Source: Desulfobacterales bacterium (GTDB lineage Bacteria > Desulfobacterota > Desulfobacteria > Desulfobacterales > C00003060). Taken from it: DNA of 45,520 nt. The notes beneath the pieces were generated by a model. The model was not told the DNA's origin and did no database searches. It saw only the letters and a program-made list of their open reading frames with translations. The stretch spans positions 1-45,520 of the forward strand of contig JABXJX010000008.1 in NCBI GenBank assembly GCA_013375375.1, given 5' to 3'. How positions within the stretch are numbered: the first letter of the stretch is position 1; the number at the start of each line of letters is the position of its first letter. The position numbers and the translations under genes were made by a program. Below are positions 1 to 45,520 of this stretch, in pieces.

Positions 1-69
1 AATCTTTTATCTTTACCATTTTGGTTGGCTTTTTTGGGTGCCACGTGTCTTTCATGACAATAAAAACAT

Positions 70-269
70 GGGGGTCAAACCTACACATTTGACAAAACGA
101 GTGTTTTCAATGTGTTCGTAATAAGCTTTCCAAACTTCTTATCGTTCTTTTGCTTTAACTGGATTCTTCGACTCGCCTGGGTTACCCCTGATTCGCTCAC
201 ACCAAACCGTTTTCCGATTTCCCTTAATTTTTTGCCGCTATAGCGGTGGCACATAAGGCAAGGGGGCAA
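70..269 (-). pseudogene. C-terminal remnant of a RAYT/IS200-like transposase (DnaA-like HTH tail)
   Basis: 62-aa ORF with RYSGKKLREIGKRFGVSESGVTQASRRIQLKQKNDKKFGKLI, typical of the C-terminal HTH of REP-associated Y1 transposases. The catalytic HUH/Tyr part is absent. The ORF is followed by AGGTTTGACCCCC (plus-strand gggggtcaaacct, 70-82). Confidence 0.65.
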
Positions 270-338
270 GGGGTCAAGTCTGCTCTTGGCTCATTTAAAA
301 TTATAGCAAGAGTCAAGAGCAGACTTGACCCCTTGCCC
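264..338. repeat. GGGGTCAA-type hairpin element H1
   Basis: Perfect 25-bp inverted repeat gggcaaggggtcaagtctgctcttg (264-288) / caagagcagacttgaccccttgccc (314-338) with a 25-nt loop. Confidence 0.9.
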
Positions 339-350
339 TTAAAAAAAAAT

Positions 351-418
351 ATAACGCTCAGCTTGAGGGGCGTGGGTGGAGCGCCAGCGTAACCCGCGTC
401 CCTCTCAAAGCTGTTGTT
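351..418 (-). other. attC site (integron cassette recombination site)
   Basis: Minus strand AACAACAGCTTTGAGAGGGACGCGGGTTACGCTGGCGCTCCACCCACGCCCCTCAAGCTGAGCGTTAT: AAC...GTTAT ends, imperfect palindrome, GGCGCTCCAC-type centre. It overlaps the stop of the upstream cassette gene. Confidence 0.85.
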
Positions 419-1031
419 CGGGGGTGTTTTTTTTATCCATATGTTTCAATAACTCATTCATAGCGACATATTGCTGCATGCCTTTAATCCATGCTAACAA
501 TATCAAAGCTATTGCTGCAAACAGAAAATACGATGAAATGATCCATACAATAAGACATTCTTTTTTTATGAAGCATGCAACAAGAAGAATTATTGAAGCA
601 ATAAGCCAATTTGAACCCACTGCAGAGCCTATATGTTTTAGGGCTATTATCCTTTCAAAATCTTTTAATTCATCTTCCTTGTAAAATTTGAGCAATTTGA
701 TTCTTTCAGATGTGTATTCAAAATCATTTGGTTCCTTAAATTCCGACTTTGTAAATCTTCTATATAAAAACTTCAATAAGGTATTTGGGTTCTTGATTCT
801 GCCTGTAGTAAGCATCGGGCTTAAAGAAAGAACCTCTTGATTTATATATCCCGAAACATATGCTATTCCCAAGGTAAATATAGTAAGCACTGTGTTTTTC
901 GATAGTCGCTCAATGTCATCAAATCCAAATCCTAATGCAAAGGTAATCGAAAGTAGAAATGAGGCACCTCCAATTACATACATTAAGTCTCTGCTAAGAA
1001 ATTTACCAAGTCCTTTTATAATTTCATTCAT
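405..1031 (-). CDS. Cassette-borne multi-TM membrane protein of unknown function
   Basis: 208-aa ORF with several hydrophobic segments, followed immediately by an attC; the final Gln-Gln-Leu-stop codons lie inside the attC. Confidence 0.8.
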   Translation of the reverse strand: MNEIIKGLGKFLSRDLMYVIGGASFLLSITFALGFGFDDIERLSKNTVLTIFTLGIAYVSGYINQEVLSLSPMLTTGRIKNPNTLLKFLYRRFTKSEFKEPNDFEYTSERIKLLKFYKEDELKDFERIIALKHIGSAVGSNWLIASIILLVACFIKKECLIVWIISSYFLFAAIALILLAWIKGMQQYVAMNELLKHMDKKNTPEQQL

Positions 1032-1040
1032 CTACTTTCA

Positions 1041-1107
1041 CCAAACGCCCCGGCTCAGAGGTGCTGGACACGAAGTGGCCAGCATCCTTTTGCAGCCGTT
1101 TGTTATG
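1041..1107 (-). other. attC site
   Basis: Minus strand CATAACAAACGGCTGCAAAAGGATGCTGGCCACTTCGTGTCCAGCACCTCTGAGCCGGGGCGTTTGG: AAC...GTTTGG ends and an imperfect palindrome, between two minus-strand ORFs. Confidence 0.75.
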
Positions 1108-1148
1108 ATTTTTTTAGCTACAATAATATCTGGTTATTTTTTATTCCA

Positions 1149-2144
1149 TCATTTGTTAATGATTTTTTGATTCGCTACAGCCTGCTGATGGGATTTTATC
1201 TTATCTTCCCAGACGAACCAATCGAATTCTTGGTATAGTTCATCAAATAATACATTCGCCCAAGTTTTGTATATCTGCACCGAGGGATTCCATGTTCTGT
1301 ACCAGGGAAAATTGGCTGTGCATTTCATTCTCAAACCAATATTCTTGTAGTTTTGAAATGCAGGATCATTCGCTTCGATAAATTCCCGCTCTGGATCAGT
1401 CATCCCAATGTAATGCCCAACATTCCCCAAGCCGAACATTTGAGCACGATAAGTCATCTCAATCCTAATATCAAAATTGAAAGGCTTGTAGAGCCTGATT
1501 TCTGAAGGCCAAAACGGACCCTCCCCTTGGGTATATTGAATCCTCGTGTTCTTGGGCAAAGCAAGACCCCAAGAGAAGCTGATTATGTCATCAAAGAACA
1601 TGTTTTCTTTAAGTGAAGTCGGCATGCTATCCTTGGTGTAGGTTGCGATGTCATTTTTCACGGATTCCTTGCTTTCCAGTTCGCCCCCACCAGAAAAGAA
1701 AGTCGCTCCCGGTAATTCCAACGTCTCTTTCTTTACGTACCACGCTCTATTGTAATGCAAGAAGAGATGCTCTATTACGGCCATTACTTGCATATCGACA
1801 ATTGCTTTTTTATTCTCAAAGAAATCAAGCTCAGACTTCTCTTCTGATTCTGACAACCTTCTCTTGTAGCCGCTAAACATTGCCCCTCGTTTCATATAGT
1901 GTTGGGACAATACTGGCTTCCCAATGAAAAAAAGAAAGGAGTTCTCTTCCTTAGTCACAAAATATACTGGCGTGATTAATTTCTTGATTGGCTGGTCGTT
2001 GGTTACGAAGAGCAGAGCTACAATTATGACACCAAATGAAACGATTGTAGCTTCCCATATTTTCGGGGAACTCCTATTCTGATAAAGTAAAAACACCAGA
2101 ATAAATCCGATTCCAAAGAGTGCGAGTGACAATATTTTTGACAT
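1149..2144 (-). CDS. Cassette-borne membrane-anchored protein of unknown function
   Basis: 331-aa ORF with two N-terminal hydrophobic helices and a soluble domain, followed by an attC. Confidence 0.8.
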   Translation of the reverse strand: MSKILSLALFGIGFILVFLLYQNRSSPKIWEATIVSFGVIIVALLFVTNDQPIKKLITPVYFVTKEENSFLFFIGKPVLSQHYMKRGAMFSGYKRRLSESEEKSELDFFENKKAIVDMQVMAVIEHLFLHYNRAWYVKKETLELPGATFFSGGGELESKESVKNDIATYTKDSMPTSLKENMFFDDIISFSWGLALPKNTRIQYTQGEGPFWPSEIRLYKPFNFDIRIEMTYRAQMFGLGNVGHYIGMTDPEREFIEANDPAFQNYKNIGLRMKCTANFPWYRTWNPSVQIYKTWANVLFDELYQEFDWFVWEDKIKSHQQAVANQKIINK

Positions 2145-2261
2145 AATATATTACTCTCGATTTTGAATATGGATAAACAGAGCTTCACCTGACTCATGAA
2201 CAAGACCTGACACCATCCCACTCCTGGGATGACATGAGGGCAAAGATAAGATTTTTAATCA

Positions 2262-2370
2262 TAACCATTAAGTGTAAAGAACTAATTCAATGATATTAGC
2301 TATTCTTGAGTTAAACTTTGATTTATTTCATATGATGATATATCATAATCATTTATGAAAAAGCAATAAG
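2262..2370 (-). other. Integron head: attI-like core and cassette leader, with the first codons of a truncated divergent intI
   Basis: Plus strand cataaccattaagtgtaaagaactaattcaatgatattagctat...gatatatcataatcatttatgaaaaagcaa is closely similar to 25110-25215. The minus strand has a TTTACACTTAATGGTTATG core, and the plus strand has ATG AAA AAG CAA TAA at 2355. Confidence 0.6.
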
Positions 2371-2386
2371 TGGGCCTGGGGGGCCT

Positions 2387-2455
2387 GGGGTCAAACCTTG
2401 AATTGTGATTAAGAATTGACGCCTCCGATTAAAGCACAAATCAAGGTTTGACCCC
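2387..2455. repeat. GGGGTCAAACCTTG hairpin element H2
   Basis: Inverted repeat ggggtcaaaccttga(attgtg) 2387-2407 / (cacaaa)tcaaggtttgacccc 2435-2455. Confidence 0.85.
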
Positions 2456-3646
2456 ATCTCTTGCCTTAAAGGTGACCTCAAAGCTTAAAGGCTTTTTATC
2501 TCGCAACACTTCTATGATCCCTCTTTCACCCGGTTTCTTTAAGCCGATTAAGTAGGTGAGATCGAACCTTGTTTCAATTGGCTCTCCGTCCATAGCTGTT
2601 ATTATATCGTTTTTCTGTAATCCCACTTCTTCTGCCGTTGAGTTCTTGAGAGTTCCCAGTACCTTTACTCCGTCGTCAGTATCTCGAATCATGACTCCAA
2701 GATATACCCTTTGATCATCGAGATCCTGGTAGCTGACAATCCAGGCAAAATCTCCGGATTGTAAAGGAATTTCAGGCGGGGTGACGGCCATTAATTTGTG
2801 CTTTTTTTCCGGGGGGACATGAACCGTCATGGGAAGAACAATGGCATAGGGTAACGGAATGCGCCGAAATACCCGACGCGGAATACCGAAACCATATTGA
2901 ATATGATGGCTACCTGCAAAGATCAACATTTGCTTATCTTGACCATGTTCGCCTTGAAGATATTCGGCTATGCTCTCGGCCATGGATTCATCCCATAATA
3001 CCTGGACCCTATAAAAAGACTCAAAACTTTGCCCGCCCATCGGATGCTTACCAAAGACAGCCTTGATGTGAGCCCGGTGGTAGGGATCTTGAAAGTCCAT
3101 CTGTGGGAACTCTTCTTCATTATCTTTGGGCTGATCAGCGGATTCAGCCTTTTTGACTCTTTCCAGCCAGTCGCCAGGTGCGCGAAGGGCTATGAGAGGT
3201 ATTTTGTTCTCTCGGATATAATGCAGGATAGATCTATAATATTGAAAATCATTACTCCAGTTTTTCAGCCATATCTTCACGAAATCCTTTTCGTCTATTT
3301 TTCCGGATGTCCACTGATCAGCAGATTCCTGTGAAGACCTTTTTAGCATTTCAATGCCGACAGCTATTTTCTTGGGATGGCGTTTTGTAAGTGCCTTTAG
3401 AATTTCCATCTGTACCTTATGGCTATTGATATTGTCATGGACTTCACCCACATAAATTATTCTTGTTCCGGTTAACATATTTATCAATTGTTCCTTGGTT
3501 ATCTTGACTCCGGTAGGAATATGGATGATATCACCTTCTTTAAGAGAGGAGAGTTCCCTATAGGGTGATTGCCAGTTAAGCTTATGGCCGGCACAACCCA
3601 TTAAAAAGACGCAAAAGATTGTCCACATAATTTTTCTCTGCATCAT
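2441..3646 (-). CDS. ChaN/Tiki-like haem-uptake-family lipoprotein with C-terminal PDZ domain
   Basis: Lipobox LMGCAG; GTRIIYVGEVHDNINSHKVQMEIL and GIEML motifs typical of ChaN-like proteins; PDZ-like GVKVLGTLKNSTAEEVGLQKNDIITAMDGEPI. Confidence 0.8.
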   Translation of the reverse strand: MMQRKIMWTIFCVFLMGCAGHKLNWQSPYRELSSLKEGDIIHIPTGVKITKEQLINMLTGTRIIYVGEVHDNINSHKVQMEILKALTKRHPKKIAVGIEMLKRSSQESADQWTSGKIDEKDFVKIWLKNWSNDFQYYRSILHYIRENKIPLIALRAPGDWLERVKKAESADQPKDNEEEFPQMDFQDPYHRAHIKAVFGKHPMGGQSFESFYRVQVLWDESMAESIAEYLQGEHGQDKQMLIFAGSHHIQYGFGIPRRVFRRIPLPYAIVLPMTVHVPPEKKHKLMAVTPPEIPLQSGDFAWIVSYQDLDDQRVYLGVMIRDTDDGVKVLGTLKNSTAEEVGLQKNDIITAMDGEPIETRFDLTYLIGLKKPGERGIIEVLRDKKPLSFEVTFKARDGVKP

Positions 3647-3939
3647 TTCTAATAACCTACCTTTTGAGGCCCCCCACAGTCCACTCGGGGCGGACAGGGA
3701 ATCCTCGACTATGAAGAATTTTTAAAAGTAGTGTACTATCATATAATTTGTCCTGCAATAATAGAAAAATTGGTAAAATGATAGGGATAAGTAAAACGAA
3801 TACCCCCAAAAATAAAATGGCCATAACCTTTCAGGGGGTAGCATGCTTCTTTTCACTCTGCTAAGTCATGGAAAAACAGAGGGTTTCCGTCAGGCCGTTC
3901 CAAGAAACATCCTAACCTTGAACGATCACAAAATACCCC

Positions 3940-3966
3940 TCAAGTTTTTGATGAAAATACCGAAAA
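3940..3966 (+). promoter_or_regulatory. Putative sigma28 (FliA) promoter
   Basis: TCAAGTTT (3940-3947), an 11-nt spacer, then ACCGAAAA (3959-3966); compare consensus TAAAGTTT-N11-GCCGATAA. Confidence 0.6.
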
Positions 3967-3984
3967 ATAGTATATGAGAGATTG

Positions 3985-4077
3985 TGCGTTGAGGGGCAAA
4001 CTTGCCAAAAGGTAGGGACGCAAAGCTTCCGGCCTAAGTTCCGATTTATCGGAATAAGGCAGCGGGGTTGCAAGACG
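3985..4077 (+). ncRNA. Cyclic di-GMP-I riboswitch (GEMM cis-regulatory element)
   Basis: gaggGGCAAACttgccaaaaggtaGGGACGCAAAGCttCCGGCCTAAgttccgatttatcggaataaggcAGCGGGGTTgc matches the GEMM-I conserved core. The stems CUUGCC-AAAA-GGUAGG and UUCCGAU-uu-AUCGGAA both fold. Confidence 0.92.
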
Positions 4078-4086
4078 AAGACAAGC

Positions 4087-4125
4087 AAAAGCCCGCTTTT
4101 GCCTTTCCGGAGCGGGCTTTTATTT
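4087..4125 (+). terminator. Intrinsic terminator, likely the riboswitch expression platform
   Basis: AAAAGCCCGCT (4087-4097) / AGCGGGCTTTT (4111-4121) followed by ATTT, between the GEMM aptamer and the start codon. Confidence 0.8.
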
Positions 4126-4142
4126 CCCAGTGGAGGTGCATG

Positions 4143-5417
4143 ATGCAAATTACCGGCTCCTACAATAATTACGTGAACATGACGAATCTTCTCGCACCAT
4201 TAGGAGCAAGGGGTTCGGCAGATTTAGTCATGCAGGTCTTTTCGTCTGCTGTGGGGAATCTCCAAGACAAGATCAACCAGCAAATATTCTCTGAGGAGTC
4301 TGATGCCGCCATTAAAGAACTTTACAATGAAGTTTCGGATCTGGCCGGCCGGGCTGAAAAATTGACACTAACTTATTTTAATTCCGTCTTTTTTGACCGC
4401 ACACCTACATCCTCGGACTCCAACGTATTGACTGCTACGGCAGTCGACGCCTTTTCTCTCGATTCCGGAGCGGCTGAGGCCACCTATAACATTTCGGTTA
4501 ACCAACTGGCGCTGGCCCAGGAAAACACAGGATTTGAGTTAAATGCAGCCGATCCGAGCGTGGTTAATCCGGGAATCAATACATTCAACATTAACATCAA
4601 CGGCCAGGACCATGAACTCGGCATTGATGTGGTGGATGGTGATACCAACGAGGTCGTACTCCAAAAAATAGTGGCGGCCATCAATGATGCCGGTTTAGGG
4701 GTGACCGGGGAGGTAACTGCCGGCAGTTTAGAGGGGACTCAACAGTTGGTCATCACGGCTGATCAAACAGGCACGGCCGGTTCTTTCACCCTGTCAGACG
4801 TATCTGGTAATGCGGTGACCGTGACAGGCACTGCTACCGTGTCAACTGTAGCTCAAGATGCTGCATATACGGTTGATGGAACCGGCTATACATCTGAAAC
4901 TAATACCATCTATCTGGATAGCGGACTCGTTACAGTCAATCTAAAAGGAGCGGGGGAATCGATCTTGACGGTGGCCCCGGATCAGAACGAGGTCGAAAAC
5001 GCCATAACCGCCTTTGTTTCAGCAGTGAATTCCATTATAGATTTTCTGGAAACCAATTGTGACTACATCGAGGACGAGGTTCTGTCGTCCGTGAATTCTT
5101 TTGTCACCGAGCACAAGAGCGAACTGGAGTCTTTCGGTGTCACCATAGAAGAAGATGGAAAGCTTGTGGTAGATACCTACAATCTGGCTACGGCCGTGAA
5201 CGACGACCTTTCAGGTATTAAAGACGCTTTTGCCGGGTTCGACGGATTGGCCGTACAGGTCAAAAACTATACCGCCCGCATATCGACCGACTCTCCTCTC
5301 AATTATGCCAAGGAAGCCGAGGGTATGAGTAAGGATTTCGTTGATTACCTCTACGGTACTTCAGCGACGATGCTGGAAAAAATCCTCCAGGGGATGCTAC
5401 TCGATACCTTTGTGTAA
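4143..5417 (+). CDS. FliD-like flagellar hook-associated/cap protein
   Basis: YNISVNQLALAQENTGF (FliD N-like) and LQKIVAAINDAGLGVTGEVTAG...LVITADQTG (flagellin hook IN-like). GGAGG at 4132-4136 places the start at 4140/4143, not 4068; the first 24 track residues translate the terminator. Confidence 0.7.
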   Translation: MQITGSYNNYVNMTNLLAPLGARGSADLVMQVFSSAVGNLQDKINQQIFSEESDAAIKELYNEVSDLAGRAEKLTLTYFNSVFFDRTPTSSDSNVLTATAVDAFSLDSGAAEATYNISVNQLALAQENTGFELNAADPSVVNPGINTFNININGQDHELGIDVVDGDTNEVVLQKIVAAINDAGLGVTGEVTAGSLEGTQQLVITADQTGTAGSFTLSDVSGNAVTVTGTATVSTVAQDAAYTVDGTGYTSETNTIYLDSGLVTVNLKGAGESILTVAPDQNEVENAITAFVSAVNSIIDFLETNCDYIEDEVLSSVNSFVTEHKSELESFGVTIEEDGKLVVDTYNLATAVNDDLSGIKDAFAGFDGLAVQVKNYTARISTDSPLNYAKEAEGMSKDFVDYLYGTSATMLEKILQGMLLDTFV

Positions 5418-5442
5418 TCCCGGATTATTAAAGTCACTCTCT

Positions 5443-6207
5443 TTATAATTCAAAGACGGCCGTCACGGGAAAGTGATCTGAAGGATAGATCCCGTCCACC
5501 TGCCCTTGCAGTACCTCACACCCTCTAAGGCGGAGATTCCCCCTGTACAGGATCCAGTCGATGTAACCGCCGGCGGGCTTTCCGGTGAATCGATGTAGTG
5601 TGCCGGGGTACGGCATCTTAAAGGTTTCATTAAAATCCAAGCCGTTTTTTCCATCGACCTCTTTCCCCGTAAGCCATTGATAACAAAGGCTTACGGGTGT
5701 GGCGTTAAAATCGCCTGTTAGAATAGTTGGAATCTCATTGTCATATGCCGCCAATTGTTCTTTGATCACCCCTGCAGCCCCCATATGAGCGGGGGTCTCA
5801 AAATCAAAATGGGTGTCAATACAAATCAATGGTTGATTGTTGAGATGAAAAAGCCCGAGGGTAGCCTGTCTTGGATAACAGCTTCCAAAAGACCGGCTCG
5901 GGATATGGGGTGTTTGACTCAAGAAAAAGTGGAGATTATCATTACAAACAATCGTTTTTCTATAAAACAGAATATTGTCTTGCCAGAATTTAGGGGCAGG
6001 GCGCCGTCTCCCTATATAGCTATATTCAGATAGGTTCTCGGCCAGAAAATCGATCTGGAAAGGATTGGCTTCTTGTGTGGCAATAAAATCGGGGCTTTGT
6101 CTCTTTAAAACCTTCACCACACTTGCCTTGCGATAGTCCCACGCATTGGGACCATCATCAGCAAGACCAAACCGCAGATTAAGTGATAACACCGACACTC
6201 TCTTCAT
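5443..6207 (-). CDS. Endonuclease/exonuclease/phosphatase (EEP) family protein
   Basis: SLNLRFG, ATQEANPFQ, TGDFNATP and SDHFPVTA motifs. Likely start is MKRVSVLS at 6207; the upstream extension is repetitive. Confidence 0.85.
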   Translation of the reverse strand: MKRVSVLSLNLRFGLADDGPNAWDYRKASVVKVLKRQSPDFIATQEANPFQIDFLAENLSEYSYIGRRRPAPKFWQDNILFYRKTIVCNDNLHFFLSQTPHIPSRSFGSCYPRQATLGLFHLNNQPLICIDTHFDFETPAHMGAAGVIKEQLAAYDNEIPTILTGDFNATPVSLCYQWLTGKEVDGKNGLDFNETFKMPYPGTLHRFTGKPAGGYIDWILYRGNLRLRGCEVLQGQVDGIYPSDHFPVTAVFEL

Positions 6208-6297
6208 TATTCGGCCCAAGACATAGTGTTTGTTGTGTTTGCACCGTTTATTGTGTTTTAACCCAAGAAACCCAAGAAACACAACCAACTCAAAAAA

Positions 6298-6906
6298 CTA
6301 CTTAGCATAGAGTAAAGGGAGGTATTTTGTTACGTCCGAGTTTGTTGCTTTGAAGTTTTCAAATGTTATATCGCTGAAACCGAGGCCCTCTTCACGCTGA
6401 AGGATTTCAAAAATCTCCAGGTAATTCAGCAATACCCTTTCTTCCCACTTCAGGTCGAGTCGATCTGCTATATCGCGGATATGAGATTTTTGTCCCTCGA
6501 TCTCCAGAAATATGCCATACGGCATTGTGTCTATAAGGAGGTTCGTACTATTAAGAACAAATGTCTCCCGCCATTTCTCATAGGCCTGCTCCGGGTGAAA
6601 CCCCAGGCCTTTTAAAATGGAGTGGCAGATGTGAAAATCGTCCACTTCTACCTCCAACTCTCGGTGTATTTTAAATTGAGTATCAGGGTTGGGGAGGGTT
6701 GACTTAAAGGTTAGCAGGATTCGGTCATTTTTCCGGAGTCTTAATAGGATACCTTGTTTCTTGAGACTCTTTGATACATCTTCAAATCTGACATTGGTCT
6801 CAAATACTCTGCCACAGTGTGTGGCGCCCATAGCGAGTATGCTGTCTCGCAGTGGCTTGATTGCAGGAATGTGAAACTTCACCTCAATTTCGAGTGGATC
6901 GTGCAT
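6298..6906 (-). CDS. CYTH-domain protein (class IV adenylate cyclase/thiamine triphosphatase-like)
   Basis: EIEVKFHI at the N-terminus; LLRLRKND, ELEVEVDD, KWRETF, IDTMPYGIFLEIEG. Confidence 0.85.
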   Translation of the reverse strand: MHDPLEIEVKFHIPAIKPLRDSILAMGATHCGRVFETNVRFEDVSKSLKKQGILLRLRKNDRILLTFKSTLPNPDTQFKIHRELEVEVDDFHICHSILKGLGFHPEQAYEKWRETFVLNSTNLLIDTMPYGIFLEIEGQKSHIRDIADRLDLKWEERVLLNYLEIFEILQREEGLGFSDITFENFKATNSDVTKYLPLLYAK

Positions 6907-7074
6907 AACGTCTTGGAATTTCTATTTGCCTACGCTTGTCCGTCTCCCTCTAAGCTTTGCAACATATTGGAAATAGGGTAAAATGTCAAACAAAATAATT
7001 GCTACATCCGGAATAATACACAATTTATAACCGGCTCGGCATTATCAGAACCTGTTCGCTCATTATTTTTTTAC

Positions 7075-7103
7075 TTGACACAGAATTGGGGGGGTAATAG
7101 ATA
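7075..7103 (+). promoter_or_regulatory. Sigma70-type promoter of rplM-rpsI
   Basis: TTGACA (7075-7080), 17-nt spacer, TAGATA (7098-7103). Confidence 0.6.
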
Positions 7104-7152
7104 TTTCAAGTTTTAGAAAGTCAAAAGATTAAGGATGCGAAAAGATTGAGAC

Positions 7153-7581
7153 ATGAAAACGTATAGTGCGAAGCCAACAGAAGTAGAGAGAAAATGGTAC
7201 GTTGTGGATGCCAGCGAGTGTGTTCTAGGCAGACTGGCCAGTTTTGTTGCTAACCGCCTCAGGGGAAAGCATAAACCTATATATACACCGCACATTGACA
7301 CTGGCGACCACATTATTGTGGTAAACGCAAATAAAGTGGCATTAACCGGCAAAAAATGGGATGAAAAGTTCTATTATCGCCATAGTGGTTATATGGGTGG
7401 GCTTAAATCGATGACTGCCAGGGAACTTTTGCAAAAGCGACCTGGTGATTTAGTGGTTCATGCGGTTAGGGGGATGCTTCCCAAGAACAGGCTTGGACGC
7501 AAGATGTTGAAAAAACTGAAGGTTTATGCTGGACCAGAGCACCCGCATGTGGCACAGGATCCTGAAAGACTGCAACCCTAA
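7153..7581 (+). CDS. rplM: 50S ribosomal protein L13
   Basis: [16 protein letters not shown]...[24 protein letters not shown]...[29 protein letters not shown]. Confidence 0.98.
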
Positions 7582-7594
7582 GTGGGAGTATCTC

Positions 7595-7984
7595 ATGGTA
7601 GAATCTTATTACGGTACTGGAAAACGGAAGGCCGCTGTAGCCAGAACTTGGCTCAAGCTCGGACAAGGTATCATTACCATTAACAATCGAACCATCGAAG
7701 ATTATTTTGGCAGGGAGACTGCCAAGATGATCGTGGAACAGCCCTTTGTCCTGACGGATACCTATGGCAGCTTTGACGTGAAAGTCAATGTCGCCGGCGG
7801 AGGTATTTCAGGGCAGGCAGCTGCCATTCGTCATGGTATTGCGAAGGCTTTGCTTCAGTTCAAGCCGGAGTTTAGGCAAATACTGAAGAAGGCGGGCCTT
7901 GTCAGGCGTGATTCCAGGATAAAAGAGAGGAAGAAATACGGGCAAAAAGGAGCGCGTGCTCGTTTCCAGTATTCAAAGCGATAG
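7595..7984 (+). CDS. rpsI: 30S ribosomal protein S9
   Basis: [16 protein letters not shown]...[20 protein letters not shown]...[25 protein letters not shown]. Start corrected to 7595. Confidence 0.98.
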
Positions 7985-8054
7985 GCGGCTGGTCATTTAC
8001 AATCTGAGAGTTCCGCAAAGCTCTCAATAAACACTAACAAGGGGTGAATTGATT

Positions 8055-8273
8055 ATGGTTAAAGAAGAGGCCATCGAGGTACAGGGCAAGGTAATTCAGG
8101 ACTTGTCGCATGGCAACTATAAGGTGGAATTGGAGAATAAGCATCAGATAATGGCCCACCCCTGTGGGAAGATGCGTAAGTACTCTATCAAAATCCTGCC
8201 CGGAGACCTTGTAACTGTAGAGCTCTCGCCGTATGACTTGTCTCGGGGGAGAATTACATATCGATTTAAGTAA
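8055..8273 (+). CDS. infA: Translation initiation factor IF-1
   Basis: [17 protein letters not shown]...[38 protein letters not shown]. Confidence 0.95.
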
Positions 8274-8492
8274 AAGAGACGAGGGCCGACTTTTGGCCAT
8301 GTCTTTGCTTGCCGGTTTTTCTCCGATCTTCAAATTTCTCTCCTGTCCGCAGTCAGATCCACACCGTAAGGCATAACCTTAATCTCACATACTAATGAGA
8401 AAGTTTTGTACCCGACATTTGGCTTGGGCTCATGATGTCTTTTCTTTTGTTCCGAGTCTTACGGGCTGGTATTTTTAGCGCCTATTTTTGAT

Positions 8493-8521
8493 TTGACAAG
8501 GGGAACTCCTTGCCATAATCT
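8493..8521 (+). promoter_or_regulatory. Sigma70-type promoter upstream of argC
   Basis: TTGACA (8493-8498), 17-nt spacer, TAATCT (8516-8521). Confidence 0.55.
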
Positions 8522-8565
8522 TCTTTTGAAAGACTTTAGTTCACTTCTTCTATCTTGGAGGGAAC

Positions 8566-9603
8566 ATGGTTAAGGTTGCGGTTATTGGTGGAACCGGCTA
8601 TGCAGGCGCTGAGCTGGTAAGAGTCTTGTCAGGCCATCCCCATGTGGAACTGACAATGATTACCTCTCGCCGGTATGAGGGACGACCCTTTTCCGATATC
8701 TATCCCGCCATGGCCGGGATAGTGAATCTGACGTGCCGGGCCTTTTCAGAAGAGGCCGTATCCAAGTCGGCCGACGTCGTATTTACAGCGCTTCCACACG
8801 AGATCTCTATGGGTGTGGTGCCGGGACTCATTGATCAAGGGAAGAAGGTTATAGACCTGAGCGCGGATTTCAGATTCAAAGACCCCGCGCTGTACGAGGC
8901 CTGGTATGAGCCACATCAGGCCAAGGAGTTGCTTAAAACAGCGGTTTATGGACTTCCTGAGCTCCATTTTAATGATATTCAAAAGGCCTCTCTGGTTGGG
9001 AACCCGGGTTGTTATCCTACAAGCGTCCTTCTCCCTTTGATGCCGTTAATCAAGGCTCCGTTTATTGATCCTGACACCATTATCGCAGATTCCAAGTCAG
9101 GGACCAGCGGGGCCGGCCGCTCGGTCAGTCTAACCACGCATTTTTGTGAGGTTAATGAAGCCTTCAAGGCATACAATGTGGCCGCGCACCGCCATAACCC
9201 GGAGATGGACGAGGTTTTGAGCCTCTTTGCAGGGCGGACTATTCACATAACTTTTACGCCTCACCTGGTGCCTATAACAAGGGGCATGCTGACTACGATC
9301 TATGTTGGGTTGAAGGAGGATGTCTCGACCCGGGATGTGGCCTCTTTCCTTGATTCCTTTTATGCTGACAAGCCTTTTGTCCGGATCTGTCCGATGAGCA
9401 GATTCCCGAATACCATGTATGTAAGAGGCACCAACTACTGTGATATAGGATTTCACGTGGCCGAGCGGACCAAACGTCTTATCCTGATTTCGGCGATCGA
9501 CAACCTCGTAAAAGGGGCCTCCGGCCAGGCTGTTCAGAATATGAATATAATGCTTGGATTTGCCGAAACAGCAGGACTGGATCAGCCCCCGTTTCCGCTT
9601 TAG
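8566..9603 (+). CDS. argC: N-acetyl-gamma-glutamyl-phosphate reductase
   Basis: VAVIGGTGYAGAELVRVL, VGNPGCYPTSVLL, SGTSGAGRS, HRHNPEM. Confidence 0.97.
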   Translation: MVKVAVIGGTGYAGAELVRVLSGHPHVELTMITSRRYEGRPFSDIYPAMAGIVNLTCRAFSEEAVSKSADVVFTALPHEISMGVVPGLIDQGKKVIDLSADFRFKDPALYEAWYEPHQAKELLKTAVYGLPELHFNDIQKASLVGNPGCYPTSVLLPLMPLIKAPFIDPDTIIADSKSGTSGAGRSVSLTTHFCEVNEAFKAYNVAAHRHNPEMDEVLSLFAGRTIHITFTPHLVPITRGMLTTIYVGLKEDVSTRDVASFLDSFYADKPFVRICPMSRFPNTMYVRGTNYCDIGFHVAERTKRLILISAIDNLVKGASGQAVQNMNIMLGFAETAGLDQPPFPL

Positions 9604-9627
9604 TTCATTTTAGATCAACTTAGGCAC

Positions 9628-10383
9628 TTGGTCCTATTGCAGAACTTCAAGCTCATTATCGAATACGACGGCACGGCCTATCATGGCTGGCAGCGCCAGA
9701 ATGATACATCCACGGTGCAGGGGGCCATTGAGGCCGCGCTGGAGACCATGACCGGGCGTTCGGTTACGGTTATTGGATCCGGACGAACCGATGCCGGTGT
9801 ACACGCCACAGGCCAGGTGGCGAATTTTTGCGTGGAGACGAGACTGACGTCCGACGTTTTTGCAAAGGGCCTGAATAGCCTCCTCCCCCCGGATATTGTA
9901 ATCAAAGATTGTGCAGCGGTTGATAAGACCTTCCATGCTCGATACGATGCTCGAAGCAAGATCTACGATTACCATATCTTGAATCAACCAACCCCGGCCG
10001 CCATTTTTAGACAGTACGCATGGCACATTGGAAAGCACCTTGATCTCGAGGCGATCAGAACAGCCATGCTTTGCCTGAAGGGCCAGCATGACTTTTCAGC
10101 CTTTGAAGCAGCCGGCAGCCCTCGATCGCACGCTGTTCGGACCGTAATAGATTTACACCTGAGCGAAAAAGATGCGGATGGTTATGTGATTTTCAGTATT
10201 GAAGCCGACGGGTTCCTGCGGCATATGGTACGAAACATTGTGGGAACCCTTGTTGATGTAGGACTGGGCAAAATCTCACCCGAGGCCTTTGAGGAGATTG
10301 TGATATCAAAGGACCGCACACAAGCCGGGATAACATCCCCTGCTCACGGGCTCTTCTTAAAGAAAGTCAAATATCCACGTTAG
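9628..10383 (+). CDS. truA: tRNA pseudouridine(38-40) synthase
   Basis: IEYDGTAYHGWQRQ, GSGRTDAGVHATGQVANF, ADGFLRHMVRNIVGTLVDVG. TTG start. Confidence 0.96.
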   Translation: MVLLQNFKLIIEYDGTAYHGWQRQNDTSTVQGAIEAALETMTGRSVTVIGSGRTDAGVHATGQVANFCVETRLTSDVFAKGLNSLLPPDIVIKDCAAVDKTFHARYDARSKIYDYHILNQPTPAAIFRQYAWHIGKHLDLEAIRTAMLCLKGQHDFSAFEAAGSPRSHAVRTVIDLHLSEKDADGYVIFSIEADGFLRHMVRNIVGTLVDVGLGKISPEAFEEIVISKDRTQAGITSPAHGLFLKKVKYPR

Positions 10384-10411
10384 CACATTCTAACGGGCTG
10401 TAGAAAAACTC

Positions 10412-12679
10412 TTAAGCACCGAACCTGCCTCTGCCCCCTTTCTTTATCACTATGTCATCGTAGGCAGATATGATATCCCTTCGGCTGATAACGCCCAGGA
10501 GCTTCTTGGGGTCGTGTTTGTCTACCACTGGGAGTACGGAAAAATCTCCCTGCGTGATCCTGGTAAGGGCCAGGAACAGGCTATCATCCTCGGTTATGGT
10601 AACTACTTTGCTTGTTGCGATATCTTGTGCAGTCAAAGTCTCCTCGGCGTTGTCGCTAAAGGCCTTTTTACAATCAGAAAATGAAAGCATGCCGCTCAAC
10701 CGGCCCATCCCGTCAACCACCGGAAAGCTGTTAAGCTTACTGCCATAAATAAAATCCCTGAGTTCTGTAATCGGCATGTCTGCCCGTATCGTCTGAATCT
10801 CTCGCCTCAAGGCCTCCTTTACCGGTATACTCTTTAGCCGGCTGATTTCTCGGTCCGATTCAATGTCTATTCCATGGTGTGTCGATTTTATTTGTTCAAC
10901 CCTCTGGTTGTAGTACTGGATGACCTCCCGACGATCCAGCATCCCTAACAGGACCATATGGTCTTCATCCTTGACTACCGGGAGCCTGTGAAGGTTGCGA
11001 ATGGTAAATTTCTTGAGCACTTCATTCAGGTCTTCAGAAGGCGTTGTGGCGATAATATCCGGGTTGGCGATATCTTTCATGACCACAAGATCGCTGATTT
11101 CCTGATCAAAGATTATGCCTCGAACATCGTTAATCGAGAAGATCCCCGTCAACCTGTCTTCCTTGTTTACCATCGGAAAGTAGTGCTGATCGGTGGAAGA
11201 AAACATTCTTCTGAAAGCCGAAAACGGCATATCTTCAGGAACCGTTTTGATTTTTCTCACGTGGGGCATCAGGTCTTTTACATGTATAGTGCCGAGCACA
11301 TCCACAAAGAAGTCCCCGCGATGTGCATTGGAGTCTACCCTGGTTGGCACCTGCTTCAAATAAATCGTCCATTTTCGTGAAAGGAGGAAGACAAGCGAGC
11401 AGACAAGCAGACTCGGCAGCAGCAGGTGATATGAATTTGTCATCTCGCTCACAAAGATAATAGTGGAGATTGGGGTATTGGAGACAGCCGCAAAGAATCC
11501 AGCCATGCCGACCACTACAAAAGCGCCGGGCTGGGAGACAATCCCCGGCACAATGGCATGGAAGATCCTGCCTACCGCACCTCCCAAGGCCCCGCCAATC
11601 ACGATAGACGGGCCAAATACGCCTCCGCTCCCCCCGGAACCGATAGAGAAAGATGTGGTCAGTATTTTACCTAAGGCCAGTCCGAGAAGAAGGAGTGTGG
11701 GCAGCTGATTGTCCAGGGCCATTTGGGCAAACCCATAACCAAAGGCCAGGGTTTGAGGGAGAAAAAAACCGATAACACCAGTACAAAGGCCTCCAATGGC
11801 CGGCTTGATATGATTTGGGATCTTTGCGGCCCTGGCGATCCGATGTACGCCGTAAAAGGATTTGACATACAAGATCCCTCCCCCAACCAAGACGATTGCC
11901 AGTACAATATATGGCCCCAGTTCTAAGGGATTTCGAAAGACAAAATCCTGAGATTCAAACAGTGAACCCCATCCAAAGACCAGGCAGAAGAGGCAGTATG
12001 CAACGACCGAAGAGATGCCGGCCGGAATGATAACCTCTGATTCGAATTCCGGGTCACGGTAAAGTACCTCGGCCGCAAATAGTGCGCCGGCAAGCGGCGC
12101 CCGAAAGATGCTTCCAACACCGGCACCTACGCCCGCTGCCAACATGATACGGCGCTCCCGGTCAGAGAGCTTCAACTTTGTGGCAAGATACGAGCCAAAT
12201 CCTGCCCCGATCTGGGCGATAGGTCCCTCACGACCCCCTGAACCTCCAGAGGTTATGGTGATCGCAGAGGCGATGGTCTTGATAAAAGGTATTCTTCCAC
12301 GGATAAACCCTCCTTTATTGTGATAGGAATCGATGGCGGCGTCCGTGCCGTGCCCTTCCGCCTCAGGCGCAAAGGTATAAACAAGCCAGCCGCTTATGAT
12401 CCCTCCGAGGGCCGGGAGAAAGAGGAGCATCCAGCGGCTAAATGGTGTGTTCGTTGGTTGGAAAAGGTGGGACTCTCCGGCAGGCGGGGGCGGGCGGTAG
12501 CCTGCCATTTGATCCATGAAGATATGCAAACCCGCCTGGCATAGATACTGAAAGACTATGGAGCCAAGACCGGCAATAAGTCCTATCAAAATGTAGTAAA
12601 ATACCCATTTCCCTGCGGTGGTAATGCGGGTGCCTCTGATCTTCAGGATGGAATAGTTGGGCCACCTTTTCTTTTTCAA
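10412..12679 (-). CDS. ClC-family chloride channel/antiporter with C-terminal CBS domains
   Basis: GSGGREGPIAQIGAGFGS, GSGGSGGVFGPSIVIGGALGG selectivity-filter motifs; two or more CBS-like regions in the C-terminal half. Confidence 0.93.
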   Translation of the reverse strand: MKKKRWPNYSILKIRGTRITTAGKWVFYYILIGLIAGLGSIVFQYLCQAGLHIFMDQMAGYRPPPPAGESHLFQPTNTPFSRWMLLFLPALGGIISGWLVYTFAPEAEGHGTDAAIDSYHNKGGFIRGRIPFIKTIASAITITSGGSGGREGPIAQIGAGFGSYLATKLKLSDRERRIMLAAGVGAGVGSIFRAPLAGALFAAEVLYRDPEFESEVIIPAGISSVVAYCLFCLVFGWGSLFESQDFVFRNPLELGPYIVLAIVLVGGGILYVKSFYGVHRIARAAKIPNHIKPAIGGLCTGVIGFFLPQTLAFGYGFAQMALDNQLPTLLLLGLALGKILTTSFSIGSGGSGGVFGPSIVIGGALGGAVGRIFHAIVPGIVSQPGAFVVVGMAGFFAAVSNTPISTIIFVSEMTNSYHLLLPSLLVCSLVFLLSRKWTIYLKQVPTRVDSNAHRGDFFVDVLGTIHVKDLMPHVRKIKTVPEDMPFSAFRRMFSSTDQHYFPMVNKEDRLTGIFSINDVRGIIFDQEISDLVVMKDIANPDIIATTPSEDLNEVLKKFTIRNLHRLPVVKDEDHMVLLGMLDRREVIQYYNQRVEQIKSTHHGIDIESDREISRLKSIPVKEALRREIQTIRADMPITELRDFIYGSKLNSFPVVDGMGRLSGMLSFSDCKKAFSDNAEETLTAQDIATSKVVTITEDDSLFLALTRITQGDFSVLPVVDKHDPKKLLGVISRRDIISAYDDIVIKKGGRGRFGA

Positions 12680-12851
12680 AGGGATTGCCTTTTGATTTAA
12701 CCTTTGGTAACAGAAGCTTTGTTATTCACTATTCGAGAATCGGATACCCGACATCTGATACTACACACTGGTTTCACGAATAACTTATAATGACGCTTGT
12801 GCCCTTACGTCAAGAGAAAAGCCTCAAACAAATGAGGTTGGGGAGGTAATA

Positions 12852-14045
12852 ATGTCTTTATCCGAACGAATCAGTCGTATCAAGCCATCGCCTACCTTGG
12901 CTATGAATGCAAAGGCCTTGTCGATGAAAGAACAGGGCGTTGATGTGATAAGCTTCGGGGTGGGTGAGCCGGATTTTGATACCCCGAAACACATTAGAGA
13001 TGAGGCCGCGCAGGCCATGGAGGAGGGGTTTACACGATATACGGCCGTTGGTGGTATCCTTGAACTTAAAGATGCTATTATAGAAAAATTCCGGCGCGAC
13101 AACAGCCTCAGTTATGAACGTGATGAGGTAATGGTTTCCTGCGGGGGAAAACATGTTCTCTACAACCTGGCCCAGGCCTTGTTAAACCCAGGCGATGAGG
13201 TAATAATCCCTGCCCCGTACTGGGTATCCTATCCACCGATTGTGATTCTTGCCGGTGCCGATCCTGTGATCATTAGAACAGGGGAGGCAGATGATTTTAA
13301 ATTGTCGGCAGAGTCTCTGGAGACGGCTATTACACCTCGAACAAAACTGTTGGTTCTCAACAGCCCTTCCAACCCTACCGGTTCAGTATACACCGAATCC
13401 GAGTTAGAGGCGCTGGCCGAGGTGATCTTAAAATATAATATTTGGGTCGTTTCAGATGAAATCTATGAAAAATTGATTTTTGACGATAGACCATTTTACA
13501 GCATTGCCCAGATAAGTGAGAAACTAAAATCTAAGACCTTTGTCGTAAATGGGTTATCCAAGACCTATGCCATGACGGGCTGGCGCATTGGATATGTGGC
13601 TGGAGCGCGGGAAGTTATCGCGGGGATGACCAAGATCCAGAGCCAGAGCACCTCAAACCCCAATTCGATAGCACAGAAGGCTGCGGTTGCAGCCTTGAAT
13701 GGACCACAAGATTTCATCCAGTCCATGCTACAGGCATTTGACCAGCGGCGAAAGTACCTGTTACAGCGATTGAATGCTATTAAAGGAGTTCATTGCAACT
13801 TGCCTATTGGGGCCTTCTATGCATTCCCCAATTTTAGCTATTATTTCAATGCCAAGACGAAAGGGATATCCATAAAGGGCTCAGCTGACCTTTGTGAGCA
13901 TCTTTTGACCGAGGCACGGGTAGCCCTGGTGCCGGGGATAGCCTTTGGCGATGGTGATTTTGTAAGATTTTCTTATGCAACAGGTCTTGAAACGATAGGG
14001 GAGGGGCTCGATAGGATAGAGGATGCTCTCGGCAAGCTGGTGTAG
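12852..14045 (+). CDS. Pyridoxal phosphate aminotransferase (aspartate aminotransferase-like, class I)
   Basis: FGVGEPDFDTP, LNSPSNPTGSVY, VVSDEIYEKLIFD, NGLSKTYAMTGWRIGY. Confidence 0.95.
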   Translation: MSLSERISRIKPSPTLAMNAKALSMKEQGVDVISFGVGEPDFDTPKHIRDEAAQAMEEGFTRYTAVGGILELKDAIIEKFRRDNSLSYERDEVMVSCGGKHVLYNLAQALLNPGDEVIIPAPYWVSYPPIVILAGADPVIIRTGEADDFKLSAESLETAITPRTKLLVLNSPSNPTGSVYTESELEALAEVILKYNIWVVSDEIYEKLIFDDRPFYSIAQISEKLKSKTFVVNGLSKTYAMTGWRIGYVAGAREVIAGMTKIQSQSTSNPNSIAQKAAVAALNGPQDFIQSMLQAFDQRRKYLLQRLNAIKGVHCNLPIGAFYAFPNFSYYFNAKTKGISIKGSADLCEHLLTEARVALVPGIAFGDGDFVRFSYATGLETIGEGLDRIEDALGKLV

Positions 14046-14050
14046 TCATT

Positions 14051-14117
14051 AGTCATTGGTCATTGGAATTGTGTATAATTCATTTGACCCCTGACCAATG
14101 ACCGCTGACCAATGACT
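14051..14117. repeat. Convergent-intergenic palindrome of CATTGGTCATTGG units
   Basis: agtcattggtcattgg (14051-14066) / ccaatgaccgctgaccaatgact (14095-14117). Confidence 0.75.
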
Positions 14118-14128
14118 GATCCGTAGGC

Positions 14129-14416
14129 TTACCGGCCTCTCCTTTTGGAAGCCTTGAGCGGATTGATTTTGGTATTCTTAATCCGGGTTTCCTTCTTAAC
14201 ATGGGTGGCAAAGTTGCAATCGCCGTTTTTCCACTTGATCGAAGGATCCGGGCAGGCTGTGCAGTACCAGCCGGAAGAAAACTCTGAAGCACGGTTACAT
14301 CCATGACATGCCTCCACGACTTGGTGGCAGACCCCACCATTAAAGGAACAGCCTTTCTTGGTCATAAAGACGCACTCCAACCCTTCTTTTACACTTCTAC
14401 AGTCCATGGGAATCAC
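14129..14416 (-). CDS. PxxKW-family small cysteine-rich protein
   Basis: 95 aa with about nine Cys in paired arrangement and the PSIKW-NGDCNFATH motif. Confidence 0.75.
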   Translation of the reverse strand: MIPMDCRSVKEGLECVFMTKKGCSFNGGVCHQVVEACHGCNRASEFSSGWYCTACPDPSIKWKNGDCNFATHVKKETRIKNTKINPLKASKRRGR

Positions 14417-14768
14417 CCCCTTCTATTTTGGTCTCAGATGATGAATTTTGCCAATTTGGGCAAATCTTGATATTTTTATCGACTTATTTTTAACTTGTCA
14501 ACAAGATTTTGGGCACCTTTGGCTTTTTGATATAACCAGCCGCCATCAGGAGGATTAGCTAAAAGAGGCGCTCCACTTGTATTTAAGAACTATTCATGAT
14601 AATTATAAATATTGAGCGTGATTGTATGGGCTATCATATAAAGAAGTTAGCTCCGCCCCGCAATTGAAATGATGGGTTTAGAGGATAGCATATATCGACT
14701 ATCACAAAACGGCTTGTAAATTCAATGGGTTGTAGAAACTCCGAAACATTTATTCAGTGAGGTGAACT

Positions 14769-15980
14769 ATGCCGGTCTATCAGTGGAAGGGAGAGGACAG
14801 GAAGGGGACAGCCCAGAAGGGTGAGATAGAGGCCCCTAATGAGGCTGCAGTACGCATGCAACTGCGTCGCATGCAGATAAGACCTGCAAAGATAAAGAAA
14901 AAACCAAAGGACCTTTTTGAAAATGTCTCCTTTATGCAGCCCAAGGTGCAAACAAGTGATGTAGTGATTTTTGCAAGGCAATTTGCAACCATGATCAATG
15001 CAGGACTTCCACTCATTCAGAGCCTTGATATTCTGCAGTCCCAACAAGAGAACAAGACCTTTCAGAAGACCCTGAAGGATATTAAAGAGAGTGTGGAAGG
15101 TGGCTCAACCCTTGCAGACGCCTTGAAAAAATATCCAAAGATATTTGACGAGCTGTTTGTTAACATGGTTGCGGCCGGCGAAGTAGGTGGTATCTTGGAT
15201 ACTATCTTGAACCGCCTTTCCGCTTACATGGAAAAGGCTATGAAACTCAAGAAACAGGTCAAGGGAGCCATGACCTACCCTATTATCGTCCTTTGTATTG
15301 CAGTCTTGGTGGTCGGTGTAATCTTGGTCTTTGTAATTCCGGTTTTTGAAAAGATGTTTGCCGACTTTGGGGGAGCCCTTCCAGCCCCTACCCAGATTGT
15401 AGTAGGCCTGAGCAACTTTACCAAAGGCAATATCCATTATATGATTGGCTCAGTTATAGCCCTGATTATCGTATTCAAGCGATTTTATGCCACGGAAAAG
15501 GGTCGTATGATTGTTGATGACATTATGCTCAAGCTACCTGTTTTCGGCCCCCTTTTGCGCAAGGTCGCTGTGGCCAAGTTTACACGAACAATGGGTACCA
15601 TGATTAGCAGTGGGGTGCCTATCTTGGAGGCACTGGACATCGTGGCAAAGACGTCTGGCAACAAGACAGTTGAGGCGGCTATCTACAAAGTCCGATCGGG
15701 TATCACCGAGGGGCGCACGATGGCAGACCCTCTTGGTGAGAGCGGAGTGTTTCCTTCCATGGTGGTGCAGATGGTGGCAGTGGGAGAATCTACAGGTGCC
15801 TTGGACGCCATGTTGTCAAAGATTGCCGATTACTACGATGATGAGGTGGATGCTGCGGTTGAAGGCCTGACATCCATGATCGAGCCCTTTATGATGGTCT
15901 TCTTGGGCGTTACTATTGGCGGGCTGGTTGTTTCCATGTATTTGCCCATCTTCAAGATGGCGGGCATGGTTGGCGGATAG
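14769..15980 (+). CDS. pilC: Type IV pilus inner-membrane platform protein PilC / GspF family
   Basis: FARQFATMINAGLPLIQSLDIL, GGSTLADAL, TMISSGVPILEALDIVAKTSGN, MVAVGESTGALDAMLSKIADYYDDEVD. Confidence 0.95.
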   Translation: MPVYQWKGEDRKGTAQKGEIEAPNEAAVRMQLRRMQIRPAKIKKKPKDLFENVSFMQPKVQTSDVVIFARQFATMINAGLPLIQSLDILQSQQENKTFQKTLKDIKESVEGGSTLADALKKYPKIFDELFVNMVAAGEVGGILDTILNRLSAYMEKAMKLKKQVKGAMTYPIIVLCIAVLVVGVILVFVIPVFEKMFADFGGALPAPTQIVVGLSNFTKGNIHYMIGSVIALIIVFKRFYATEKGRMIVDDIMLKLPVFGPLLRKVAVAKFTRTMGTMISSGVPILEALDIVAKTSGNKTVEAAIYKVRSGITEGRTMADPLGESGVFPSMVVQMVAVGESTGALDAMLSKIADYYDDEVDAAVEGLTSMIEPFMMVFLGVTIGGLVVSMYLPIFKMAGMVGG

Positions 15981-15991
15981 GATGAAAAGAC

Positions 15992-17764
15992 GTGTCGGTG
16001 TTTCGTGTCCGTGTCCGTAAGTCTTGTTCTTTCGGACACGGGAAATGGACGCGAAAGTTTCAATATACTATATCAAAAAACCGAAATCTTTTTCTGAAAG
16101 TGTATAAGGCACAAATTTCACACGAATATTTGTCTGGAAGACTCCAGTGGTTGATGTTTTTGCGACTCATATTTACCACTGTTCTTCTTGGCTCAAGTAT
16201 CCTGGTCCAATTCAAAGATCGTGACTCCCTCATCTCTCCACCCTTCCTGGTGCTGTATGGCCTGATTGCAACCGTCTACATCCTCACTGTTGTATACATT
16301 ATAGTCTTTAAACAACTCGGGCCGAGTCTCAGATTTGCCTATGTCCAAGTTGGGCTGGACACCCTGTTTGTCACTTTTCTGATCTATGTGACAGGCAGCA
16401 TTGCCAGCGTGTTCTCCTTCCTTTACTTGGTGGTTATTATTTACGCCAGTATTCTTCTTTACAAAAAGGGGAGCCTGTTTATAGCGACCCTGTGCAGCAT
16501 ACAGTATGGGGTCATGATAGATCTGGAATACTACGGGATTTTGAAGCCGTTTAATACTGTGGCCGGCCTGAGTATACAAGGATACGAGGAGCCCCATGTG
16601 CTTTACAAGGTCATTATGACTATGGTGGCCTGTTACTTAGTTGCCTTTTTGAGCAGTTCGCTTGCACAACAGACCCTCAGGACGGAGAAAGAGCTTAAGG
16701 CAAAACAAAAAGACCTGGAACAACTGGAGGCCATTAACGCCAGCATTGTATATAGTATGGATAGTGGGCTTCTTACATTGAACTCCGCCAATATAGTAAC
16801 CACATTTAACCGAGCAGCTGAAATGATAACCGGATTTAGTCGAGAAGAAGTACTGGGTAAACCTTTGTCAAACATATTCCCTGATGTGGTTCAGTTTGCG
16901 GCCTCATCAGGGGGGGGGCAAAAAAAAGCATACCGTTATGATGTAGAGTTTAAGAGAAAGGATGGGACAGTCGGCTACTTAGGTTTTTCAATGTCTTCAT
17001 TGAAAGAACCCGATGGAAAGCCTATAGGCAACTTGCTGATTTTTCAAGATTTAACTGCATTCAAAAACATGGAAGAGCATGTCAAAAGGGTTGAGAAGCT
17101 GGCCGCCATTGGAGAGATGGCCGCCGGCATTGCCCATGAAATAAAAAACCCCCTGGCCTCCATGAGCGGCTCGATTCAGCTGCTTAACAAAGAGGTCAAT
17201 ATTACCCCTGTTGCCGGGAAACTAATGGGTATCGTGCTGAGGGAAGCTGATCGGCTCAGCACCCTGGCTAATGACTTTCTCCTGTTTGCACGTCCCGGTT
17301 CTGGTAAAATGGAGTCTGTGGAGCTGAGTTCGGCCATTAGCGACACATTGGAACTTTTCAGAAAAAACGGCGTTTTCCAGAACAGGATTCCAGTGGTCCA
17401 GGATTTTACCACTGACGTGTGGACAGAGATGGACCCCAAGCATACGCGCCAGATCCTTTGGAACCTACTTTTGAATGCAGCTCAGGCTATTGATGGGACC
17501 GGAACCATACACGTCTCATTAAGGACAGTAGAAGATATGGTTCAAGTGACTGTGAGAGATGACGGCTGCGGCATGTCCGAAGAGACTATCAGCAGAATCT
17601 TTGATCCGTTTTTTACCACCAAGGCCCATGGAACAGGCCTGGGACTTTCTATTGTCCACAGGCTTCTGGAATCTTACAACGGGCGACTTGATGTTCAGAG
17701 TCAACAGGGCCAAGGGAGCACCTTCAACCTGTACCTTAAGAGAATAGCCCCACCGGACCTTTGA
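15992..17764 (+). CDS. PilS-like sensor histidine kinase (TM domain, PAS, HisKA, HATPase)
   Basis: [23 protein letters not shown]-box; [36 protein letters not shown]. The start is uncertain: GTG at 15992 lies in a repetitive GTGTCCGTGTCCG stretch. Confidence 0.88.
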
Positions 17765-17869
17765 CTTTTCAAGACCGGACCCCGTCTTTTCCGAGGTCTT
17801 CTCTCAGGTTTTAAGTGGTGCACTTGGAACTTGAATTCACCATGAATCTGCTGACGATCGGAGCTAATA

Positions 17870-19180
17870 ATGAAGAAATGGAAGCTTGCCTGGAACGCTG
17901 CCCTCACGATTTTTGCGGTTTTTGCCATAACGGTCATGGTGCCCATAACCGGCTGCACGAAGAAAGAAGAAGATGAGACGAGAACCGTAATTCGCTTTGT
18001 TACGTGGAAGCCCAATCAACCGGAGGTTTGGGAGGAAATTTTTCGACGTTTTGAGGCCGAACATCCTGACATTCGCGTTGTGCGGGAGGTGGGCCCCCAC
18101 TCGACTACCGCCTTTCATGACCTTCTGACGCAGAAGCTCAAAAACCGGAGCCCTGATGTGGATGTTTTTTTCATGGATGTCATATGGCCTCCTGAATTCG
18201 CCTCAGCCGGGTGGGCACTCCCACTTGACGAACGCTTCCCGCACTCGGAACAAGAAAAATTTTTGAGTGGCGCAATCCTCGCAAATTCCTACAAAGGGAG
18301 AATTTATGGTGTTCCCCTATTTGTCGGTAGCGGCATGCTTTATTACCGGAAGGACCTGCTGAAACGCTACGGCTTCACCCCGCCTGATACGTGGCAGGAG
18401 ATGGTCGAACAGGCATGGAAGATTGTGTCCGAAGAGGGAAAGCAGAGAGAACTTTACGGATTTTCCGGACAATTCAAACAGTATGAAGGTCTTGTCTGTG
18501 ATATGATGGAGTACATTCTTAGCAATCAGGGGAGCATCCTCAATCCAAAGACGGGAGGATCTGAAATTGCGAAACCGGCAGCAGTAGGGGCAGTCCGGTT
18601 TGTAAGAGATAGTATCATTGGAGCGATCGCCCCTAAGGGAGTACTCACCTATCAGGAGCCTGAATCGATCGCTCTTTTTATACAGGGCAAGGCAGTATTT
18701 CATAGGAACTGGCCTTATGCTTGGGAGATGTCAAACAATCCGAAGCGCTCTAAAATCGTTGGCAAGGTGGGCATTACAAAACTCCCTCATTTCCCTGGGG
18801 GCACAAGCCACGCTACACTGGGGGGATGGCAACTCGGAATCAGCAAGTATTCTCAAAACAAAAAAGCTGCGTGGACCTTTGTCCGGTTTCTGACAAGTAA
18901 GAAAATTCAAAAATGCCTCGCATTGAAGGCAGGGCTCGCGCCAACCAGAAAAGCGCTCTATGAGGACCACGAAATCATAAAGGCCCATCCTCAGTTTTGG
19001 GACATGAAGGAGGTCTTTTTAACCGCCTATCCTCGTCCGAGAACCCCACTTTATCCGGCACTATCCAATGTCTTACAGCACTACTTCCACAAGGTCATAT
19101 CAGATCCGAATTCGGATATCGAAAAAGAAGCGTTTGCTGCTTCACAGGAAATCGACAGGATTCTTCAGTTGGCCCAATAG
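17870..19180 (+). CDS. ABC transporter extracellular solute-binding protein, family 1 (lipoprotein)
   Basis: Signal with ITGC lipobox; VIRFVTWKPNQPEVWEEIFRRFEAEHPDI; SBP-like organisation followed by permeases and an ATPase. Confidence 0.9.
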   Translation: MKKWKLAWNAALTIFAVFAITVMVPITGCTKKEEDETRTVIRFVTWKPNQPEVWEEIFRRFEAEHPDIRVVREVGPHSTTAFHDLLTQKLKNRSPDVDVFFMDVIWPPEFASAGWALPLDERFPHSEQEKFLSGAILANSYKGRIYGVPLFVGSGMLYYRKDLLKRYGFTPPDTWQEMVEQAWKIVSEEGKQRELYGFSGQFKQYEGLVCDMMEYILSNQGSILNPKTGGSEIAKPAAVGAVRFVRDSIIGAIAPKGVLTYQEPESIALFIQGKAVFHRNWPYAWEMSNNPKRSKIVGKVGITKLPHFPGGTSHATLGGWQLGISKYSQNKKAAWTFVRFLTSKKIQKCLALKAGLAPTRKALYEDHEIIKAHPQFWDMKEVFLTAYPRPRTPLYPALSNVLQHYFHKVISDPNSDIEKEAFAASQEIDRILQLAQ

Positions 19181-19204
19181 GGCCAATTTCCGCGGCGTGC
19201 AGGT

Positions 19205-20113
19205 ATGAAAAGGAGACATTCATCTATTACAAAAGAGAGAATATTTGCCGTATGGTTACTCATACCATGCTTTCTCGTTGTCTGCATTTTTGCCTTTTAT
19301 CCCATAGTCTATTCTTTCTTCCTCAGCCTGCACAGGATAATACTCGGACTTCCTTCTATTGGCCAACCATTCATCGGGCTCGAAAACTACCGAGCACTAT
19401 TACATGATAGCATCGCACTCCGTTCACTCGTCAATACCTTCGCCTTTGTCTTTATCTCCACATTCTTTGAACTGCTCTTCGGACTTATTATTGCTCTCGT
19501 AATCAACAAGCACTTTATGGGAAGAGGGTTGGTGAGAGCAGCAATCCTCGTGCCATGGGCGATTCCTACGGTTGTCTCATCACAAATGTGGAGGTTTATA
19601 TGTAACGACAACTATGGCCTTGTGAACTATATCTTGTTTGGTTCGGATGTTGCACAGTACAAGGCGTGGCTTGCTGACCCTTTTTTTGCCTTTGCCGCCA
19701 TAGTGGTTGCCGATGTATGGAAAACTTCCTCCTTTGCGGCGCTCCTGATTCTGGCAGGCCTCCAGACTATCCCGGATGAACTCTATGAAACAGCGAAAAT
19801 AGATGGCGCCAATGCATGGCAGCGATTTAGAAAGATAATACTCCCCCTTATCAAACCTGCGTTACTCATTGCGCTGCTGTTCAGGACCATGGATGCCTTC
19901 AGGGTTTTTGACCTTGTCTTCGTCATGACACAGGGAGGACCTGCCAATTCGACGAATGTGCTTCAATTTTACGGGTACAAGAAGATATTTGCCGAGGGGT
20001 TCATGGGGTATGGGTCTACTATTTCCGTGCTGGTGTTTATGACAGTTTTTGTACTGTCATTGCTTTATCTACGGATTATAAGAACGAGACTCTTTGCTGA
20101 AACCGTAACATGA
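19205..20113 (+). CDS. Sugar ABC transporter permease (MalF/UgpA-like)
   Basis: ETAKIDGANAWQRFRKIILPLIKPALLIALLFRTMDAFRVFD (EAA loop). Confidence 0.93.
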   Translation: MKRRHSSITKERIFAVWLLIPCFLVVCIFAFYPIVYSFFLSLHRIILGLPSIGQPFIGLENYRALLHDSIALRSLVNTFAFVFISTFFELLFGLIIALVINKHFMGRGLVRAAILVPWAIPTVVSSQMWRFICNDNYGLVNYILFGSDVAQYKAWLADPFFAFAAIVVADVWKTSSFAALLILAGLQTIPDELYETAKIDGANAWQRFRKIILPLIKPALLIALLFRTMDAFRVFDLVFVMTQGGPANSTNVLQFYGYKKIFAEGFMGYGSTISVLVFMTVFVLSLLYLRIIRTRLFAETVT

Positions 20114-20122
20114 AAGATAGGG

Positions 20123-20941
20123 ATGAAACCATCTAAGCTACTTTTTTATGGAATAATATTTATCATCATCTTCTTAAGCCTCCTCCCCTTTATCTGGTTT
20201 GTCCATACCTCGCTCAAAACCGAGGGAGAGGTTACAGCGATTCCCCCGAAACTTGTCCCGTCAGGATCGCTCAATTTTTACCGCTCAGCCATCACAGACT
20301 ACAATTTGTTGCACTACGTAAGAAATAGTGTCATTGTCGCGGGGGCGACCACATGTGTCACTCTGTTTATATCCGTGTTTGCCGCCTACGCCCTTGCACG
20401 ACTGAGATTAAAATATAAGGGGTTGATTATGGGGAGTCTTTTGCTTGTATCCATGTTTCCACAGATATCAATCGCAGGACCCGTGTGGAAGATATTACAA
20501 GCCCTGGGATGGCTCAATAGTTATCAAGGGCTCATTATTCCCTACGTCACCCTCACCTTGCCGCTCGGTGTCTGGATATTGACCAGCTTTTTCAACGAAC
20601 TCCCCAAGGAGCTTGAAGATGCCGCACGGATTGATGGGTGTACGCGGATTCAGGCACTTTACAAGATCGTAATACCCCTTGCTGCGCCGGGTGTTTTCAC
20701 TGCCGCAATACTCGTTTTCATTTATGCATGGAATGAGTTCTTCTTTGCGCTCCTGATTATGACGCAACAGAAATTCCAGACACTTCCTATTGGAATTGCA
20801 TTGTTCCAAGGGCAGTATACCCTCCCATGGGGAGAGATCGCTGCTGCCTCTACAGTAGCTACCGTGCCACTTGTGGTTGTTGTTTTTCTCTTTCAAAAGA
20901 GAATTGTCAGCGGACTATCAGCGGGCGCAATAAAAGGATAA
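20123..20941 (+). CDS. Sugar ABC transporter permease (MalG-like)
   Basis: EDAARIDGCTRIQALYKIVIPLAAPGVFTAAILVFIYAWNEFFFAL. Confidence 0.93.
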   Translation: MKPSKLLFYGIIFIIIFLSLLPFIWFVHTSLKTEGEVTAIPPKLVPSGSLNFYRSAITDYNLLHYVRNSVIVAGATTCVTLFISVFAAYALARLRLKYKGLIMGSLLLVSMFPQISIAGPVWKILQALGWLNSYQGLIIPYVTLTLPLGVWILTSFFNELPKELEDAARIDGCTRIQALYKIVIPLAAPGVFTAAILVFIYAWNEFFFALLIMTQQKFQTLPIGIALFQGQYTLPWGEIAAASTVATVPLVVVVFLFQKRIVSGLSAGAIKG

Positions 20942-20943
20942 CT

Positions 20944-22023
20944 ATGGCAGGATTAACGATAAAGAACCTGAAGAAATCATTTGGCACCAACACAGTTATA
21001 CAGGATATCTCCTTTGACGTTTCCGATGGAGCGTTTTGTATCCTGCTCGGGCCATCAGGCTGTGGAAAGACTACCATACTTAGGATAATCGCAGGATTGG
21101 AAGAGCATGACGAGGGTGAAATATTCATGGGGAATAAAGAGGTGGGCAATCTTTCCCCAAAAGAGAGAGATGTTGCTATGGTTTTTCAGAGCTATGCCCT
21201 CTATCCTCACATGAATGTCTATGAAAACATGGCATTCTCACTAAAAGTTAGAAACCTGTCAAAGGATGAAATCGATAGCAAAGTCAGAGAGGCTGCACGG
21301 CTTTTGGACATAGAGGATTTCCTGGACAGGAAACCCAAGAAATTGTCAGGAGGTCAGAGGCAACGAGTTGCTATTGGGCGGGCAATCGTCAGAAGCCCTC
21401 AGCTTTTCCTTTTTGATGAGCCTCTCTCGAATCTCGATGCAAGGCTCCGCAGCACCATGAGGGTAGAACTCGCAAAACTTCATCAGCAATTAGGCACGAC
21501 CATAGTCTACGTTACCCATGACCAGATAGAGGCAATGACCCTGGGAGACAAAATCATATTATTGGATAAAGGCATCATCCAACAGGTGGGCACCCCACAA
21601 GAGTTATACGAGAGGCCATCAAATCTCTTTGTGGCAACCTTTATCGGCAGCCCGCAAATCAATCTCATTGAAGGAAGCCTATTGAGCAACGAAGGGAGAA
21701 TGTTCTTTAAGTCCGGTGGCCTTACTATTGATCTTGGTCCGAGGACCGTGTTGGAAAAGTATTCAGGCAATACGGTAATCTTGGGAATACGGCCGGAGTC
21801 GTTGACGCCAGGGAACGGCCCGATTGTTGGTTCACTGGAAATTATTGAGCATATCGGGTCGGAAAACATTCTGTATGTGGCAACCGATATTGGAAGAATT
21901 ATCGCCAAGGCACCGCCGGATTTTCAGGGGAGAGCCGGAGAGGGGATATCGCTTGCATTAAGAACGACCGATATCCATTTGTTTTATAAGGGAATCAGAA
22001 TCGCAGTTGGGGTTTTGTCTTGA
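20944..22023 (+). CDS. Sugar ABC transporter ATP-binding protein (UgpC/MsmX-like)
   Basis: GPSGCGKTTILRIIAGLE, LSGGQRQRVAIGRAIVRSPQLFLFDEPLSNLD. Start corrected to 20944. Confidence 0.95.
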   Translation: MAGLTIKNLKKSFGTNTVIQDISFDVSDGAFCILLGPSGCGKTTILRIIAGLEEHDEGEIFMGNKEVGNLSPKERDVAMVFQSYALYPHMNVYENMAFSLKVRNLSKDEIDSKVREAARLLDIEDFLDRKPKKLSGGQRQRVAIGRAIVRSPQLFLFDEPLSNLDARLRSTMRVELAKLHQQLGTTIVYVTHDQIEAMTLGDKIILLDKGIIQQVGTPQELYERPSNLFVATFIGSPQINLIEGSLLSNEGRMFFKSGGLTIDLGPRTVLEKYSGNTVILGIRPESLTPGNGPIVGSLEIIEHIGSENILYVATDIGRIIAKAPPDFQGRAGEGISLALRTTDIHLFYKGIRIAVGVLS

Positions 22024-22165
22024 CACCTTTTGGCAAAGACTTTTCAACGGGTCCCCAATCATCCAAGCTTTTCCATCGATGGCTTCAAAATTATATTTTA
22101 CACATAACGAGACTGTCGAAAAACTCTTTTCTTCGCTCCAATTGACCATTTTTGAATAAAGATTC

Positions 22166-22226
22166 GGGGTCAAACCTTGATTAGTGATTAGTAAAGAGCC
22201 TTAATCACAGATCAAGGTTTGACCCC
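22166..22226. repeat. GGGGTCAAACCTTG hairpin element H3
   Basis: ggggtcaaaccttgattagtgatta (22166-22190) / taatcacagatcaaggtttgacccc (22202-22226), 23 of 25 positions complementary. Confidence 0.9.
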
Positions 22227-22244
22227 AATAGTTCATAGTTCTCT

Positions 22245-22273
22245 TGCCACGTCCGGTGCAGCTACTCGTTAGG
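22245..22273 (-). other. Truncated attC (left half-site only)
   Basis: Minus strand CCCTAACGAGTAGCTGCACCGGACGTGGC overlaps the stop of the HNH cassette; no matching right arm before hairpin H3. Confidence 0.6.
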
Positions 22274-23021
22274 GCTTGCCCCTATAAATACTTTCATTGT
22301 GATACCTAATATGGTCATCACCAATTGTATGTCCGGTAACCATAGCAAGGTCAGTTGATTCTATACGGTAAACACCATAATCCAATTCGGCATGATGATT
22401 TGGACAGAGGCATAATATGTTCTCCATGACATCTGGGCCATTGTGTGGTTTGCCTAGCGGCCGAATATGGTGGGCCTCAGCGTAATTAGAGCTGTCGGGA
22501 AGAACCATGGTATACCCACAAAGCTGACATTTGTAGTGATGAAGTGCCTTCACTCTTCTGGACAGATTTGTGTCACGAATGATTCGATAGGTCGTGATCT
22601 CCTCGCGCTCTGCAGGCGCGTCTATATCAGAGGCTGTAGGCGCCTGTGGAATCGCTGAAAGTGGAAGATGGGGTGTCCAGTCATACTCTTTAGACAATCG
22701 GATTTGGTCTGTCCACCATGCAGTATCGTCTTCAGCTTTACCAAAGAGACCGAAATAGCCTGGCCCGGGTGTGCCCGTGCCAGTATCGATGATTATCCCG
22801 GTTATGGCCGGCTTCCCTTCAGCTTCAGTCCAGTCCGCAAGGGAACTCAGTCCATGTAGTTTTAGACTCCGGCCCCAGGTTCCACCGCGCAAGCTGAGCC
22901 CAAGTTCTTTATGGACGGCCCTATAGCCGACATAGGTATGATGGTCTCCTGGCTCAACGTTTTTCAAATGTTTCACCAGGAAGGATAGTAGGCGCTGACC
23001 TTCCTCGTCCAAGTCACTCAT
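22269..23021 (-). CDS. HNH endonuclease (integron cassette gene)
   Basis: CQLCGY...AEAHHIRPLGKPHNGPDVMENILCLCPNHHAELD is a Cys-flanked HNH. Start corrected to 23021 (MSDLDEEGQ); the extra 20 aa in the track translate the upstream attC. Confidence 0.85.
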   Translation of the reverse strand: MSDLDEEGQRLLSFLVKHLKNVEPGDHHTYVGYRAVHKELGLSLRGGTWGRSLKLHGLSSLADWTEAEGKPAITGIIIDTGTGTPGPGYFGLFGKAEDDTAWWTDQIRLSKEYDWTPHLPLSAIPQAPTASDIDAPAEREEITTYRIIRDTNLSRRVKALHHYKCQLCGYTMVLPDSSNYAEAHHIRPLGKPHNGPDVMENILCLCPNHHAELDYGVYRIESTDLAMVTGHTIGDDHIRYHNESIYRGKP

Positions 23022-23037
23022 TCGTATTCTCCAAGGC

Positions 23038-23107
23038 CCTAACGTATTTTTCACCGGCTGGTGTGGAGCGCAGTGGAACACCAGTCAGGTGCAAAAAATG
23101 GTTATGC
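23038..23107 (-). other. attC site
   Basis: Minus strand GCATAACCATTTTTTGCACCTGACTGGTGTTCCACTGCGCTCCACACCAGCCGGTGAAAAATACGTTAGG: canonical ends and CGCTCCAC centre. Confidence 0.93.
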
Positions 23108-24337
23108 CTTTTTTTCTATAGTTTTGTACCAGATGATAATACCCCACCTTTCTGGTTCATTTGTCATTAAGAAAATATGCGTCCCTATCAATTTAATTCG
23201 TTCTTCATGTACCGATTCTTTTTTGCCGTCGACATATACAACTGTTTTATATTTATATTCTTTCCCCTTTTTTATTTTTCCGAATCGTCTTTTTATGTCC
23301 TTAGTCGTATAGAACAAATATAATCTGTGGTCACTGTCATAATAATAGGAACAGCCACCTTCTGAATGTTTTGTTATGTTTATACCTGCTATAGTTTCAT
23401 TGTGCTGATATTCCTTATCAAGTTTCAGGGGGTACAACTGTCCCTTTTCTTGAGATTGCCACCGCAGTATTGTATTTGCACCAAAATTATAACAAAATAA
23501 AGCATCTTCTTTTTTCCAAGGTCTCTGCATTACAATGTTGCCATATGAATCTTCTGGGCGATATTTTGAAGGGATATGATCTAAATATTCTTTGAAACGT
23601 CTATAGTCGGTATTGTTAATTCCAAGATAAGTTAGCTCAAGCTCCTCTTTAATTGTTTGAAAGCCGTACATAGCAAAATCATCTTTTTCTTTTGAATACA
23701 CCAGGTTGGGGTAAAGAGCGGTTGATATATTTGAATGTTTGAGTTTCTGGAACAATTCATTTTCAAATGCGTTACGAGTAGAAACAATACTGTCTAACCA
23801 CTTCTTTGAATCAATTTTGTTTTCAGCATTTTTGAGATATTTTTTTGTGATCTTATCTTTAATGACTGATGATATTTTTAAATCATCTAATTTGAATCCA
23901 AAAATATTGACTAAAACTTTATTAAAAAATCTCTCGGTAATTTTGGCAAAACGATCTAGGTCGGCGTATGGTGCAACCGCACCATGCTGAACTAAATTTC
24001 TTGTTTGTCTCAAAAGTTTAATTTCTCCCAAATAAGGTAAACTGACACTTGCGAATTCTTTGAGAGCTTTATTGATAGATGCTGCAAGGTTTGCTAATTC
24101 AAAAGTGTCAAAATTTTTACCTGTTGTTGACTCCAAATCTAGGTGTGTAACGATACATCTCAATATGTATTCTATTGTGTTATCTAAGCCAAGAATTGCT
24201 ATCATATTGTCGAATTCTGTTTGCTGACTTGCATGTTCATGGGCATGGGAAAGCATCAACCGTGCTCTCATCAGCAGTTGCAGCGATTCTTCGTTTGGTG
24301 CAATGGGTAAGTTAATATTAGTTGTAGTTGTTATCAT
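23102..24337 (-). CDS. Cassette protein with HEPN-like N-terminal region (RNLVQH) and unknown C-terminal domain
   Basis: 411-aa ORF; helical N-terminal ~150 aa with LLRQTRNLVQHGA (RxxxxH). Stop TAA lies within the GCATAAC of the attC. Confidence 0.7.
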   Translation of the reverse strand: MITTTTNINLPIAPNEESLQLLMRARLMLSHAHEHASQQTEFDNMIAILGLDNTIEYILRCIVTHLDLESTTGKNFDTFELANLAASINKALKEFASVSLPYLGEIKLLRQTRNLVQHGAVAPYADLDRFAKITERFFNKVLVNIFGFKLDDLKISSVIKDKITKKYLKNAENKIDSKKWLDSIVSTRNAFENELFQKLKHSNISTALYPNLVYSKEKDDFAMYGFQTIKEELELTYLGINNTDYRRFKEYLDHIPSKYRPEDSYGNIVMQRPWKKEDALFCYNFGANTILRWQSQEKGQLYPLKLDKEYQHNETIAGINITKHSEGGCSYYYDSDHRLYLFYTTKDIKRRFGKIKKGKEYKYKTVVYVDGKKESVHEERIKLIGTHIFLMTNEPERWGIIIWYKTIEKKA

Positions 24338-24353
24338 TTTTAATTTTTTCAGG

Positions 24354-24428
24354 GCATAACGCTTCGCTTAAGAGGTTGGTCGTGGAGCGCAGCAGGATGA
24401 CCAATCCTTCTTCAAGCGGTTGTTATGC
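24354..24428 (-). other. attC site
   Basis: Minus strand GGCATAACAACCGCTTGAAGAAGGATTGGTCATCCTGCTGCGCTCCACGACCAACCTCTTAAGCGAAGCGTTATGC: canonical ends and palindrome. Confidence 0.95.
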
Positions 24429-25096
24429 CGACTTTTGTTTTGTATCCCATTCTTTGTATCGATCAACTAGGTCTTCTAGCAAGAGGCGCACTTGCGAAAA
24501 CGTTTCTTTTGCAAACTCTGAATCAATCAACAAATAATTGTAGTATGAAGAGATCCCTAAATTTCGTTTTTCCAAAGCCTTCATCTTTCTCTTGATTTTA
24601 TCATTCGCCATATCCAGCCTGCCATTTGCGTGGGCTATTGTATGACGAACGTCAGCAAGTATTTTTATTCGTTGCCAAGCATTGACATCGCTGCACAAGT
24701 CAAATTGAAGAAGATTTTTGTAATATTTCTTTGCTCTGTCAAGAAAGTCACCTCTAAGGTCATTGATGCCGATTCCCTGTTTTTGTGCCCGTTGAAGCAA
24801 ACGCGCTATTTCTATTACGCTTGTTTCGAGGACTGCATATAAAGACACAATAAAGGGGCCCCAAAAAAAACGAGGGAGGAGGACTCTAACTTTGCTATCG
24901 TATTCCTGCCGAGCTATATGCCATTCTGGATCTTCCGGCGTTAAACCTTCTTTTTTTCTATACTCATCAAGCGTTAATCTTTCTGAATTACTTAGATGTG
25001 TAATTTGTTTTTCTTTTCTATGATTTCATAATGATCTTCAAGGGCATGAAGCTCTAAAGATACATCAAGCAATCGAAAATCAAGATCTATCTTCAT
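24423..25096 (-). pseudogene. Frameshifted cassette gene for a HEPN-like protein (VRHTIAHANG)
   Basis: ATG at 25096 opens MKIDLDFRLLDVSLELHALEDHYEIIEKKNKLHI-stop. A shift near the A-rich run at ~25005-25015 restores QITHLSNSERLTLDEYRKKEGLTPEDPEWHIARQEYDSKVRVLLPRFFWGPFIVSLYAVLET..., in frame with the track ORF 24423-24848. Confidence 0.75.
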
Positions 25097-25104
25097 TTAT
25101 TTCC

Positions 25105-25203
25105 TTTGGCATAACAATTAAGTGTTAAGATTTTATTCAACGATATTAGCTATCGAAATATTATTTCTTGATATTTTTCTTTTACGAGATATCATAATAT
25201 TTA
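25105..25203 (-). other. attI-like site and cassette leader of integron remnant 2
   Basis: Minus strand CTTAACACTTAATTGTTATGCC core (inverted TAAC/GTTA boxes) immediately before the first cassette; no attC-type long palindrome; lies between the intI remnant and cassette 1, and is conserved with 2262-2370. Confidence 0.6.
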
Positions 25204-25318
25204 ATGAAAAATCAAGGATTTAATAATCACAAAAACCTCGCAAACTACTCGATCAGGTACGCGATGTCATGCGTTTGAAACACTATGCTTTTTTTACCGA
25301 GCGCACTTATCCCTTATG
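25204..25318 (+). pseudogene. intI: 5-prime remnant of an integron integrase gene
   Basis: ATG at 25204 reads MKNQGFNNH; after a one-base frame change it continues SQKPRKLLDQVRDVMRLKHYAFFTERTYPL, resembling the N-terminal SAM-like domain start of IntI proteins. The rest is lost. Confidence 0.75.
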
Positions 25319-25472
25319 TTGCATAAACAACCCGGCAAGAATGTGATAAAACCAAGGTGGTAAAGGGTTCCCTGAGTTTATCGACCGCTTGGGACAAACG
25401 CACACGTGGTCAATTCCAGAAACGTTATGATATTTGCCGAGTTGTTCACCCTTCGGGAAAGCCGATGATACC

Positions 25473-25546
25473 GCATCTGCTGCGTTGTCAAGGATTCGGC
25501 GTAAATTACTACAGCCTCACCCTTGACGCCTTGCATCTGCAGCATC
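25473..25546. repeat. Palindromic dispersed-repeat element (GCATCTGCTGCGTTG...GCCTTGCATCTGCAGC)
   Basis: Partly inverted ends ctgctgcgttgtcaag / cttgacgccttgcatctgcag; shares the CCTTGCATCTG-(C/G)AGC end with 44230-44381. Confidence 0.55.
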
Positions 25547-25727
25547 CTAAACTTTTGCAACGTTAGGGTTATATAGGCTGGATCAAACGGTTCATCCTTT
25601 TTCACGACAAAAAACATCCCAAGGAGATGGGGAATCAGGTGAGAATAGGAAAAATTGATATTTCCTTGACATAATGCTTCATTTTTGCTTAAATTATGGA
25701 AACAACAATTCCAATACGGAAGCAAAT

Positions 25728-26882
25728 ATGGATACAAAGATTCGTTTTTTCCAGGATGCGAAGCAGAGCTTTTTTCTGTTTGGCCCGCGAGGAACAGGAA
25801 AGTTCACATGGGTTAAACAGCATCTGGGGAATGCACTTATTATAGACCTTTTGGCACCGGAGGTATACCGGCCTTACTCAGCTAAGCCGGAGAGGCTACG
25901 GGAAGTTGCCGAGGCGCAAACTTCCGGCAACTGTATTGTAATAGATGAAATTCAGAAATTGCCTCAGCTCCTGGATGTGGTACATCAATTAATGGAACAG
26001 CGTGCAGGATGGCGTTTTGTATTAACAGGCTCCAGCGCAAGAAAGCTAAAGCGGTCGGGAGTGGATTTACTTGCAGGACGTGCTGTGGTTAAAACGATGC
26101 ATCCGTTTATGGCTGCCGAGCTGGGTGATGAGTTTTCCCTGGAAGGGGCCCTTGCTTTAGGCATGGTTCCCTTGGTTCTGGATGCAGTAAGTCCCAAAGA
26201 GGCGATTGACGCTTATATTGCCCTTTATCTCAGGGAAGAGGTTCAGATGGAAGGGCTTGTCCGCAATATGGGTAATTTCAGCCGGTTTTTGGAATCCGTT
26301 AGCTTTTCGCACGGAGCCGTTCTTAACATTTCAGATGTTGCTCGGGATTGCCAGGTAGAGCGCAAAACCGTAGAAGGCTATGTTTCAGTCCTCGAAGATT
26401 TGCTTTTGGCCTTCCGCATACCCGTTTTTACGAAACGCGCCAAGCGGCACTTATCGTCACATCCCAAATTTTACTATTTTGATGCCGGGGTTTTCAGGTC
26501 TGTACGTCCTGCAGGGCCACTTGATGCGCCTCAGGAAATTGACGGAGCAGCTTTAGAGGGGCTTGTCGCTCAGCATCTTCGCGCATGGAATTCTTATAGG
26601 GGAGATGCATACAAACTTTATTTCTGGCGCACAAAATCAGGGAATGAGGTTGACTTTGTAGTTTACGGACAGGATACGTTTTTCGCTATAGAAGTTAAAA
26701 ACACGGCAAAGATACACTCTAAAATGCTCAACGGATTACTCGCTTTTAGAGAAGATTACCCTGAAGCACAAACCTGTCTGCTGTATCGGGGCAAAGAGCG
26801 CATAAAAATAAAAAACATATTATGCCTGCCATGCAAAGAATTCTTAATGAACCTGGTACCTCAAAACCCGATTCGGTTATAA
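25728..26882 (+). CDS. DUF4143-type AAA ATPase with C-terminal PD-(D/E)xK-like region
   Basis: FLFGPRGTGKFTWVKQ, IVIDEIQKLPQLLDVVH, FVLTGSSARKLKR, LYLREEVQMEGLVRNMGNFSRFLE, FWRTKSGNEVDFVVYG...AIEVKNT. Start corrected to 25728. Confidence 0.88.
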   Translation: MDTKIRFFQDAKQSFFLFGPRGTGKFTWVKQHLGNALIIDLLAPEVYRPYSAKPERLREVAEAQTSGNCIVIDEIQKLPQLLDVVHQLMEQRAGWRFVLTGSSARKLKRSGVDLLAGRAVVKTMHPFMAAELGDEFSLEGALALGMVPLVLDAVSPKEAIDAYIALYLREEVQMEGLVRNMGNFSRFLESVSFSHGAVLNISDVARDCQVERKTVEGYVSVLEDLLLAFRIPVFTKRAKRHLSSHPKFYYFDAGVFRSVRPAGPLDAPQEIDGAALEGLVAQHLRAWNSYRGDAYKLYFWRTKSGNEVDFVVYGQDTFFAIEVKNTAKIHSKMLNGLLAFREDYPEAQTCLLYRGKERIKIKNILCLPCKEFLMNLVPQNPIRL

Positions 26883-26982
26883 TTCAAGAAAAGGAGGGAA
26901 GGCGAATAGACCCACCGCCCAGCCTTTTACCTTGACACCTATAGGCAAATACGTTAGCTCAATTGCAGATCGTGATAACATA

Positions 26983-27027
26983 GATTACAGGGATTCCGCA
27001 GATTAAATCAGCGGAATCCCTGTAATC
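26983..27027. repeat. Perfect 17-bp inverted repeat upstream of lysS
   Basis: gattacagggattccgc (26983-26999) / gcggaatccctgtaatc (27011-27027), 11-nt loop. Confidence 0.9.
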
Positions 27028-27062
27028 AGTCTAATCTGCATTTCAATAACGAAAGCAGCACT

Positions 27063-28541
27063 ATGGACGAAACAAGTGAAATAATCAGCCAGCGACGCGG
27101 CAAGGCAAAAGCGTTGACTGATCAGGATGTTGAGCTTTACCCCAACGACTTCAAGGTGTCGCACACGGTTGATGCCGTGAAAAAGTATATTCATCAGCGG
27201 ACGGATGCCGCGGATAGTACGGCCGTGTTTGCCATGGCGGGCCGCATAACGGGACTCAGGAGCTTTGGGAAGGCGACCTTCATTCACTTTAGAGATTATA
27301 CCGGACAACTTCAGGCCTACATAAAACGAGACGAAGTCGGCCAGGAGGCACATGTCTTATTCAAACAATTTGATATTGGCGATTTTATCGGCGTTAAAGG
27401 AAGTGTGTTTCAGACCAAAACGGGTGAGTGGACCCTCTTGGCCAAGGAGATTCGACTCCTTTGCAAGGCCACCAGGCCTCTCCCCGAGAAGTTCCACGGA
27501 TTGAGGGATCCGGAAAAACGCTACCGCCAAAGGTATCTTGATCTCATCATGAACTCGAATGTGCGGGATATCTTCATCAAGAGGACTCATATCATTCAAG
27601 CATTTAGGAATTTTTTATTGGAGAGAGATTTTTTAGAGGTGGATACACCAATGATGCAACCCATACCTGGTGGGGCCGAGGCAACCCCTTTTAAGACCTT
27701 CCACGATGCCCTCGGGATGGAGCTTTTTTTGCGGATTGCACCGGAGCTTTATCTGAAGCGGCTGGTGATAGGGGGATTTGAACGTGTTTTTGAAATTAAT
27801 CGCAGTTTTAGAAACGAGGGGATTTCAACCGAGCACAATCCAGAGTTCACTATGCTGGAGTTCTATCAAGCCTATGCAACTTACAAAGATCTCATGTCCA
27901 TGACCGAGGAGATGTTTGCATTCGTGACGCAGCAGGTTTTGGGAGAGACGCACTTTACGTATCAGGGAAACACGATTGATATGACCGGGCCATGGCGTCG
28001 ACTAACGCTCAAAGATGCTTTGAGCGAACTGGGCGGCATTGAACCTTCTATGTCGGATGATAGAAAACGTTTGCTTGATTTTGCCGAATCAAAAGGGATT
28101 GAGATTAGAAAGACAGGAAAGGTCAGCAAGATCCTGATGAAACTATTTGATGTATTGGTAGAGCCGAAGCTCATTGAGCCGACGTTTGTTGTAGACTATC
28201 CAGCGGAGATCTCGCCCCTTGCCAGGAGGAGCAGTTCAGATCCTGACATGACGGAGCGATTTGAGCTATTTATTGGAGGGCGGGAGATTGCCAACGGGTT
28301 TTCGGAATTGAATGATCCGGTCGACCAAAAAAGACGCTTCTTGGATCAAGTTGCGGACCGGGAGTCTGGTGATAAAGAAGCTCACTATATGGATGAAGAT
28401 TACGTGACAGCACTGGAATATGGCATGCCTCCTACGGCGGGCGAAGGGATTGGGCTTGACCGGTTTGTAATGCTGTTGACTAATGCGGCCTCTATTCGTG
28501 AGGTGATCCTCTTCCCGCAACTAAGAAATGTTGGTCATTAG
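27063..28541 (+). CDS. lysS: Lysyl-tRNA synthetase (class II)
   Basis: FLEVDTPMMQPIPGGAEATPFKTFHDALGMELFLRIAPELYLKRLVIGGFERVFEINRSFRNEGIS; GEGIGLDRFVMLLTNAASIREVILFPQ. Confidence 0.98.
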   Translation: MDETSEIISQRRGKAKALTDQDVELYPNDFKVSHTVDAVKKYIHQRTDAADSTAVFAMAGRITGLRSFGKATFIHFRDYTGQLQAYIKRDEVGQEAHVLFKQFDIGDFIGVKGSVFQTKTGEWTLLAKEIRLLCKATRPLPEKFHGLRDPEKRYRQRYLDLIMNSNVRDIFIKRTHIIQAFRNFLLERDFLEVDTPMMQPIPGGAEATPFKTFHDALGMELFLRIAPELYLKRLVIGGFERVFEINRSFRNEGISTEHNPEFTMLEFYQAYATYKDLMSMTEEMFAFVTQQVLGETHFTYQGNTIDMTGPWRRLTLKDALSELGGIEPSMSDDRKRLLDFAESKGIEIRKTGKVSKILMKLFDVLVEPKLIEPTFVVDYPAEISPLARRSSSDPDMTERFELFIGGREIANGFSELNDPVDQKRRFLDQVADRESGDKEAHYMDEDYVTALEYGMPPTAGEGIGLDRFVMLLTNAASIREVILFPQLRNVGH

Positions 28542-28570
28542 AGTTAGTAACCGATGCCGGATACCCGATT

Positions 28571-28612
28571 ACCAGTAACGAGCAACCAGTAACGAGTAAC
28601 GAGCAACGAGCA
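28571..28612. repeat. Short imperfect direct repeats (accagtaacgagca units)
   Basis: accagtaacgagca-accagtaacgag-taacgagca-acgagca between lysS and lolC. Confidence 0.8.
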
Positions 28613-28618
28613 CAAATC

Positions 28619-29881
28619 ATGTCTTTTGAATTTTTTGTTGGCCTTCGATATCTTCGGGCCAAACGAAAACAGGCTTTTATTTCGGTTATCACGTTCATCT
28701 CCATGGCAGGGGTTATGCTTGGGGTAATGGCTATGATGGTCGTGCTGGCGGTGATGACCGGCTTCAGTACAGACATCAAATCCAAGATATTGGGAGCAAA
28801 TGCCCATATCAGGGTCATGAGCCTCAGTGGCAAGTTAGACCAACACAAAGAGGTCATCAAAAAGATTGAGACTATCGAGGGTGTAAAAGCTACAGCCCCT
28901 TTTATTTATAGCCAAGTCATGCTCCGTTGCGGACCTCATGTTTCCGGGGCTGTTTTGAGGGGGATTGATCCATCACGGGTCGGGCGTGTAGTGGATCTGG
29001 AAAAGAGTGTGAAGAAGACCGATTTGTGTGCTCTGGAAAGGGTAAGCAATCATAACACCTACACGAAAGAGGAAAGGAAGGTGCCACCCGGCATCATCCT
29101 GGGGAAGGAACTTTCCCGGCTGTTGACGGCATATCCGGGAGACGAAGTCTATGTCGTATCACCCTTTGGTGGTAGTCTGACACCTATTGGAGGTCGCATA
29201 CCTCATATGAAAAAGTTTAAAGTCGTGGGCCTTTTTGATTCAGGCATGTACGATTATGATACATCCTTTGCTTACGTTTCCATTGAGTCGGCGCAGCAGC
29301 TATTTAGGCTTGGGCAATCGGTTCATGGCATAGAGGTTAAGGTGAATGACATTTACAATGTCGATAAGATTTCAGGGTCAATTCGCGAGTGTCTGGGGAC
29401 CGCCTATTGGACACAGGACTGGATGCAAATGAACAAGAATTTTTTCTCAGCCCTAAAACTCGAAAAGACGGTGATGTTTATTATCTTGGTCTTGATTATT
29501 TTAGTAGCCGCTTTTAATATCATCAGCACCCTGATTATGATGGTCATGGAGAAGACAAAAGATATTGCCGTACTCAAATCTATGGGTGCCAGTAGCAAAA
29601 GTATCATGAAGATCTTTATCTTGGATGGTCTCGTTATAGGTATTATTGGTACCATCCTCGGAATCATGGGAGGAGGCATACTTTGTTTTTTGTTGAAGCG
29701 TTATGAATTTGTGAAACTTCCGAGCGATGTTTACTACATTTCTACGCTTCCCGTCAGGGTGCAGCTGGTCGACGTGGTCCTGATAACCCTGTCTGCCATA
29801 GCCATCAGCTTTTTGGCTACCCTCTATCCTTCCTATAAAGCATCCAGGTTGGACCCTGCCGCAGCCATCAGGTATGAATAG
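28619..29881 (+). CDS. lolC: Lipoprotein-releasing ABC transporter permease LolC/E
   Basis: FEFFVGLRYLRAKRKQAFISVITFISMAGVMLGVMAMMVVLAVMTGF; KTKDIAVLKSMGAS...LDGLVIGIIGTILG. Confidence 0.94.
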   Translation: MSFEFFVGLRYLRAKRKQAFISVITFISMAGVMLGVMAMMVVLAVMTGFSTDIKSKILGANAHIRVMSLSGKLDQHKEVIKKIETIEGVKATAPFIYSQVMLRCGPHVSGAVLRGIDPSRVGRVVDLEKSVKKTDLCALERVSNHNTYTKEERKVPPGIILGKELSRLLTAYPGDEVYVVSPFGGSLTPIGGRIPHMKKFKVVGLFDSGMYDYDTSFAYVSIESAQQLFRLGQSVHGIEVKVNDIYNVDKISGSIRECLGTAYWTQDWMQMNKNFFSALKLEKTVMFIILVLIILVAAFNIISTLIMMVMEKTKDIAVLKSMGASSKSIMKIFILDGLVIGIIGTILGIMGGGILCFLLKRYEFVKLPSDVYYISTLPVRVQLVDVVLITLSAIAISFLATLYPSYKASRLDPAAAIRYE

Positions 29882-30563
29882 CCAGCAGCCATTGATAAGA
29901 ATCGTAGATGTCCGGAAATCCTTTATTGCCAATGGCAACAGAGTGGATGTGTTGCGAGCTGTGGGCCTGGACGTTTACGAGGGTGAAATGGTCGCTATTG
30001 TGGGGGCTTCCGGTGTTGGTAAGTCAACTCTTCTCCATGTGCTGGGTACTTTAGAACGGCCGGACGATGGCGAAATCCTTTATCATGGAGAGAGCGTTTT
30101 CGCTTACGATGAGCAAAGGCTTGCCTCTTTTCGCAATCAGACTATCGGCTTCGTGTTTCAATTTCACCACCTGCTGCCGGAATTCAATGCCCTGGAAAAT
30201 ACCATGATGCCTGCCTTGATTAAAGGCATGCATGTTAAGGAGGCTTGTGAGCGGGCTGAAGCTATCCTGACCCGAGTGGGTCTAAAGGAACGCCTCAAAC
30301 ATCATGTTGGTGAACTGTCAGGGGGAGAGCAGCAAAGAGTAGCTGTGGCCAGATCCCTGGTATTGAAACCATTGATCCTATTGGCGGACGAACCGACTGG
30401 TAATCTGGATGCCAGGACCAGTGAGTCGATACACGATCTTTTGATTTCATTGAACCGTGATAATGGGATTACAATGGTGATAGTCACTCATAACATGAGG
30501 TTGGCTGAAAAGTTATCCCGCAGAGTGACATTAATAGACGGCAAAGTAGTGGCAATAGATTGA
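29874..30563 (+). CDS. lolD: Lipoprotein-releasing ABC transporter ATPase
   Basis: VGASGVGKSTLLHVLGTLERPDDG, LSGGEQQRVAVARSL...ADEPTGNLD; overlaps the lolC stop. Confidence 0.94.
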   Translation: MNSQQPLIRIVDVRKSFIANGNRVDVLRAVGLDVYEGEMVAIVGASGVGKSTLLHVLGTLERPDDGEILYHGESVFAYDEQRLASFRNQTIGFVFQFHHLLPEFNALENTMMPALIKGMHVKEACERAEAILTRVGLKERLKHHVGELSGGEQQRVAVARSLVLKPLILLADEPTGNLDARTSESIHDLLISLNRDNGITMVIVTHNMRLAEKLSRRVTLIDGKVVAID

Positions 30564-30564
30564 G

Positions 30565-33210
30565 GTGACTATGTTCAAGCGGTCATTATTATTTGCGTTA
30601 ATACTTGTGCTTTGCGCAACTGGTGCAATAACTCAGGAGAAGGTTCGTGTCGTTATCCTTCCGTTCCAAGTTCACGCCCCCGAAAGGCTTGACTATTTAA
30701 GTGAGCAGATCCGGAATCTTGTTGGAAAACAACTGGAAGGAGAAGGAGTCGTGATTGTGGAACCCGACGAACCACTTGAAAGACTGTCCGGCGCCGCGAA
30801 AGGCGATCTAAACCGCTTGCGGGCATTGGGCCTCCGTGTGGGGGCTGATTTTGTGATATGGGGTGGTTTTACCAAGATTGGGAAACGCTTCAGCTTGGAT
30901 GTCAAGGTCATGTCATCATATGGGGATACTCGGCCGGAGCCCGTTTATGTGGAAGGGGCGGGCCTTGAAACCATGCTCGATTCCGTTCAAAGGCTGGCCG
31001 GAGAGCTTGGGATAAAGATATTCAAGCGAGAAAAGGTGGCAGGGGTCATCATTAAAGGGAATAAACGAATAGAATCCGAGGCGATCAAAAGAATAATAAA
31101 GACCAAGGAGGGAAATGTCTATCTGGCAAGACATCTGAAGGATGATCTAAAGTCAATTTATAAAATGGGGTATTTTGGTGATGTTCGCGTGGAGACTTCC
31201 ATCACCCCGGAAGGGAAGGTGGTTACTTTTCAAGTTAGTGAAAACGAAACCATTCGAAATATTAGAATCCAGGGTAATAAAAAGTTTGATGACGAAGAAA
31301 TAAAAGCTGTAATTTGTGCCAAGCCAAGTTCCATCTTGAATATAAATAATCTTCAAGGTGACCTGCGGCAGATCGAAAATCTTTACAAAGAAGAAGGGTA
31401 TCATAATGTTAAGGTGGCCTATAATACAAGGCCGGTGCCTGAGAATCGTGCTGATATTGATTTTATCGTTGAAGAGGGTGAAAAAGTATTCATCAAGATG
31501 ATTTCTTTTGAAGGGATCAAGGCCTATAAGAGTGAGACACTAAAGGACTTGATGAAGACCAAGGAGAAAGGTTTTTTTTCCTGGCTCACTTCGTCAGGGG
31601 ATTTGGATCGTGAAGTCCTGGACCAGGACATGTCTAAGATAACTGCATACTATCATAATCATGGTTATATTCAGACAAAAGTAGCCGAGCCAAAGCTGAC
31701 CTATGAAGGAAAGCGGATTTATATCAACATCAAAATCGACGAAGGTCCCCAATTCAAGGTCGGGAATGTAGACATTCAGGGGGATTTAATTCAGTCAAAA
31801 AGCGAACTGCTAAAAAAGATAAAGATTACCAGGGAAAAGGTTTACAACCGTGAAATTATACGAAAAGATGTTTTGACACTTCAGGACATATACTCAGATG
31901 CAGGCTATGCCTATGCAGATATTTCGCCACACATTGATCAGGACCCCAAAAAACTTAAGGCCGACATCACATATTTGGTCAACAAGAGATCTTTGGTCTA
32001 TTTTGAAAAGATCATTATTACAGGCAACACCAAGACCCGTGACAAGGTCATTCGGAGAGAGCTGAAGGTGTATGAGCAGGAACTGTTCAGCGGTAAGCGC
32101 TTAAAGCGTGGGGCACGTAATCTTTACCGTCTCGATTTCTTTGAAGATGTCAAGGTAAATACCAGCAAAGGGAGTGCCGACGACCAGATGATTCTCAAGG
32201 TTGATGTGACAGAAAAACCGACGGGCGCTTTTAGCTTCGGTGCTGGATACAGCTCCATGAATCGAATGTTTGCTGTAATTTCGATTTCACAGAAAAACCT
32301 GTTTGGGCGTGCCCAAATTCTGAATTTGCAGGCTCAATTAGGCAGAAGAGCCACCTCCTATACACTAAGCTTCACTGAACCCTGGCTTTTTGACATTCCA
32401 CTATCGGCAGGTTTTGACCTTTATAACAAGACTATGGACTATGATACCTATGACAAGAACAGCTTCGGAGGTACTCTTCGGTTTAGCTATCCGGTTTTTG
32501 ATTATACGCGGGCATATCTTTCCTATAACTATGACCGGGCGGAAATTGAAAATCTTACTGACAACGCGTCCACCTTTATCAAGGATATGGCCGAAACAAA
32601 TGTTGCTCACACCCTGACCGGTATTTTGCGCCGCGATTCAAGAGACCGCATTTTCAGTCCTACTGAAGGCTCGGACAACAGCATTACGGTCAAGCATGCG
32701 GGAACGCCTATGGGCGGAGATATCGGTTTTACAAAATATGTTGCGGACTCCGGGTGGTATATTCCTCTTTTCGGGGATACGGTTGGGTTACTGCATGGGC
32801 GTACCGGGTTTATACACGGTGATCCGGCTGGAACGTTGCCTACCTGGGAGCGTTTTTACTTGGGCGGCATGAACACTGTCCGGGGATACGGCTGGAGGGG
32901 TATCAGCCCCACGGACCCTGTGACCGGCGATAAGATAGGAGGCAATAAAATGGTGCAATTCAACGTAGAGCTTCTGCTTCCGATCATAAAAAAAGCGGGT
33001 CTAAGGGGGGTCCTTTTCTACGATATGGGCAACGCTTATGACAATGGAGAAAGCGTAAATCTTTCAACATCAGTGCTGCGGGAAAGTGCCGGCTTCGGTT
33101 TCCGATGGTATTCCCCCGTTGGGCCGATGCGTCTTGAATACGGATATATCCTGGATCCTGATCGGAGAGGTGATGGTGGTTGGGAGTTCACCATGGGGAT
33201 GGCGTTTTAG
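30565..33210 (+). CDS. bamA: Outer membrane protein assembly factor BamA with extra N-terminal domain
   Basis: POTRA repeats (GNKRIESEAIKR, IQGNKKFDDEEIK, ITGNTKTRDKVIRREL) and C-terminal barrel (ERFYLGGMNTVRGYGWRGISP, LRESAGFGFRWYSPVGPMRLEYG, terminal F). Confidence 0.95.
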   Translation: MTMFKRSLLFALILVLCATGAITQEKVRVVILPFQVHAPERLDYLSEQIRNLVGKQLEGEGVVIVEPDEPLERLSGAAKGDLNRLRALGLRVGADFVIWGGFTKIGKRFSLDVKVMSSYGDTRPEPVYVEGAGLETMLDSVQRLAGELGIKIFKREKVAGVIIKGNKRIESEAIKRIIKTKEGNVYLARHLKDDLKSIYKMGYFGDVRVETSITPEGKVVTFQVSENETIRNIRIQGNKKFDDEEIKAVICAKPSSILNINNLQGDLRQIENLYKEEGYHNVKVAYNTRPVPENRADIDFIVEEGEKVFIKMISFEGIKAYKSETLKDLMKTKEKGFFSWLTSSGDLDREVLDQDMSKITAYYHNHGYIQTKVAEPKLTYEGKRIYINIKIDEGPQFKVGNVDIQGDLIQSKSELLKKIKITREKVYNREIIRKDVLTLQDIYSDAGYAYADISPHIDQDPKKLKADITYLVNKRSLVYFEKIIITGNTKTRDKVIRRELKVYEQELFSGKRLKRGARNLYRLDFFEDVKVNTSKGSADDQMILKVDVTEKPTGAFSFGAGYSSMNRMFAVISISQKNLFGRAQILNLQAQLGRRATSYTLSFTEPWLFDIPLSAGFDLYNKTMDYDTYDKNSFGGTLRFSYPVFDYTRAYLSYNYDRAEIENLTDNASTFIKDMAETNVAHTLTGILRRDSRDRIFSPTEGSDNSITVKHAGTPMGGDIGFTKYVADSGWYIPLFGDTVGLLHGRTGFIHGDPAGTLPTWERFYLGGMNTVRGYGWRGISPTDPVTGDKIGGNKMVQFNVELLLPIIKKAGLRGVLFYDMGNAYDNGESVNLSTSVLRESAGFGFRWYSPVGPMRLEYGYILDPDRRGDGGWEFTMGMAF

Positions 33211-33229
33211 TCAAAAAAGGAGGTTGTTA

Positions 33230-33802
33230 ATGAATACACGTATTCTACTGGTAAGTTTGATACTTTGTTTTTTTGGCCTTAGCGGAATCGGTTACGGGGC
33301 CGAGGTGCAAAAAATAGGAGTCGTCGACCTGCAGGAAATAATCGACAAATCGAATGCTGGTAAGCGATCATCTGTTGAGATCAAGAGCCAAGGAAAGAAG
33401 ATGGAAGAGATCCTCAAGAAGAAGGGAACCGAGATTGAAGAACTAAGGAAGGCTCTGGATCAAAAGGCCCTGGTCATGAGTGATGAGGCACGCAAGGCAA
33501 AGGAACAGGACCTACGTCTCAAGATTAACGACATAAAATCTCTCCAAGGGCGGTATCAGGATATACTAAGAGAACTCAACATCAATCTCTCCAGGGAAAT
33601 TACGAAAGATGTTTTTGAGATAGTTAAAAGAATAGGGAAACAAGCGGGCTACACATTGATTATTGATCGCCGTGTAGGAGGCGTGCTTTATGCACCCAAC
33701 GCCATTGACATCACCGACAAGGTCATAGAAGAATATAATGCCATGGACAGAAAACGCGGGAAGAAAAAGGGCGCATCGACGAAGTCAAAGAAAAAGAAAT
33801 AG
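33230..33802 (+). CDS. OmpH/Skp-family periplasmic chaperone
   Basis: Signal peptide, KIGVVDLQEIIDKSNAGKRS, coiled coil, AGYTLIIDRRVGGVLYAPNAIDITDKVI. Start corrected to 33230. Confidence 0.9.
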   Translation: MNTRILLVSLILCFFGLSGIGYGAEVQKIGVVDLQEIIDKSNAGKRSSVEIKSQGKKMEEILKKKGTEIEELRKALDQKALVMSDEARKAKEQDLRLKINDIKSLQGRYQDILRELNINLSREITKDVFEIVKRIGKQAGYTLIIDRRVGGVLYAPNAIDITDKVIEEYNAMDRKRGKKKGASTKSKKKK

Positions 33803-33912
33803 GTTTATGATTGGATGCCAGTGGCCGACAGATATCCGGGATCAGGCATTAGCCACTAAGAGTTCAATATAAACTTCACTTCATAGACGATTAACGAAGA
33901 ATAACAGACAAA

Positions 33913-34935
33913 ATGGAACTTCCTGTACGCAAGATTGCCGAACTGGTCAAGGGCGAGGTTGTGGGTGATGGTGATTTCATCATCAGAGGTGTTGCTGCGT
34001 TTGATAATGCCGGCCCTGATGATATCACCTTTGCTGCATCTGCCGACTTTAAAAAGCGCATTGATGAGACCAGTGCGGCTGCCGTGATCGTTTCATATGA
34101 TGTTTGCGAATCTAAAAAGATCCTTGTACGTGTTAAAAATCCCTCTTTGGCTCTATCCAAAGTGTCTGCTTTATTCCATACAGTTTACCGCCCGGAGGTT
34201 GGGATTGGCCAGGATGCCCATGTAGGGAAGAATTTCAGATGCGGAGTTGATGTTTCCGTGTACCCGGGTGTGTTCATTGGAGACGATGTAACCTTGGGTG
34301 ATCGCGTTACTTTGCATCCAGGAGTGGTGATTGACAATCGTGTTATGGTGGGTGATGAAGTTGTTGTCTATCCCAATGTATGCATTTTGGAGCGCTGCGA
34401 GATCGGTAGCAGAGTAATCATCCATGCAGGGTCCGTGATCGGGAGCGACGGTTTTGGATTTGCATTCGATGGGGACTGCTATCATAAGATTCCACAGGCT
34501 GGTATCGTTCGTATTGATGATGACGTAGAAATCGGCGCTTGCAATACAATCGACAGAGCAACCTTCGGTAGGACCTGGATCAAGCGGGGTGTCAAGACAG
34601 ATAATTTAGTACACATTGCCCACAATGTGGTGGTGGGCGAAGATACCGTACTGGTTGCACAGGTAGGAGTTTCAGGGAGCGTAACTATCGGAAACCGTGC
34701 GATATTAGCCGGTCAAGCCGGGGTAGCACAACATGTCGCCATCGGTAACCGCGTGACCATCGGGGGTCAGTCAGGGGTTACCAAATCAGTTCCCGACGAT
34801 CAGGTTATGTCCGGTACTCCGGCAATGCCCCATCGACTCTGGTTAAAGGTTTCCAGCATCATCCCCAAGCTTCCCGAGATGAAAAAAAGGATAAAAGAAT
34901 TGGAGAAACGTATCAAGAAGCTGGAAAAGTCATAG
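33913..34935 (+). CDS. lpxD: UDP-3-O-acylglucosamine N-acyltransferase
   Basis: Hexapeptide repeats; GSDGFGFAFDG, IDRATFGRTWIKRGVKTDNLVHIAHNV. Confidence 0.97.
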   Translation: MELPVRKIAELVKGEVVGDGDFIIRGVAAFDNAGPDDITFAASADFKKRIDETSAAAVIVSYDVCESKKILVRVKNPSLALSKVSALFHTVYRPEVGIGQDAHVGKNFRCGVDVSVYPGVFIGDDVTLGDRVTLHPGVVIDNRVMVGDEVVVYPNVCILERCEIGSRVIIHAGSVIGSDGFGFAFDGDCYHKIPQAGIVRIDDDVEIGACNTIDRATFGRTWIKRGVKTDNLVHIAHNVVVGEDTVLVAQVGVSGSVTIGNRAILAGQAGVAQHVAIGNRVTIGGQSGVTKSVPDDQVMSGTPAMPHRLWLKVSSIIPKLPEMKKRIKELEKRIKKLEKS

Positions 34936-35088
34936 AAAGTATCTCATTTAAGAGTTTTTCAACAGCCTGTTAGACCAAATTACAAATGTTTTTATCCTTC
35001 AACTTTAGGCACTCGATTGATCAACTGCTTTATAGTTTGATCTTGAGCAGGTCCAATATTTAGCAAACCTATTTGAAAGGCGTGTGAC

Positions 35089-35535
35089 ATGGAAACGGTA
35101 TATGACATTCATAAGATTATGGAGCTCCTGCCACATCGGTATCCCTTTATTCTGGTTGATCGGATTATAGAAGTGGTACCCGATGAACGCATAGTCGGGC
35201 TTAAGAATGTAACGATTAACGAGCCTTTTTTTCAGGGCCATTTCCCGGAAAGACCTGTTATGCCTGGTGTACTGATTGTTGAAGCCATGGCCCAGGTGGG
35301 AGGGGTCCTTGCATATGCTTCTCGTGCACAGGAGAGTCATAAAGAGCTGATCTATTTTATGGGCATTGATAAAGCCCGCTTCCGAAAATTTGTGGTTCCT
35401 GGAGACCAAATCATTCTTGAGATGATTTCCATGAAAAAGCGCTCAAACCTTTTTAAGATGTCCGGCAAAGCGACCGTGGACGGAACTTTGGTTGCAGAGG
35501 CAGAGATCATGGCCATGGTAGGAGAAGAATCATGA
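35089..35535 (+). CDS. fabZ: 3-hydroxyacyl-[ACP] dehydratase
   Basis: [39 protein letters not shown]. Confidence 0.97.
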
Positions 35536-36305
35536 TACATCCTACCGCTGTTATTGATCCGACGGCAGAGATAGGTTCTAATGTGGAAATTGGACCATAT
35601 ACTGTCATTGCCGGAGATGTTCAAATAGGTTCCGGTACCACCATTGGCTCTCATGTGACGATTGATCAGTATACGACCATCGGGCCCGATTGTAAGATAT
35701 TTCAACATGCGGCCATCGGCGCTGTACCTCAGGCGCTAAAATACAAAGGTGAAAAAACGTTCGTGAAGATTGGTCGTGGGACGGCGATTCGCGAATTTGT
35801 AACAATTCACCGAGGGACCGAGTTTGGCGGCGGAATCACAGAAGTTGGTGAAGAGAATTTTTTGATGGCCTATACCCACATTGCTCATGATTGTATTACC
35901 GGTCGAAGGGTTATTTTTGCTAATGCTGCGAGTCTTGGCGGCCATATTAGAATTGGAGATTGTGCCACACTGGGTGCGTTTGTGGCCGTACACCAGTTCG
36001 TGCGGATTGGAGACTATGCCTTTATTGGTGGTGTAACCGGGGTGACAAAGGATATTCCGCCATACACACTGGCATCGGGATCACCCCGCGCCAGGCTCCA
36101 CGGGTTGAATACAGTGGGCTTGAAGCGACATAACTTTTCATCAGAGGCCATTGTTAGCCTCAAAAGGGCCTATCGCATCCTATTTCGACTCGGATTGACA
36201 TTGAACGAAGCCATTGAAAGGGTTACTGCAGAAGTTGACCAGGTAGCAGAGGTCGTTGAGTTAATAGAGTTTATCAAGTCCTCTGAGCGGGGGGTAACGA
36301 GGTAG
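35532..36305 (+). CDS. lpxA: UDP-N-acetylglucosamine acyltransferase
   Basis: [50 protein letters not shown]; overlaps fabZ. Confidence 0.97.
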   Translation: MIHPTAVIDPTAEIGSNVEIGPYTVIAGDVQIGSGTTIGSHVTIDQYTTIGPDCKIFQHAAIGAVPQALKYKGEKTFVKIGRGTAIREFVTIHRGTEFGGGITEVGEENFLMAYTHIAHDCITGRRVIFANAASLGGHIRIGDCATLGAFVAVHQFVRIGDYAFIGGVTGVTKDIPPYTLASGSPRARLHGLNTVGLKRHNFSSEAIVSLKRAYRILFRLGLTLNEAIERVTAEVDQVAEVVELIEFIKSSERGVTR

Positions 36306-36306
36306 G

Positions 36307-37110
36307 ATGCAAAGAATCGGACTCATTGCGGGGAGCGGACAGTTCCCAGGCATTTTTTCAAAGGCTGCCAAGGGAAAGGGGTTGAAGGTTTACGCAGTAG
36401 CCCATGTTGGAGAAACCGACCCCCGGCTGGAAACCTTTGTGGAGGCGATAAAGTGGGTCAAGATCGGTCAATTGAACCAGCTTATTGCATTTTTTAAAGA
36501 AAATGAAGTCAGTGATGCAGTAATGGCAGGGGCCATTACCAAGACCAAAATGTTTTCAGGGGTGAGGCCGGATCTAAGAGCCCTTAAGGTTCTTGCAACT
36601 ATGGATCATACCCAGGATGACGGGCTCCTGCGGGCCCTTGCCGGCGAGATGGAAAAACAGGGGATAACCATTCGGCCTTCCACTTTTTTGTTGTCCGAAC
36701 TCCTGGCAACAAGAGGGTGCTGGACTCGGCGCAAGCCGACTAAATCCGAGATGGCCGATGTGTATTTCGGGTGGGGTATCGTCAAAGAGATTGGAAGGTT
36801 AGATATCGGACAGAGTGTTGTGGTTCGGGGCGGTTCAGTGATGGCGGTCGAGGCGATAGACGGCACTGATGCTACAATAAGACGAGGAGGAAAGCTCGGG
36901 CAGGAAAAGACGGTGATTGTAAAGGTGAGCAAGCCGAATCAGGATATGCGATTCGACGTACCCGCCGTAGGGCTCGAGACGATTAAAGCGATGTGCGATG
37001 TCGGGGCCTCGGTCTTGGCGATTGAGGCGGGCAAAACGCTGACCTTTGACAGGGAAGAGATGGTCGCGCTGGCCGATCGAAACAAGATCGCGATTATAGG
37101 TATAGAGTAG
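36307..37110 (+). CDS. lpxI: UDP-2,3-diacylglucosamine pyrophosphatase LpxI (DUF1009)
   Basis: IGLIAGSGQFP, MAGAITKTKMF, QDDGLLRALAGEMEKQGI, VVRGGSVMAVEAIDGTDATIRRGG. Confidence 0.95.
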   Translation: MQRIGLIAGSGQFPGIFSKAAKGKGLKVYAVAHVGETDPRLETFVEAIKWVKIGQLNQLIAFFKENEVSDAVMAGAITKTKMFSGVRPDLRALKVLATMDHTQDDGLLRALAGEMEKQGITIRPSTFLLSELLATRGCWTRRKPTKSEMADVYFGWGIVKEIGRLDIGQSVVVRGGSVMAVEAIDGTDATIRRGGKLGQEKTVIVKVSKPNQDMRFDVPAVGLETIKAMCDVGASVLAIEAGKTLTFDREEMVALADRNKIAIIGIE

Positions 37111-37144
37111 TTCACATTAGGCACTTTACATTGATTAGGAAGCT

Positions 37145-38116
37145 ATGGAACCAATACGCGTAGGAGTCATAGGAGTTGGATATCTGGGAAGGTTTCACGC
37201 TGAGAAATATGCCCGGATGGACGGGGTTAAGCTTGCCGGTGTGGTAGACATCGTCCCAGAAAGGGCGGAAAGTGTTGCAAAACAGCTTGGGACGGAATTC
37301 TTTGCCGATTACAAGGATCTCATGGGTAAGGTAGATGCGGTAAGCGTGGTGGTGCCAACACCCGTTCATTTTCCCGTCAGCCGTTATTTTTTGGAAAATG
37401 ATGTGGATGTCTTGATTGAAAAGCCGATAACAGAGACACTTGAAGAGGCAGATGCCCTGATAAAGATTGCGGATTCCCGCGGCCCAATCATCCAAGTAGG
37501 GCATTTGGAGCAATTCAATCCTGCGGTTGTAGCACTGAGGGAGGCAGTAGATTGTCCCCTGTTCATAGAGTCTCACCGCTTGCATATTTTTAAGGAACGA
37601 GGCACCGAAGTGGACGTGGTTTTGGATTTGATGATCCATGACATTGACATCATCTTAAATCTGGTGAAGTCCGACGTTAAAAGTGTTCACGCTGTTGGTG
37701 TCCCCGTGATATCCTCTCGTGTGGATATTGCCAATACAAGGTTGGTTTTTGAAAACGGTTGTGTCGCCAACATAACAGCAAGCCGTATCTCCTTGAAGAA
37801 CATGAGAAAGATACGTGTCTTCCAAAAAGACACTTATGTGTCTGTCGACTATGCGAATCATGAGATTGCTGTTATCCAAAGAGACGGGCAGGGCATTGAA
37901 CTCCCCATACCAGGCATGTCTTTGGAACATAAAACCTTTGAGAAAGCAGACTCCTTAGAATCTGAACTGGGGGCATTCGTCCACTCGGTAAGGAGTCGTG
38001 AGGCACCACTTGTATCAGGGCAGGATGGTAGGAATGCCCTAAGGGTTGCACTTAGCATCATGGACCAGATCGAGGCAACCAACAAGAAATTTTTGGGAAA
38101 GAGCGGGTCGCTTTAG
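37145..38116 (+). CDS. Gfo/Idh/MocA-family oxidoreductase (possibly GnnA-like UDP-GlcNAc 3-dehydrogenase)
   Basis: VGVIGVGYLGRFHAEKYARM, VVPTPVHFPVSRYFLENDVDVLIEKPITETLEEADALI, embedded between lpxI and lpxB. Confidence 0.88.
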   Translation: MEPIRVGVIGVGYLGRFHAEKYARMDGVKLAGVVDIVPERAESVAKQLGTEFFADYKDLMGKVDAVSVVVPTPVHFPVSRYFLENDVDVLIEKPITETLEEADALIKIADSRGPIIQVGHLEQFNPAVVALREAVDCPLFIESHRLHIFKERGTEVDVVLDLMIHDIDIILNLVKSDVKSVHAVGVPVISSRVDIANTRLVFENGCVANITASRISLKNMRKIRVFQKDTYVSVDYANHEIAVIQRDGQGIELPIPGMSLEHKTFEKADSLESELGAFVHSVRSREAPLVSGQDGRNALRVALSIMDQIEATNKKFLGKSGSL

Positions 38117-38161
38117 GATTAGCCTATCAATCTGCCATCTGGATATAGAAATCAAAAAATC

Positions 38162-39268
38162 ATGATCGTTGCCGGAGAGGCTTCCGGCGACCTTCACGGG
38201 GCGCACTTGGTAAGAGCCATGAAGGCGCTAAACCCGAACCTTGAGTTTTTCGGGATAGGCGGCAGCGCCCTTCGACAGGCCGGAGTTAAGATACGGGTTG
38301 ATAATTCTCAAATGGCCGTTGTTGGGATTTCTGAGGCTTTTTCAAAGATCAAACTCCTTCTTAGAGCCCTCAGACTGGCTAGGCAAGATCTCAAGAAGGT
38401 CCGCCCTGCTCTTCTCATCTTAATCGATTTTCCGGACTTTAATCTGCGTGTTGCCGCTACGGCAAAGAAACTTGGTATCCCGGTTATGTATTATATCAGT
38501 CCCCAGATATGGGCTTGGCGGACCGGCAGGATTAAGAAGATTAAGAGACTGGTCGATCACATGGTGGTCGTCTTCCTGTTCGAAGTCGATTTTTATAAGA
38601 AGTGGAACGTGCCGGTTACCTTTGTGGGACATCCCTTACTCGACGACACGCGAACGAAAGCAACTGAAGGGAAAGCCGAAGACCTGCATGGCAGTGGTCT
38701 CCTCGTTGGTCTTCTGCCCGGAAGTCGCAATGAGGAGGTTACGCGCCTTCTTCCAACAATGGTAAAGGTGGCGGAAATCCTTTCGGAGCGGATTGATGGG
38801 GTCCGCTTTGCAATACCTGTGGCCCATTCGGTCAACAGGGCTGTCGTAGAGGCCATAGTTCAGGGAGGAAAGGCAAGGTTTTTGATCCTTTCCAACAGGT
38901 TGCGAGATGTGCTGGATGGAGCATCTCTGGTCATAACGGCATCCGGAACCGTGACATTAGAGGCGGCTATAGCCGGCACGCCCATGATTATAGTGTATAA
39001 AGTATCATCTTTCAGTTACTGGCTTGGAAGGTGCCTGATCCGCGTAAAACATATCGGCCTGGCTAACCTGGTTGCCCGAAGACCGATTGTGCCGGAGTTG
39101 ATTCAGCACGACGTCTCTGCCGAAAAGATTGCCGACCTGGCCTTGAAAATGCTCAGAGATGAGGAACGACTTGCCCGGATGCGACACGAGCTGCTTCTGG
39201 TGAGAGAGAGCTTGGGTGTGCCGGGGGCCTCGAAACGGGCCGCTGAGGTGGCACTGGGGATGCTTTGA
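38162..39268 (+). CDS. lpxB: Lipid-A-disaccharide synthase
   Basis: IVAGEASGDLHGAHL, LIDFPDFNLR, YYISPQIWAWRTGRIKKI, LLPGSRNEEVTRLLP. Confidence 0.97.
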   Translation: MIVAGEASGDLHGAHLVRAMKALNPNLEFFGIGGSALRQAGVKIRVDNSQMAVVGISEAFSKIKLLLRALRLARQDLKKVRPALLILIDFPDFNLRVAATAKKLGIPVMYYISPQIWAWRTGRIKKIKRLVDHMVVVFLFEVDFYKKWNVPVTFVGHPLLDDTRTKATEGKAEDLHGSGLLVGLLPGSRNEEVTRLLPTMVKVAEILSERIDGVRFAIPVAHSVNRAVVEAIVQGGKARFLILSNRLRDVLDGASLVITASGTVTLEAAIAGTPMIIVYKVSSFSYWLGRCLIRVKHIGLANLVARRPIVPELIQHDVSAEKIADLALKMLRDEERLARMRHELLLVRESLGVPGASKRAAEVALGML

Positions 39269-39951
39269 ACTCAACAAACCCAATGAACCCAACACGGGAT
39301 AGATTGAAATGGTGGCTGGTCGGCTGGCTGGGAAAAGGTTTGATCGACCTGATTTGCAGCACGATGCGGATTCGGGTTATTGACTTTGAGAAGGCTAGGG
39401 CTGAGGTCGAGTCAAGGAAATTTATCTTTGCCTTTTGGCATTCGAGAATACTTATGCTCAGCTACCTTTACAAGTGGTTGGGCGCGGCCATCCTCGTCAG
39501 CAGATCCAAAGACGGGGAGATCATTGCGCAAATACTGAAGCGTCAAGGACACGAAACAATCCGGGGCTCCACCTCACGACACGGTGTTCGTGCCCTGGCA
39601 AGGTTAATCAAGACCCTTAAGGCAGAGGGTTGTCCTGGAGTTGTGGTTCCGGATGGTCCAAGGGGGCCGCGGTTCCAGGTTCAGTCCGGCGTCATAACTC
39701 TGGCCCAAAAGACAGGCTATCCTATTGTGCCGGTAAGCTATAGCGCTCTCAGGATCAAAATCTTTGAAAGTTGGGACCGTTTTGTCATGCCGTATCCATT
39801 CACCGAGGGCCGGGTTATATACGGTACGCCTATCTTGGTTCCGGGAGAGATTGATTCAGATGAAGAAGAGGCATATCGCAGAAAGCTGGAGATCGAACTC
39901 AACCAGATCACAAAAAGAGTGGACCGGCACTATGGTCATGCGATAGAATAA
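39265..39951 (+). CDS. DUF374/lysophospholipid acyltransferase-family protein
   Basis: FAFWHSRILMLSYLY, LVSRSKDGEIIAQILKRQGHETIRGSTSRHGVRAL, VVPDGPRGPRF; overlaps the lpxB stop. Confidence 0.92.
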   Translation: MNSTNPMNPTRDRLKWWLVGWLGKGLIDLICSTMRIRVIDFEKARAEVESRKFIFAFWHSRILMLSYLYKWLGAAILVSRSKDGEIIAQILKRQGHETIRGSTSRHGVRALARLIKTLKAEGCPGVVVPDGPRGPRFQVQSGVITLAQKTGYPIVPVSYSALRIKIFESWDRFVMPYPFTEGRVIYGTPILVPGEIDSDEEEAYRRKLEIELNQITKRVDRHYGHAIE

Positions 39952-39972
39952 AATTTTTGGTTTGTGTGTAGT

Positions 39973-41763
39973 ATGACTGAGAAGAAAAAAAACGATACCG
40001 ATTTGCGTAAGATATATCGGAGAATTTTAGAGCTTGTAAAATCACATTGGCCTCGACTCCTTGCGGCCATGTTGTGCATGATAGTAGTGGCGGCGCTGAC
40101 TGCTGCCACAGCTTATCTTGTAAAGCCTGTGCTGGACGAGATCTTTGTTAAAAAAGACATGAGGATGTTGAAGCTTCTGCCCATTGCCATAATCGTGCTC
40201 TACTTTTTGAGAGGGGCGTGCTGTTTTGGGCAGGAGTATCTCATGAATTATGTGGGAAACAGTATTATTAAGCGGTTGCGTGATAAGCTTTACAGTCACA
40301 TTCAGATGTTGCCTTTGTCCTTTTTTCACAAACACCACACAGGGATCCTTATGGCCCGGATCACCAATGACGTCAATATTGTTAAGGAGATGGTATCGAA
40401 TGCTGTTACGGGTGTGTTAAAAGATTCTTTTACAATTATAGGGCTGGTATTCGTTATCTTTTACCGCGACTGGAAGCTGGCCTTAATTGCAACCGTTGTT
40501 TTTCCTCTTGCCGTAATTCCCATTGTGAAATTCGGCAGGCTAATACGGCGGCTGAGCACCCGGTGCCAGGAAGCTGTTGCTGATATGAGTTCCCTCCTCC
40601 ACGAAACCTTTACGGGCACGAGAATCGTAAAGGCCTTTGGGATGGAACGCTATGAAAATAAACGTTTTTTTGAGAGGACCTTTCGGCTATTCACGTATGA
40701 AATGAAGGCTGCTGTGGTTAGATCTATGTCTTCGCCAGTCATGGAATTGCTGGGCGGCATTGGTATTACCCTTATTATTTGGTATGGGGGATACAAGGTC
40801 ATCGAGGGGGTCTCAACACCCGGGACATTTTTTTCGTTTATGGCAGCGCTTATCATGTTGTATGACCCTGTCAAGAAGCTTAGCCCACTGAATAATACTA
40901 TCCAGGGAGGCCTGGCTGCGGCTGTTCGAATCTATGATATTCTCGATACCGGTTCGGAGATTGTAGAGCGCGAGGATGCAGTGGCGCTTAAACCCGGGCA
41001 CCACACAGTGGTTTTTCGTAATGTGTATTTCAAGTATGAAGACCAGATGGTCCTGAAAGAGATTAATCTTGAGGTTAAAGGCGGTGAGGTCTTGGCCCTG
41101 GTCGGCATAAGCGGTGGGGGAAAGACCACTCTGGTTAATTTAATCCCTCGGTTTTATGATGTAGCTGAAGGGACAATTCTCATAGATGAACATGATATCC
41201 GTGATGTAGCCATTGCATCACTTCGCAGTCAGATAGGTATAGTAACCCAGGACCCTATTCTTTTTAACGACACTATTCGAAATAATATTGCTTACGGTAA
41301 TCTTAATGGGTCAGAGTCCGACGTCATTGCAGCCGCCAAGGCCGCTTATGCTTATGATTTCATACAAGGTTTTCCCGACAAGTTCGATACTGTCGTCGGC
41401 GAGCGCGGCGTGCGGCTTTCCGGAGGGGAAAAGCAGCGAATTTGCGTTGCCCGCGCGCTCTTGAAAAATGCCCCCATCCTGATCCTGGATGAAGCCACAT
41501 CTTCCCTGGATAGTGAATCAGAGCTGGCGGTTCAGCGTGCCCTTGACAACCTGATGAAGGGCCGGACGACCTTTGTGATCGCCCACAGGCTTTCAACCGT
41601 TCGAAATGCCGACCGGATTATAGCGATCGTGGATGGGAGGATTGTGGAAGAGGGCAAACACGAGGAACTTCTAGCCCTTCAAGGAGAGTATCATAAGCTT
41701 TACAACATGCAGTTTGATGATAACAGAGCGCAAAGCGCGGAGCGCATGGAGCATAACGTATAG
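39973..41763 (+). CDS. msbA: Lipid A export ABC transporter MsbA
   Basis: TM domain followed by VGISGGGKTTLVNLIPRFYD, VTQDPILFNDTIRNNIAYG, LSGGEKQRICVARALLKNAPILILDEATSSLD. ATG at 39973 preferred over GTG 39964. Confidence 0.94.
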   Translation: MTEKKKNDTDLRKIYRRILELVKSHWPRLLAAMLCMIVVAALTAATAYLVKPVLDEIFVKKDMRMLKLLPIAIIVLYFLRGACCFGQEYLMNYVGNSIIKRLRDKLYSHIQMLPLSFFHKHHTGILMARITNDVNIVKEMVSNAVTGVLKDSFTIIGLVFVIFYRDWKLALIATVVFPLAVIPIVKFGRLIRRLSTRCQEAVADMSSLLHETFTGTRIVKAFGMERYENKRFFERTFRLFTYEMKAAVVRSMSSPVMELLGGIGITLIIWYGGYKVIEGVSTPGTFFSFMAALIMLYDPVKKLSPLNNTIQGGLAAAVRIYDILDTGSEIVEREDAVALKPGHHTVVFRNVYFKYEDQMVLKEINLEVKGGEVLALVGISGGGKTTLVNLIPRFYDVAEGTILIDEHDIRDVAIASLRSQIGIVTQDPILFNDTIRNNIAYGNLNGSESDVIAAAKAAYAYDFIQGFPDKFDTVVGERGVRLSGGEKQRICVARALLKNAPILILDEATSSLDSESELAVQRALDNLMKGRTTFVIAHRLSTVRNADRIIAIVDGRIVEEGKHEELLALQGEYHKLYNMQFDDNRAQSAERMEHNV

Positions 41764-41833
41764 TATCGATCCTCTGCGCTCTGTGTCTTTTCTCAAACCT
41801 TACCGAGCCGAACTTAGGGGCGTCGCCCCAATT

Positions 41834-41935
41834 GGAGTAATGGAGTAATGGAGTTATGGGTTTAGAGGAATAGAAACAATAATTTCTACTGCTTTTACCA
41901 GCCACTACTCCAGTCCTCCAACACTCCATGACTCC
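41834..41935. repeat. Palindromic low-complexity spacer of ATGGAGTA units
   Basis: ggagtaatggagtaatggagttatgg (41834-41859) opposite ccactactccagtcctccaacactccatgactcc (41902-41935). Confidence 0.7.
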
Positions 41936-41976
41936 GTCTGATCTGAAAAGCTATACCTCAAAAGCGCAGAACATAT

Positions 41977-43173
41977 ATGAAACTCAACGCTATTATCAAC
42001 CGGTATCTCTTCAGCGAAATGATACCCATGTTTGTCATAAGCCTGTTGTTATTGACCCTTATTTTTCTGATGGCCAAGATACTCGATATCACGGATCTGA
42101 TCATCAACCATCGAGTAAGCGTCTCTTCCGTCTTATGCATGTTGATATATTTCGTACCATCTTTCCTCGTTTTTGTTATTCCTATGTCTATCATGATGGG
42201 TGTCTTGCTCGTCTTTCTGAGGTTATCTAATGATAATGAGATCATTGCCCTGAAAGCAGGCGGGGTAAGCATCTACAGGCTTCTACCTCCTGTGCTGGCT
42301 TTCTGTCTCATCGGGTTCCTGATGACCGGTTTTATGTCAATATATGGATCGCCGTGGGGGAGGCTTTCTTTTAAGGACTTGTTGTTTGAAACTGTAAGGT
42401 CGAATATTGATATAGGGCTCAAAGAGAGGACATTCAACAACAGTTTCAAAGAAGTTATGTTGTATGTAAACAAAATAAATACAAGAGACAAAACACTGAC
42501 CGATGTCTTTGTTGAAGACCGGCGGACATCAGGCATGGTAAGTACTGTTGTTGCTCCACGTGGAGAGTTCTTCTCCGATCCGGAAAGATTTGTCTTCCAA
42601 TTGAAGTTGCACAACGGGGTCATAAATCAGCTCAGCCGGGACTCAAAGAGCGTGCATTCTGTTGAGTTTGACACCTATGATTTTTACCTCGATCTTGCCA
42701 GGGTTCTGTCTCCGACAAGAGATAGTCGAAAAAGCAGAAAGGAGATGGGCTTGGCGGAATTACGCCGGAGCTTGAATGAGGCTACCAAGAAGGATGTCGA
42801 CTACTATTTGGCCTTGATGGAATACCATAAGAAATTTTCCATTCCCTTTGCATGTCTTGTCCTCGGGTTTATAGCTGTCCCACTGGGTGCTCAATCAAAA
42901 TCCGCGAAGCGATCTTTTGGAATAATTCTTGGTCTTTTATTCTTTCTTATTTACTATACACTTTTGTCTGTCGGCTGGGTTCTTGGGGAACCGGGAATCT
43001 GTCCACCTATTATCGGCATGTGGCTTCCAAACCTGGTTATAGGGAGCATTGCCGCCTATCTTTTGTTTATGACGGCCAACGAGCGGCCTGTAAAGACAGT
43101 CGTAATTTGCCTTAGAGTTTTCCAGTGGTTTAAATCTATTGGTAAAGGAAGAAGGCCGGCTTCGTGCAGATAA
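41977..43173 (+). CDS. lptF: LPS export permease LptF
   Basis: INRYLFSEMIPMFVISLLLLT, VFLRLSNDNEIIALKAGGVSIYRLLPPVL. Confidence 0.93.
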   Translation: MKLNAIINRYLFSEMIPMFVISLLLLTLIFLMAKILDITDLIINHRVSVSSVLCMLIYFVPSFLVFVIPMSIMMGVLLVFLRLSNDNEIIALKAGGVSIYRLLPPVLAFCLIGFLMTGFMSIYGSPWGRLSFKDLLFETVRSNIDIGLKERTFNNSFKEVMLYVNKINTRDKTLTDVFVEDRRTSGMVSTVVAPRGEFFSDPERFVFQLKLHNGVINQLSRDSKSVHSVEFDTYDFYLDLARVLSPTRDSRKSRKEMGLAELRRSLNEATKKDVDYYLALMEYHKKFSIPFACLVLGFIAVPLGAQSKSAKRSFGIILGLLFFLIYYTLLSVGWVLGEPGICPPIIGMWLPNLVIGSIAAYLLFMTANERPVKTVVICLRVFQWFKSIGKGRRPASCR

Positions 43174-44231
43174 TCCACAAATACTTAATAAGAGAGACTC
43201 TAAAGACATTTATTATTGTCCTTGTGGCAGTAGTGTGTGTCTATTTGGTCGTCGACTTTTTTGAAAAAATCGATGATTTTCTTGAGTCCAAGGTCCCAAT
43301 ATCGGAAGCGTTTGTATTCTTTATGTTCAGGCTCCCCTTAATAATTGCCCAGGTAACACCGGTCGGTGTGTTGTTAGCCGTGCTCATAGTCCTTGCTCTG
43401 ATGGCCAGAAATAATGAACTGGTTGCCTTGCAAAGCGGCGGGATAAGCACCTATTCTCTTCTGAAACCTTTTTTTGTTCTTGGCTTGACTTTTAGTTTTT
43501 TACTTTTTTTCTTTGCTGAGATAGTTGTCCCGATTACCATGGCAAGGGCCAATTATATCTGGAAGGTAAAGGTGGACAAGCAAGTGGCTACCTTTAGACA
43601 AAATAATATCTGGATCAAAGGTAATCGGGCCATTTATCATATAGCCTATTTTAACCCGGCTGATGAAAGTATATCCGGTCTGGCCTTCAACTTCTTTGAT
43701 GATAGATTCAACATTGCTAAACGCATTGATGCGAAAAAAGGAATTTATAAAAATGGCCGGTGGCTCCTCCATGATTGTGTTGAACAGGTTCGGCTTGAAG
43801 ATGGGAGTTACCGGGTGACCTACCCGTCCCAGCTCACCCTGAAGACAGATTTTGTTCCTGAAGACCTGGAAACGGTTGTGAAAAAGTCGGAAGAGATGAG
43901 TTTCAACGAGCTATCGGCCTATATACAAAAAGTAAAAAAGGAAGGATATGACACCACTTTATATCAGGTGGACTGGCAGGCCAAGCTGGCCTTTCCGGCT
44001 GTTTGCCTTGTCATGACCATAGCGGGAGCGGCCATTTCCCTCAGAAACAAAAAAGGGGAGGGGATAGCCATGGGTATTGCCTATGGTATCGGAGTAGCTT
44101 TTTGCTATTGGGTCCTTTATGGCTTGTGCCTATCGCTTGGATACAATGGATTTTTGCATCCACTTGCGGCAGCCTGGCTGACAAACACGATCTTTGTGTT
44201 TTTGGGTATCGTGACTCTTAATATTGATTGA
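43164..44231 (+). CDS. lptG: LPS export permease LptG
   Basis: IIHKYLIRETLKTFIIVLVAVVCVYLVVDFFEKIDDFLE, LMARNNELVALQSGGISTYSLLKPF; overlaps lptF. Confidence 0.93.
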   Translation: MQIIHKYLIRETLKTFIIVLVAVVCVYLVVDFFEKIDDFLESKVPISEAFVFFMFRLPLIIAQVTPVGVLLAVLIVLALMARNNELVALQSGGISTYSLLKPFFVLGLTFSFLLFFFAEIVVPITMARANYIWKVKVDKQVATFRQNNIWIKGNRAIYHIAYFNPADESISGLAFNFFDDRFNIAKRIDAKKGIYKNGRWLLHDCVEQVRLEDGSYRVTYPSQLTLKTDFVPEDLETVVKKSEEMSFNELSAYIQKVKKEGYDTTLYQVDWQAKLAFPAVCLVMTIAGAAISLRNKKGEGIAMGIAYGIGVAFCYWVLYGLCLSLGYNGFLHPLAAAWLTNTIFVFLGIVTLNID

Positions 44232-44381
44232 CGGCTTCGTAAAAAGTCCATCTGCGGTGTTGCGCTTCATCTTTCGTCATTGCGATCTGCCTGAGGCGGA
44301 CCTCATTCCTCAAGACTCGCGTGCCTTGCATCTGGAGCTTTTTACTTTGCCGGCTATTTTCGGACTTTTTGCGAGACTATG
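44230..44381. repeat. MITE-like dispersed element with terminal inverted repeats
   Basis: cttcgtaaaaagtcc near the left end and ggactttttgcgag (44362-44375) near the right form inverted ends; the core tctgcggtgttgcgcttcat...gcgtgccttgcatctggagctttt is partly palindromic. Confidence 0.6.
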
Positions 44382-44413
44382 TTGATTATGGAAAAGTTCA
44401 CTCAGGATCCAAG

Positions 44414-45520
44414 ATGATCTTTTTGTACAATATTTTGTTTTTGATGGGAAACCTCATAATGTTTCCCTTTTTTGTGGTAAAGGCCCTGACTCTTGAAAAG
44501 AGACGTGCAACGGTCTTGAAGAGATTGTATCCCGGCTTCCGGGTGCCGCGATTCAGGAAAAGGCCGATATGGATACACACCCTGTCGGTCGGAGAGGTCC
44601 TGTCGGCCATAACACTGATAAAGGCTATCAAGGAGCAATATCCTGATCGTGCTCTTGTTTGTTCGGTTTCAACCCGGAGCGGCTACCAGGTAGCCACTAA
44701 ATCTTTGTCGAAAAAGGCAGATCTCATTTTTTTCTTTCCCTATGATTTTTTGTGGGTGGTAAGGCGCTTTATTCGTCGAATTAATTCTGTGCTTTTTCTT
44801 CTTGTGGAGACGGATTTGTGGCCGAATTTTCTGCACGAGATGAAAAGACGGCAGGTTCCCACGATCCTGGTCAACGGCAGACTTTCTCCAAGGTCTTTTT
44901 CCGGGTACAAGCTCCTTTCTTTTTTCATGAGGCCGGTTTTTTCTGGGATGTCGGTCGTTTGTGCGCAATCCAAATTAGATGCGCAACGATTCGAGGCGGT
45001 AGGCACTCCTGCCGAGAAGATCAAGATAACCGGAAACATCAAGTTTGATCAGAAAATCGATTTGCTGTCGGATGAGGAAATAGATACGGTAAGGAAATCC
45101 ATGAAGATAAAGCCGGGCAGTAAGATATTTTTGGCCGGCAGCACACACGAAGGGGAAGAGTCAATTCTTGTTGATGTCTTTTCCAGGTTGAAAAAAAGCT
45201 TCAATGAACTGGTTCTTGTAATTGTGCCAAGAGACCCGAAGCGTGCCAAGGCCGTTTACAGGTTGTTTGTATCTTCAGGGCACACTGTGGCCCTTATGAC
45301 CGACTTAAAAAAGATTTCCTCGACGGCTTCATTTGATGTGATCGTGGTTGATGCTATGGGCACATTGAGACGTTTGTACGCTCTTGCGGATATCGCCTTT
45401 GTCGGAGGGAGCCTGGTGAAGCGTGGCGGGCAAAATCCGCTGGAACCCGCTGCTTTTGCAAGGCCTGTCATTTTTGGGCCTGACATGAATGATTTTTACT
45501 CGATTGCCGAAATGCTCATT
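44414..45520 (+). CDS. waaA: 3-deoxy-D-manno-octulosonic acid transferase (partial, runs off window end)
   Basis: Translation from ATG 44414: MIFLYNILFLMGNLIMFPFFVVK...IWIHTLSVGEVLSAITLIKAIKEQYP...VSTRSGYQVA...LLVETDLWPNFL...GGSLVKRGGQNPLEPAAFARPVIFGP. Absent from the ORF track because no stop lies in the window. Confidence 0.95.
   Translation, partial: MIFLYNILFLMGNLIMFPFFVVKALTLEKRRATVLKRLYPGFRVPRFRKRPIWIHTLSVGEVLSAITLIKAIKEQYPDRALVCSVSTRSGYQVATKSLSKKADLIFFFPYDFLWVVRRFIRRINSVLFLLVETDLWPNFLHEMKRRQVPTILVNGRLSPRSFSGYKLLSFFMRPVFSGMSVVCAQSKLDAQRFEAVGTPAEKIKITGNIKFDQKIDLLSDEEIDTVRKSMKIKPGSKIFLAGSTHEGEESILVDVFSRLKKSFNELVLVIVPRDPKRAKAVYRLFVSSGHTVALMTDLKKISSTASFDVIVVDAMGTLRRLYALADIAFVGGSLVKRGGQNPLEPAAFARPVIFGPDMNDFYSIAEMLI

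Follow-up and report, generated by a model that had tools for sequence, protein, structure and literature searches.

The window analysed here is a 45,520-nucleotide stretch of a Desulfobacterales metagenome-assembled genome (GCA_013375375.1, contig JABXJX010000008.1). Its positions 22166-25640, which we call relic 1, contain an attI site, two attC sites, half of a third attC, three cassettes on the minus strand and some 50 intI codons, split over two fragments. The features of relic 1 and the island that encloses it are as follows:

17763-26903, no strand: island of 9.1 kb between a PilS-like kinase gene and lysS, comprising an ABC sugar transporter, relic 1 and an AAA_14/DUF4143 gene
22166-22226, no strand: REP-like palindrome GGGGTCAAACCTTGATT...AATCAAGGTTTGACCCC, an inverted repeat at which the distal attC of relic 1 ends
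22227-22275, minus: half attC of cassette 3, with its R'' arm GCCCTAAC at 22268-22275 and its R' side lost at the palindrome
22269-23018, minus: cassette 3 gene, intact, for a predicted 249-aa HNH endonuclease (PF13391 HNH_2, 1.1e-8)
23037-23109, minus: attC 2, between cassettes 2 and 3 (first covariance model E=0.47, rank 2; second model 0.12; fold z -3.4 on the bottom, i.e., plus, strand; R'' 8/8)
23102-24337, minus: cassette 2 gene, intact, 411 aa, of no family
24354-24430, minus: attC 1, between cassettes 1 and 2 (first model E=1.2e-5, rank 1; second model 2.9e-4; fold z -4.0 on the bottom strand)
24423 to about 25096, minus: cassette 1 gene, HEPN-like, frameshifted near 25020, a pseudogene or a shortened ORF
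25113-25205, minus: attI1, with the junction G^TTATGCC at 25115/25114, aligned with a second relic in the window and with three relatives (G045, G053 and G076)
25206-25310, plus: 5' remnant of intI, frameshifted near 25225, recognised from its translation and IntI similarity
25311-25568, no strand: MITE within intI, 258 bp, with the target site duplication (TSD) TTAT at 25307-25310 and 25569-25572
25569-25640, plus: second intI remnant YIGWIKRFILFHDKKHPKEMGNQ, truncated afterwards (PF13495, 2.2e-6)

We consider it very probable (about 0.93) that this segment is a decayed chromosomal integron, in which remnants of intI, the attI site, three cassettes and half of the distal attC have been preserved. 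The initial annotation had come to the same reading, and the sequence, an attC model and related attI-intI heads all support it. That account was nevertheless incomplete: neither the MITE that splits intI nor the second piece of the gene had been recognised, and both the island around relic 1 and a second relic had been overlooked.

The peptide KPRKLLDQVRDVMRLKHYAFFTERTY, encoded from 25233 on the plus strand, is a piece of IntI. It shares 88% identity over 26 aa with the intact IntI of the relative G076 (25233-25310; E=2.6e-7), which agrees with the IntI similarity previously proposed for 25190-25350, and a longer stretch of the relic gene matches the same protein at E=2.6e-9 (tblastn). The second piece, YIGWIKRFILFHDKKHPKEMGN (25570-25640), also matches IntI (E=2.7e-7) and exceeds the PF13495 cut-off of 27 with 28.4 bits; it continues the same gene as the piece starting at 25233. 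Both pieces are collinear and in the same orientation, with the MITE and its TSD between them. It had been estimated earlier that about 90% of intI was gone and that its start was frameshifted; the frameshift stands, but once the overlooked second piece is counted about 50 of about 320 codons are left, and the loss amounts to about 85%. Beyond 25640 intI is absent, and the AAA_14/DUF4143 gene comes next.

The 258-bp insert contains no ORF resembling a known protein. It is dispersed through the genus and the order, and its aligned copies share the ends CCCT.A.GTTGCA / TGCAACGTTAGGG. Each of four copies carries a 4-bp TSD of its own (TTAT in relic 1, and ATTT, GTAA and TAAA). Moreover, the same intI segment is uninterrupted in the relative G059, where query positions 157-311 and 570-632 abut with a 4-bp overlap that corresponds to the TSD. 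Being short and non-coding, with terminal inverted repeats (TIRs), a TSD of constant length and many copies, the insert is by all its sequence features a MITE. The right end of the element (about 130 bp) is spread through the order, which makes it probable that there are longer or chimeric relatives.

Rightwards from the AAC at 25113-25115, the sequence can be aligned with the region preceding intI in G076 (whose intI is intact), G053 and G045, and with window positions 2263-2375. The similarity ends exactly at the AAC/GTT junction, beyond which each head has a different first cassette; AAC/GTT is thus the recombination point. A promoter scan identified a promoter-like TTGATA-N16-TATCAT at 25168-25195 (plus strand) in attI1, and each of the two heads in the window has a sequence of the type TTGATA/T-N16-17-TATCAT at the corresponding position, pointing to intI. 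On the minus strand, where a candidate Pc for the cassettes was looked for, the same scan gave no promoter-like site in attI1 and one weak site in attI2. Among six related attI-intI heads, a set ascertained by similarity to a decayed head, intI is intact only in G076 and is broken in both relics of the window, G045, G053 and G059; the last of these keeps an intI piece, while its attI part aligns poorly.

It was the attI match that revealed a second integron relic at about 262-2455, roughly 20 kb from relic 1 in the same window. Its attI is homologous to that of relic 1, and it retains two cassettes, each with an attC:

262-340, no strand: palindrome of a second type, GGGGTCAAGTCTGCTCTTG..., seen in the sequence at the distal end of the relic
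349-421, minus: attC B (first model E=3.7, rank 5; off the second-model list; fold z -3.6 on the bottom strand; R'' 6/8)
405-1031, minus: cassette B gene, 208 aa, apparently a membrane protein
1040-1110, minus: attC A (first model E=1.7 for 1041-1110, rank 3; second model 0.75; R'' 8/8)
1149-2144, minus: cassette A gene, 331 aa, unknown
2263-2375, no strand: attI2 and the first intI codons, with the junction at 2265, the intI ATG at 2355 and a promoter-like sequence at 2318-2346 (plus)
2387-2455, no strand: REP-like palindrome, where the remaining intI of this relic breaks off

Since attI2 is closer to the attI of G045 (86% identity) than to attI1 (74%), we rejected a local duplication of one integron into two. 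The two heads also bear on whether the broken intI could be a chimera introduced during assembly rather than true decay. Such an artefact would be conceivable in a metagenome-assembled genome of 197 contigs, with repeats at several of the break points. However, the MITE is bounded by TIRs and a TSD of its own, as the other copies are, the break after about codon 47 is not at a recognised repeat, and two heads within one 45-kb contig, along with several in relatives, are broken in different ways. Hence, we regard a chimera as very improbable.

Because REP-like palindromes dominated a naive scan for R''/R' pairs, covariance models were built instead; the first was trained on 11 integron attCs, all from other genomes in the order, and the second on 23 attCs. 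An unfiltered search of the whole window with the first model returned six matches, four of them at predicted attCs and on the predicted strand. Only attC 1 is significant alone; attC 2, attC A and attC B are weak in this whole-window search (E 0.5-4). The two attC sites between the relic 1 cassettes, which had been described as excellent, are therefore both matched by the model, but only 24354-24430 deserves the adjective, 23037-23109 being weak. The plus (bottom) strands of the attCs fold better than shuffled sequences, with z from -3.4 to -4.0. The cassette arms offer a further test, independent of any model: if a cassette was once circular, its R'' arm must complement the first bases of the cassette itself. 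This match is 8/8 in four of the five cassettes of both relics, including all three of relic 1, and 6/8 in the fifth; in cassette 3, the 8/8 match of R'' to the cassette's own leading GTTAGGGC identifies the truncated attC. One might still suspect an accidental resemblance, produced by AT-rich sequence, ordinary palindromes and a stray recombinase-like peptide, as three of the four attC matches have E>0.1 when taken alone and REP-like palindromes do mimic R''/R' pairs in a naive scan. This explanation is refuted by the match of attC 1 to a model derived from other genomes, by the ordered and oriented IntI pieces with the MITE and TSD between them, and by the attI homology common to other heads; its probability is next to nil.

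The truncated distal attC of relic 1 had been noticed in the initial annotation, but the REP-like palindrome bordering it had not. Five strict copies of the palindrome family GGGGTCAAACCTTGA occur in the genome; the window contains two of them, one where relic 1 stops distally and the other at the intI end of the second relic. REP-like palindromes now border relic 1 where its distal part was lost, and the second relic on either side. They may have come in with the truncations rather than later. Two Y1_Tnp (RAYT-like) genes are located next to attCs on another contig of the assembly (C144; L101:3764-4735 and 6095-7057), and these may be the source of the REP-like palindromes bordering the relics.

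Regarding the cassette genes of relic 1, the product of cassette 1 matches the PADLOC family RTasHEPN (RT-associated HEPN) at 3.6e-7 and PF18735 at 6.9e-5, the latter under its cut-off. The 411-aa protein of cassette 2 has no Pfam or PADLOC match, and its AlphaFold model was of low confidence (mean pLDDT 42) and was not used. It contains RNLVQH, which we take to be an Rx4H motif as in HEPN proteins. A homologue with 58% identity occurs in Candidatus Electryonea with no convincing attCs adjoining, and a distant homologue in G092 is flanked by attCs. In the Candidatus Electryonea locus (L107:2479-5214), which is not part of a convincing attC array, a 442-aa protein of unknown function comes after the homologue. 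The HNH protein of cassette 3 resembles a phosphorothioate-DNA (PT-DNA) restriction endonuclease in its C-terminal part only (NF045808, 3e-14, under the cut-off). In plasmid records, the 411-aa protein had no homologue and the HNH protein only partial ones. The HEPN-like and HNH cassettes look like defence genes, and one could guess at a defence role.

The surroundings had been described as an otherwise housekeeping region, which does not take account of the second relic or of the 9.1-kb island around relic 1. In at least six relatives, including members of the same genus, the PilS-like kinase gene (15992-17764) is adjacent to lysS (27063), and in several of these the conserved order continues to rplM. 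Imperfect repeats of about 20 bp (GAATAGxCCCACC...CCTTT) lie on either side of the island, and in another genome (G001, L109) some 300 bp of unrelated DNA with the same kind of repeat is inserted at this point. The point between the kinase gene and lysS looks like a recurrent insertion site; within the island no recombinase gene for its insertion was recognised. Elsewhere in the window, a c-di-GMP-I riboswitch (70.5 bits) was found at 3985-4075, just before the ORF at 4068-5417.

The attC model also detected attCs on seven more contigs of the assembly (C195, C166, C187, C178, C141, C117 and C144), among housekeeping genes; there are 12 sites up to E=1 on these contigs, whose loci were searched separately. 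In the whole assembly (2.18 Mb, 197 contigs, 87% complete), no intI was found with TIGR02249 and an intact IntI as queries. This search for an intI that could act in trans recovered only genes of the XerC/D type, together with one phage-type integrase (C150) and one recombinase of the IS91 type (C165). A short contig (L002) carries the end of a tyrosine recombinase beside a transposase-like ORF, presumably an IS91-type arrangement. In the genus, attCs are present in most genomes and intI at E<=1e-60 in four, both counts being lower bounds given the stricter filters, the incomplete MAGs and the E-value cut-off. Two IntI proteins of the same genus (L016 and L030) are long forms of about 455-477 aa by open frame, which recall the long IntI clade described previously (PMC2426708).

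These data bear on whether the arrays are dead at all, given that an IntI from elsewhere, unassembled or on a plasmid, might act in trans and still shuffle the cassettes. The attI and attC cores are intact, the incompleteness of the assembly leaves room for an unassembled intI, and the four genomes of the genus do carry the gene. On the other hand, the 2.18 Mb searched yielded none, both arrays break off at palindromes, and the IntI of two genomes of the same genus (G005 and G007) is of the long form, differing from that of relic 1. Shuffling in trans is therefore distinctly unlikely, and we retain decay of both integrons as the preferred reading.

In comparison with a complete integron, the functional tyrosine recombinase is represented in relic 1 by fragments with a frameshift, split by the MITE and devoid of a catalytic domain. 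The attI site adjoins the intI start and is divergent from the cassettes, as the alignment of five attI heads shows, and the attCs have the R''/L''/L'/R' architecture and bottom-strand folding, one being strong and three weak by the model. Incomplete integrons may also take the form of In0, an integrase without cassettes; relic 1 is the opposite, as its cassettes are kept and the integrase is gone. Clusters of attC sites lacking an integron integrase are known as CALINs (IntegronFinder; PMC9024848). Relic 1 likewise has at least two attCs with cassettes (23037-23109 and 24354-24430) and no functional intI nearby, but it differs in that attI and about 50 intI codons remain attached, which makes its origin by decay directly readable. 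CALINs with a single attC can be real, and draft genomes inflate CALIN counts (PMC9024848). In an earlier survey nearly one third of intI genes were pseudogenes, disrupted by stop codons, frameshifts or major indels, and sedentary chromosomal integrons with such a gene were termed 'pseudo-integrons' (PMC2426708). Relic 1 is in the same state, with the difference that the lesion is resolved here to a MITE insertion with its TSD and that a second dead head lies 20 kb away on the same contig. Since integrase decay and CALINs are well documented, relic 1 is an unusually well-resolved case of a known kind. Among the titles covered by our literature search, none dealt with a MITE inserted into intI, although this says little about whether such a case has been described.

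Taken together, the anatomy of the two relics leads us to infer past integron activity. Two sedentary chromosomal integrons would formerly have worked here, each with attI beside a divergent intI, and IntI would have captured cassettes by recombining attI with the bottom strand of attC in its folded form. In relic 1, intI would have been inactivated by the frameshift, the insertion of the 258-bp MITE and the loss beyond about codon 47, in any order. The surviving cassettes (HEPN-like, unknown and HNH in relic 1, and two unknowns in the second relic) would now be fixed chromosomal genes. It is also conceivable, albeit rather doubtful, that attI heads and attC cassettes persist at many places on the chromosome in this lineage after the loss of intI, either as a dispersed reservoir for a regained or horizontally acquired IntI acting in trans, or because the attI head has a regulatory role for the fixed cassettes.

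It has been proposed that CALINs are integrons that lost their integrase, the head usually being gone; here, the intermediate can be read base by base. A single contig shows this state at two heads, and related genomes show it as well. Hence, the route from integron to fixed chromosomal genes, via MITE insertion, truncation next to REP-like palindromes and the stranding of cassettes, becomes testable.
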